Below, one piece after another: positions 1-34,708 of a stretch of 34,708 nucleotides of DNA; the first letter of the stretch is position 1; every line of letters starts with the position of its first letter. The DNA lies in the NCBI GenBank assembly GCA_030838785.1, contig JAUZEY010000109.1, positions 1-34,708 of the forward strand, in the 5' to 3' direction. The notes beneath the pieces are model-generated. The model had not been told where the DNA came from, searched no databases, and was given only the letters and a program-made list of their open reading frames with translations. The position numbers were made by a program, and so were the translations under genes. The DNA comes from Actinomycetota bacterium. Its GTDB lineage: Bacteria > Actinomycetota > Acidimicrobiia > IMCC26256 > BP-133.

Positions 1-2
1 GC

Positions 3-1655
3 CGGCGGCAGTTCGTCCGGACCGCGGCCGCCTATTCGGTCGGCGTCTGGGCGATCGACAAGGTCACCGGCGGCAACTGGGGCAGCTACGCCTTCGCCCA
101 GAACACCAAGACGACGAAGGCCTGCGACCTGGAGAACCCCGGGGCCCAGCTGGCCAACCTGCCGGGTGAGTTCATCCTCGACACGCAGGGCCACGCCCTC
201 GACTCCAGCTTCGACGCCAAGTGGCGGACCCAGGAGCCCGGGTTCTTCCAGTTCCTCACGCTGTGGACGTCGTCGTCGATGGGCGACTACCCCGGCTACA
301 ACGAAGGCGGGATCCGCGGTTTCGGCGAGGGCGAGATCGACCCCGCCGAGAACCTCGGCCGGTACCACTACTTCAAGGACATCTTCCTCGACAGCTCGGA
401 GACGGTGAACCTGCTCACCGCCCTGCCCAAGCTGCCCGACGAGGTGAACATCACGCCCATCAAGTGGGCCGCCGAGACCCGCGACATGATCAACGGCATG
501 ACGCAGTCGGAGCGCTGCTTCGTCCACGCCTTCACCCAGCCCAACCGGGGCTACCAGGGTCCGGACAAGAAGCCGGCCTACCAGCAGGAGGACTTCGACT
601 GGATGGCCGGCGTGACCGGCCCGATGGACATCCGGGGCTGGAAGCTCTACTGCGGCTGGGGCGACCCCGGTCTCGGGGCCGTCGGCGGCGAGGGACCGAG
701 CCACAACGGCTGGTGGTTCGACGACGACAACGGCATGGCCATCGTCGAGCACATCCGCCGGATCCAGGCCAAGACCAACCGGCCGCCGATCATCTGCACC
801 CACAAGGGGCTGGCCTTCAACGGCACCTTCGACTCGGCCAAGTTCTCGCCGCGGGACATGGGCATCATCGGGTCGCAGTTCCCCGACATCACGTTCTTCA
901 CCTACCACTCCGGCTACGACGGCGAGCACATGACGGCCTACGCCGGCGACGACAAGGTCAACTCGTCGAACCGGGGCGTCGACTGCTTCGTCAAGAGCAT
1001 CCGGGAGAACGGCCTCGATGCCACCCGGTTCGTGCCGAAGGGGCTCGAGCACGGCAACTCGCCGAACATGTACGCCGAGATCGGCACCACCTGGTGGGCC
1101 AACATGAGCGACGCCGACCGGGCCACCCACCTGCTGGGCAAGCTCATCACCTACCTCGGGCCCCGCCGGATCGTGTGGGGCAGCGACTGCATCTGGTACG
1201 GGAACCCGCAGCCCCAGATCGTGCTGCTCCGCGCCCTGCAGTTCTCCGAGCAGGCCAAGCAGTTCTACAACCTGCCCTACGGGCTCGACGGCGACCGCTG
1301 GGATCCGCGCAAGAACGCCCTCGACGCCGCCAGCTACATGGTCGACAACCCGGCCGTCCCGGGCTGGCCCGTCGACGCCCAGTCCCACCCCGAGCGGACG
1401 ATCCGCAACGGCATCCTGGGCCGCAACGCGGCCGAGTGCTACGGGCTCGACCCCGACGCCAAGCGCAACGCCCTGTCGTGCGACGAGGTCCAGAAGATCC
1501 GCGACGCCTACATCCTCAACCCGAGCACGCCGAAGGAGACCGCGCCGCTCCGGACCAACACCATCAACGGGCCCCGGACCAAGAAGGAGTTCTGGAGGTT
1601 CGTCAAGGCCGAGGGCACCTCGGAACCCAACAAGTTCACCCGGTTCCCGAGTTAG
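3..1655 (+). CDS. Amidohydrolase-family (TIM-barrel) metal-dependent hydrolase, Tat-type export signal, 5' truncated by window edge
   Basis: Frame 3 is open from the window start (RRQFVRTAAAYSVGVWAIDKV...) through the listed 279..1655 ORF to TAG at 1653-1655. RRxFV at the N-terminus resembles a twin-arginine motif. Late WGSD and internal HKG motifs fit amidohydrolase_2-like proteins. Confidence 0.75.
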   Translation, partial: RRQFVRTAAAYSVGVWAIDKVTGGNWGSYAFAQNTKTTKACDLENPGAQLANLPGEFILDTQGHALDSSFDAKWRTQEPGFFQFLTLWTSSSMGDYPGYNEGGIRGFGEGEIDPAENLGRYHYFKDIFLDSSETVNLLTALPKLPDEVNITPIKWAAETRDMINGMTQSERCFVHAFTQPNRGYQGPDKKPAYQQEDFDWMAGVTGPMDIRGWKLYCGWGDPGLGAVGGEGPSHNGWWFDDDNGMAIVEHIRRIQAKTNRPPIICTHKGLAFNGTFDSAKFSPRDMGIIGSQFPDITFFTYHSGYDGEHMTAYAGDDKVNSSNRGVDCFVKSIRENGLDATRFVPKGLEHGNSPNMYAEIGTTWWANMSDADRATHLLGKLITYLGPRRIVWGSDCIWYGNPQPQIVLLRALQFSEQAKQFYNLPYGLDGDRWDPRKNALDAASYMVDNPAVPGWPVDAQSHPERTIRNGILGRNAAECYGLDPDAKRNALSCDEVQKIRDAYILNPSTPKETAPLRTNTINGPRTKKEFWRFVKAEGTSEPNKFTRFPS

Positions 1656-1706
1656 GGGTCACCCCACACGACACACCATCGCACTCGATCAAAAGGGGAG
1701 GGATTC

Positions 1707-2279
1707 ATGAGAGGCAAGCTGGCCGTGCTGGCGGCCGCGACCTTGTCGGTCGTGGCCGTGAGCGTGGCTCCGGCTGGCGCCGCCGCGTCCTACGGTCCGG
1801 GCACGTACAAGTCCGGGCCGAAGAACGGGGACTTCAGTGCGCACGCCGAAGCTGATCCGGCGACGGGGAAGGTGACGATCTTCCAGCACAACACCCGTCA
1901 GGCCGCCGCCGTCAACTGTGTCGGCGACGGGCCCCGGGCCACGTTGCTGGCGGTCCACTCGGTCGCCGACCAGGTGTCGTCGGTCGTGGTCGACTACGTC
2001 GACGCCACGCTGTCCGACAACGAGATCATCATGGACGTCATCGTGAGCAGTGACAAGACCGGTCCGTTGGGCCACAAGACGGCCTTCGGGCCGAAGATGC
2101 ACGAGGCCGGTTCGATCACGGTCCCGCTGAAGAAGCTGCCGGACCCGGGCGAGACGATGACGGTGCAGTTCGGCCTCCAGACGGGCGCCGGGTGCCTCCC
2201 GCACCCGCAGATCGGCCTGGACGGCAGCCGGTTCGTCAACGGCGGCGAGGCCACCTTCACCGGCGTGAAGGTCGGGTGA
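1707..2279 (+). CDS. Secreted hypothetical protein (190 aa)
   Basis: ATG with upstream ggggaggg RBS. Clear N-terminal signal peptide (MRGKLAVLAAATLSVVAVSVAPAGAAA). Same strand as and close to its neighbours. Confidence 0.8.
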   Translation: MRGKLAVLAAATLSVVAVSVAPAGAAASYGPGTYKSGPKNGDFSAHAEADPATGKVTIFQHNTRQAAAVNCVGDGPRATLLAVHSVADQVSSVVVDYVDATLSDNEIIMDVIVSSDKTGPLGHKTAFGPKMHEAGSITVPLKKLPDPGETMTVQFGLQTGAGCLPHPQIGLDGSRFVNGGEATFTGVKVG

Positions 2280-2284
2280 GCGCC

Positions 2285-2782
2285 ATGTCCGAGAACGGAG
2301 TCACCGTGAACAGCATCCGGAAGCGGGCCGTCGTCGTCCTCGCCGTCATCGGCTTGGGCGCCCTCGCGCTCGCCGGTCCGGCCGGAGCCGAGAACGCCGC
2401 CCCGAGCCACCGGTTGGGGCAGGTCCCGGCCGACCAGATCACCGGGCAGGACCACCCCGCCGACGTGTTCGTCGAGGCCTGGCAGTACGTGCCCGCGACG
2501 GTGCACCTGAAGCAGGGCGGCCACCTCAAGTTCGGCAACTACGACATGTACCCCTACGGTGCGGGCATCGCCGCCCACAGCATGGAAGAAGCCATCCCCG
2601 GCTGCACCTCTCCGCCCTACAAGACCAGCGGCGGCTGTGACCGCTACCCGAAGTTCACCAGTGCGCTGACCGACCACGGCTACGTACACAACGTCGAGGG
2701 CGTCGACAAACTGCCGCCCGGGACGTATCCCTTCACCTGCCAGATCCACTCGCAGATGCGGGGCTCGCTCGTCGTCGAGTAG
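2285..2782 (+). CDS. Secreted cupredoxin-like (type 1 copper) protein
   Basis: Signal peptide (VVVLAVIGLGALALAGPAGAE). C-terminal YPFTCQIHSQMRGSLVVE gives C-x2-H-x2-M as in amicyanin, with an upstream AAHS histidine. ATG at 2285 is 6 nt after the previous stop. Confidence 0.8.
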   Translation: MSENGVTVNSIRKRAVVVLAVIGLGALALAGPAGAENAAPSHRLGQVPADQITGQDHPADVFVEAWQYVPATVHLKQGGHLKFGNYDMYPYGAGIAAHSMEEAIPGCTSPPYKTSGGCDRYPKFTSALTDHGYVHNVEGVDKLPPGTYPFTCQIHSQMRGSLVVE

Positions 2783-2805
2783 TCCGAGTCAGTCAGTCAC
2801 TGCGG

Positions 2806-2859
2806 TTTTTTTTCCGGCCCGCCGCCGGCGCCTGTCTCAGGGGAGGAGGTGCCGGCGGC
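2806..2859. terminator. Possible intergenic terminator region between convergent genes: T8 tract plus stem-loop
   Basis: T8 at 2806-2813. Inverted repeat GCCGCCGGCGCC (2821-2832) / GGTGCCGGCGGC (2848-2859) with one G:T position. Geometry is not a canonical intrinsic terminator on either strand. Confidence 0.4.
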
Positions 2860-2913
2860 GCTGGCTTTTGGGACCCGACCCCGGGGCGTTCGGCTTCTTT
2901 TCTTCGGTCCCGA

Positions 2914-4215
2914 TTAGGCGATGTTGACGACCCAGGCGTCGCGCTCGCCGGCGGTGGTCTGTCCCGGCAGGGCCCCGGTGGTGCCGCCGGCCAGGTAGAA
3001 GCCGCCCCGGCCGATGGCCAGGGCCATGGCGTAGTCGTAGGCCGGGCCGCCGAACTGGCGGACCCACAGCAGGTCGCCGGTCGGGCCGGCGGCGGCCAGG
3101 AAGGCGTCGGTGCCACCGCTCGAGGCTGCGCCGTCGAGGGGGCCGCCGACCCGGCCGGCCACGAACAGGTGGCCGGTGGCGTCGAAGGCGATGGCTTCCG
3201 CGTCGTCGGCGCCGGGCGTGCCGAACTGCCGCGACCACAGGTCGCCCCCGTTCCGGAAGGCGACGATGTAGGCGTCGGTATCGCCCTGGGTCGTCTGGCC
3301 GGGGAGGGTGCCGAGCGTCGTGCCGGCCACGAACACGTCGCCGGACGGGCCCACGGTGACCGCCACCCCATAGTCGTCGGAGTGGCTGCCGAACTGGCGT
3401 GTCCACACGACCTTGCCGGCGGGGTCGTACTGGCGGGCGAAGCCGTCGAGCCCCCCGGCGGCGGCGGCGCCGGCGAGCAGGCCGCTGGTCTCGCCGGCCA
3501 CGACCGGGGCGCCGGTGGCGTCGAGGGCGACGGCGAGGGCGTAGTCCTCCCCGACGGTGCCGAACTGCCGGACCCAGACGGGGTTACCGGCCGGGTCCCA
3601 CTTGGTGATGAAGGCGTCGTAGTCGCCGGCGGACGTCTGCCCGGGCAGCGCCGCCCGCGTGCCGCCGACGACGTAGGCGAAGCCGGCGTGGTCGACCTTG
3701 ACCGCCGCGGCACTCTCCCCGCCGCCGCCGCCGAACTGCCGGGTCCACAACTCGTCGCCGGCGGCGTCGTACTTGCGGATGAAGGCGTCCCACCCCCCGG
3801 CCGAGGACTGGCCGGGGAGTGTCCCGAACGTCTGCCCGACGACGTAGACGTTGCCGCTGTCGTCGAGGGCGATGCCCTTCGGCTCGTCGCGCTCGTAGCT
3901 CCCGAACTGCCGCGTCCACACCTCGTGGCCCGCCGGGTCGTAGCGCCGCAGGAAGACGTCGATCATCCCGGCCGCCTTCTGGCCCGGCAGCTCGCCCGAG
4001 GTCTGGCCCGTGACGTAGAGATTGCCGGCGGGGTCGATGGCGACGCCCTTGGCGTCGTCGGGATAGCGGGTACCGAACTGGGCGGTCCAGGCGATCGTGG
4101 CGGCGGGGGCGGCGGCCGGCCAGAGCAGTGCGCCGCAGAGGGCCGCGGCCAGTCCGACGGCCCCGGATCGGATGGCGGCCCAGCGGCGGGTGGGGGGACG
4201 CGACGCTCTGCGCAT
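2914..4215 (-). CDS. Secreted seven-repeat SBBP-type beta-propeller protein
   Basis: Start CAT at 4213-4215, stop at 2914-2916. Signal peptide followed by seven ~57-aa repeats of the form QFG...DDA.A.A.D..GN.YV.G.T.G.LPGQ..AG..DAF...YDPAG...WTR. Confidence 0.88.
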   Translation of the reverse strand: MRRASRPPTRRWAAIRSGAVGLAAALCGALLWPAAAPAATIAWTAQFGTRYPDDAKGVAIDPAGNLYVTGQTSGELPGQKAAGMIDVFLRRYDPAGHEVWTRQFGSYERDEPKGIALDDSGNVYVVGQTFGTLPGQSSAGGWDAFIRKYDAAGDELWTRQFGGGGGESAAAVKVDHAGFAYVVGGTRAALPGQTSAGDYDAFITKWDPAGNPVWVRQFGTVGEDYALAVALDATGAPVVAGETSGLLAGAAAAGGLDGFARQYDPAGKVVWTRQFGSHSDDYGVAVTVGPSGDVFVAGTTLGTLPGQTTQGDTDAYIVAFRNGGDLWSRQFGTPGADDAEAIAFDATGHLFVAGRVGGPLDGAASSGGTDAFLAAAGPTGDLLWVRQFGGPAYDYAMALAIGRGGFYLAGGTTGALPGQTTAGERDAWVVNIA

Positions 4216-4306
4216 GCAGCACTCCTCCCCCCCCGAAAAGCGGTCGTGAGCACCGCCGACCATAGCCGTCCCCGGCTGGGGACGACAGTGGCGCGCCGCG
4301 CTCCGA

Positions 4307-5038
4307 TCAGAAGGTGAGGACGGGCCAGCCGTTGGTGTGCGCGGCGCGGCGGAGGCGCCGGTCAGGATTGACCGCCACCGGGCGGCCGGCGGCACTGAGA
4401 AGGGGGAGATCCGACATCGAGTCGGAGTAGGCGGTGGCCCGGGAGAGGTCGGCCGTGCCGAGCTCGACCCACAGCCGGGCGAGCTTGCCCCGGCCGTGGC
4501 AGAACGGGCCAACGAGTCGGCCCGTGAACCGGCCCTCGCACACCTCGGCCAGGGTGCCGACGGCCCGCTGGGCGCCGAGGGCACGGGCGGCGGCGTCGAC
4601 GAGCGGCTGCGGGCTGGCCGAGGCGATGACGCAGAAGTCCCCGGCGGCGAGGTGGCGGTCGAGGAGCCACCGGGCGCCGGGGCGGGCGGTGCGGGCCAAC
4701 TCGTCACCGAGGCCCTCCGCCACGTCGAGAAACGGTCCCGCCTCGCGGTCGGCCACATCGGCCAGCAGGGCGGCGAGCAGTCGATGGGCGCCGGAGACCC
4801 CCTGGCCCCGCCGCACGAAGACGGCCTCTCGGGCCAGGTAGCCGGCCAGCCGCCGGCTACCCACCATGCCGGCGCGGTGCAGCGCCCGCCCGAAGAGGCT
4901 CAGACTGGACCCGGGGAGCAACGTCCGGTCGAGATCGAATACCGCCAGCCGGCCGTTGTGGTCCGGAAGCCTCGTGGGTGCTTCCGGGGGGCCGGATGTG
5001 GTGACCTCGTCTCGGGGGACGAAGGCCCGGGTGCTCAT
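4307..5038 (-). CDS. HAD-superfamily phosphatase (SerB-like, subfamily IB)
   Basis: AVFDLDRTLLPGSS motif I, ASASPQPLVD motif II, and YSDSMSDLPLL motif IV. ATG on minus at 5036-5038. Confidence 0.85.
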   Translation of the reverse strand: MSTRAFVPRDEVTTSGPPEAPTRLPDHNGRLAVFDLDRTLLPGSSLSLFGRALHRAGMVGSRRLAGYLAREAVFVRRGQGVSGAHRLLAALLADVADREAGPFLDVAEGLGDELARTARPGARWLLDRHLAAGDFCVIASASPQPLVDAAARALGAQRAVGTLAEVCEGRFTGRLVGPFCHGRGKLARLWVELGTADLSRATAYSDSMSDLPLLSAAGRPVAVNPDRRLRRAAHTNGWPVLTF

Positions 5039-5112
5039 GACGCGATGATGAGCGGTGATGCTGTCCGATTCATGAACGCCGTGGGCGGCCGGTGGTGAAC
5101 GCCGAGCGAAGG

Positions 5113-5141
5113 CTGACCGACGAAGGGGCAAGACATATACT
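5113..5141 (+). promoter_or_regulatory. Putative sigma70-type promoter for the TetR gene
   Basis: CTGACC (5113-5118), 17-nt spacer, TATACT (5136-5141), directly upstream of the palindromic operator. Confidence 0.45.
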
Positions 5142-5146
5142 GCGAA

Positions 5147-5165
5147 ATTAGACGCTCGGTCTAAT
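5147..5165. promoter_or_regulatory. Palindromic TetR-family operator
   Basis: ATTAGAC-GCTCG-GTCTAAT: perfect 7-nt inverted repeat with 5-nt spacer, 9 bp before the TetR-family ORF and just downstream of the -10-like element. Confidence 0.7.
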
Positions 5166-5173
5166 GCCTAAAA

Positions 5174-5830
5174 GTGACGATGAGGGAAATGACCGCCTGC
5201 CCCCAGGACGAGCCACAGCAGCTCGGGCGCGTCGCCCGCAAGCGGCAACGCCGCGTCAACGAGATCCTCCGGGTGGCCGCCCAGGTCCTCTCCGAGAGAG
5301 GGTATTACAACACCAGCCTGGAGGAGATCGCCGACCGTCTCGACCTGGCCAAGGCGTCGCTCTACCACTATTTCGACAGCAAGGAGTCGCTCCTGACCAC
5401 CTGCCTCGGGACGGTGGCGGAGGAGTCGATCACCCGCCTCACGACCATCGCCTCCGGCACCGGAAGCTCGCCCGAGCGCCTGCGGGGCCTCATCATCGAG
5501 CAGCTGCGGATCATCACGGTCGAGTACCCCGAGCTGGCCCGGCTGTTCCTGGCCCACCTCGAATGGCCGGTCACGGTCCGGGAGCGCATCAGCGACTGGC
5601 ATACCCGGCACGACGCCATCATCAAGGGAGTCATCGAAGAGGGCGTGAGGTCGGGCGAGCTGGGCGACATCGACATCTCGGTGGTCCGGCACAATCTCAC
5701 CGGCGCCCTGAACTTCGTACCGTTCTGGTTCCACCCTGAAGGCCGCTTCTCCGACCGGGAGGCGTTCGAGGCCGTGGCCGACAGCGTGCTCCTGATGTTC
5801 GGCGTCGGCGCCCCTCCGACCCCGGCCTAG
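5174..5830 (+). CDS. TetR/AcrR family transcriptional regulator
   Basis: N-terminal HTH: RVNEILRVAAQVLSERGYYNTSLEEIADRLDLAKASLYHYFDSKESLL. GTG at 5174 or ATG at 5180. Confidence 0.93.
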   Translation: MTMREMTACPQDEPQQLGRVARKRQRRVNEILRVAAQVLSERGYYNTSLEEIADRLDLAKASLYHYFDSKESLLTTCLGTVAEESITRLTTIASGTGSSPERLRGLIIEQLRIITVEYPELARLFLAHLEWPVTVRERISDWHTRHDAIIKGVIEEGVRSGELGDIDISVVRHNLTGALNFVPFWFHPEGRFSDREAFEAVADSVLLMFGVGAPPTPA

Positions 5831-5846
5831 CGCCCGCCGGGGCGGC

Positions 5847-6638
5847 TCACCCGGAGCGGGTCGCGGCCTGGAGGCGGCGCATGCCGGCCAGCCAGCGGTC
5901 GTAGTCGTCGGCCTTGCGCCGGAAATGCTCCTGCACCTCGGGATGGGGGAGGAGCAGGAAGGTCTCGTTCCGCAGGCCCTCGACCACGACGTCGGCGACG
6001 TCCTCCGGGTCGAGCACGCCGGGGGAGTCGGCCAGCCGTTCGCCGGCCGCGGCCAGCATGTCGGTGCGGACGAACTCGGGGCAGAGGCACGAGACGCCCA
6101 GACCCTGATCGCCGTAGGTGATGGCCAACCACTCGGCCAGGGCCACGGCGGCGTGCTTGGTCAAGGCGTAGGGGGCGTTACCGAGGATCGTGAGAAGCCC
6201 GGCGGCGGAGGCGGTGACCAGGAAGTGGCCGCCGCCCTGGTCGAGCATGAGCGGTACCACGGCCCGGGCGGCGTACACGTGGGAGAGGACGTTCACCCGC
6301 CACATCCGCTCCCAGGCCTCGTCGGGGGCGTCAGGCCCGACGAGGGTGGCCGGATCGTCGGGCCGGATGCCCCACAGGATGCCGGCATTGGCGCAGAACA
6401 GGTCGATGCGGCCGTAGCTCAGACGGGCGGCCTCGACCAGCGCGATGACGTCGGCCTCGACCGACATGTCGCCCGGCACGGCCAGGCCGTCGATCTCCCG
6501 GGCCACCGCCGCAGCCCCGGGGGCGTCCACGTCGGCCACGACCACCGAGGCGCCCTCAGCGGCGAAACGCCGGCAGAGCGCCCGACCGATACCCGACGCT
6601 CCGCCGGTCACGACCGCCACCTTCCCGGCCAGATCCAC
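5847..6638 (-). CDS. SDR-family NAD(P)-dependent oxidoreductase
   Basis: [10 protein letters not shown] Rossmann motif, NAG, catalytic YALTK. Confidence 0.93.
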
Positions 6639-6693
6639 GCCGGCAGTCTTACGGACGGGAGGCCGGTAGTCGAGGCACTAGCCTCCATTGGCC

Positions 6694-9276
6694 GTGGCTG
6701 AGAACAACCTCCTGCGCTCCGAGGCCGCCGACCGGGCCCGCCTCCTCGATGACCTGCACTACGACGTCGCCCTCGACCTGACCGGCGACGAGACGTTCCG
6801 AAGCGAGACGCGCCTGCGCTGCCGGGCGCATCTCGCAGCGGACACGTTCCTCGACCTCACCGCCGTACGGGTCGAGTCCGCCTCCGTCAACGGCGCGCCC
6901 GTCGGGGCCGACGCCTTCGACGTCGAGGCGGGCCGGTTACGGATCAGCGGCCTCGGGGCCGAGAACGAGATCGTCGTCGTCGCCGAGCACGCCTACGAGC
7001 ACACCGGCGTCGGCCTCCACCGCTTCGTCGACCCCGTCGACGGCGCCGTCTACCTCCACACCCAATTCGAGCCGTTCGACGCCCACCGGGTCTTCCCGTG
7101 CTTCGACCAGCCCGACCTCAAGGCGACGTTCTCCTTCGAGGTCGAGGCGCCGGGCGGCTGGGAGGTCGTCTCCAACGGGGCCGTCACCGACCGGCCGGCC
7201 GGGGGCGCCGCCGGGCGATGGCGTTTCGCCACCACCGAGAAGATGTCGACCTACATCACTGCCCTGGTGGCCGGCCCCTACCACTCCGTCCACCGGCGGC
7301 GCGGCGACATCGAGATGGGGCTGTACTGCAGGCAGTCACTGGCCCAGTACCTCGACTCCGACGAGATCTTCGACGTCACCGCCGCAGGCTTCGACTTCTT
7401 CGAGGGCGCCTTCGGCCAGCCCTACGCCTTCGGGAAGTACGACCAGCTCTTCGTGCCGGAGTTCAACTTCGGGGCCATGGAGAACGCCGGCTGCGTCACG
7501 TTCTCCGAGCGCCACGTCTTCCGGTCGAAGGTGACGGAGGCGGAGCGCGAGGCCCGGGCCGACACGATCCTCCATGAGATGGCCCACATGTGGTTCGGCG
7601 ATCTCGTGACCATGCGGTGGTGGGACGACCTGTGGCTCAACGAGAGCTTTGCCACCTACGCCTCCTATCTCGGCCTGGTCGAGGCGACCCGCTTCACCTC
7701 GGCGTGGGCGTCGTTCGCCAACGCCCTCAAGACCTGGGCCTACCGGCAGGACCAGTTGCCGTCGACCCACCCGATCGTGGCCGACGCTCCCGACATCGAG
7801 ACGATGAAGACCAACTTCGACGGGATCACCTACGCCAAGGGGGCGTCGGTGCTCCGCCAACTCGTGGCCTGGGTGGGCCAGAAGGAGTTCCTGGACGGGG
7901 TTCGGGCCTACTTCGCCCGCCACGCCTGGGGGAACACCGACCTGGCCGACTTCCTGGCTGCGCTGGAGGAGGCGTCGGGCCGTCCGCTCGCGGACTGGGC
8001 GCGGCAGTGGCTGGAGACGACCGGGGTCAACACGATGCGGCCGGCGTTCGACGTTGCCGCGGCCGGTGACGGGGAAACGTTCGCGTCGTTCGCCATCGAG
8101 CAGGAGGCGGCCCCCGACCACCCGACGCTGCGGTCCCACCGGCTGGCAGTCGGGCTCTACGACTACGACAACCAGCCCGGAGGGGAGCAGCGCCGGTTGC
8201 GGCGCCGCACCCGGGTGGAGCTCGACGTTGAGGGCCACCGTACGGCGGTCGACGAGCTGGTCGGGATGGCCGTTCCCGACCTGGTGCTCCTCAACGACGG
8301 CGACCTCGCCTACACGAAGATCCGCCTCGATGCCCGCTCCCTGGCCACGGTCACACAGAGCCTGGGCACCCTCGACGACCCGCTGGCCCGGGGGCTGTGC
8401 TGGTCGGCGGCGTGGGACATGCTGCGCGACGCCGAGCTGCCGGCCCGGCGCTACCTCGACCTCGTCCTGGCCAACCTCGGCGGGGAGGACCAAATCGCCG
8501 TGGTCGGCGGGCTGCTGCGCAACGCCGAGGCGGCGGCGGTCGTCTACGGCGACACGGCCAACCGGGAGCCGGCCCGGCGGCGCCTGGCCGAGTACGCCCT
8601 CGATGCCCTGCGGGCGGCCGGGCCGGGCAGCGACGTCCAGCTGGCCTACGCCCGGGCCTTCGTGGCCGCCGCCCGGGTCGACGACCATGTCGCCCTGGTG
8701 CGCGGCCTGCTCGACGGCCGGCCCATCGACGGCGTGGAGGGTCTCACGGTCGACACCGAGTTCCGCTGGGGCCTGGTGCGGTCCCTGGCTGCGGCCGGCG
8801 TCGAGGAGGCACCCGCCCTCATCGCCGCCGAGGAGGAACGCGACGCCACCGACGCCGGCGCCCGCCACGCCGCCGCCGCCCGAGCCGCCCAACCCCACGA
8901 GGCGCCGAAGGCGGAGGCCTGGTCGGCGCTGGTCGACGGCGACCTCCCGCTGGCCACCATGCGGGCGGTGATGGGCGGCTTCCGCCAGCCCGACCAGGAG
9001 CCGCTCCTCCAGGCCTGGACCGAGCCCTACTTCGACGCTCTGCTCCCGATCTGGGAGCGCCGCGGCCCCGACGTCGGGATGTCCTTCACCGACATGCTCT
9101 ACCCGGTTGGCGACGGCGCCGTCCCCATGACCGACGCCTACCTGGCCCGTGGGAGCGAGACGGAGGCGGGGTCGCTCCGGGGAATCCCCGCCCCCATCCG
9201 CCGCCTCCTCCTCGAAGGCCGCGACCAGGCCCTGCGGGTCGCCCGGGCCCGGGCCTGCGACGCCGGTGCCGACTGA
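6694..9276 (+). CDS. pepN: Aminopeptidase N (M1 family)
   Basis: GAMENAG motif, HEMAHMWFGD zinc motif with downstream NESFA glutamate. The ORF track begins at TTG 6688; GTG at 6694 is an alternative start. Confidence 0.95.
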   Translation: MAENNLLRSEAADRARLLDDLHYDVALDLTGDETFRSETRLRCRAHLAADTFLDLTAVRVESASVNGAPVGADAFDVEAGRLRISGLGAENEIVVVAEHAYEHTGVGLHRFVDPVDGAVYLHTQFEPFDAHRVFPCFDQPDLKATFSFEVEAPGGWEVVSNGAVTDRPAGGAAGRWRFATTEKMSTYITALVAGPYHSVHRRRGDIEMGLYCRQSLAQYLDSDEIFDVTAAGFDFFEGAFGQPYAFGKYDQLFVPEFNFGAMENAGCVTFSERHVFRSKVTEAEREARADTILHEMAHMWFGDLVTMRWWDDLWLNESFATYASYLGLVEATRFTSAWASFANALKTWAYRQDQLPSTHPIVADAPDIETMKTNFDGITYAKGASVLRQLVAWVGQKEFLDGVRAYFARHAWGNTDLADFLAALEEASGRPLADWARQWLETTGVNTMRPAFDVAAAGDGETFASFAIEQEAAPDHPTLRSHRLAVGLYDYDNQPGGEQRRLRRRTRVELDVEGHRTAVDELVGMAVPDLVLLNDGDLAYTKIRLDARSLATVTQSLGTLDDPLARGLCWSAAWDMLRDAELPARRYLDLVLANLGGEDQIAVVGGLLRNAEAAAVVYGDTANREPARRRLAEYALDALRAAGPGSDVQLAYARAFVAAARVDDHVALVRGLLDGRPIDGVEGLTVDTEFRWGLVRSLAAAGVEEAPALIAAEEERDATDAGARHAAAARAAQPHEAPKAEAWSALVDGDLPLATMRAVMGGFRQPDQEPLLQAWTEPYFDALLPIWERRGPDVGMSFTDMLYPVGDGAVPMTDAYLARGSETEAGSLRGIPAPIRRLLLEGRDQALRVARARACDAGAD

Positions 9277-9291
9277 CGCGAGGCGGGCGAC

Positions 9292-9789
9292 CTAGAGGCG
9301 CTTGAGCGTGCCCCAGAACTCGATGTCGGGCTCGGGGATCTCCTTGTGGAACGTCCCCGGAGGCGAGTTGTCGATCCCGAGGAACGACGTCTCGTTGCCC
9401 CCGTCGGTCACGACGAAGGCGATGGTGTGGTTGTGAGGTGGGAGACCGGTGTGGGGCGGGTGGTCCGTCCAGTGGGTCACGCCCATGCAGTCGTCCTCGA
9501 CGGAGTAATCGCCTGCTTCGGTGGAGGGGCCGTAGTTGCCGCCGATGATTTCCTCGTGGTGGCCGGAGAACCGGCCCGCGCCATCAAAGTGGAGCACCCC
9601 GACGAAGGCGAGCGGCGCGCGGGCCAGGAAGCCCTGCCCGGCCATGGCGTAGTCGCCCTTAAGCGACCCTGCGCTGCAGTGGGTCGTGGCCGCCACCTTG
9701 TTCCCGGCCTCCTGGGCGATGGCAGCCATCCCGATTCCGATGTTGGTGAGGACGGCGAGGCTGATGAACGCGGCTCGGAATCTCCTCAT
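9292..9789 (-). CDS. Secreted hypothetical protein
   Basis: N-terminal signal-like segment (FISLAVLTNIGIGMAAIAQ), ATG start, good gene spacing. No family recognised. Confidence 0.65.
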   Translation of the reverse strand: MRRFRAAFISLAVLTNIGIGMAAIAQEAGNKVAATTHCSAGSLKGDYAMAGQGFLARAPLAFVGVLHFDGAGRFSGHHEEIIGGNYGPSTEAGDYSVEDDCMGVTHWTDHPPHTGLPPHNHTIAFVVTDGGNETSFLGIDNSPPGTFHKEIPEPDIEFWGTLKRL

Positions 9790-9805
9790 CTCTCCCCCTT
9801 CGCAC

Positions 9806-10375
9806 TTAGCGGGCCAGGCCGTGATACTCCGGATTGGGCATCATGCCCGTGGCCATAGCCAAGCGGTTGGTGAAGTTGTACATCGCCGCCACTTCGATGA
9901 CATCCCAAATGTCCTCGTCCGAGAAGCCCTCGGCCCGTAGGGCCTCGATGTCGGCCTCCTCACAGGCGCCAGGGTCCTTCGTCACCTTGACGGCGTAGTC
10001 GAGCATCGCCCGTTCGCGGGTGGAGAGGTCGGCCCGCCGGTAGTCGAGGGTGATCCGGTCGGCCGCGACCTTGTCGTCGGAGGCCTCCCGGAGGGCCGCG
10101 CCGTGGGCCACGAGGCAGTAGAGGCAGCCGTTGGCCATCGACACGGCGACCGAGATCATCTCCCGCTCCCGGGCGGAGAGGCCCTCGGTCCCTTCCATCA
10201 CGGTCTTGAAGTGGGCGAACCAGGCCCGGAACCGCTCCGGCCGCCAGGCGTAGGTGCGGAACACGTTGGGCACGAAGCCGACCACCTCGGCGGCCTTGGC
10301 AAAGAGCTTCCGCTCCGGCTCATCGAGCTCGTCGTCGGTCAGGACGGGAAACCAGCTGATGCGCTCGTCGGGCAT
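9806..10375 (-). CDS. Carboxymuconolactone decarboxylase/AhpD-like peroxidase-related protein
   Basis: [15 protein letters not shown] (CxxC-x3-H AhpD-type motif) in an all-alpha context. Confidence 0.88.
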
Positions 10376-10422
10376 GGGTCGTACGCTACCCGTCCGGCCT
10401 GCACCGACCAGAGGGGGAAGCG

Positions 10423-11322
10423 ATGAACCGCACCGACGTGGAGTTCAACGCCGAGGGGACGACGTTGCGAGGGTGGCTGTACCGGCCGGCGGGGGACGGG
10501 CCGGTGCCAGGGGTCGTGATGGCCCACGGTTTCTCGGCGGTGAAGGAGATGTACCTCGATTCCTTCGCCGAGGTGTTCGCCGGGGCGGGCCTGGCCGCCC
10601 TCGTCTTCGACAACAGGAACTTCGGGGCCAGCGACGGTGATCCCCGTTACGAGATCGACCCCTGGGCCCAGGTCCGGGACTACCGCCACGCCATCACCTA
10701 CCTGCAGACGCTGCCGGGGATCGACCGCGACCGCATCGGGGTCTGGGGCTCGAGCTACAGCGGTGGGCACGCGCTCGTGCTGGGCGCCATCGACAAGCGG
10801 ATCAAGGCGGTCGTGTCCCAGGTGCCGCTCATCAACGGGTTCAGGAATGTGCAGCGCCTGGTGCGGAGCGACTTCCTCCCCGGTCTGCGGGCCACGCTCG
10901 ACGCCGACCGGGAGGCCCGCTTCGCCGGCAAGGAGCCGGGCATGATCCCCGTCGTCGCCGAGGACCCGCTGGCGCCCTCGGCCCTCCCCACGCCCGACTC
11001 GTGGCAGTGGTTCACCGAGACGGGGAGCACCCGGGCACCGTCGTGGCGCAACGAGGTCACGCTCCGGACGCTGGAGATGCTCATGGAATACGACCCGAGC
11101 TCGTACATCGACCGGGTCAGCCCGACACCGCTTCTGATGGTGGTGGCGGCCGGCGACGTCCTCACCCCGTCCGACCTGGCTTTCGAGGCCTACGGGCAGG
11201 CCCGCGAGCCGAAGAAGCTGGTCGTGCTCCCCGGTGGTCACTTCGGCGCCTACACCGGCCCCGACTTCGACCTGTCCTCGGGCGCGGCCCGCGACTGGCT
11301 GGTGCAGCACCTGAACGGTTGA
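10423..11322 (+). CDS. Alpha/beta hydrolase
   Basis: [11 protein letters not shown] oxyanion region, [10 protein letters not shown] nucleophile elbow, terminal GGHFGAY histidine. Confidence 0.9.
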
Positions 11323-11328
11323 CCGTCC

Positions 11329-11362
11329 TTCCGCCGGCGGCGCTCGAGCGCCGCCGGCGGAA
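11329..11362. terminator. 34-bp perfect palindrome downstream of the alpha/beta hydrolase (possible terminator or structured element)
   Basis: TTCCGCCGGCGGCGCTCGAGCGCCGCCGGCGGAA equals its own reverse complement and starts 6 bp after the hydrolase stop. Confidence 0.55.
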
Positions 11363-11370
11363 AGGGCCTC

Positions 11371-11534
11371 GACGACGACGTGGCCCGGGTTGTCCGGGAG
11401 GACCGTCGCCGCATGGTCAAGGCCACGGCCAAGGGCCGGTCGGAGGACTTCCACGAGTGGCGCAAATCGCCGAGCCGGTGCTGTCGCCCGAGACGCAACA
11501 GCGCCTCGGGCGGCTGTGGAAGGCCGTCGCCTGA
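11371..11534 (+). pseudogene. Possible remnant of a CHAD-domain protein
   Basis: Frame of 11380 gives DDDVARVVREDRRRMVKATAKGRSEDFHEWRK, resembling the conserved CHAD 'HEWRK' helix. The frame then becomes implausible, while another frame gives IAEPVLSPETQQRLGRLWKAVA* ending at 11534. Confidence 0.35.
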
Positions 11535-11586
11535 CCCGATTTCCCGTTGCCCTGTCGGGGGTTCGGAGGCCTCACCGGGCCACTTT

Positions 11587-11716
11587 CCTTGTCCCACAAG
11601 GGTCCTGAAGCGGTATCCACGGAACTTTTCGGAGTTTTTGTGCCGGCGACCTTCAGCGCCGAGAAGCCTTGTCCCATAAGGGTTTTGGGCTGCAGCAGGG
11701 GCAACTTTCCTTGTCC
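11587..11716. repeat. Repeated CCTTGTCCCA(C/T)AAGGGT motif (two near-identical copies plus one partial) upstream of HU
   Basis: CCTTGTCCCACAAGGGT at 11587-11603, CCTTGTCCCATAAGGGT at 11667-11683, and a half-copy CTTTCCTTGTCC at 11705-11716. Each full copy holds a CCTTGT/AYAAGG dyad. Confidence 0.6.
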
Positions 11717-11797
11717 TGCCTCGAAATGGTGCTTGACGAACTTGCGTTTGTGGGTTCTCATTCCGAGTTGAAGCAGCCGTTAACTCTGGAGGTCGTG

Positions 11798-12271
11798 GTG
11801 AACAAGACCCAACTGGTGGACCAGATCTCAGGTGATACCGCCATGGGTAAGCCGGAAGTCGAGAAGATCATCAAGGCGTTCATCAACACCGTGCAGCAGT
11901 CGGTGAAGAAGGGCGAGAAGGTCTCCCTCCCCGGTTTCGGCGGCTGGAGCCAGACACAGCGGAAGGCTCGCACCGCCCGGAACCCCCGCACCGGTGCCGC
12001 GGTCAAGGTCCCGGCCGGCAAGGGCGTGAAGTTCACCGTGGGCGCCACGTTCAAGGACATCGTGGCGGCCAAGCGGGGCACGGCGGCGGCGAAGACGGCC
12101 GCCAAGGCCCCGGCCAAGAAGGCGGCCCCCGCCCGGGCCACGAAGGCCCCGGCGAAGGCCGCTCCGGCCAAGGCCGCCAAGGCTCCGGCGAAGGCCGCTC
12201 CGGCCAAGAAGGCCACGGCTCCGGCGAAGGCTCCGGCCAAGAAGGCCACGGCGAAGGCCACCAAGCGCTGA
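11798..12271 (+). CDS. hupB: HU-family DNA-binding protein with Lys/Ala/Pro-rich C-terminal tail (HupB-type)
   Basis: GTG at 11798 with GGAGG RBS at 11788-11792. NKTQLVDQISG...GFGGWSQTQRKARTARNPRTGAAVKVPAGKGVKFTVG is canonical HU. Tail consists of KAPAKKAAPA-type repeats. Confidence 0.93.
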   Translation: MNKTQLVDQISGDTAMGKPEVEKIIKAFINTVQQSVKKGEKVSLPGFGGWSQTQRKARTARNPRTGAAVKVPAGKGVKFTVGATFKDIVAAKRGTAAAKTAAKAPAKKAAPARATKAPAKAAPAKAAKAPAKAAPAKKATAPAKAPAKKATAKATKR

Positions 12272-12313
12272 GCTGTCAGTTCGCAGTTCTGGCGCCTGAC
12301 CGGCGCTTTTAGG

Positions 12314-12344
12314 AGCGGCGCCCCGTATGGGGCGCCGCTTTCTT
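12314..12344 (+). terminator. Rho-independent terminator after HU
   Basis: AGCGGCGCCCC-GTAT-GGGGCGCCGCT (11-bp perfect stem, 4-nt loop) followed by TTCTT. Confidence 0.85.
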
Positions 12345-12351
12345 CGTGCTG

Positions 12352-13143
12352 CTAGAGGCGATCGATGCGCTTGAAGGCTTCGCCGATCGGCAGACCGGCC
12401 ACCGCCCCGGCCTCGGCCGCCCGCTGCCGGATACGGGTCTCGAAACCCTCCTCTTCCGCGGTCCGGTCGGCGTCGATGCCCATGGTGCTCACCCATTGGC
12501 TCCGGTGGGCGAGGAGCGCGGCGAGCTTGGTGTCGAGGAACCCCTCGATGCCTTCGACGTGGTCCACCTCGTCCGCCTCCCAGAGCAGGAGGCACGCCGG
12601 CCGGTGCGGGTCGAGACCCTGCTCGGGATAGAAGTGCGGGTCGCGGGCGGCCACGATGCCTTCCACGGCCAGGAATCCGGCGTGGCGGTGGTCGGGATGG
12701 AGGCGGTAGCGCTTCCAGGGATCGTGGCCGAGCACGACGTCGGGCCGGATCTCCCGGATCACCCGGCACACCTCGGCCCGCTCCGACAGGCCGCTCGTGA
12801 GCTCGCCGTCGACGTGGTCGAGGAAGACGACGCTTCCGGCCCCGAGCGCGGCGGCCGCCGCCCGCTGCTCCTCCCGGCGGAGGGCGACGAGTTCGGCGCG
12901 GTCCGCCGTCGGGTCCCACGACCCCTTGGAGCCGTCGGTGAGGACGAGCTCGGTGACGACGCAGCCGGCCGCCGCCCACTTGGCCAGCGTGCCGCCGCAG
13001 CCGAAGTCGGTGTCGTCGGGGTGGGCCCCGATCGCCAGGGCCCGGCCCGGAACCGGCAGGTCGACGCCCACGGCGCCGCTCGGGGCGGGAGCGAGGTAGC
13101 TGGCCACGGGCCGTCCGATGTCCTCCTGGTCGGAGGCCGTCAT
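12352..13143 (-). CDS. PIG-L/LmbE family deacetylase
   Basis: AIGAHPDDTDFGCGGTLAKW zinc motif, LHPDHRHAG motif. ATG overlaps the upstream stop (ATGA). Confidence 0.93.
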   Translation of the reverse strand: MTASDQEDIGRPVASYLAPAPSGAVGVDLPVPGRALAIGAHPDDTDFGCGGTLAKWAAAGCVVTELVLTDGSKGSWDPTADRAELVALRREEQRAAAAALGAGSVVFLDHVDGELTSGLSERAEVCRVIREIRPDVVLGHDPWKRYRLHPDHRHAGFLAVEGIVAARDPHFYPEQGLDPHRPACLLLWEADEVDHVEGIEGFLDTKLAALLAHRSQWVSTMGIDADRTAEEEGFETRIRQRAAEAGAVAGLPIGEAFKRIDRL

Positions 13144-13781
13144 GCGCCGAGCGGGGTCCGGAGCCGCCCGCCATCGCCCCTCGGGAGGGAGAGGCCCACG
13201 AGGTCCTCCGGGGCGTCGACGTCACGGCCCAGCCGGCTGTCGCGTCGCACCCGGAAGGCCAGGCCGGCGGCCCGGGCGGCGGCGGCGTGGCGGCGGAACG
13301 ATCCGGGCCCGTAGGCGAAAACGAACCCCGTAGCGCCGGTCGGAAGCGAGAGCACCGGGGTACCGTCGTCGCGGTGGCAGGGGACGGCCATCGCCACCGG
13401 TCGCCGGCCGTCGGCCGCCATCGGAGCCAGGCTCGTGGCCAGGGGGAGGTCGGCGTGGGCCACCACCACGCGGCCGAAGCCCGCGGCCCCGGCCCAGCCC
13501 AGGCCGGCGGCGGCGGCCAGGTCGAGCGTCCCCGGATCGTCGAGCACGGTCAGCCCGAGGGCCGCCGCCCAGCGCCGCACCTCGCGGGCGTTCGACACCA
13601 CGGCCACCGGCATCGCCCCCGCCGCGGCGACGACGTTCTCGGCCATGACCCGCAACAGGTCGGCCCGCCGGGCCGGGTCGAGGCGGGAGCCGAGGCGGGA
13701 CTTGCCGGCCTCGAAGCCCCGGATCGGGATGACGACGGCGGCGGCAGCGGTCATCCCGACCCCCCGCACCCCCGGAGTCAT
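13140..13781 (-). CDS. cofC/fbiD: 2-phospho-L-lactate (or PEP) guanylyltransferase, coenzyme F420 biosynthesis
   Basis: VIPIRGFEAGKSRLGSRLDPARRADLLRVMAENVV and VVVAHADLPL motifs. ATGA overlaps at both ends; 13754 is an alternative start. Confidence 0.88.
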   Translation of the reverse strand: MTPGVRGVGMTAAAAVVIPIRGFEAGKSRLGSRLDPARRADLLRVMAENVVAAAGAMPVAVVSNAREVRRWAAALGLTVLDDPGTLDLAAAAGLGWAGAAGFGRVVVAHADLPLATSLAPMAADGRRPVAMAVPCHRDDGTPVLSLPTGATGFVFAYGPGSFRRHAAAARAAGLAFRVRRDSRLGRDVDAPEDLVGLSLPRGDGGRLRTPLGA

Positions 13782-14080
13782 TCGACGATCTCGAACATGC
13801 GGATGACCGGCTCGAGCTGCAGGAACGGCAGGATCCGGACCATCGACTCCGCCACTTCCCGGGACTCGATGGCGGCGGTGAGCTCGCCGTGCGACTTCCA
13901 CCGGGAGAGGGCGGCGGCGTCGATCAGGCCGCCGGCGTTGCGATCGACCCCGAGGAGCAGTTCCATGGATCTGCACCCCGGCATCGACTCGAAGACGGGG
14001 GCGATGTCCTCTCCGAAGATCCGTCGGACCTCGGCCAGGTCGTTCGGATCGATGGCCGACGAGAAGAACCTGACGAACAC
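13778..14080 (-). CDS. Small (100 aa) ABM-like dimeric alpha/beta-barrel protein
   Basis: GTG start with upstream GGGGAGGAC RBS. FVRFFSSAID...PGCRSMELLLGVDRNAGGLIDAAALSRWKSHGELTAAIESREV resembles antibiotic-biosynthesis-monooxygenase-like folds. Translationally coupled to cofC. Confidence 0.7.
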   Translation of the reverse strand: MFVRFFSSAIDPNDLAEVRRIFGEDIAPVFESMPGCRSMELLLGVDRNAGGLIDAAALSRWKSHGELTAAIESREVAESMVRILPFLQLEPVIRMFEIVE

Positions 14081-14100
14081 CGCCTCGTCCTCCCCGCGGC

Positions 14101-14964
14101 CTAGGCGTGCCAGGCCGATTTGGCGAACATGCCGGCCAGGTCAGGGTTGGCGTGGAGGCGCATCTGCCGGCGGTCGAGCTCGGCGGCGTGCCGCTCGCCG
14201 GTGCCGGGGTAGCGGAGCGTCACCACGATGCGGTCCTGCGTCACCTCGAGCAGGTTGTAGGACGGGCGCACGTAGCCCCGGAGGCGGTGCGACGAAACCG
14301 TCCCCGAGTTCACCACCAGCAGGTCGTTGAGGAGCCACACGAACGGCACGTGTTTGTGGCCCGAGAGCACGATGTCGACGCCGGCCTCGCCGAGCAGAGA
14401 AAGGACGTCGCCCGAGTCCCAGACCGTGTTGCGCTCCCGGCCCGTCCCCGGCACCGGCACGAGGTGATGGTGGAGGGCGAAGATCCGGAGCGACGCCGGA
14501 GCCGAGAACTGCTGGCGGATCCAGGAGTAGCGCTCGCGCCCGATCTCGCCCTCGGCGAGGTCGGGTTTGGTGGAGTCCATGGCCACCAGCGTGACCCCTT
14601 CCCCCGGATCCTCCTCGCCCGCCGCGAGCCGACCGGTCAGGTGGAGGACGCGGTCGCCCTTCCCCGGCACGTCGCCGGGCCCGAAGCTGTCCGTGAAGTG
14701 GAGGTAGCCCACGTTCTTGGCGTCGTGGTTGCCCGGGATGACCACGGTGGTCAGCTCCGCTTCGAGCAGCGGGGCGAGTTGGGCCTGGGCGTCGCGGAAC
14801 TCGTGGGCGTAGCCGTCGGTGGTGAGGTCCCCGCCGATGAGCACCAGGTCCGGCGCGACGGCCCGCACCTCCTCCACGGCGTGATGCAGCAGCTGCGGGT
14901 CGAAGAACGGCGACCCGCAGTGGATGTCGGACAGCTGGGCGATCAGGAAGGAATCCCGGGACAT
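14101..14964 (-). CDS. Metallophosphoesterase (calcineurin-like)
   Basis: QLSDIHCG, GGDLTTDG, PGNHD, ALHHH, SGHKH motifs. ATG on minus at 14962-14964. Confidence 0.93.
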   Translation of the reverse strand: MSRDSFLIAQLSDIHCGSPFFDPQLLHHAVEEVRAVAPDLVLIGGDLTTDGYAHEFRDAQAQLAPLLEAELTTVVIPGNHDAKNVGYLHFTDSFGPGDVPGKGDRVLHLTGRLAAGEEDPGEGVTLVAMDSTKPDLAEGEIGRERYSWIRQQFSAPASLRIFALHHHLVPVPGTGRERNTVWDSGDVLSLLGEAGVDIVLSGHKHVPFVWLLNDLLVVNSGTVSSHRLRGYVRPSYNLLEVTQDRIVVTLRYPGTGERHAAELDRRQMRLHANPDLAGMFAKSAWHA

Positions 14965-14987
14965 GGGCCCGCCTATCCTACCGGCCT

Positions 14988-15749
14988 GTGGAACCGCTCT
15001 ACCGACTGGCGGAAGTGCTGCTCCGCCCCCCCGTCCGCCGGGGTCTGCGGTGGCGGGTCGAGGGCCTGGAGCGGATCCCGGCCGACGGCCCGGTCCTGCT
15101 GGCCTCCAACCACCTGTCCTACTTCGACCCCCTCGCCATCGCCAACCTGACCGATCTGGCCGGGCGCCGGGTGCGCTTCCTGGCCAAAGCCGAGCTGTTC
15201 CGGAACCGGGCCCTGGGCGCGGCGCTGCGGAGCATGGGGCAGATCCCCGTCGTTCGGGGAACGGGCGACGCCGCCGCGCTCGACGCCGCGGCGGCGGCGC
15301 TGGCGGCCGGGCGCTGCGTCCACGTCTTCCCGGAGGGCACCATCTCTGACGACCTCGACCCCATGGCGGGCAAGACGGGCCTCGCCCGTCTCGCCCGGGC
15401 GGCCGGGGTCGACGTCGTGCCGGTCGGGCTGTGGGGTACACAGCGGGTGATCCCTCCCAAGGGCAGAAAGGCCCGACGCTTCCGCACCCCCGTCGTCATG
15501 GTGGTGGGGGAGACCGTCCCCGTCGGGCCGGGTGCCAACCCCCGCGAGACGACCGACCGCATCATGGCCGCGGTCTGCGCCGCCGTCGCCCGGGCCCGTC
15601 GGCTCTACCCGCCGCCCGAGGACAGCGAGCGGGATGCCTGGTGGGTCCGTCCCCCGGAGAGCGCCCGGCTCCGCAGCTGCCGGGGCCGGGTCGCGCAGGC
15701 GGAGCTCGACGCCCAGTTCGAAGCCAGGGCCGAAGAGGGTCGGAGCTGA
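14988..15749 (+). CDS. plsC: 1-acyl-sn-glycerol-3-phosphate acyltransferase (PlsC family)
   Basis: SNHLSYFDPL (NHx4D) and FPEGTIS motifs. Confidence 0.92.
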   Translation: MEPLYRLAEVLLRPPVRRGLRWRVEGLERIPADGPVLLASNHLSYFDPLAIANLTDLAGRRVRFLAKAELFRNRALGAALRSMGQIPVVRGTGDAAALDAAAAALAAGRCVHVFPEGTISDDLDPMAGKTGLARLARAAGVDVVPVGLWGTQRVIPPKGRKARRFRTPVVMVVGETVPVGPGANPRETTDRIMAAVCAAVARARRLYPPPEDSERDAWWVRPPESARLRSCRGRVAQAELDAQFEARAEEGRS

Positions 15750-16765
15750 TGCGGCTGGCGGTCATCGGGGCCGGCTCGTGGGGAACCACGGTCGCCGCCC
15801 TCGGGGTCCGCAACGCCGAGCACGTGTCGCTGTGGGCCCGGCGGCCGGAGCTGGCCGAGCGGATCGCCGCCACCGGGGAGAACTCCGACTACCTACCGGG
15901 GCGGCCTCTCGGAGCGGTAGCCGCCACCGGCCGGCTCGACGAGGCGCTCGACGGCGCCGACGTGGTCGCCCTCGCCGTCCCGTCCCACGGCTTCCGCACC
16001 GTGCTCACCGAGGCGGCGCCGTTCGTCCCGCCCGACGCCGTGTTGCTGAGCCTGGCCAAAGGGCTCGAGCAGGGTTCGCTGAAGCGGATGACGGAGGTGG
16101 CAGCCGAACTCCTGCCCGGGCACGCCGGCGGCCGTATCGGCGTCCTCACCGGCCCCAACATCGCCACCGAAGTGGCGGCCGGCCTGCCCACCGCGTCGGT
16201 CGTGGCGCTGGAGGACCCGGAGGCGGCCGCCGCCGCCCAGCGCCTGTTCATGACCGACACGTTCCGCGTCTACACCAACCCCGACGTCGTCGGCTGCGAG
16301 ATCGCCGGCGTCGTGAAGAACGTGGTGGCGCTGGCGGCCGGGATCGCCCAGGGCCTCGGTGTCGGCGACAACGCCCGGGCGGCGCTCATCACCCGCGGCC
16401 TGGCCGAACTCACCCGGTTCGGGCTCGCCCTGGGCGGCAACCCGCTGAGCTTCCTCGGGCTGGCCGGCATCGGCGACATCGTCGTGACCTGCACCAGCCC
16501 CCGCAGCCGCAACCGGTCGGTGGGCGAGGCCCTGGGCCGGGGCCGGCCGCTGGCCGACGTGCTGGGGGAGATGACCATGGTGGCCGAGGGGGTCCGCAGC
16601 ACCGCCGCCGTCCTCGACCGGGCCGCCGCCGCCGCCGTGGAGATGCCGATCGCCGAGCAGGTGCAGGCCGTCCTCGACGGGGCCCGCACCCCGGCCGCGG
16701 CCGTCTCGTCCCTCATGCTGCGGGAGGCGAAGTCGGAGCTCGAGGGCATCCGCATCGTCGGGTGA
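15749..16765 (+). CDS. gpsA: Glycerol-3-phosphate dehydrogenase [NAD(P)+]
   Basis: VIGAGSWGTTVA dinucleotide motif, GPNIATEVA, KNVVALAAGI, GIGDIVVTCTSPRSRN. Start overlaps the plsC stop (TGATG). Confidence 0.96.
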   Translation: MRLAVIGAGSWGTTVAALGVRNAEHVSLWARRPELAERIAATGENSDYLPGRPLGAVAATGRLDEALDGADVVALAVPSHGFRTVLTEAAPFVPPDAVLLSLAKGLEQGSLKRMTEVAAELLPGHAGGRIGVLTGPNIATEVAAGLPTASVVALEDPEAAAAAQRLFMTDTFRVYTNPDVVGCEIAGVVKNVVALAAGIAQGLGVGDNARAALITRGLAELTRFGLALGGNPLSFLGLAGIGDIVVTCTSPRSRNRSVGEALGRGRPLADVLGEMTMVAEGVRSTAAVLDRAAAAAVEMPIAEQVQAVLDGARTPAAAVSSLMLREAKSELEGIRIVG

Positions 16766-16786
16766 GCGGCCGGGCATGATCTGACC

Positions 16787-17842
16787 ATGGGTCGTCACCG
16801 TCGCATCCGGGCTGTCAGCGGGATGACCGCCGTCGCCCTCCTCACCGCGCTGCTGCTCCCGGCGTCGCCGGCGTCGGCCGAGAGCCCGATCCACCCGGAG
16901 AACCGCCCGAGCGGCCTGGCGGGGGAAACAAACGGGCAGGTGCGGCCCGAGGCGCTCGTCGGCGTGGAAAGCAATTGTCAGGCGGCGCGGGCGGCCGGCT
17001 CCAGCCTGGCTCTCCTGCTGGCCGCGGCCCGGGCCGACGGCGTGCCGCTACGCCCCGGCGACTGCTACCGGCCGGCCAACCAGCAGTCGGCAGCCAAGTC
17101 GAACGCCTGCGGCAAGGGCAACTGCGCCTGCGCCGCCGGGACGGGGACGTCGATGCACGGCTGGGGCGAAGCGGTCGACTTCCGCGACGCCGGTGGGAGC
17201 CTCACGTTCACGGCGTCCGGCTACCGGTGGCTGAAGGACAACGGTGCCCGCTTCGGGTGGAACCACGCCCGGTGGTCCGAACCGGGCGGGAGCGCCTGCC
17301 CCGAGGCCTGGCACTGGGAGTGGGTCGGCGACGGCGGCCGCATGCAGCTCGACACCATCCGGGCCGACGTCGTGGGGATCGTGGCCTGCCGCTCCGGCGG
17401 GTACTGGGGCCTCACCGGTCTCGGCGGCGTGGCGGCCCGGGGCGGAGCGCCGGATGCCGGGTCGACCGGCGCCCCCCTCGCCTGGCTGGTGAAGGGCGGG
17501 GCGGCGACGCCGTCGGGTCGGGGTTACTGGCTGGTGGCGTCGGACGGGGGAATCTTCTCGTTCGGGGATGCGGCGTTCTTCGGGTCGCGGGGCGGATCGT
17601 CGACCGGCGACCGGTTCGTGGCCATGTCCGCCAGCCCGACCGGGCGGGGCTACTGGCTGGCCTCCTCCGATGGCGCCGTGTTCCCCTTCGGCGAAGCCGC
17701 CCCGGCTGGGGCACTGACCGCGAAGCCCAACCTGCCCATCGTCGGCCTGGCGGCCACCCAGTCCGGCAAGGGTTACTGGTTGACCGCTGCGGACGGGACT
17801 GTGTTCTCCTTCGGGGACGCCGTCGTCGCCGGCTCCGCCTAG
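16787..17842 (+). CDS. Secreted M15-type (VanY-like) D-Ala-D-Ala carboxypeptidase domain with C-terminal GYW repeats
   Basis: Signal peptide; SMHGWGEAVDF and EAWHWEW metal/catalytic motifs; C-terminal repeats GRGYWLVASDGGIFSFGDAAFFGS / GRGYWLASSDGAVFPFGEA / GKGYWLTAADGTVFSFGDAVVAGS. Confidence 0.88.
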   Translation: MGRHRRIRAVSGMTAVALLTALLLPASPASAESPIHPENRPSGLAGETNGQVRPEALVGVESNCQAARAAGSSLALLLAAARADGVPLRPGDCYRPANQQSAAKSNACGKGNCACAAGTGTSMHGWGEAVDFRDAGGSLTFTASGYRWLKDNGARFGWNHARWSEPGGSACPEAWHWEWVGDGGRMQLDTIRADVVGIVACRSGGYWGLTGLGGVAARGGAPDAGSTGAPLAWLVKGGAATPSGRGYWLVASDGGIFSFGDAAFFGSRGGSSTGDRFVAMSASPTGRGYWLASSDGAVFPFGEAAPAGALTAKPNLPIVGLAATQSGKGYWLTAADGTVFSFGDAVVAGSA

Positions 17843-17851
17843 CGGGTCGGG

Positions 17852-18310
17852 GTGCTGGTCGAGGACGTGGAGGCGGAGGCGACCCACGACCTCCGGTGGC
17901 GGATCCTGCGGAACCGCCGGGCCGGAGCACCGGTCGTCTTCCCTGAAGACTCCCGGGCCGGCGCCTTCCATATCGCCGTGCGGGACGTCGACGAGACAGG
18001 CACCGGTTCCGGGGCGATCCTGGCCGTGGCCAGCTTCATCCCCGAGGAGATCACTTACCGACCGGGGCGGACGGCCGTGCATCTCCGCGGCATGGCCGTC
18101 GACGGGCCGTCCCAGCAGCACGGCCTCGGGCGGCTCCTCGTCACCACCGTGCTCGAGCGCCTGCGCCGCGACGGCGTGGCGGTGCTGTGGTGCAACGCCC
18201 GCGACAGCGCTATCGGTTTCTACAGCCGACTGGGCTTCGAGGTCGTCGGCGACGGCTTCGTCCTGCCGGAGAGTGGGGTCGCCCACCATGTGATGCTCCG
18301 CGACCTCTGA
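17852..18310 (+). CDS. GNAT family N-acetyltransferase
   Basis: QQHGLGRLLVTTVLERLRRDGVAVLWCNARDSAIGFYSRLGFEVVGDGF (GNAT acetyl-CoA site and terminal motif). GTG start. Confidence 0.9.
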   Translation: MLVEDVEAEATHDLRWRILRNRRAGAPVVFPEDSRAGAFHIAVRDVDETGTGSGAILAVASFIPEEITYRPGRTAVHLRGMAVDGPSQQHGLGRLLVTTVLERLRRDGVAVLWCNARDSAIGFYSRLGFEVVGDGFVLPESGVAHHVMLRDL

Positions 18311-18354
18311 CGGACGGGCGACCTCTGACGGAAGGTCGATCTCTGACCGAACGG
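18301..18354 (+). repeat. Three tandem 18-bp repeats
   Basis: CGACCTCTGACGGACGGG / CGACCTCTGACGGAAGGT / CGATCTCTGACCGAACGG, starting inside the last codons of the GNAT gene and extending into the intergenic region. Confidence 0.85.
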
Positions 18355-18478
18355 CCTGAAGCACGCGAGTCGACTGCGCGCTTCCAGTTGAGGATGAAGC
18401 TTGCGGGTTGGGCGCCGATCCGGAGGATGACGGCGCAATGTCCTCGCCGCACGGACGCACCGAGGAGCAGTCGACAAC

Positions 18479-19171
18479 ATGAAGCTCAATTTCCGGAAGA
18501 AGGTTCTCTTGAGCCTGGGAGTGGTCGCCGGCATCGGCGCCCTCGCCGGTGCCGGAACCTTTGCCACGTTCACCGCCCAGACCTCCAACCCCAACAACAC
18601 GTTCGCCGACGGCACGCTGGTGCTGAGCAACACGGTCGGAACGGCCACGGCCTGCCTCTCGACCGGCGGTGGCAACACCGACACGAACGCCAACGGCCTC
18701 TGCGACACGGCCTTCAGCCTCAGCGTCAAGGCACCGGGCGATTCGAGCACCGCCGACATCACCCTGGAGAACATGGGCAGCCTGCCCGCCTCGGCCCTCA
18801 AGGCCTTCTCGGGATCGTGCACCGACGGCGACGCCAACGGGGAGACCTACCACGGCAGCGGGTCGGCCTGCGGCAAGGTACAGATCTACGTCCAGCAGTA
18901 CTCCGATGCCTTCAGCACCCCGTCGGCCTGCCTCTACGGGGGTGCGACCGGCGCCACCTGCAACTTCTCCGACGCCACCAAAACTCTGACGACCTTTGTC
19001 ACCGCCTATCCCAACGTCGGCAGCGGCTTGTCGGCCGGGGCCCTGACCGCCGCCGGCGGCGGGTCCCCGAAGGCGTGGGTCAGGGTCGGCGTGAAGCTTC
19101 CCGCCAACGCCGACAACTCCTACCAGGGCCGGTCGGCCTCGCTGGCTCTCAACTGGCACATCACCCAGTAA
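18479..19171 (+). CDS. TasA/CalY-like SipW-dependent surface protein 1
   Basis: MKLNFRKKVLLSLGVVAGIGALAGAGTFATFTAQTSNPNNTFADGTLVLSN: SipW-type signal (basic residues, hydrophobic core, TFATFTA) followed by a TasA-like beta-rich mature domain. Followed by a SipW-like peptidase. Confidence 0.82.
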   Translation: MKLNFRKKVLLSLGVVAGIGALAGAGTFATFTAQTSNPNNTFADGTLVLSNTVGTATACLSTGGGNTDTNANGLCDTAFSLSVKAPGDSSTADITLENMGSLPASALKAFSGSCTDGDANGETYHGSGSACGKVQIYVQQYSDAFSTPSACLYGGATGATCNFSDATKTLTTFVTAYPNVGSGLSAGALTAAGGGSPKAWVRVGVKLPANADNSYQGRSASLALNWHITQ

Positions 19172-19180
19172 GCGGATGTG

Positions 19181-19735
19181 ATGAGCACCGCGGTACTCGA
19201 CGTCAGGGCCGCCAGGCCGGCGCCAGCGCTCTCGCTGGCGCCGGCGGCGGTGCGCCTCGTCGTCAAGGCCTCGCTCGGGGTCGTCCTGCTGGCCCTCGTG
19301 ACCCTCGTCGTCGGGCCCCGGATGTATCCGTTCGAGAGCTTCTACGTCCGCAGCGGCAGCATGTCGCCCACCATCCCGGTGGGGGCCCTGATCATCGCCA
19401 CCCGGGCGCCGGCCGCCCAGCTGGGTGAGGGCGACGTGATCGTCTTCCAGCGCCCCGGCCGGCCGGGGACGATGGTCGTGCACCGGATCTACGCCGTCGT
19501 GCAGACGCCGACGGGCCGGGCCTTCATGACCAGGGGTGACGCCAACCCGGGCCCCGACGACTGGATGGTGGCGGCCACCGGCGACGGCTGGCGGGCCGAG
19601 TACTCGATCGCCCGGGCCGGCTTCACGGTCGGCTGGCTCCACGCCGCACTGAGCCGCCGGGGATGGCTCGGTGCGTTCGCCATCGTCGTCGCCGTCTGCG
19701 CCCTCATTTCGATCTGGCAGAGCGAGGAACCGTGA
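19181..19735 (+). CDS. sipW-like: SipW/ER-type signal peptidase I
   Basis: SGSMSPTIPVGALIIA catalytic Ser motif, VVHRIYAV (His in place of the bacterial catalytic Lys), TRGDANPGPDDW motif, N- and C-terminal TM segments. Confidence 0.9.
   Translation: MSTAVLDVRAARPAPALSLAPAAVRLVVKASLGVVLLALVTLVVGPRMYPFESFYVRSGSMSPTIPVGALIIATRAPAAQLGEGDVIVFQRPGRPGTMVVHRIYAVVQTPTGRAFMTRGDANPGPDDWMVAATGDGWRAEYSIARAGFTVGWLHAALSRRGWLGAFAIVVAVCALISIWQSEEP
19216..19245 (+). repeat. Perfect 13-bp inverted repeat (4-nt loop) inside the 5' end of the sipW-like gene
   Basis: GCCGGCGCCAGCG-CTCT-CGCTGGCGCCGGC, about 35 nt after the ATG at 19181. Confidence 0.85.
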
Positions 19736-20385
19736 CATCCCCGAAGGACAACCCGGCACCCCCGGCGAAGACGCTGCTCGGTGGCACCGGACGGAAGGTC
19801 CTGCTGTCGCTGGGGGCGCTCGGCGTGGCCGGCGCCCTGGCCGGCATGGGCACCTTCGCCACCTTCACCGCCACCACCAGCGCCAGCTCCACCCTGGCGT
19901 CGGGGACGGTGGTGATCGCGCTCGGGAACACCGGGGCGTCCACGAACCGGCTCACGGTGAACGCTTCCGGCCTCGTGCCCGGTGACACGGTGCAGCGGTC
20001 GTTCGACCTGTCCAACACCGGCAGCCAGGACCTGGCCTCGGTGGCGCTCACGACCACCGCCTCGCCCTCGTCCCTCCTCGACACGGACAGCACCAACGGC
20101 CTCCAGATGGTGGTCGACCGCTGCTCCGTGGCCTGGACCGAATCCGGTTCGTCGCCTGCCTTCAGCTACACCTGCGGCGGCTCCACGACGACGATCCTCA
20201 CCACCCGGGCGGTGATCCAGTCGGCGCTGACCATGTCGGGCCTGAGCGCCCTCACCGCCGCCGGCACCGACCACCTGCGGTTGACGCTGACCTTCCCGGG
20301 GACGGCCGGCGCCTCCCTCCAGGGCCTCAGCTCGACGCTCACCTACAGCTTCCTCGGCACGCAGCGGGCCGGTGCCGCCCACTAG
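19732..20385 (+). CDS. TasA/CalY-like SipW-dependent surface protein 2
   Basis: GTG overlaps the sipW stop (GTGA). GRKVLLSLGALGVAGALAGMGTFATFTATTSASSTLASGTVVIAL closely resembles the signal of the 18479 protein. Later GLVPGDTVQRSFDLSNTGSQDLASVAL is TasA/CalY-like. Confidence 0.82.
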   Translation: MTSPKDNPAPPAKTLLGGTGRKVLLSLGALGVAGALAGMGTFATFTATTSASSTLASGTVVIALGNTGASTNRLTVNASGLVPGDTVQRSFDLSNTGSQDLASVALTTTASPSSLLDTDSTNGLQMVVDRCSVAWTESGSSPAFSYTCGGSTTTILTTRAVIQSALTMSGLSALTAAGTDHLRLTLTFPGTAGASLQGLSSTLTYSFLGTQRAGAAH

Positions 20386-20392
20386 ATCAGTG

Positions 20393-21922
20393 ATGCGGAC
20401 CGTCGGACAGTGGGCCGGGCGGATCCTCCTGGCGGTGGCGGCCGCCGTGCTGCTGGCCGTCGGGATCGGTCCCCTCACCGGTGCCTACCGGATGGCCACC
20501 GTGTTGAGCGGCAGCATGGGGCGCGGCATGCCGGTCGGCTCCGTCGCCGTGCTGGTTCCCATCGACCCGGGGGCGGTGCAGGTGGGCGACGTCATCACCT
20601 ACCAGGCCCCGACTCCGGAGCATCAGGTGGTCACCCACCGGGTGGTGGAGATCACCGAACCCGGCCCCCACCCCGTCCTGCGGACCCGCGGCGACGCCAA
20701 CGGCACCCCCGATCCCTGGTCCGCCCGGCTGGACGGCGCCCCGGCCTGGCGGCGGGTGGCCGTCATCCCCTACGCCGGAACGATGATCCGGGCCCTGCGG
20801 TCGGCGCCGGTCCACCACGCCACCGTCCACCTCGTCCCTCTGGTCCTGCTGGCCGCCATGCTGGTGGCGATCTGGTCGCCCGGGTCGAAGCCGGGAAGGC
20901 GGCGACGGGTGTCGAGGCGCCAAGCGACGGCGGTGGCCGCCATCGTCGTCCTGACCGCCGCCGGTCCCGCCGCCGTGGCCGGCTTCACGAGCACCCCCGC
21001 CGCCGCCCACACCGTCGCCGCCGCCGCCGACTGGGTCGCGCCGTCCGTCAGCAGCACCGCCATCGCCAAGCCGACGGGCTACCTGGCCGGGGCCGTCAAG
21101 CAGGGCGGCACCTACTACGTCTACGCCAGCGTGGCCGACAGCGGGAACCCGCCCAGTGGCGTCTCCACGGTGAAGACCGACGAGAGCGCCATCACCTCGG
21201 GCCAGACGAGCGTCAGCCTCACCGCCGGGTCCTACTCGGTCAACGGGGTCGCCTACAACTACCGCAGCACCCTCCAGACGGCCAGCAGCCCGCTATCGGG
21301 CGGCAAGACGTACTCGATCACCTCCACCGACGCTCTGGCCTACAGCCGGCTCCAGACGGGCTACACGGTGACGATCGACAACGCCGGACCGACGGCGACC
21401 GACATCTCGACCGGCAACGCCGCCGGCGGCACGCACGGAATGGCCGAAGCCGGCGACACGATCACCTTCACCTTCAGCGAGCAGATCGACCCCCAATCGA
21501 TCCTCGCCGGCTGGACCGGGGCGTCCACCACCGTCGTGGTGGAGCTCCAGGACGGGGGGTGCACGCTGGTCCTCTGCAACAACGACACCTTCCAGATCTA
21601 CAACTCCGCCTACACCACCACGCTGCCGTTCGGGTCCGTGAGCCTCGCCACCGGCAGCTACTACGGCTGCTCCGGCATCGGTCTGCTGTGCGGCAAGACG
21701 CCGATGGCGTTCGGCGCCACGGGCACGGCCTCGACCATGGTGGAATCCGCCAACACCATCACGATCACGCTCGGGACCAGCAGCGGGGGCAACGGCATCA
21801 TCCACACCGTCGGGAGCAACACCGACATGGCCTGGACCTCGACCACCACGCCCTACGACGCAGCGGGCAACACCGCATCGGGGAACACCTACACCGAGGG
21901 CGACAACGACTACGAGTTCTAG
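20393..21922 (+). CDS. SipW-type signal peptidase fused to an extra TM/signal-like segment and a ~300-aa extracellular beta-rich domain
   Basis: Peptidase: VLSGSMGRGMPVGS, VVTHRVVEI, TRGDANGTPDPW. Then a TM (HLVPLVLLAAMLVAIW), basic linker GSKPGRRRRVSRRQ, second hydrophobic segment ATAVAAIVVLTAAGPAAVAGFTSTPAAA, then a Ser/Thr-rich domain including TVTIDNAGPTATDISTGNAAGG...EAGDTITFTFSEQIDPQSIL. Confidence 0.85.
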   Translation: MRTVGQWAGRILLAVAAAVLLAVGIGPLTGAYRMATVLSGSMGRGMPVGSVAVLVPIDPGAVQVGDVITYQAPTPEHQVVTHRVVEITEPGPHPVLRTRGDANGTPDPWSARLDGAPAWRRVAVIPYAGTMIRALRSAPVHHATVHLVPLVLLAAMLVAIWSPGSKPGRRRRVSRRQATAVAAIVVLTAAGPAAVAGFTSTPAAAHTVAAAADWVAPSVSSTAIAKPTGYLAGAVKQGGTYYVYASVADSGNPPSGVSTVKTDESAITSGQTSVSLTAGSYSVNGVAYNYRSTLQTASSPLSGGKTYSITSTDALAYSRLQTGYTVTIDNAGPTATDISTGNAAGGTHGMAEAGDTITFTFSEQIDPQSILAGWTGASTTVVVELQDGGCTLVLCNNDTFQIYNSAYTTTLPFGSVSLATGSYYGCSGIGLLCGKTPMAFGATGTASTMVESANTITITLGTSSGGNGIIHTVGSNTDMAWTSTTTPYDAAGNTASGNTYTEGDNDYEF

Positions 21923-21967
21923 ACCTGAGGGTGCTGGAGGCGCCCGCCGCGCCGTACCCTCCTCGGC

Positions 21968-24103
21968 GTGGCGAACTGGCGCAGCCTCGTGGGGCGGCGG
22001 GGGTCGGGGCCGGCTGGCATCGACGGCGACGTCCTGGCCGGCGCGCCCGACTGGCTGTGGCCGTTCTGGGCCGAGCGGCAGCTCGACCCGGAGTCCCCGG
22101 CCTTCGTCCCCGGGGGCGAGCTCCCGGCCCTCGTCAACGTCACGCATCGGAACTGGACGCTGGTCGGCAACCTCGCCTCGCCCCGGACGGGGATCGTCGA
22201 TCCCCGCGGCCTCGTCTCACCCTGGCCCGGCGGCTGGTCGCTCGACTGGTGGATCGGCGCCGAGGACCGGTGGCACCTCCCGAGCCGGGAGGCGGCGGTG
22301 CGCCAGTCGCTGGTCGGGGACGTTCCTGTGGTCCAGACTGCGCTACGCATCCCCGGGGGCGACGCCGTCCACCGCGTCTACGGTCTTCCCGCCTCCGTGG
22401 GCGGCCCCTTCGGCGAACTCGTCGTGGTCGAGGTGGAGAACCAGTCGCCGGTCCCGGTCGCCGTCGCTTTCGCCCTGCGGCCGGCCAATCCCGTCGGTCT
22501 GGCCGCGGTGCGGCGGATCGAACTGCAGGAGGACCGGCTCCTGGTCGACGGGCACCCTGCGCTGCTGCTGCCCCGGCCGCCGGCCGGAGTGGCCGGCTCG
22601 AAGTTCGAAGACGGCGACGTCGTCCACCGGGTGACGGCGGGCCAGGCCGGCCCGGGCTCCCTCCACGTCGACGATCCGGACGGGCTCGGCCAGGTGGCGC
22701 TCGTCTACCCGCTCCCGCACCGCACCACGGTCCGGGTGGCGCTGCCACTGGAGCACGACCGGCGCACCCGGCACGGGAGCCCGGCGCTGCCCGGGATCGA
22801 CCTGGCCGCACTTCCGGCGCCGGCCGACGTGAGCCGCGGCTGGCAGGCACAGCTCCGGCGGGGGCTGCGGCTCGAGCTCCCCGATCCCCGGCTCCAGTCG
22901 GCCGTGGAGGCCAACCGGGGGTTCCTCCTCCTGTTCCACCGCGGCGGTGACGTCTCGCCCGCACCGTGGCGCGGCGAGGACGTCTCCTTCCGGGAGGCCG
23001 CTCCGATGGTGGTGACGCTCGACCGGTTCGGCTTCCACACCGAGGCGGCGGAGGTGCTGCGGGCCCGTCCGTGGCGGTCGCCGGGCCGCGACTCCGGTCG
23101 GCTGCGGACCTGGGAGGGCCACGCCGGGGGGCTGTGGGCCATCGCCGAGCATCACCGCCTGACCGGCGACGGCGCGCTGCTCGGCGAGCTGATCCCGGCC
23201 GTGCGGGAAGGCGTCCGGCTGCTGGCCGGCCATCACGTCGTCGCCGATCTTCCCTACGAGCAGGGCTTCTGGTGCGTACGGGGACTCGTCGACGGCGCCT
23301 GGCTCCTGCGCCTCGCCGGCGACGGCCCGGCCGCTGACGAGGCCGAGGCGGCGGCCGCCCAGCTGCGGGACGCCATCACGGCCTCGCTCGAGCGCGGCGC
23401 CGCCCGCCTGGGCCGGGTGGCGATGCCCGCCGCGCCCAGCCGGGGCCTCGACGCCGGCATGGTCGGGTCCCTCGTCGCCTGCGACCCGCTCGGCCTGCTT
23501 CCCGCCGACGACGCCTGGGTGACGGGGACTCTCGACGCGCTGCGGGAGGCCTTCTGCCTCGGGGACGCCTTCTACGAAGCGCTCCTTCACCGCGGGCTCA
23601 GCCCGTCCCTCACCTTCCGGATCGCTGCCTGCGAGCTCGAGGCCGGCGACCTGCGGGCGTGGCGGAGGCTGCGCCGCATGCTCGACGCCGCCACCTCCAC
23701 CTTCACCTGGCCGGAGGCCGTGCATCCCCGCCTCGGCGGGGGCTGTGCGGGCGATGGGCACCACGGCGGGGCGGCGGCCGGCTTTCTGGGTCTCGTCCGC
23801 CGGGCGCTGGTGCGGGAGACACCGGGCGGGGGGCTGGCCCTGGTCACGATCTTCCCGCCCGAGTGGGCCGGCCAGCCGCTCGAGGTCCACGACGCCCCGA
23901 CGGCGCAGGGACGGATCTCCTACGCCCTCCGCTGGCACGGCGACCGCCCGGCGCTGCTCTGGCAGTGCGAGCGTCCCGGCGTCTCCCTCACCGCGCCGGG
24001 GCTCGACCGTTCGTTCTCCACCACCGAGCCGGCGGGAGAGGCGCTGCTGGCGCCGTACCGGGCCCGGATCCCTATCCCGGTCCAGGACGCCGGGTCGGCC
24101 TGA
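21968..24103 (+). CDS. Large protein resembling (alpha/alpha)6-barrel glycoside hydrolases (711 aa, function unknown)
   Basis: Continuous coding frame from GTG to TGA at 24101-24103. Beta-rich N-terminus and helical C-terminus with GAA/trehalase-like spacing. Adjacent to a GH38 gene. Confidence 0.7.
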   Translation: MANWRSLVGRRGSGPAGIDGDVLAGAPDWLWPFWAERQLDPESPAFVPGGELPALVNVTHRNWTLVGNLASPRTGIVDPRGLVSPWPGGWSLDWWIGAEDRWHLPSREAAVRQSLVGDVPVVQTALRIPGGDAVHRVYGLPASVGGPFGELVVVEVENQSPVPVAVAFALRPANPVGLAAVRRIELQEDRLLVDGHPALLLPRPPAGVAGSKFEDGDVVHRVTAGQAGPGSLHVDDPDGLGQVALVYPLPHRTTVRVALPLEHDRRTRHGSPALPGIDLAALPAPADVSRGWQAQLRRGLRLELPDPRLQSAVEANRGFLLLFHRGGDVSPAPWRGEDVSFREAAPMVVTLDRFGFHTEAAEVLRARPWRSPGRDSGRLRTWEGHAGGLWAIAEHHRLTGDGALLGELIPAVREGVRLLAGHHVVADLPYEQGFWCVRGLVDGAWLLRLAGDGPAADEAEAAAAQLRDAITASLERGAARLGRVAMPAAPSRGLDAGMVGSLVACDPLGLLPADDAWVTGTLDALREAFCLGDAFYEALLHRGLSPSLTFRIAACELEAGDLRAWRRLRRMLDAATSTFTWPEAVHPRLGGGCAGDGHHGGAAAGFLGLVRRALVRETPGGGLALVTIFPPEWAGQPLEVHDAPTAQGRISYALRWHGDRPALLWQCERPGVSLTAPGLDRSFSTTEPAGEALLAPYRARIPIPVQDAGSA

Positions 24104-26867
24104 CGGTGACGATCTCCCCGGGCCGGAGGCCGACTTCGATCTCCGGGATGTCAGGGCCGCCGACCCTGGCCGAGGCGAGCTGCGCACCCGGGTTGAACAG
24201 CCGGACGACGAGCCCGTCGCCGTCGCGCCCCACCGCCGACACCTCGGCACCGTCGACCCGCAGGACCTGGCCCTCGGACGGGCGGCCGGAGCCGGTGCCG
24301 GTGGCGGAGCCGGCCACGGCCTCGAGCGGGTCGAGGAAGCCGGTGGCCCGCCCGGTGAGGTCGGCGGCCTCCCAGTGGCGGGCATGCAGCAGCAGGCCGT
24401 AGCGCCAGCGGCGCTCGCCTTGCACCTGGGCGCCCTCGACCCGTAGAGCCGGGCCGGCCGGGTCGGGGCGGAGCGGCAGCTGCCGGCGGGACAGCCAGCC
24501 GGTCGCCCGGAGCAACGTGACGGCCAGCTCCCGGCCGCCGTCGCAGACCTCGTACTCGAACGTCCCGGCGGCGATCAGGGCCAGACCCACCTCGCCGGAG
24601 CAGTCGACGAACTGGCGGGCCGGGAACGTCGGCGGCGGCCGCTCGGACGGCCCGCCCTCGGCGTCGAGACCCCGGTGGACGACGGCGAAGGCGCAGTCGG
24701 CATCGGACCCCGTCACCGTTGCCGGCAGCGGGAAGTGCACCCGGAGCCGGTGATCGCGGCAGCGGTTGTCGAGGACCGTCTCGACGCCGACGATCGGGTC
24801 GCCGGCGACCAGGGACACCGCCGTGCGGAGGGTCGCCGCGGTCGTCTGCGCCGACCGGGCGGAGCAGGCCCGCTCGTCTCCATCGGCGTGTGCCGGCCAT
24901 TCGTAGCCGGCGATGATGACCACCCGCCCCCGGAGCGGACCGGCCTCTTCGACGTCGACCGTCACCGATCGGGGGTGGTCGACCACCGTGTCGGCGGCGG
25001 GCGGGCACCAGGTGTAGGTGTCGCCGCCGTCGCCGCCGTCGGCGTAGCGGTTGAGCCCCTCGGCGCGCAGTCCGCTCCGGGTGGTGATGGTGAAGGTTCC
25101 GTCCTCCGTGTCGACCTCCACCCGGACGAGCCCGTTGTCGAGCGTCGGGCGGCCGCCGGGGCCGGTGCCGACCCGGACGGGTATCGCCGCGGGTTCCCCG
25201 CCGCCGCCCTCGGGGGGCGGGTGCAGGGTCGTCCAGCCGTAGCCCGGCACCGGCCCGGTCTCGACGAGAATGCGGCGCCGGGGGGGTCCCTCCATCCGCA
25301 CGATCACCGGCCGGCCCGCCCCGCCAAGGGTCAGCAGGGCGTCGCGGGCCTCGTGGAGGTCGACCGGAGGATCGCCGAGTCCTGCGGCCTGGAACGTCAT
25401 CGTCGCCCCGACGTCCTGCGTCTCATCGGGGTCGCCGGGGGCGGAATCGACGCCCGAGAGCGTCAGTGCCTCTTCGGGCCCCGGCTCGAGCGACCAGGCC
25501 CCCACAGACCGCCCGTCAAACGTCGCGCCCGCGATGCGGTCGGCCACCCAGCCGACCTTCGACCCCGCCACCCGGGCGACGAACGTCTCGTCCCGGCCCA
25601 CGCCGAGCAGCTGCACCGCCCGCCCGATCCCGTCCGGGCCGACGAAATCCTCGGCGGGGTTCCGGCCGGCGGGGACGGTCACCTCGACGATCCCGGAGCG
25701 CGTACGGGGCGAGGTGTTGACGACCAGCAGCGCGCCGGGTGCTGTTCCGGTCTCGGCCGCCAGGTCGGTCAGCGCCCGGTCGGCGAGGGCCTCGCCGATC
25801 TGGCGCGCCTCGGCGTAGCGCACGAGCACCTGGTCGGCGACCTCGTCGGTGCAGCAGGCGCAGGCCGAGTCGTGGGCGCTGTTGGCGATGAGCCGGTCCC
25901 AGGCGACGCCGAGGAGGGCAACGGCTGTCGTCCACTCCGCCAGGGGCCGGAACAGGGCCAGGAGCGGCTCGGCCCGCCGCTCCACCGCGCGCTCGGCGGC
26001 GGCCGCCGCCGCCCGGACGTCGACACGGTTGGAGATCACCCCCGACAGCAGCGGGGCCCGGGCCGCCGACCGCAGCTCGCCCCGCCATACCGGGAGCGCG
26101 CCATCGGGGACTTCAACGCGCTGCTCTTCGAGCCACCGGGCCAGATCGGCGACCTCGAAGCGGTACCGGCTCCCGGCGGCGTTGGCCTCGGCCACGGCCC
26201 CTGCCACCCCCGGTTCCGGCGGCCGCTGGTCGCCGCCGTTCATGAGCAGGAGGCCGCCGACCCGGCGGTGGCCGACCTCGGCCTCCCAGCTCCGGGCCCG
26301 CTCGACGAGGCCCGGCCCGTCCGCCGGGAGGCCCCGCCCGTTGGCGTAGGAGCCGTAGAGGTACTCGGTCCGCACCGACGAGCCGTCCGGGGCCTCCCAC
26401 CGGAAGGCGGTGGCGTCGACGGCCGCCGGGACGCCCCGCCAGACGACGGCCTGCTCGATCCCGGCCTGGGTGAGCAGTTGGGGGAGCTGGGCCACGTGCC
26501 CGAACACGTCGGGGCTGTACCCGATGGCCGGTCCGGTGGCGCCCAGCTCGGCCCGGCGCCGCAGGCCGGCCTCGAGGTTGCGCACGATCGTCTCGGGCGA
26601 CACCACGAACTCGTCCATCGGCACGGCCCACGGCCCGATCCCGAGCCGGCCGGCGGCCACCGCCGCCCGCACCCTGCCCTCCGCCTCCGGGCGCACGGCC
26701 AGGTAGTCGTCGATCACCGCCGTCTGCCCGTCCAGCCAGAAGTGGGCCGGACCGTCACCGTCGAGCTCGTCGAGGAGCTCGTCGAGGAGCCGCAGGAGCC
26801 GCACGCGGCCGGCCTGGAACGGGACGTGCCACTCCCGGTCCCAATGCGTGTGGGGCACGATCCCCAC
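24072..26867 (-). CDS. Glycoside hydrolase family 38 alpha-mannosidase
   Basis: VGIVPHTHWDREWHVPFQ zinc motif, FWLDGQTAVIDDYLAVRPE, IGYSPDVFGHVAQLPQLL, ANSAHDSACACCTDEV. Probable GTG start at 26867; the ORF track extends further upstream into the GT4 gene. Confidence 0.9.
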   Translation of the reverse strand: MGIVPHTHWDREWHVPFQAGRVRLLRLLDELLDELDGDGPAHFWLDGQTAVIDDYLAVRPEAEGRVRAAVAAGRLGIGPWAVPMDEFVVSPETIVRNLEAGLRRRAELGATGPAIGYSPDVFGHVAQLPQLLTQAGIEQAVVWRGVPAAVDATAFRWEAPDGSSVRTEYLYGSYANGRGLPADGPGLVERARSWEAEVGHRRVGGLLLMNGGDQRPPEPGVAGAVAEANAAGSRYRFEVADLARWLEEQRVEVPDGALPVWRGELRSAARAPLLSGVISNRVDVRAAAAAAERAVERRAEPLLALFRPLAEWTTAVALLGVAWDRLIANSAHDSACACCTDEVADQVLVRYAEARQIGEALADRALTDLAAETGTAPGALLVVNTSPRTRSGIVEVTVPAGRNPAEDFVGPDGIGRAVQLLGVGRDETFVARVAGSKVGWVADRIAGATFDGRSVGAWSLEPGPEEALTLSGVDSAPGDPDETQDVGATMTFQAAGLGDPPVDLHEARDALLTLGGAGRPVIVRMEGPPRRRILVETGPVPGYGWTTLHPPPEGGGGEPAAIPVRVGTGPGGRPTLDNGLVRVEVDTEDGTFTITTRSGLRAEGLNRYADGGDGGDTYTWCPPAADTVVDHPRSVTVDVEEAGPLRGRVVIIAGYEWPAHADGDERACSARSAQTTAATLRTAVSLVAGDPIVGVETVLDNRCRDHRLRVHFPLPATVTGSDADCAFAVVHRGLDAEGGPSERPPPTFPARQFVDCSGEVGLALIAAGTFEYEVCDGGRELAVTLLRATGWLSRRQLPLRPDPAGPALRVEGAQVQGERRWRYGLLLHARHWEAADLTGRATGFLDPLEAVAGSATGTGSGRPSEGQVLRVDGAEVSAVGRDGDGLVVRLFNPGAQLASARVGGPDIPEIEVGLRPGEIVTVRPTRRPGPG

Positions 26868-26887
26868 CCGAACTTGCTCCGGGGGGT

Positions 26888-28102
26888 TCAGAGCGACCGG
26901 TAGAGCTCGACCGTGCGGGCCGCGATCGACGGCCACGAGAACTCCTCGACCGCCCGCTTGCGACCCATGGCGCCCATCCGCTCGGCGGTGGCCGGGTCGG
27001 CCACGAGGGCGTTCACCGCCGCGGCCAGGTCGGCCACGAACACCCCGGCGTCGGCGGGCCGGCCGTCGGGGCCGAGCTCCAGGTGGACCAGCGTGCCGGT
27101 CTCCCCGTCGAGCACGATCTCGGGAATGCCTCCCACGTCGGAGGCGACGACGGCCGTGGCGCAGGCCATGGCCTCCACGTTGACGAGGCCGAACGGCTCG
27201 TAGACGGACGGGCAGATGGCCACGACCGAGTTCGACAGCACCTCGATGAGCTCGGGGCGGGGGAGGACCCGCTCCAGCCACAGGACGCCGGTGCGGCGCT
27301 CGGCCAGCGCCGCCGCCCGGGCCCGCATCTCCTCGCCCACCTCGGGCGTGTCGGGGGCGCTCGGGAGGAGCACCAGCTGGGTGTCGGGGTCGAAGCGCTC
27401 GGCGGCGGCCAGCAGCAGGTCGATCCCCTTCTGGCGTGTGATCCGCCCGACGAAGGTGACGTAGGGCCGGGTGGGATCGATGCCCAGGGCCGGCAGGGCG
27501 TCGGTGTGGTGGTCGGGGGTGAACTCGTCGGTGTCGACCCCGTTGTGGATCACCACGACCCGGTCGGGGTCGAGGGCGGGGTAGCAGCCGAGGACGTCGT
27601 CCTTCATTGCCGCGGACACGGCGATGACGGCGTCGGCCGACTCCAGCGCCGTCCGCTCGCAGAACGACGACACGGCGTAGCCCCCGCCGAGCTGCTCCGC
27701 CTTCCACGGCCGGTGCGGCTCGAGGCTGTGGGTGGTGACGACGTGGGGGATGTCGTAGAGCATCCGGGCCAGGTGGCCGGCGAAGTTGGCGTACCAGGTG
27801 TGGCTGTGGACGACGTCGGCGCCTTCCACCGCCGCGGCCATGAGCAGGTCGACCGACAGCGTCCGGAGGACCGCGTCGTGGGGCCGGGGATCCGGGGGTG
27901 TCCCCCGAGATGACCGGCCCGAGCCGATCGCCTCCCACGGCTCGAAGGCCGCCTTCACCAGTGGCGACTCCCGCCGCTTCCCGAAGCAGAAGACGTCGAG
28001 GTCGACGAGGCGGGCCAGATGCTCGGAGAGGTACTCGACGTGGACGCCCGCGCCCCCGTACACCTCGGGCGGGTATTCGCGGGTGAGCAGCGCGACGCGC
28101 AT
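26888..28102 (-). CDS. glgM/glgA: GT4 glycosyltransferase, actinobacterial glycogen synthase / alpha-maltose-1-phosphate synthase type
   Basis: MRVALLTREYPPEVYGGAGVHVEYLSEHLARL, FVGRITRQKGIDLLL, CPSVYEPFGLVNVEAMACATAVVASDVGGIPE. Next to glgC. Confidence 0.92.
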   Translation of the reverse strand: MRVALLTREYPPEVYGGAGVHVEYLSEHLARLVDLDVFCFGKRRESPLVKAAFEPWEAIGSGRSSRGTPPDPRPHDAVLRTLSVDLLMAAAVEGADVVHSHTWYANFAGHLARMLYDIPHVVTTHSLEPHRPWKAEQLGGGYAVSSFCERTALESADAVIAVSAAMKDDVLGCYPALDPDRVVVIHNGVDTDEFTPDHHTDALPALGIDPTRPYVTFVGRITRQKGIDLLLAAAERFDPDTQLVLLPSAPDTPEVGEEMRARAAALAERRTGVLWLERVLPRPELIEVLSNSVVAICPSVYEPFGLVNVEAMACATAVVASDVGGIPEIVLDGETGTLVHLELGPDGRPADAGVFVADLAAAVNALVADPATAERMGAMGRKRAVEEFSWPSIAARTVELYRSL

Positions 28103-28124
28103 GACAGAACGGCCTCCGGCGGGA

Positions 28125-29363
28125 CTACCCCTCAGGGACCTTTTCCCCCTTCCCGATGACGACGATCCCGTTGGGCGACACGGTGAAGCGGGCTTTGTCG
28201 AGGAGCGGGTCGACCCCGATCATCGCCCCCGGTGGCACCCGCACGTTCTTGTCGATGATGGCGTTGCGGACGACGGCGCCCATCCCGATCACGACGTCGT
28301 GCATGAGCACCGAGTGCTCGACGGTGGCGTGGGGATGCACGAGCACGCCGGGCGAGATCACCGACGAGCGCACCGTGCCCCCCGAGATGATGCTGCCGGC
28401 ACAGACCATGGAGTCGACCGCCATGCCGGTGCCGGTGTGGGGCCCCTGGAGCACGAACTTGGCCGGCGGCATGGTCGGGAGCGACGTGTAGATCGGCCAC
28501 TGGCGGTTGTAGAGGTTGAAGATCGGGTGGACGGAGACGAGGTCCATGTGGGCGTCGTAGTAGGAGTCGAGCGACCCGACGTCGCGCCAGTAGGCCTGGT
28601 CCCGCTCGGTCGCGCCGGGGACGTGGTTCGTCGTGAAGTCGTAGACGTGGGCCTCGCCCATCTCCACCAGGGCCGGGATGATGCTGCCGCCGATGTCGTG
28701 GTGGGAGTTCTGGTCCTCGGCGTCGAGGCTCACGATGTCGACCAGGGTCTTGGTGGTGAAGACGTAGTTGCCCATGGAGGCGAAGATCTCGCCGGGGGAG
28801 TCGGGCAACCCGGGGGCGTCGGCCGGCTTCTCCTTGAAGGTGGCGATCTTCGTGCCCTCCCCCGGGTCGATGACCCCGAGCTGGTTGGACTGGGAGCGGG
28901 GCGCCCGGATCCCGGCCACCGTCACGCCCGCCCCGGTGGCGATGTGCTGGTCGACCATCTGGCGGGGATCCATGCGGTAGATGTGGTCGGCGCCGAAGAC
29001 CAGGATGTAGTCCGGGCTCTCGTCGACGACGAGGTTGAGGTTCTGGTAGATGGCATCGGCCGAGCCGGCGAACCAGCGGGGGCCGCGGCGCATCTGGGCC
29101 GGTACCGGCGTCACGTAGGAGCCGAGCAGCGTGGACAGCCGCCACGTCCGGGTGATGTGGAGGTCGAGGCTATGGCTCTTGTACTGCGTCAGTACCACGA
29201 TGTGGAGGTAGCCGGCGTTGGCCATGTTGGAGAGGGCGAAGTCGACGATGCGGTAATGCCCTCCGAAGGGCACGGCCGGCTTCGCCCGGTCGGCGGTGAG
29301 GGGAGCAAGACGCTTGCCCTCGCCGCCGGCCAGCACCATCGTCAGTATCTTGGGCTCGGCCAT
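28125..29363 (-). CDS. glgC: Glucose-1-phosphate adenylyltransferase
   Basis: [60 protein letters not shown]. Confidence 0.96.
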
Positions 29364-29385
29364 ACGGGCGGTTACCGTACCCAAC

Positions 29386-29847
29386 GTGCGCATCGCACTC
29401 GGCAGTGACGAGCGGACGACCCTCACCGACGCTCTCGTCGAGGACCTCCGCGGCCGGGGCCACGAGGTCGTCCTGGTCGGGCCGCCGGGGGGCGACGACC
29501 TGGGCTGGGCTGCCGTCGGGCGCCGGGTGGGGGAGCTGGTGGCGGAGGGCGGGGCCGACACCGCCGTCCTGTGCTGCTGGACGGGCACCGGCGCCTCCAT
29601 CGCCGCCAACAAGGTGGCCGGCGTGCGGGCGGCGCTGTGCACCGACGCCGAGACGGCCCGGGGCGCCCGGCGCTGGAACGACGCCAACGTGCTGGTGCTC
29701 AGCCTGCGGCTGGTGAGCCCGCCGGTGGCGGCCGAGATGCTCGACGCCTGGTTCGCCACCCCTCCCGACCCCTCCGAGGCCGACGCCATCGCCTCTCTCG
29801 ACCGGAAATCAGCCACGAAAGGGTCGAAGGGAGCGAAAGCCGGATAG
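29386..29847 (+). CDS. RpiB/LacA/LacB family sugar-phosphate isomerase
   Basis: VRIALGSDE...[60 protein letters not shown] (RpiB active-site region). GTG start. Confidence 0.88.
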
Positions 29848-29946
29848 CGCCCGCACGGCAGGATCAGGGACGGACGGGCCGAACTCACCACTGACAAAAC
29901 CACTCAGAGTGAGATTTCTCGGGCGTTTCGCCCAGAGGGGGCGAAC

Positions 29947-31647
29947 GTGCGCCGGTTTCATCCGTCTGTTCTCGTGTCCGCGCTGCTGGCACTGACTCTC
30001 CTGGCGTTCGGCGGGGCGATGGGAGGAAGCGCCCAGGCCGCGGCGTCCGGCGGCTACTGGCTGGTCGGGTCCGACGGCACGGTCTACGAGTTCGCCGGCG
30101 CTCCCCTTCTGGGCTCGGCGGCCCGGGCCAGTACCGCCCCGCCGATCGTGGGGATGGCCGCCACGCCGGGCGGGCAGGGGTACTGGCTGGCCGACGCCGA
30201 CGGGAAGGTGACCGCCCTCGGAAACGCCCCGGCCAAGGGATCGGCCAGCGGGATCCACAACGTGGTCGGCATCGCCGCCACCCCCACCGGGGCCGGGTAC
30301 TGGCTCGCCACCGCGACGGGCGCGATCTTCCCCTTCGGCGACGCCACCGGCTACGGCTCCATGGCGGGAGTCACGCTGTCCCGGCCGATGGTCGGCCTGG
30401 CCGCCACCCCGTCGGGCCACGGCTACTGGATGGTGGCCGGCGACGGCGGAATCTTCTCCTTCGGCGACGCCGGCTTCTACGGCTCCACCGGGGCGATCCG
30501 GTTGAACCAGCCGATCGTGACCATGGCGTCGACGCTGTCCGGGGCCGGTTACTGGATGGTCGCCGCCGACGGTGGGATCTTCACCTTCGGCGACGCCCCC
30601 TTCCTCGGTTCGGCGGGCTCCCTCAACCTGACCCATCCGATCACGGCGATGCAACGGACCCCGGCGGGAGACGGGTACTGGATGACGGACACCCGGGGGC
30701 GGGTCTTCGGGTTCGGCGCCGCCGCCGTCGCCGGCGACGCCAGCGGCTGCTCCCTGCCGGCGCCGGTGGTGGGGATGGCGGCCGCCGGTCCGGGCACTCT
30801 GTCACCGGCGCCGGCACCCCGTCCCAACTGCGGTCTTCCCGTCCCGCCGGTCCCGCCGGCCGGATCGGCGTTCGACATCGGGTTGATCGGCGACACCGGC
30901 TACAGCTCCACCCAGGACGCCTACCTGCTCAAGGTGCGGGCCCAGATGGCCACCGTCCCGCTGGCCTTCGTGACCCACGACGGCGACACCAAGATCGGGA
31001 CGGTCCCCTGCACCGACAGCCGGGATCAGTACGTCTACGGCGTCTTCAATGGCTTCGCGGCGCCGTTCGTGTACACGCCGGGCGACAACGAGTGGCGGGA
31101 CTGCTCCGATCCCCTGGGGCGCCTGGCCTCGCTCCGCAGCCGCTTCTTCTCCACCGACCGTTCGCTCGGCCAGACGACGATCCCGCTGACCCGGCAGTCG
31201 CCCACCTACGTGGAGAACGCCCGCTGGACAAAGGGCAACGTCGTCTTCGCCACCCTCAACGTCCCGGGCCCGTCGGGGAAGAGCCCGAGTGCGGGGGAGA
31301 CCTCGGCCCGGCACACGGCCAACGTCGCCTGGCTCAACGCCGCCTTCGACCAGGCCCAGGCCGCCAACAGCGCCGCCGTCATGATCATCTTCCAGGACGA
31401 CCCCTTCGACGGTTCGTCGGACACGTCGCTCATGTCGACCCTGAAGAGCCGGACGACGGCGTTCGGCAAGCCGGTGGTCCTCGTCCATGGCGACACCCAC
31501 ACGTTCAGGATCGACCACCCGTGGTCGACCGTCCCGAACTTCACCCGGGTCGAGACGTACGGGACGGGTGGCACCAACAAGTGGATCCGGGCCACCGTCG
31601 ACCCCTCCAAGCCGAACGTGTTCAGCTTCACCACGATGACCAGTTGA
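29947..31647 (+). CDS. Secreted protein: N-terminal six-copy GYW repeat domain plus C-terminal calcineurin-like phosphoesterase-like domain
   Basis: Signal peptide; six GYW(L/M) repeats (SGGYWLVGSDG, QGYWLADADG, AGYWLATATG, HGYWMVAGDG, AGYWMVAADG, DGYWMTDTRG). C-terminal DIGLIGDTGY, THDGDTK, YTPGDNEWRDC, LVHGDTHTFRID. Confidence 0.85.
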   Translation: MRRFHPSVLVSALLALTLLAFGGAMGGSAQAAASGGYWLVGSDGTVYEFAGAPLLGSAARASTAPPIVGMAATPGGQGYWLADADGKVTALGNAPAKGSASGIHNVVGIAATPTGAGYWLATATGAIFPFGDATGYGSMAGVTLSRPMVGLAATPSGHGYWMVAGDGGIFSFGDAGFYGSTGAIRLNQPIVTMASTLSGAGYWMVAADGGIFTFGDAPFLGSAGSLNLTHPITAMQRTPAGDGYWMTDTRGRVFGFGAAAVAGDASGCSLPAPVVGMAAAGPGTLSPAPAPRPNCGLPVPPVPPAGSAFDIGLIGDTGYSSTQDAYLLKVRAQMATVPLAFVTHDGDTKIGTVPCTDSRDQYVYGVFNGFAAPFVYTPGDNEWRDCSDPLGRLASLRSRFFSTDRSLGQTTIPLTRQSPTYVENARWTKGNVVFATLNVPGPSGKSPSAGETSARHTANVAWLNAAFDQAQAANSAAVMIIFQDDPFDGSSDTSLMSTLKSRTTAFGKPVVLVHGDTHTFRIDHPWSTVPNFTRVETYGTGGTNKWIRATVDPSKPNVFSFTTMTS

Positions 31648-31667
31648 CCCTGGTACCGTCGCCGCCC

Positions 31668-32387
31668 ATGGCAACGGCGGCGGCGGTCTCGCAGAGGGGT
31701 CGGCCCCACGCCGGGAAGCGCCGCCGACCGACCGCCCCGAAGCTCCACGTGGAGCAGGGCTGCTTCGAGGCCGGCGACCGGCTGGTGTGCGGCATCGACG
31801 AGGTCGGCCGCGGCGCCTGGGCCGGCCCGGTGACCGTGGGGGCCGTGGTGATTGGCCCGGCGCCGAAGCGCATCCAGCGGGTGCGCGACTCGAAGGAGCT
31901 GACGCTCGAGCAGCGGGAGGCGCTCTACCCGAAGATCCTCGGGTGGGCGTTGGCCGCCGCCGTCGGCCACGCCAGCGCCGCCGAGTGCGACGGGTTGGGA
32001 ATGACCGCCGCCCTCCGCCTGGCGGGGGAGCGGGCCCTGGCCGGCCTGGCCGAGGCCGGCTGCGTCCCCGACCGGATCATCCTCGACGGCAACCACGACT
32101 ATTTCCGTCGCCCCGACCAGGTTCGAACGGTCATCGACGGCGACGCCCTCTGCCTGTCGGTGGCGGCGGCGTCCATCGTGGCCAAGGTCACCCGCGACCG
32201 GCTCATGGCCGCCGAGGCCCACTGCTACCCGGGCTACGACTTCGACTCCAACCGCGGCTACCCGTCGCCCCGGCACCGCTGCGCCCTGCTGGGCTACGGG
32301 CCCACCGCCATCCACCGCCGGTCGTGGATCTACATGGAGAACCTTCCCTGGGGCCAGTCGGCACCCGAGCTGACGCTCTTCGCCTGA
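31668..32387 (+). CDS. rnhB: Ribonuclease HII
   Basis: [53 protein letters not shown]. Confidence 0.96.
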
Positions 32388-33283
32388 TGTGGGACGTCGA
32401 CGCCTTCGTCGCATCGCTGACCGGCTCCAGCCCCCACACGCGAAAGGCCTACGAGAGCGATCTCCGGCAGTTCGTGGCCTGGGCCGAGCGGGGTGGCGCC
32501 CCCGACCCGCAGTCCGTCGACCACCTCGCCCTGCGCCGCTACCTCGCCTACCTGACCACCCGGGGGATGGCTCGGCCGACCATCGCCCGGAAGGCGGCCG
32601 CGCTGCGGGCCTTCTTCGGCTGGCTCCGCAAGCGGGGGGTCGTGACCGCCGACCCGACCCGGAACCTCCGGACGCCCAGGGGCGACCGGCGTCTGCCCCG
32701 GGTGCCCAAGGCGGCCGAGGTCGCCACCCTTTTGGCCGAGACCGCGCCGCCCGGGGGGGCCGACGGCGGCCTGGAGGCGGCCGTGGCGCTCCGGGACGCG
32801 GCCGTCCTCGAGGTTCTCTACGGGGCGGGCGTGCGGATCAGCGAGCTGTGCGGGCTCGGCCCGTCCGACGTCGACCTGCGGGGCGGGATGGTCACCGTCC
32901 TCGGCAAGCGGTCGAAGATCCGCCGGGTCCCGCTGGGGGAGGTGGCGATTGCCGCGATCCGGGCGTATCTCGACGCTGGGCGGATAAATCTCTCCGGGCC
33001 TGCGAGCCCCCCCGATGCTCTCTTCCTCAACCGCCGGGGGCGCCGGCTCACCCCCCGCGACGCCCGGCGGATCCTGGAGCGACGCCTGCTCAGCGACGGT
33101 CGGGCCATCAGCCCCCACACCCTCCGTCACGCCTACGCCACCCACCTCCTGGAAGGCGGAGCCGACCTCCGGGCCGTCCAGGAGCTCCTCGGCCACGCCG
33201 ATGTGGCCACGACCCAGCTATACACTCATCTGACGAAAGACCGCCTCCGGGCGGTCTACAACGCGACGCATCCCCGCGCTTAG
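32387..33283 (+). CDS. xerC/xerD: Tyrosine recombinase XerC/XerD
   Basis: SAM-like N-terminus; [56 protein letters not shown] (RHxxR...Y catalytic set). ATG overlaps the rnhB stop (TGATG). Confidence 0.95.
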
Positions 33284-33300
33284 GCCTCCTAGAGGATCCG

Positions 33301-34083
33301 GTGGACGACCTCAGCGTCATCGAAGAACTGTGGCAGGAGTACAAGGAGTCCGGTCGGCGCGACCTGCGCGACCGGCTGATCCTCCACTACTCGCCCCTGG
33401 TCAAGTTCGTCGCCGGCCGTGTCGCCGTGGGGCTGCCCCAGAACGTCGAGCAGTCCGACCTGGTCAGTTACGGCATCTTCGGCCTCATGGACGCCATCGA
33501 GAAGTTCGACCTGACCCGGGGCTACAAGTTCGAGACCTACGCCATGTCGCGGATCAAGGGCGCCATCATCGACGAGCTGCGCACCATCGACTGGGTGCCC
33601 CGGTCGGTGCGGGCCAAGGCCCGGGCCATCGAGCGGGCCTACGCCAAGCTCGAGGGCGAGCTGCACCGCACGCCCGAGGAGCACGAGGTCGTCTCCGAGC
33701 TGTCGATGAGCCGGGAGCAGTTCACCCAGACCTTGTCCCAGATCTCCCTGGTCGGCATCGTCCCCCTCGACGAGCTGCTGGCCGGGGCGGACGGGGGGGA
33801 CGGGGGCCAGTCGACGCTGGCCGACACGATCGCCGACGGAAGCGACGACCCCGTCGAGGCGTTCGAGGTCCAGGAGATCAAGCAGATCCTGGGCGAGGCC
33901 GTCGAGGGCATGCCCGAGCGGGAGCGGCTCGTGCTGACGCTCTACTACTACGAGGGCCTGACTCTGGCCGAGATCGGCCAGGTCCTCGGGGTGACGGAGA
34001 GCCGGGTGTGCCAGATCCACACCAAGGGGATCCTCCAGCTCCGCTCCCGCCTCCTCGAGCCCGAACGGGGCCTGGCCGGCTAA
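33301..34083 (+). CDS. whiG: Sigma-70 family FliA/WhiG-type sigma factor
   Basis: [37 protein letters not shown]...[50 protein letters not shown]; region 4 [44 protein letters not shown] start. Confidence 0.93.
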
Positions 34084-34180
34084 ATCCCCTGCGCTGCGAC
34101 GGGGCCCCGTCTACCCTCGCTCCAGCCGGCCGGGCTGAGCCCTTCCCCCCGAGGTTCGTTCGAGTGCGCCTCCTGGAGGA

Positions 34181-34708
34181 ATGGTGGAGCGAAAGTCCCT
34201 GGCCATCGCCGTCAGTGCCGTCCTGATCGCCTTCGGGGCACCGGCCGCCGGTGCGGCACCACCCCCCGAGCATTGGTCCCCGCCGGTCGACGGGCCGGTC
34301 GTGCGGGGCTACGAGCCGCCGCGGCGGCCGTTCGGCCCCCGGCACCTCGGGCTCGACTTCGCCGTTCCGCCCGGCACGCCGGTCCGTGCCGCCGGCGACG
34401 GTGTCGTCGTCTTCGCCGGACGGGTCGGCCGCCGGGCGCTCGCGGTGGCCGTCGAGCACCCTGGTGCCCGCCGCACCACCTACGCCTACCTGCGCCGGGT
34501 CACCGTCGTATCCGGCATGCCCGTCCGTCGCGGTGCGGAACTCGGCGAATCCGGAGGGACGGGGCCCGGTCACGGGGCCGGCGTGGTGCACCTCGGCTAC
34601 CGCGTCGCCGGCGTACCACAGGACCCGGCGCCGCTCTTCGCCCGGCCCGGATCACGCATCTCGCTGGCCCCACTCGACCGGCCAGCCTGCCCCCGCCGCC
34701 TCGGAGAG
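34181..34708 (+). CDS. Secreted M23/LytM-domain protein, 3' truncated by window edge; catalytic residues partly missing
   Basis: Not in the ORF track because no stop is reached. ATG 34181 with TGGAGGA RBS; MVERKSLAIAVSAVLIAFGAPAAGAA signal peptide; RHLGLDFAVPPGTPVRAAGDGVVVFAG...TTYAYLRRVTVVSGMPVRRGAELGESGGTGPG...VVHLGYRVAG. Confidence 0.85.
   Translation, partial: MVERKSLAIAVSAVLIAFGAPAAGAAPPPEHWSPPVDGPVVRGYEPPRRPFGPRHLGLDFAVPPGTPVRAAGDGVVVFAGRVGRRALAVAVEHPGARRTTYAYLRRVTVVSGMPVRRGAELGESGGTGPGHGAGVVHLGYRVAGVPQDPAPLFARPGSRISLAPLDRPACPRRLGE

Follow-up and report, generated by a model that had tools for sequence, protein, structure and literature searches.

A cluster of four closely packed genes in the window, that is, the whole 34,708-nucleotide stretch analysed here (contig JAUZEY010000109.1, from an uncultured member of the Actinomycetota), raises the question of whether two secreted proteins, each followed by a signal peptidase, form a TasA-SipW-type export system, and of what the long extension of the second peptidase represents. 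The genes, denoted A to D, occupy positions 18479–21922 of the forward strand, and all four reading frames are present, in the compact order substrate, peptidase, substrate, peptidase fusion given by the original prediction. Gene A (18479–19171) encodes a TasA-like secreted protein of 230 aa; gene B (19181–19735, with an in-frame GTG also at 19178), an unfused SipW/archaeal-type signal peptidase of 184 aa; gene C (19732–20385), a TasA/camelysin-like secreted protein of 217 aa; and gene D (20393–21922), a protein of 509 aa comprising a SipW-type peptidase, a predicted internal signal and a predicted exported domain. The GTGA overlap described between B and C is also present, the TGA stop codon of B (19733–19735) sharing bases with the GTG start codon of C (19732–19734). 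The likeliest start of D is the ATG at 20393 rather than the in-frame GTG at 20372, because the sister genome keeps that ATG. The same gene set is conserved in two genomes of the same genus with NG86 dN/dS values of 0.29–0.41, and the locus is therefore not a chance arrangement.

The B and D proteins scored 70.1 and 77.7 bits, respectively, against the NCBIfam model TIGR02228 (sigpep_I_arch; cut-off 51.85 bits). B carries the motifs SGSM, VVHR and RGDAN, and residues Ser41, His82 and Asp107 of D are invariant in all 14 aligned sequences (D and 13 relatives). The anticipated SipW-like peptidases with a His general base are thus confirmed at the level of scores and motifs, and both proteins are putatively active enzymes with Ser-His in place of Ser-Lys, as in other SipW-type members of TIGR02228. 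Neither reached the Bacillus SipW equivalog NF046067 (48.1 bits for B and 61.8 bits for D; cut-off 190). The peptidase domain of D (20393–20875, forward strand) contains the catalytic residues between an N-terminal and a post-catalytic membrane helix; the structural model of the protein shows three membrane helices (residues 2–29, 143–161 and 175–199), with pLDDT values mostly of 80–95 across residues 31–130. Relative to TIGR02228 peptidases, D has about 350 extra residues, which supply a membrane segment of its own and an ectodomain.

The secreted proteins were compared with TasA by family profile and by fold. C is a member of Pfam Peptidase_M73 (PF12389; 52.4 bits, cut-off 22.5), and its family profile reaches the Bacillus TasA chains in the PDB (8aur, E 4e-13; 5of1, E 9.7e-13), the match by which a TasA fold is proposed for C. 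A scored 22.1 bits against the same Pfam model, 0.4 below the gathering score of 22.5, through a match restricted to the signal part; because of this score, A is classed as TasA-like by its modelled fold, outside Pfam M73 membership. The top PDB match to the predicted fold of A was the TasA fibre 8aur (Foldseek E 5.8e-7, Z 9.5, 148 residues), followed at lower scores by the Pyrobaculum bundling pilin 7ueg (Z 6.9) and the archaeal thread 7pnb (Z 5.9), so that the TasA-like jelly-roll on which the original prediction had been staked was found in the modelled mature domain. Further matches of the A model to glycosidases, the P23-77 capsid protein and chaperone-usher pilins were set aside as common beta-sandwich arrangements. 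The nearest relatives of A are other TasA-like genes adjoining B-type peptidases. Both proteins fell far below the TasA equivalog NF046066 (19.4 bits for A and 34.4 bits for C; cut-off 450) and, on sequence, do not qualify as strict TasA orthologues; all four proteins of the locus, unlike Bacillus TasA and SipW, miss the NCBIfam equivalog cut-offs by far.

The N-termini of A and C read as quoted in the original prediction, and the kinship of the two proteins extends past the signal (BLASTP E 8e-6, residues 7–230 of A). Profile searches suggested there for M73 and for SipW-type signals gave a divided outcome: C exceeded the M73 threshold and A narrowly missed it, and neither reached the cut-off of 19 of the signal model TIGR04088 (14.8 bits for A and 17.1 bits for C). 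The features of a SipW-type signal, an Ala at P1 and an aromatic residue at P2′ after a hydrophobic stretch, are present in A (A29/F31), C (A43/F45) and, internally, D (A196/F198). In the signal of A (18479–18565), cleavage is predicted between A29 and T30, with Phe31 at P2′, by analogy with TasA (PMC10269814); G26, A29 and F31 are invariant across seven aligned proteins. In the signal of C (19732–19860), it is predicted between A43 and T44, with Phe45 at P2′, and A43 and F45 are nearly invariant across 30 aligned proteins. The study PMC10269814 reports 143 verified LepB substrates without an aromatic residue at P2′, and the presence of one in TasA.

Such TasA-type substrates, with SipW-type signals and SipW-type peptidases beside them, are thereby supported in an actinobacterium, and their association recurs in relatives. 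An M73 gene was present in 33 of the 296 genomes sampled from the class; 31 of these 33 carry a TIGR02228 peptidase, a type that occurs in 73 of the full sample (Fisher p 1.5e-19). A same-strand peptidase of this type is found no more than 1.5 kb from 26 of the 35 M73 genes; the co-occurrence whose absence would have counted against the original prediction was therefore found. Moreover, the distance matrices of substrates and peptidases were correlated (42 pairs, Mantel r 0.76, with none of 5000 permutations as high).

The alike N-termini and gene order of A/B and C/D, together with the homology of A with C and of B with D, could point to recent tandem duplication of a single substrate-peptidase pair, the sense in which a duplicated system might be understood. 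This scenario is very unlikely and was rejected on the tree and partner evidence: B and D share only 30% identity, B clusters with peptidases whose neighbouring substrate is A-type and D with those whose neighbour is C-type (in a poorly resolved tree), and one genome (G118) carries the two pairs on separate contigs. A-B and C-D resemble two cognate pairs separated by an ancient divergence.

The extension of D begins with a basic loop predicted to be cytoplasmic (20876–20923, forward strand; S162–Q177, RRRRVSRR), an orientation suggested by the positive-inside rule; its residue R170 is nearly invariant among the 14 aligned sequences. The loop is followed by the predicted internal SipW-type signal (20924–20980; residues 178–196), with a predicted cut between the nearly invariant A196 and G197 and with Phe198 at P2′, and then by the exported domain, hereafter the cargo (20981–21922; 313 aa). 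The cargo shows a weak match to the Ig-like Big_5 domain, below the cut-off (18.4 against 23.6 bits), and its structure prediction was unusable (pLDDT below 50). The C-terminal part of the fusion, left anonymous in the original prediction, opens with a signal-like segment as A and C do. In a sister species (G001), the cargo is a separate protein of 325 residues whose GTG start lies 2 bases past the stop codon of C and whose N-terminus corresponds to the internal segment of D, with a signal-profile score of 19.1. The cargo is fused in the second same-genus genome (G002), and its dN/dS is 0.31 to G001 and 0.41 to G002. Since the same-genus genomes are drafts in hundreds of contigs, a sequencing or assembly error could in principle have united two genes; the probability of this is negligible, because D is also fused in G002, at 77% identity, and the layout recurs in 19 of the 45 long peptidase tails surveyed in the class, as well as in other genomes from the phylum. 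An origin of the fusion by chance or error was rejected on these grounds.

To evaluate the junction across the class, a signal profile was built on 30 stand-alone substrates, using their N-terminal signals and no internal segment. A search of 89 whole peptidases with this profile by hmmsearch gave five internal matches at E<0.01, and one of 20 shuffled sets also gave one; an ungapped profile with local shuffles was adopted instead. Of the 45 long tails, 19 scored above zero, each with its best window on the second hydrophobic segment, and 12 of these beat their local shuffles (p<=0.05) compared with 2 of the remaining 26. Of 26 long tails, 20 carried the motif [AG]x[aromatic] behind a hydrophobic core, a higher rate than that of control cores (232 of 891; p 1.4e-7). 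The aromatic P2′ residue was missing from 3 of the 19 best windows, in one case because the window was out of register, counts that are biased by the preference of the profile for Phe in that column. As an independent detector, TIGR04088 recognized 1 of 20 internal segments and missed that of D. Every one of the 20 fused peptidases is preceded by a same-strand TasA-like gene at a distance of at most 600 bp, compared with 26 of the 69 others that have one within 1.5 kb. The cargoes of the fused peptidases differ, including NHL, RCC1, Laminin_G_3, CBM96 and DUF7483 domains. Among the relatives of D, those in L089 and L277, for example, have cleaner junctions than D itself. A limited search of titles and the beginnings of abstracts found no account in which a SipW-type peptidase and a substrate form one protein.

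The second hydrophobic segment of D might instead be an uncut anchor, so that a three-span protein keeps a binding domain near the peptidase, for example as a fibre tether or for substrate recruitment. Consistent with this reading, which we regard as somewhat unlikely, the junction of the window, taken singly, does not reach significance (profile score 2.0, p 0.28; 13.1, p 0.055 in G002), and eight other long-tailed peptidases (L067, L069, L132, L139, L270–L272 and L274) lack the motif at their second membrane segment, no TasA-like neighbour being found for them. Against it, the AxF motif is retained at the end of the segment while cargo and linker vary, and in G001 the segment acts as an N-terminal signal. 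The likeliest reading of D is that of a peptidase carrying its own substrate, with a predicted cut at the junction.

Taken as a whole, an operon of two cognate TasA-SipW-type pairs with D as a peptidase-substrate fusion is the explanation we consider reasonably probable. A would pair with B, and C with D; both secreted proteins would be exported by their SipW-type signals and trimmed by the adjacent Ser-His peptidases. In D, the two peptidase helices and the basic loop would be followed by the internal signal, which would carry the cargo over the membrane as a third polypeptide; cleavage between A196 and G197, by the peptidase in cis or by that of an adjacent copy, would then free the cargo outside, one per enzyme. 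A and C would probably form a surface fibre by polymerising in the manner of TasA, and the cargo may be a minor component associated with that fibre, for instance its adhesin, tip or anchor. An alternative in which A and C are TasA-like but serve some other purpose in soluble or wall-bound form (camelysin-like, adhesin or spore-coat-like) appears unlikely: the M73 name does derive from a peptidase activity, but the predicted fold of A is matched best by the subunit of the TasA fibre, by TasA crystals and by the bundling pilin of Pyrobaculum.

Beyond this locus, we propose more tentatively that Actinomycetota possess export polyproteins, probably of more than one origin, in which a SipW-type peptidase, an internal signal and a swappable domain would be self-cleaved and dose-coupled, the enzyme also trimming the TasA-like neighbour. 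In the peptidase tree, the fusion state needs 12 changes, of which well-supported branches force merely 2. A single TIGR02228 match (E<=1e-12) was found in 13 of the 19 genomes with a fusion, and in another (G240) both matches are fused; since the fused enzyme is the sole such peptidase found in most of these genomes, it would also process the neighbouring TasA-like protein. The swappable domains would comprise beta-propeller, lectin-like, carbohydrate-binding and Ig-like types, and one cargo per enzyme would couple the dose of a fibre adhesin or tip to that of the processing enzyme.

The Bacillus subtilis tapA-sipW-tasA and B. cereus calY/tasA-sipW operons resemble this locus in placing a TasA-family protein, with Phe at P2′ and a TasA-like fold, beside an ER-type (Ser-His) peptidase; they differ from it in that the locus has two diverged pairs, one of whose peptidases is fused to an internal signal and cargo. 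The Pyrobaculum bundling pili (7ueg) and the archaeal thread (7pnb) are similar to A by its predicted fold, and are not known to include a fused peptidase. Loci of cultured Actinomycetota (Arthrobacter, Paenarthrobacter, Sinomonas, Kineosporia and Blastococcus) likewise have a C-type substrate with a peptidase downstream, although that peptidase is mostly short-tailed, unlike D; Paenarthrobacter aurescens TC1, for example, carries the unfused pair (L202, L205 and L206). TasA-SipW modules are common in the phylum, and in cultured Arthrobacter and Paenarthrobacter fibre assembly is testable. If D cuts itself, this union of a signal peptidase with its substrate would provide a model for cis-cleavage by a Ser-His signal peptidase and a system for studying the discrimination of SipW-type from ordinary sites and the dosing of fibre adhesins. 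Among long signal peptidase genes, a set can now be read as coding for two-part proteins, and fused tails longer than 350 residues occur in six of the surveyed loci (L158, L193, L212, L221, L222 and L229), all of them MAG records.

The four genes of the locus (18479–21922), lying on a contig of a 4.5-Mb draft genome, are co-directional and closely packed, with 9 bases between A (18479–19171) and B (19181–19735), a GTGA overlap between B and C (19732–20385), and 7 bases between C and D (20393–21922) if D starts at the ATG at 20393. B and D exceed the cut-off of TIGR02228 (NCBIfam sigpep_I_arch), identifying them as archaeal/SipW-type signal peptidases. In D and 13 relatives, the Ser, His and Asp of the catalytic site show no variation. 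The camelysin assignment of the original prediction held for C, a member of Pfam Peptidase_M73 (camelysin/TasA; 52.4 bits versus a cut-off of 22.5), and narrowly failed for A (22.1 bits). A profile of 30 C-type proteins found TasA in the PDB (4e-13 and 9.7e-13). The AlphaFold2 model of A (mean pLDDT 77.7, weak over the first 80 residues) had TasA (8aur) as its sole Foldseek match at E ≤ 0.001 (5.8e-7), and VIA-align ranked 8aur (Z 9.5) and TasA crystal structures (8.3 and 8.1) above a Pyrobaculum bundling pilin (Z 6.9), followed mostly by chaperone-usher pilins and glycosidase beta-sandwiches. Since TasA was the best match in both searches, the mature domain is predicted to possess, rather than lack, the TasA-like fold on which the surface-fibre proposal hinged.

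Substrate and peptidase genes occur together across the class Acidimicrobiia. Among 296 sampled genomes, Peptidase_M73 was detected in 33, TIGR02228 (E ≤ 1e-12) in 73, and both in 31 (Fisher one-sided p 1.5e-19). Twenty-eight of 35 M73 genes share a contig with a TIGR02228 peptidase, all 28 on the same strand and 26 within 1.5 kb; at this threshold, the contig carrying the C-type gene of genome G040 (L059:2839-3567) had no such peptidase. In 42 of the 46 adjacent pairs found, four short ones being left out, substrate and peptidase distances correlated with a Mantel r of 0.76 (0/5000 permutations), a value owing in part to the shared descent of whole genomes; genomes with two pairs provide a within-genome control. 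Outside the genus, the nearest two relatives are G034 and G118-C41 for A as for B, and G224 and G118-C44 for C as for D. The peptidase tree, although poorly resolved (good support on 15 of its 86 inner branches), agrees with this pairing. Together, the pairing statistics and shared nearest relatives indicate that A-B and C-D are two old cognate pairs brought together at one locus. A-like genes were present in 8/296 genomes of the class, and C-like genes in 7/58 genomes of the order.

In D, the TIGR02228 match ends at about residue 157, counted from the ATG at 20393, and is followed by a basic loop, a second hydrophobic segment and a further 313 residues (the cargo); the model of D contains three helices. 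According to PMC10269814, TasA carries Phe at P2', which is poorly handled by E. coli LepB (aromatic P2' residues in 0/143 verified LepB substrates), and SipW is an ER-type Ser-His enzyme dedicated to such a site; the Bacillus operon and fibre assembly are treated in PMC9674648. Like TasA, all three signals of the locus (A, C and that internal to D) have Phe at P2', together with Ala at P1, and this AxF motif points to cleavage. The sister genome G001 keeps the gene order A-B-C and has, at the place of D, a 325-residue protein starting with GTG two bases past the stop of C, whose N-terminus reads MRHVVRLLVAVALIAVAPAALA|AFTST (predicted cut marked). This protein is the cargo of D without the peptidase; since the mature cargoes share 73% identity with a dN/dS of 0.31, it is not a relic. 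No D-type peptidase was found elsewhere in this incomplete draft genome. As the cargo stands alone there, this natural separation suggests that the second hydrophobic segment of D is able to work as a signal by itself.

We examined 89 peptidase ORFs of the class, 45 of which extend at least 60 residues beyond the family match, and slid over these tails a position profile for which only the N-terminal signals of stand-alone substrates (30 in all) were used. Nineteen tails scored above zero, in every case with the best window on the second hydrophobic segment, and 12 of them, versus 2 of the 26 others, reached p ≤ 0.05 against shuffles keeping local composition. The window's own junction (A196|G197-F198) is weak taken alone (score 2.0, p 0.28); the G002 copy, from the same genus, scored 13.1 (p 0.055) and the stand-alone G001 form 19.1. 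In a profile-free count, [AG]x[FWY] stood behind a hydrophobic core in 20 of the 26 long tails considered (the 19 plus G222 first copy, G226, G103, G243, G005, G013-C45 and G133) versus 232/891 control cores, with several cores to choose from in G222 first copy and G058. In the D-type gene of G030 (L058 8758-10965 / L193), a signal-like segment and an NHL-like cargo lie in another frame of the tail, probably through an indel error of that assembly. With this gene, recognised by eye, the fused peptidases number 20, and for every one of them a TasA-like gene lies no more than 600 bp upstream, compared with 26/69 others within 1.5 kb. The fused enzyme is the sole TIGR02228 match (E ≤ 1e-12) in 13 of 19 fused genomes; in G240 both matches are fused. 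The peptidase of G056 (L060:678-1709) ends directly behind a SipW-like segment, GTWALSVFSDSPAVDANNFTTGIW, and looks as though it had lost a cargo.

These sequences are most simply read as a fibre operon in which the second peptidase would bear its own substrate. The main rival is that the second segment of D is an uncut anchor, and fusion alone does not prove release, since long-tailed peptidases of a second kind exist without a TasA neighbour. In these (L067, L069, L132, L139, L270, L271, L272 and L274), a second membrane segment precedes an ectodomain with the approximate pattern YTxxGxFxYxA...GPVYxxxxxxTGDPxFLRL; neither a SipW-type junction nor a TasA-like neighbour was found in them. If the second peptidase does bear its substrate, D would release its cargo at one copy per enzyme, which fits a minor component. 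The cargo may be an adhesin or anchor, roles consistent with propeller, lectin-like and carbohydrate-binding cargoes: ten tails searched gave RCC1 (3), NHL (2), Laminin_G_3, CBM96 and DUF7483 (1 each), no family in one and, for the window's D, a Big_5 match below threshold.

In a sample of the phylum, a match was obtained in 103 of 396 genomes. Fifty loci were examined, 30 being among the best (one from Acidimicrobiia) and 20 picked mainly for long frames; 8 of the 16 tails of at least 130 residues scored above zero, 6 of them with p ≤ 0.05. As the loci had been selected, these counts represent no frequency. Among 79 named loci that contain a C-type gene, mostly from Arthrobacter and allies, the adjoining peptidases are mostly short-tailed. 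In the cultured strain Paenarthrobacter aurescens TC1, three contigs (L202, L205 and L206) each carry one C-type TasA-like gene, with a peptidase found near one of the three, and the strain offers an experimental handle. The window itself also encodes a VanY-type carboxypeptidase with C-terminal repeats of the kind GGxxxFGDAxFxGS (16787–17842) and, on the minus strand, a 614-residue frame with SBBP beta-propeller repeats (2914–4758).

Follow-up and report, generated by a model that had tools for sequence, protein, structure and literature searches.

The window analysed here, a 34,708-nucleotide stretch of DNA from an Actinomycetota bacterium, carries on its forward strand a tight cluster of four genes in the order substrate 1, SipW1, substrate 2 and fusion. 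Substrate 1 (18479–19171) is a stand-alone SipW-type substrate of TasA/camelysin-like character, which lies just short of the cut-off of PF12389, the TasA/camelysin fibre subunit family (22.1 versus 22.5 bits), and matches a TasA model with an E-value of 5.6e-4. It is followed by SipW1 (19178–19735), an unfused paralogous signal peptidase of 185 amino acids (PF10502, 38.3 bits; TIGR02228, 70.1 bits), and by a second stand-alone SipW-type substrate (19732–20385), whose probable GTG start overlaps the SipW1 stop and which scores above the PF12389 cut-off (51.9 versus 22.5 bits). The SipW-type signals of both substrates end in TFATFTA. Neither promoters nor terminators were found in the cluster by scans that are uninformative in the GC-rich DNA of an actinobacterium. 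Upstream of it, positions 16787–17842 encode a VanY-type D-Ala-D-Ala carboxypeptidase (42 bits) whose C-terminal part is rich in repeats, and repeats of the same kind are found likewise upstream of the cluster in a sister species (G002).

The fusion gene, P0001, occupies positions 20393–21922 (+) as a single open frame of 509 amino acids plus stop; an alternative GTG start at 20372 would give a fusion of 516 amino acids. It joins a SipW-type signal peptidase, an internal SipW-type signal and a predicted secreted domain, hereafter the cargo. The peptidase S26 domain of the ER/SipW type spans residues 16–161 (20438–20875). Residues 16–157 score 77.7 bits with TIGR02228, the archaeal/ER-type signal peptidase family (NCBIfam cut-off 51.85), and this score together with the Ser/His/Asp set places the enzyme in the ER-type/archaeal-type signal peptidase I class (MEROPS S26B). 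A search of the PDB with a profile of the fusions matched human SEC11A and SEC11C (E 6.4e-17). The Bacillus SipW equivalog model NF046067, in contrast, gives only 61.8 bits over residues 29–161 versus a cut-off of 190. The original prediction of a SipW-type peptidase thus holds as regards an ER-type, SipW-like enzyme and fails as regards the Bacillus equivalog; from its sequence the fused enzyme would work like SipW yet lie outside SipW proper. It shares 29% identity with SipW1, so that two diverged SipW-type enzymes are encoded in one operon. A scan of genome contigs with P0001 matched no close relative.

The three catalytic residues lie in motifs that had been read from the sequence at the outset, namely Ser41 in SGSM (codon 20513–20515), His82 in THRVV (20636–20638), which replaces the Lys of P-type enzymes, and Asp101 in TRGDANG (20693–20695; GDAN). 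All three are invariant across the fusions of alignment A1, and among the 33 fusions described below Ser is kept in 32, His in all 33 and Asp in 32. The two exceptions are fused peptidases in which Ser is changed to Thr (L133, G708) or Asp to Ala (L083, G238).

Hydropathy peaks mark a first transmembrane segment at residues 11–27 (TM1, 20423–20473), a second at 144–160 (TM2, 20822–20872) and a third at 180–196. Between the latter two runs a basic loop, residues 161–178 (WSPGSKPGRRRRVSRRQA; 20873–20926), with seven Lys/Arg and a net charge of +7, which includes GRRRRVSRR. The second membrane segment, basic linker and third hydrophobic stretch of the original prediction are thereby recovered. 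We infer the topology, with this loop in the cytosol as the n-region of an internal signal, from hydropathy and charge only. The third segment (TM3) and the adjoining motif AVA/GF (P1 Ala196, P2' Phe198) extend over 20930–20986, and the predicted mature cargo comprises residues 197–509 (20981–21919). It is at most weakly Ig-like: Big_5 scores 17.2–18.1 bits against a Pfam gathering cut-off of 23.6, and the C-terminal Ig-like domain proposed earlier could not be sustained, as all Ig-like families fall below the Pfam cut-off (Big_5 17.2 versus 23.6). PF12389 has no match in P0001, a PDB profile search with the cargo as query returned no match, and an AlphaFold model of full-length P0001 from the single sequence was useless (mean pLDDT 38).

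The nature of the third segment was assessed with a profile trained on 104 stand-alone SipW-type signals, all from frames without a peptidase domain. The profile reports residues 166–226 of P0001 with 17.7 bits (E 1.3e-5); substrates 1 and 2 score 60.9 and 48.8 bits, respectively, both being among its training seeds. Run on 99 frames containing an S26 peptidase, it gave at least 10 bits after the peptidase in 28 of them (27 fusions and L045), a value reached by none of the controls: 99 reversed frames scored 7.5 bits at most and 1,980 shuffles no more than 9.8. Three of the 33 fusions described below (L042, L047 and L116) remained under 7 bits and were recognised as such by eye. At L045:678-1709(+) (G028), a 344-residue SipW carries a SipW-type signal (16.6 bits) at its end, with only about a dozen residues past the predicted cut, and so is a fusion with almost no cargo. 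The curated signal model TIGR04088 did not report P0001 at E ≤ 1, and it also leaves the two neighbouring substrates below its cut-off (14.8 and 16.9 versus 19).

The layout of the P0001 signal is that of a SipW-type signal, with GRRRRVSRR as n-region, a core at 180–196, small residues at P3 and P1 (A194/A196) and an aromatic residue at P2' (F198). Of 31 internal signals, 29 have Ala at P1, all have A, S, T, V or G at P3 and 29 have F, Y or W at P2'; among the 104 stand-alone signals, 103 have F or W at P2'. Because the HMM alignment favours an aromatic P2' by construction, these counts are descriptive and no test. An aromatic P2' occurs in 0 of 143 verified E. coli LepB substrates, and in TasA, which is processed by SipW, Phe at P2' hinders ordinary signal peptidase (PMC10269814).

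Comparison with related genomes shows how the gene is maintained and where its parts occur separately. In the sister species G001 the whole fusion lies in one frame, with 77% identity over residues 1–509, and dN/dS between G000 and G001 is 0.38 for the peptidase, 0.37 for the linker and third segment and 0.39 for the C-terminal domain. Every part of the fusion is therefore under purifying selection, and the intact G001 frame together with these values indicates that the uninterrupted 509-residue frame, correctly called in the original prediction, is not due to chance. A second sister species, G002, has its genes in the same order as the window but lacks the peptidase module. Here the cargo is encoded separately, by a gene for 325 amino acids that begins with GTG just past the end of substrate 2, and the N-terminal sequence of this protein, MRHVVRLLVAVALIAVAPAALAAFTSTT, aligns with the P0001 third segment. 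In G483 and G441, which lie outside the class to which the window belongs, a cargo of 42–45% identity is encoded on its own and bears a strong signal of the SipW type, and its gene overlaps the end of a SipW gene that carries no fusion. From these stand-alone cargos in G002, G483 and G441 we infer that the cargo is a secreted protein independently of the peptidase, with the third segment as its signal. Three independent lines, the signal profile, the separate gene in G002 and the stand-alone cargos of G483 and G441 next to an unfused SipW, thus support the earlier proposal of a polyprotein with an internal SipW-type signal and a C-terminal substrate. A second copy of the fused-type peptidase was not found in G002, which has the cargo without it; SipW1 would therefore have to serve there, which argues that cleavage in trans is possible.

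Unfused loci keep the order substrate, SipW, cargo, often with an overlap of 1–23 bases between the cargo gene and the SipW stop. In G224 the two genes stand in one frame, split by TAG-ATG behind GGAGGAGG. At L038:8451-10968 (G010), a frameshift in the linker parts the peptidase from an NHL cargo, which reflects either misassembly or the recent breakage of a fusion. Together, G224 and G010 imply that a single base change can create or destroy a fusion. A frameshift between the halves, named beforehand as evidence against a real fusion, was thus seen in G010; none occurs in the closest fused relative, and elsewhere the gene boundaries are clean.

The fusion arrangement recurs with many cargos in many genera across Actinomycetota. 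Searches of 198, 395 and 397 genomes, together with inspection of fetched loci, yielded 33 SipW-type fusions, a lower bound given that the genomes are sampled and mostly fragmented and that frames under about 330 amino acids were partly inspected. All share the plan of peptidase, basic loop, third hydrophobic segment and cargo, and the third segment carries an AAFTxxT...NxFxA-like motif. The cargos are otherwise unrelated by Pfam and include Ig-like, RCC1, NHL, LamG, CBM96, WD40/PQQ, other beta-propeller and glycine-rich types. On a tree built from 94 peptidase domains, the state fused or unfused requires 13 changes, and well-supported branches force at least 4 of these; the tree is unrooted, so gains and losses are indistinguishable, and its support values come from a quick search that leaves many deep forks open. 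The fusion of the window and that of G001 are placed among unfused peptidases in a group of 17 rows (96% support). A single clade of all fusions, as one origin of the fusion state would give, was rejected (p-AU 2e-64). Gene neighbourhoods follow the peptidase clades, in that relatives of substrate 1 adjoin members of the SipW1 clade and relatives of substrate 2 mostly adjoin the clade that holds the fused peptidase, which suggests dedicated enzyme–substrate pairs.

Other C-terminal extensions of S26 peptidases were encountered as well. At L101:5720-8764(-) (G222) and L104:4106-7207(+) (G313), a SipW-type peptidase and further hydrophobic segments are followed by GGDEF and EAL domains (108.7 and 212.3 bits in L101, 122 and 200.1 bits in L104, by Pfam), both genes sitting inside clusters with SipW-type substrates. 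Such a SipW–GGDEF–EAL fusion would couple matrix-protein maturation to c-di-GMP synthesis or breakdown in one protein. A recurrent extension without a SipW-type internal signal is of the DUF5305 type, found in L115:4415-6403(+) (69.8 bits) and, weakly, in L119:4891-6444(+), and probably present in L117 and L137 too.

On these sequence features, we consider it likely that P0001 is a two-part peptidase–cargo precursor, the cargo most likely being released by SipW-type cleavage after Ala196 (A196/G197). The first 160 or so residues would form a working SipW-type peptidase, with TM1, a catalytic domain carrying Ser41/His82/Asp101 on the outside and TM2 leading back to the cytosol. The basic cytosolic loop would then serve as the n-region of a second, internal signal sequence, whose core at residues 180–196 would recross the membrane and deliver the cargo of about 310 residues to the outside. 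The AVA/GF junction would be a SipW-type site, with small P3 and P1 residues and an aromatic P2', poorly cut by ordinary signal peptidase. The cut may be made by the fused enzyme in cis, by neighbouring copies of it or by SipW1. In such an arrangement the cargo would be made in a fixed ratio with the peptidase and exported beside the already folded enzyme. The cargo is probably an accessory part (tip, anchor or adhesin-like) of a TasA-like surface fibre or matrix, a role suggested only by its operon neighbours, the two TasA/camelysin-like proteins.

More tentatively, and with rather less confidence than we attach to the precursor itself, the fusions could be widespread, repeatedly formed self-maturing precursors, in which the peptidase would fold first on the outside and then, acting in cis, free its own cargo. 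This would keep enzyme and surface protein at one-to-one, the cargo end would act as an exchangeable cassette and the internal signal would be poorly cut by other peptidases. The loss of a catalytic residue in L133 and L083 indicates that self-cleavage is not universal, as their cargos would need another peptidase.

The persistence of those two fusions with a degraded catalytic residue would also fit a different arrangement, allowed by the original prediction, in which the third segment anchors the protein permanently in the membrane and the C-terminal domain remains at the cell surface, joined to the peptidase, where it might serve, for instance, in docking or adhesion. Even an uncleaved protein would hold a stable surface topology, given its three hydrophobic segments and the basic second loop. 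We nevertheless regard permanent anchoring as unlikely, since the cleavage-site residues, needless for an anchor, are conserved over some 30 fusions with unrelated cargos, and elsewhere the same cargo is an ordinary secreted protein that has its signal at the N-terminus. Less probable still, and in our view decidedly so, is that the C-terminal part, instead of being a cargo, assists the enzyme as an accessory domain, in substrate recruitment or as a fibre chaperone, with any cleavage being incidental. The peptidase clade and the substrate-2 family do travel together as a matched pair, and a fused domain could aid such matching, but the cargo families switch entirely between fusions (RCC1, NHL, LamG, CBM96, WD40, Ig-like) and G002 retains the cargo gene without this peptidase. 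An artefact of assembly, or of a missed stop or frameshift joining neighbouring genes, is conceivable from the halves split within one frame in G224 and by frameshift in G010, but it is very improbable and was rejected on G001 and the other fusions, since separate assemblies of two species in the genus both hold the gene intact, dN/dS across the junction is 0.37 and some 30 other fusions occur in many genera.

The predicted peptidase–cargo precursor shares features with the closest known systems. One is Bacillus subtilis SipW alongside TasA/TapA (tapA-sipW-tasA operon), likewise an ER-type peptidase dedicated to neighbouring, TasA/camelysin-like substrates in its operon, whose signals end in A/xF with an aromatic P2' (PMC10269814); there, however, SipW is a separate protein of about 190 amino acids, whereas here it is fused to one probable substrate. 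The stand-alone SipW-dependent-type proteins of TIGR04088 have the same n-region, hydrophobic core and AAFTxxTxNxxNxFxAG order, which our profile recovered, but the signal of P0001 is internal, 178 residues from the N-terminus and after two transmembrane segments. The eukaryotic catalytic subunit Sec11 (SEC11A/SEC11C) has a related catalytic domain with Ser-His-Asp (E 6.4e-17) and acts, in contrast, in a multi-subunit complex without a cargo fusion. Viral polyproteins contain internal signals cut by host signal peptidase, or autoprocessing proteases. As predicted for P0001, an internal signal carries the downstream protein across the membrane and a signal-peptidase-type enzyme can release it, whereas the bacterial precursor includes the signal peptidase itself and a single cargo. 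No published description of SipW–substrate fusions was found in a search of openly accessible papers. The enzyme class, its substrates and the signal type are already known, while the peptidase–cargo fusion, its spread and the diversity of its cargos seem to be undescribed.

Signal peptidases act on other proteins, and their own genes usually stand apart. When such an enzyme is recurrently fused to a substrate that has an enzyme-specific internal signal, one can ask directly whether a signal peptidase is able to process its own polypeptide, and the enzyme is tied to defined substrates without guesswork. More than 30 proteins with RCC1, NHL, LamG, CBM96 or Ig-like surface ends are concerned, for which profile-based naming would tend toward a plain 'signal peptidase I'. 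The natural exchange of cargos points to a modular cassette for secretion and display, and the recurrent fusion also outlines a TasA-like surface-fibre system in Actinomycetota.
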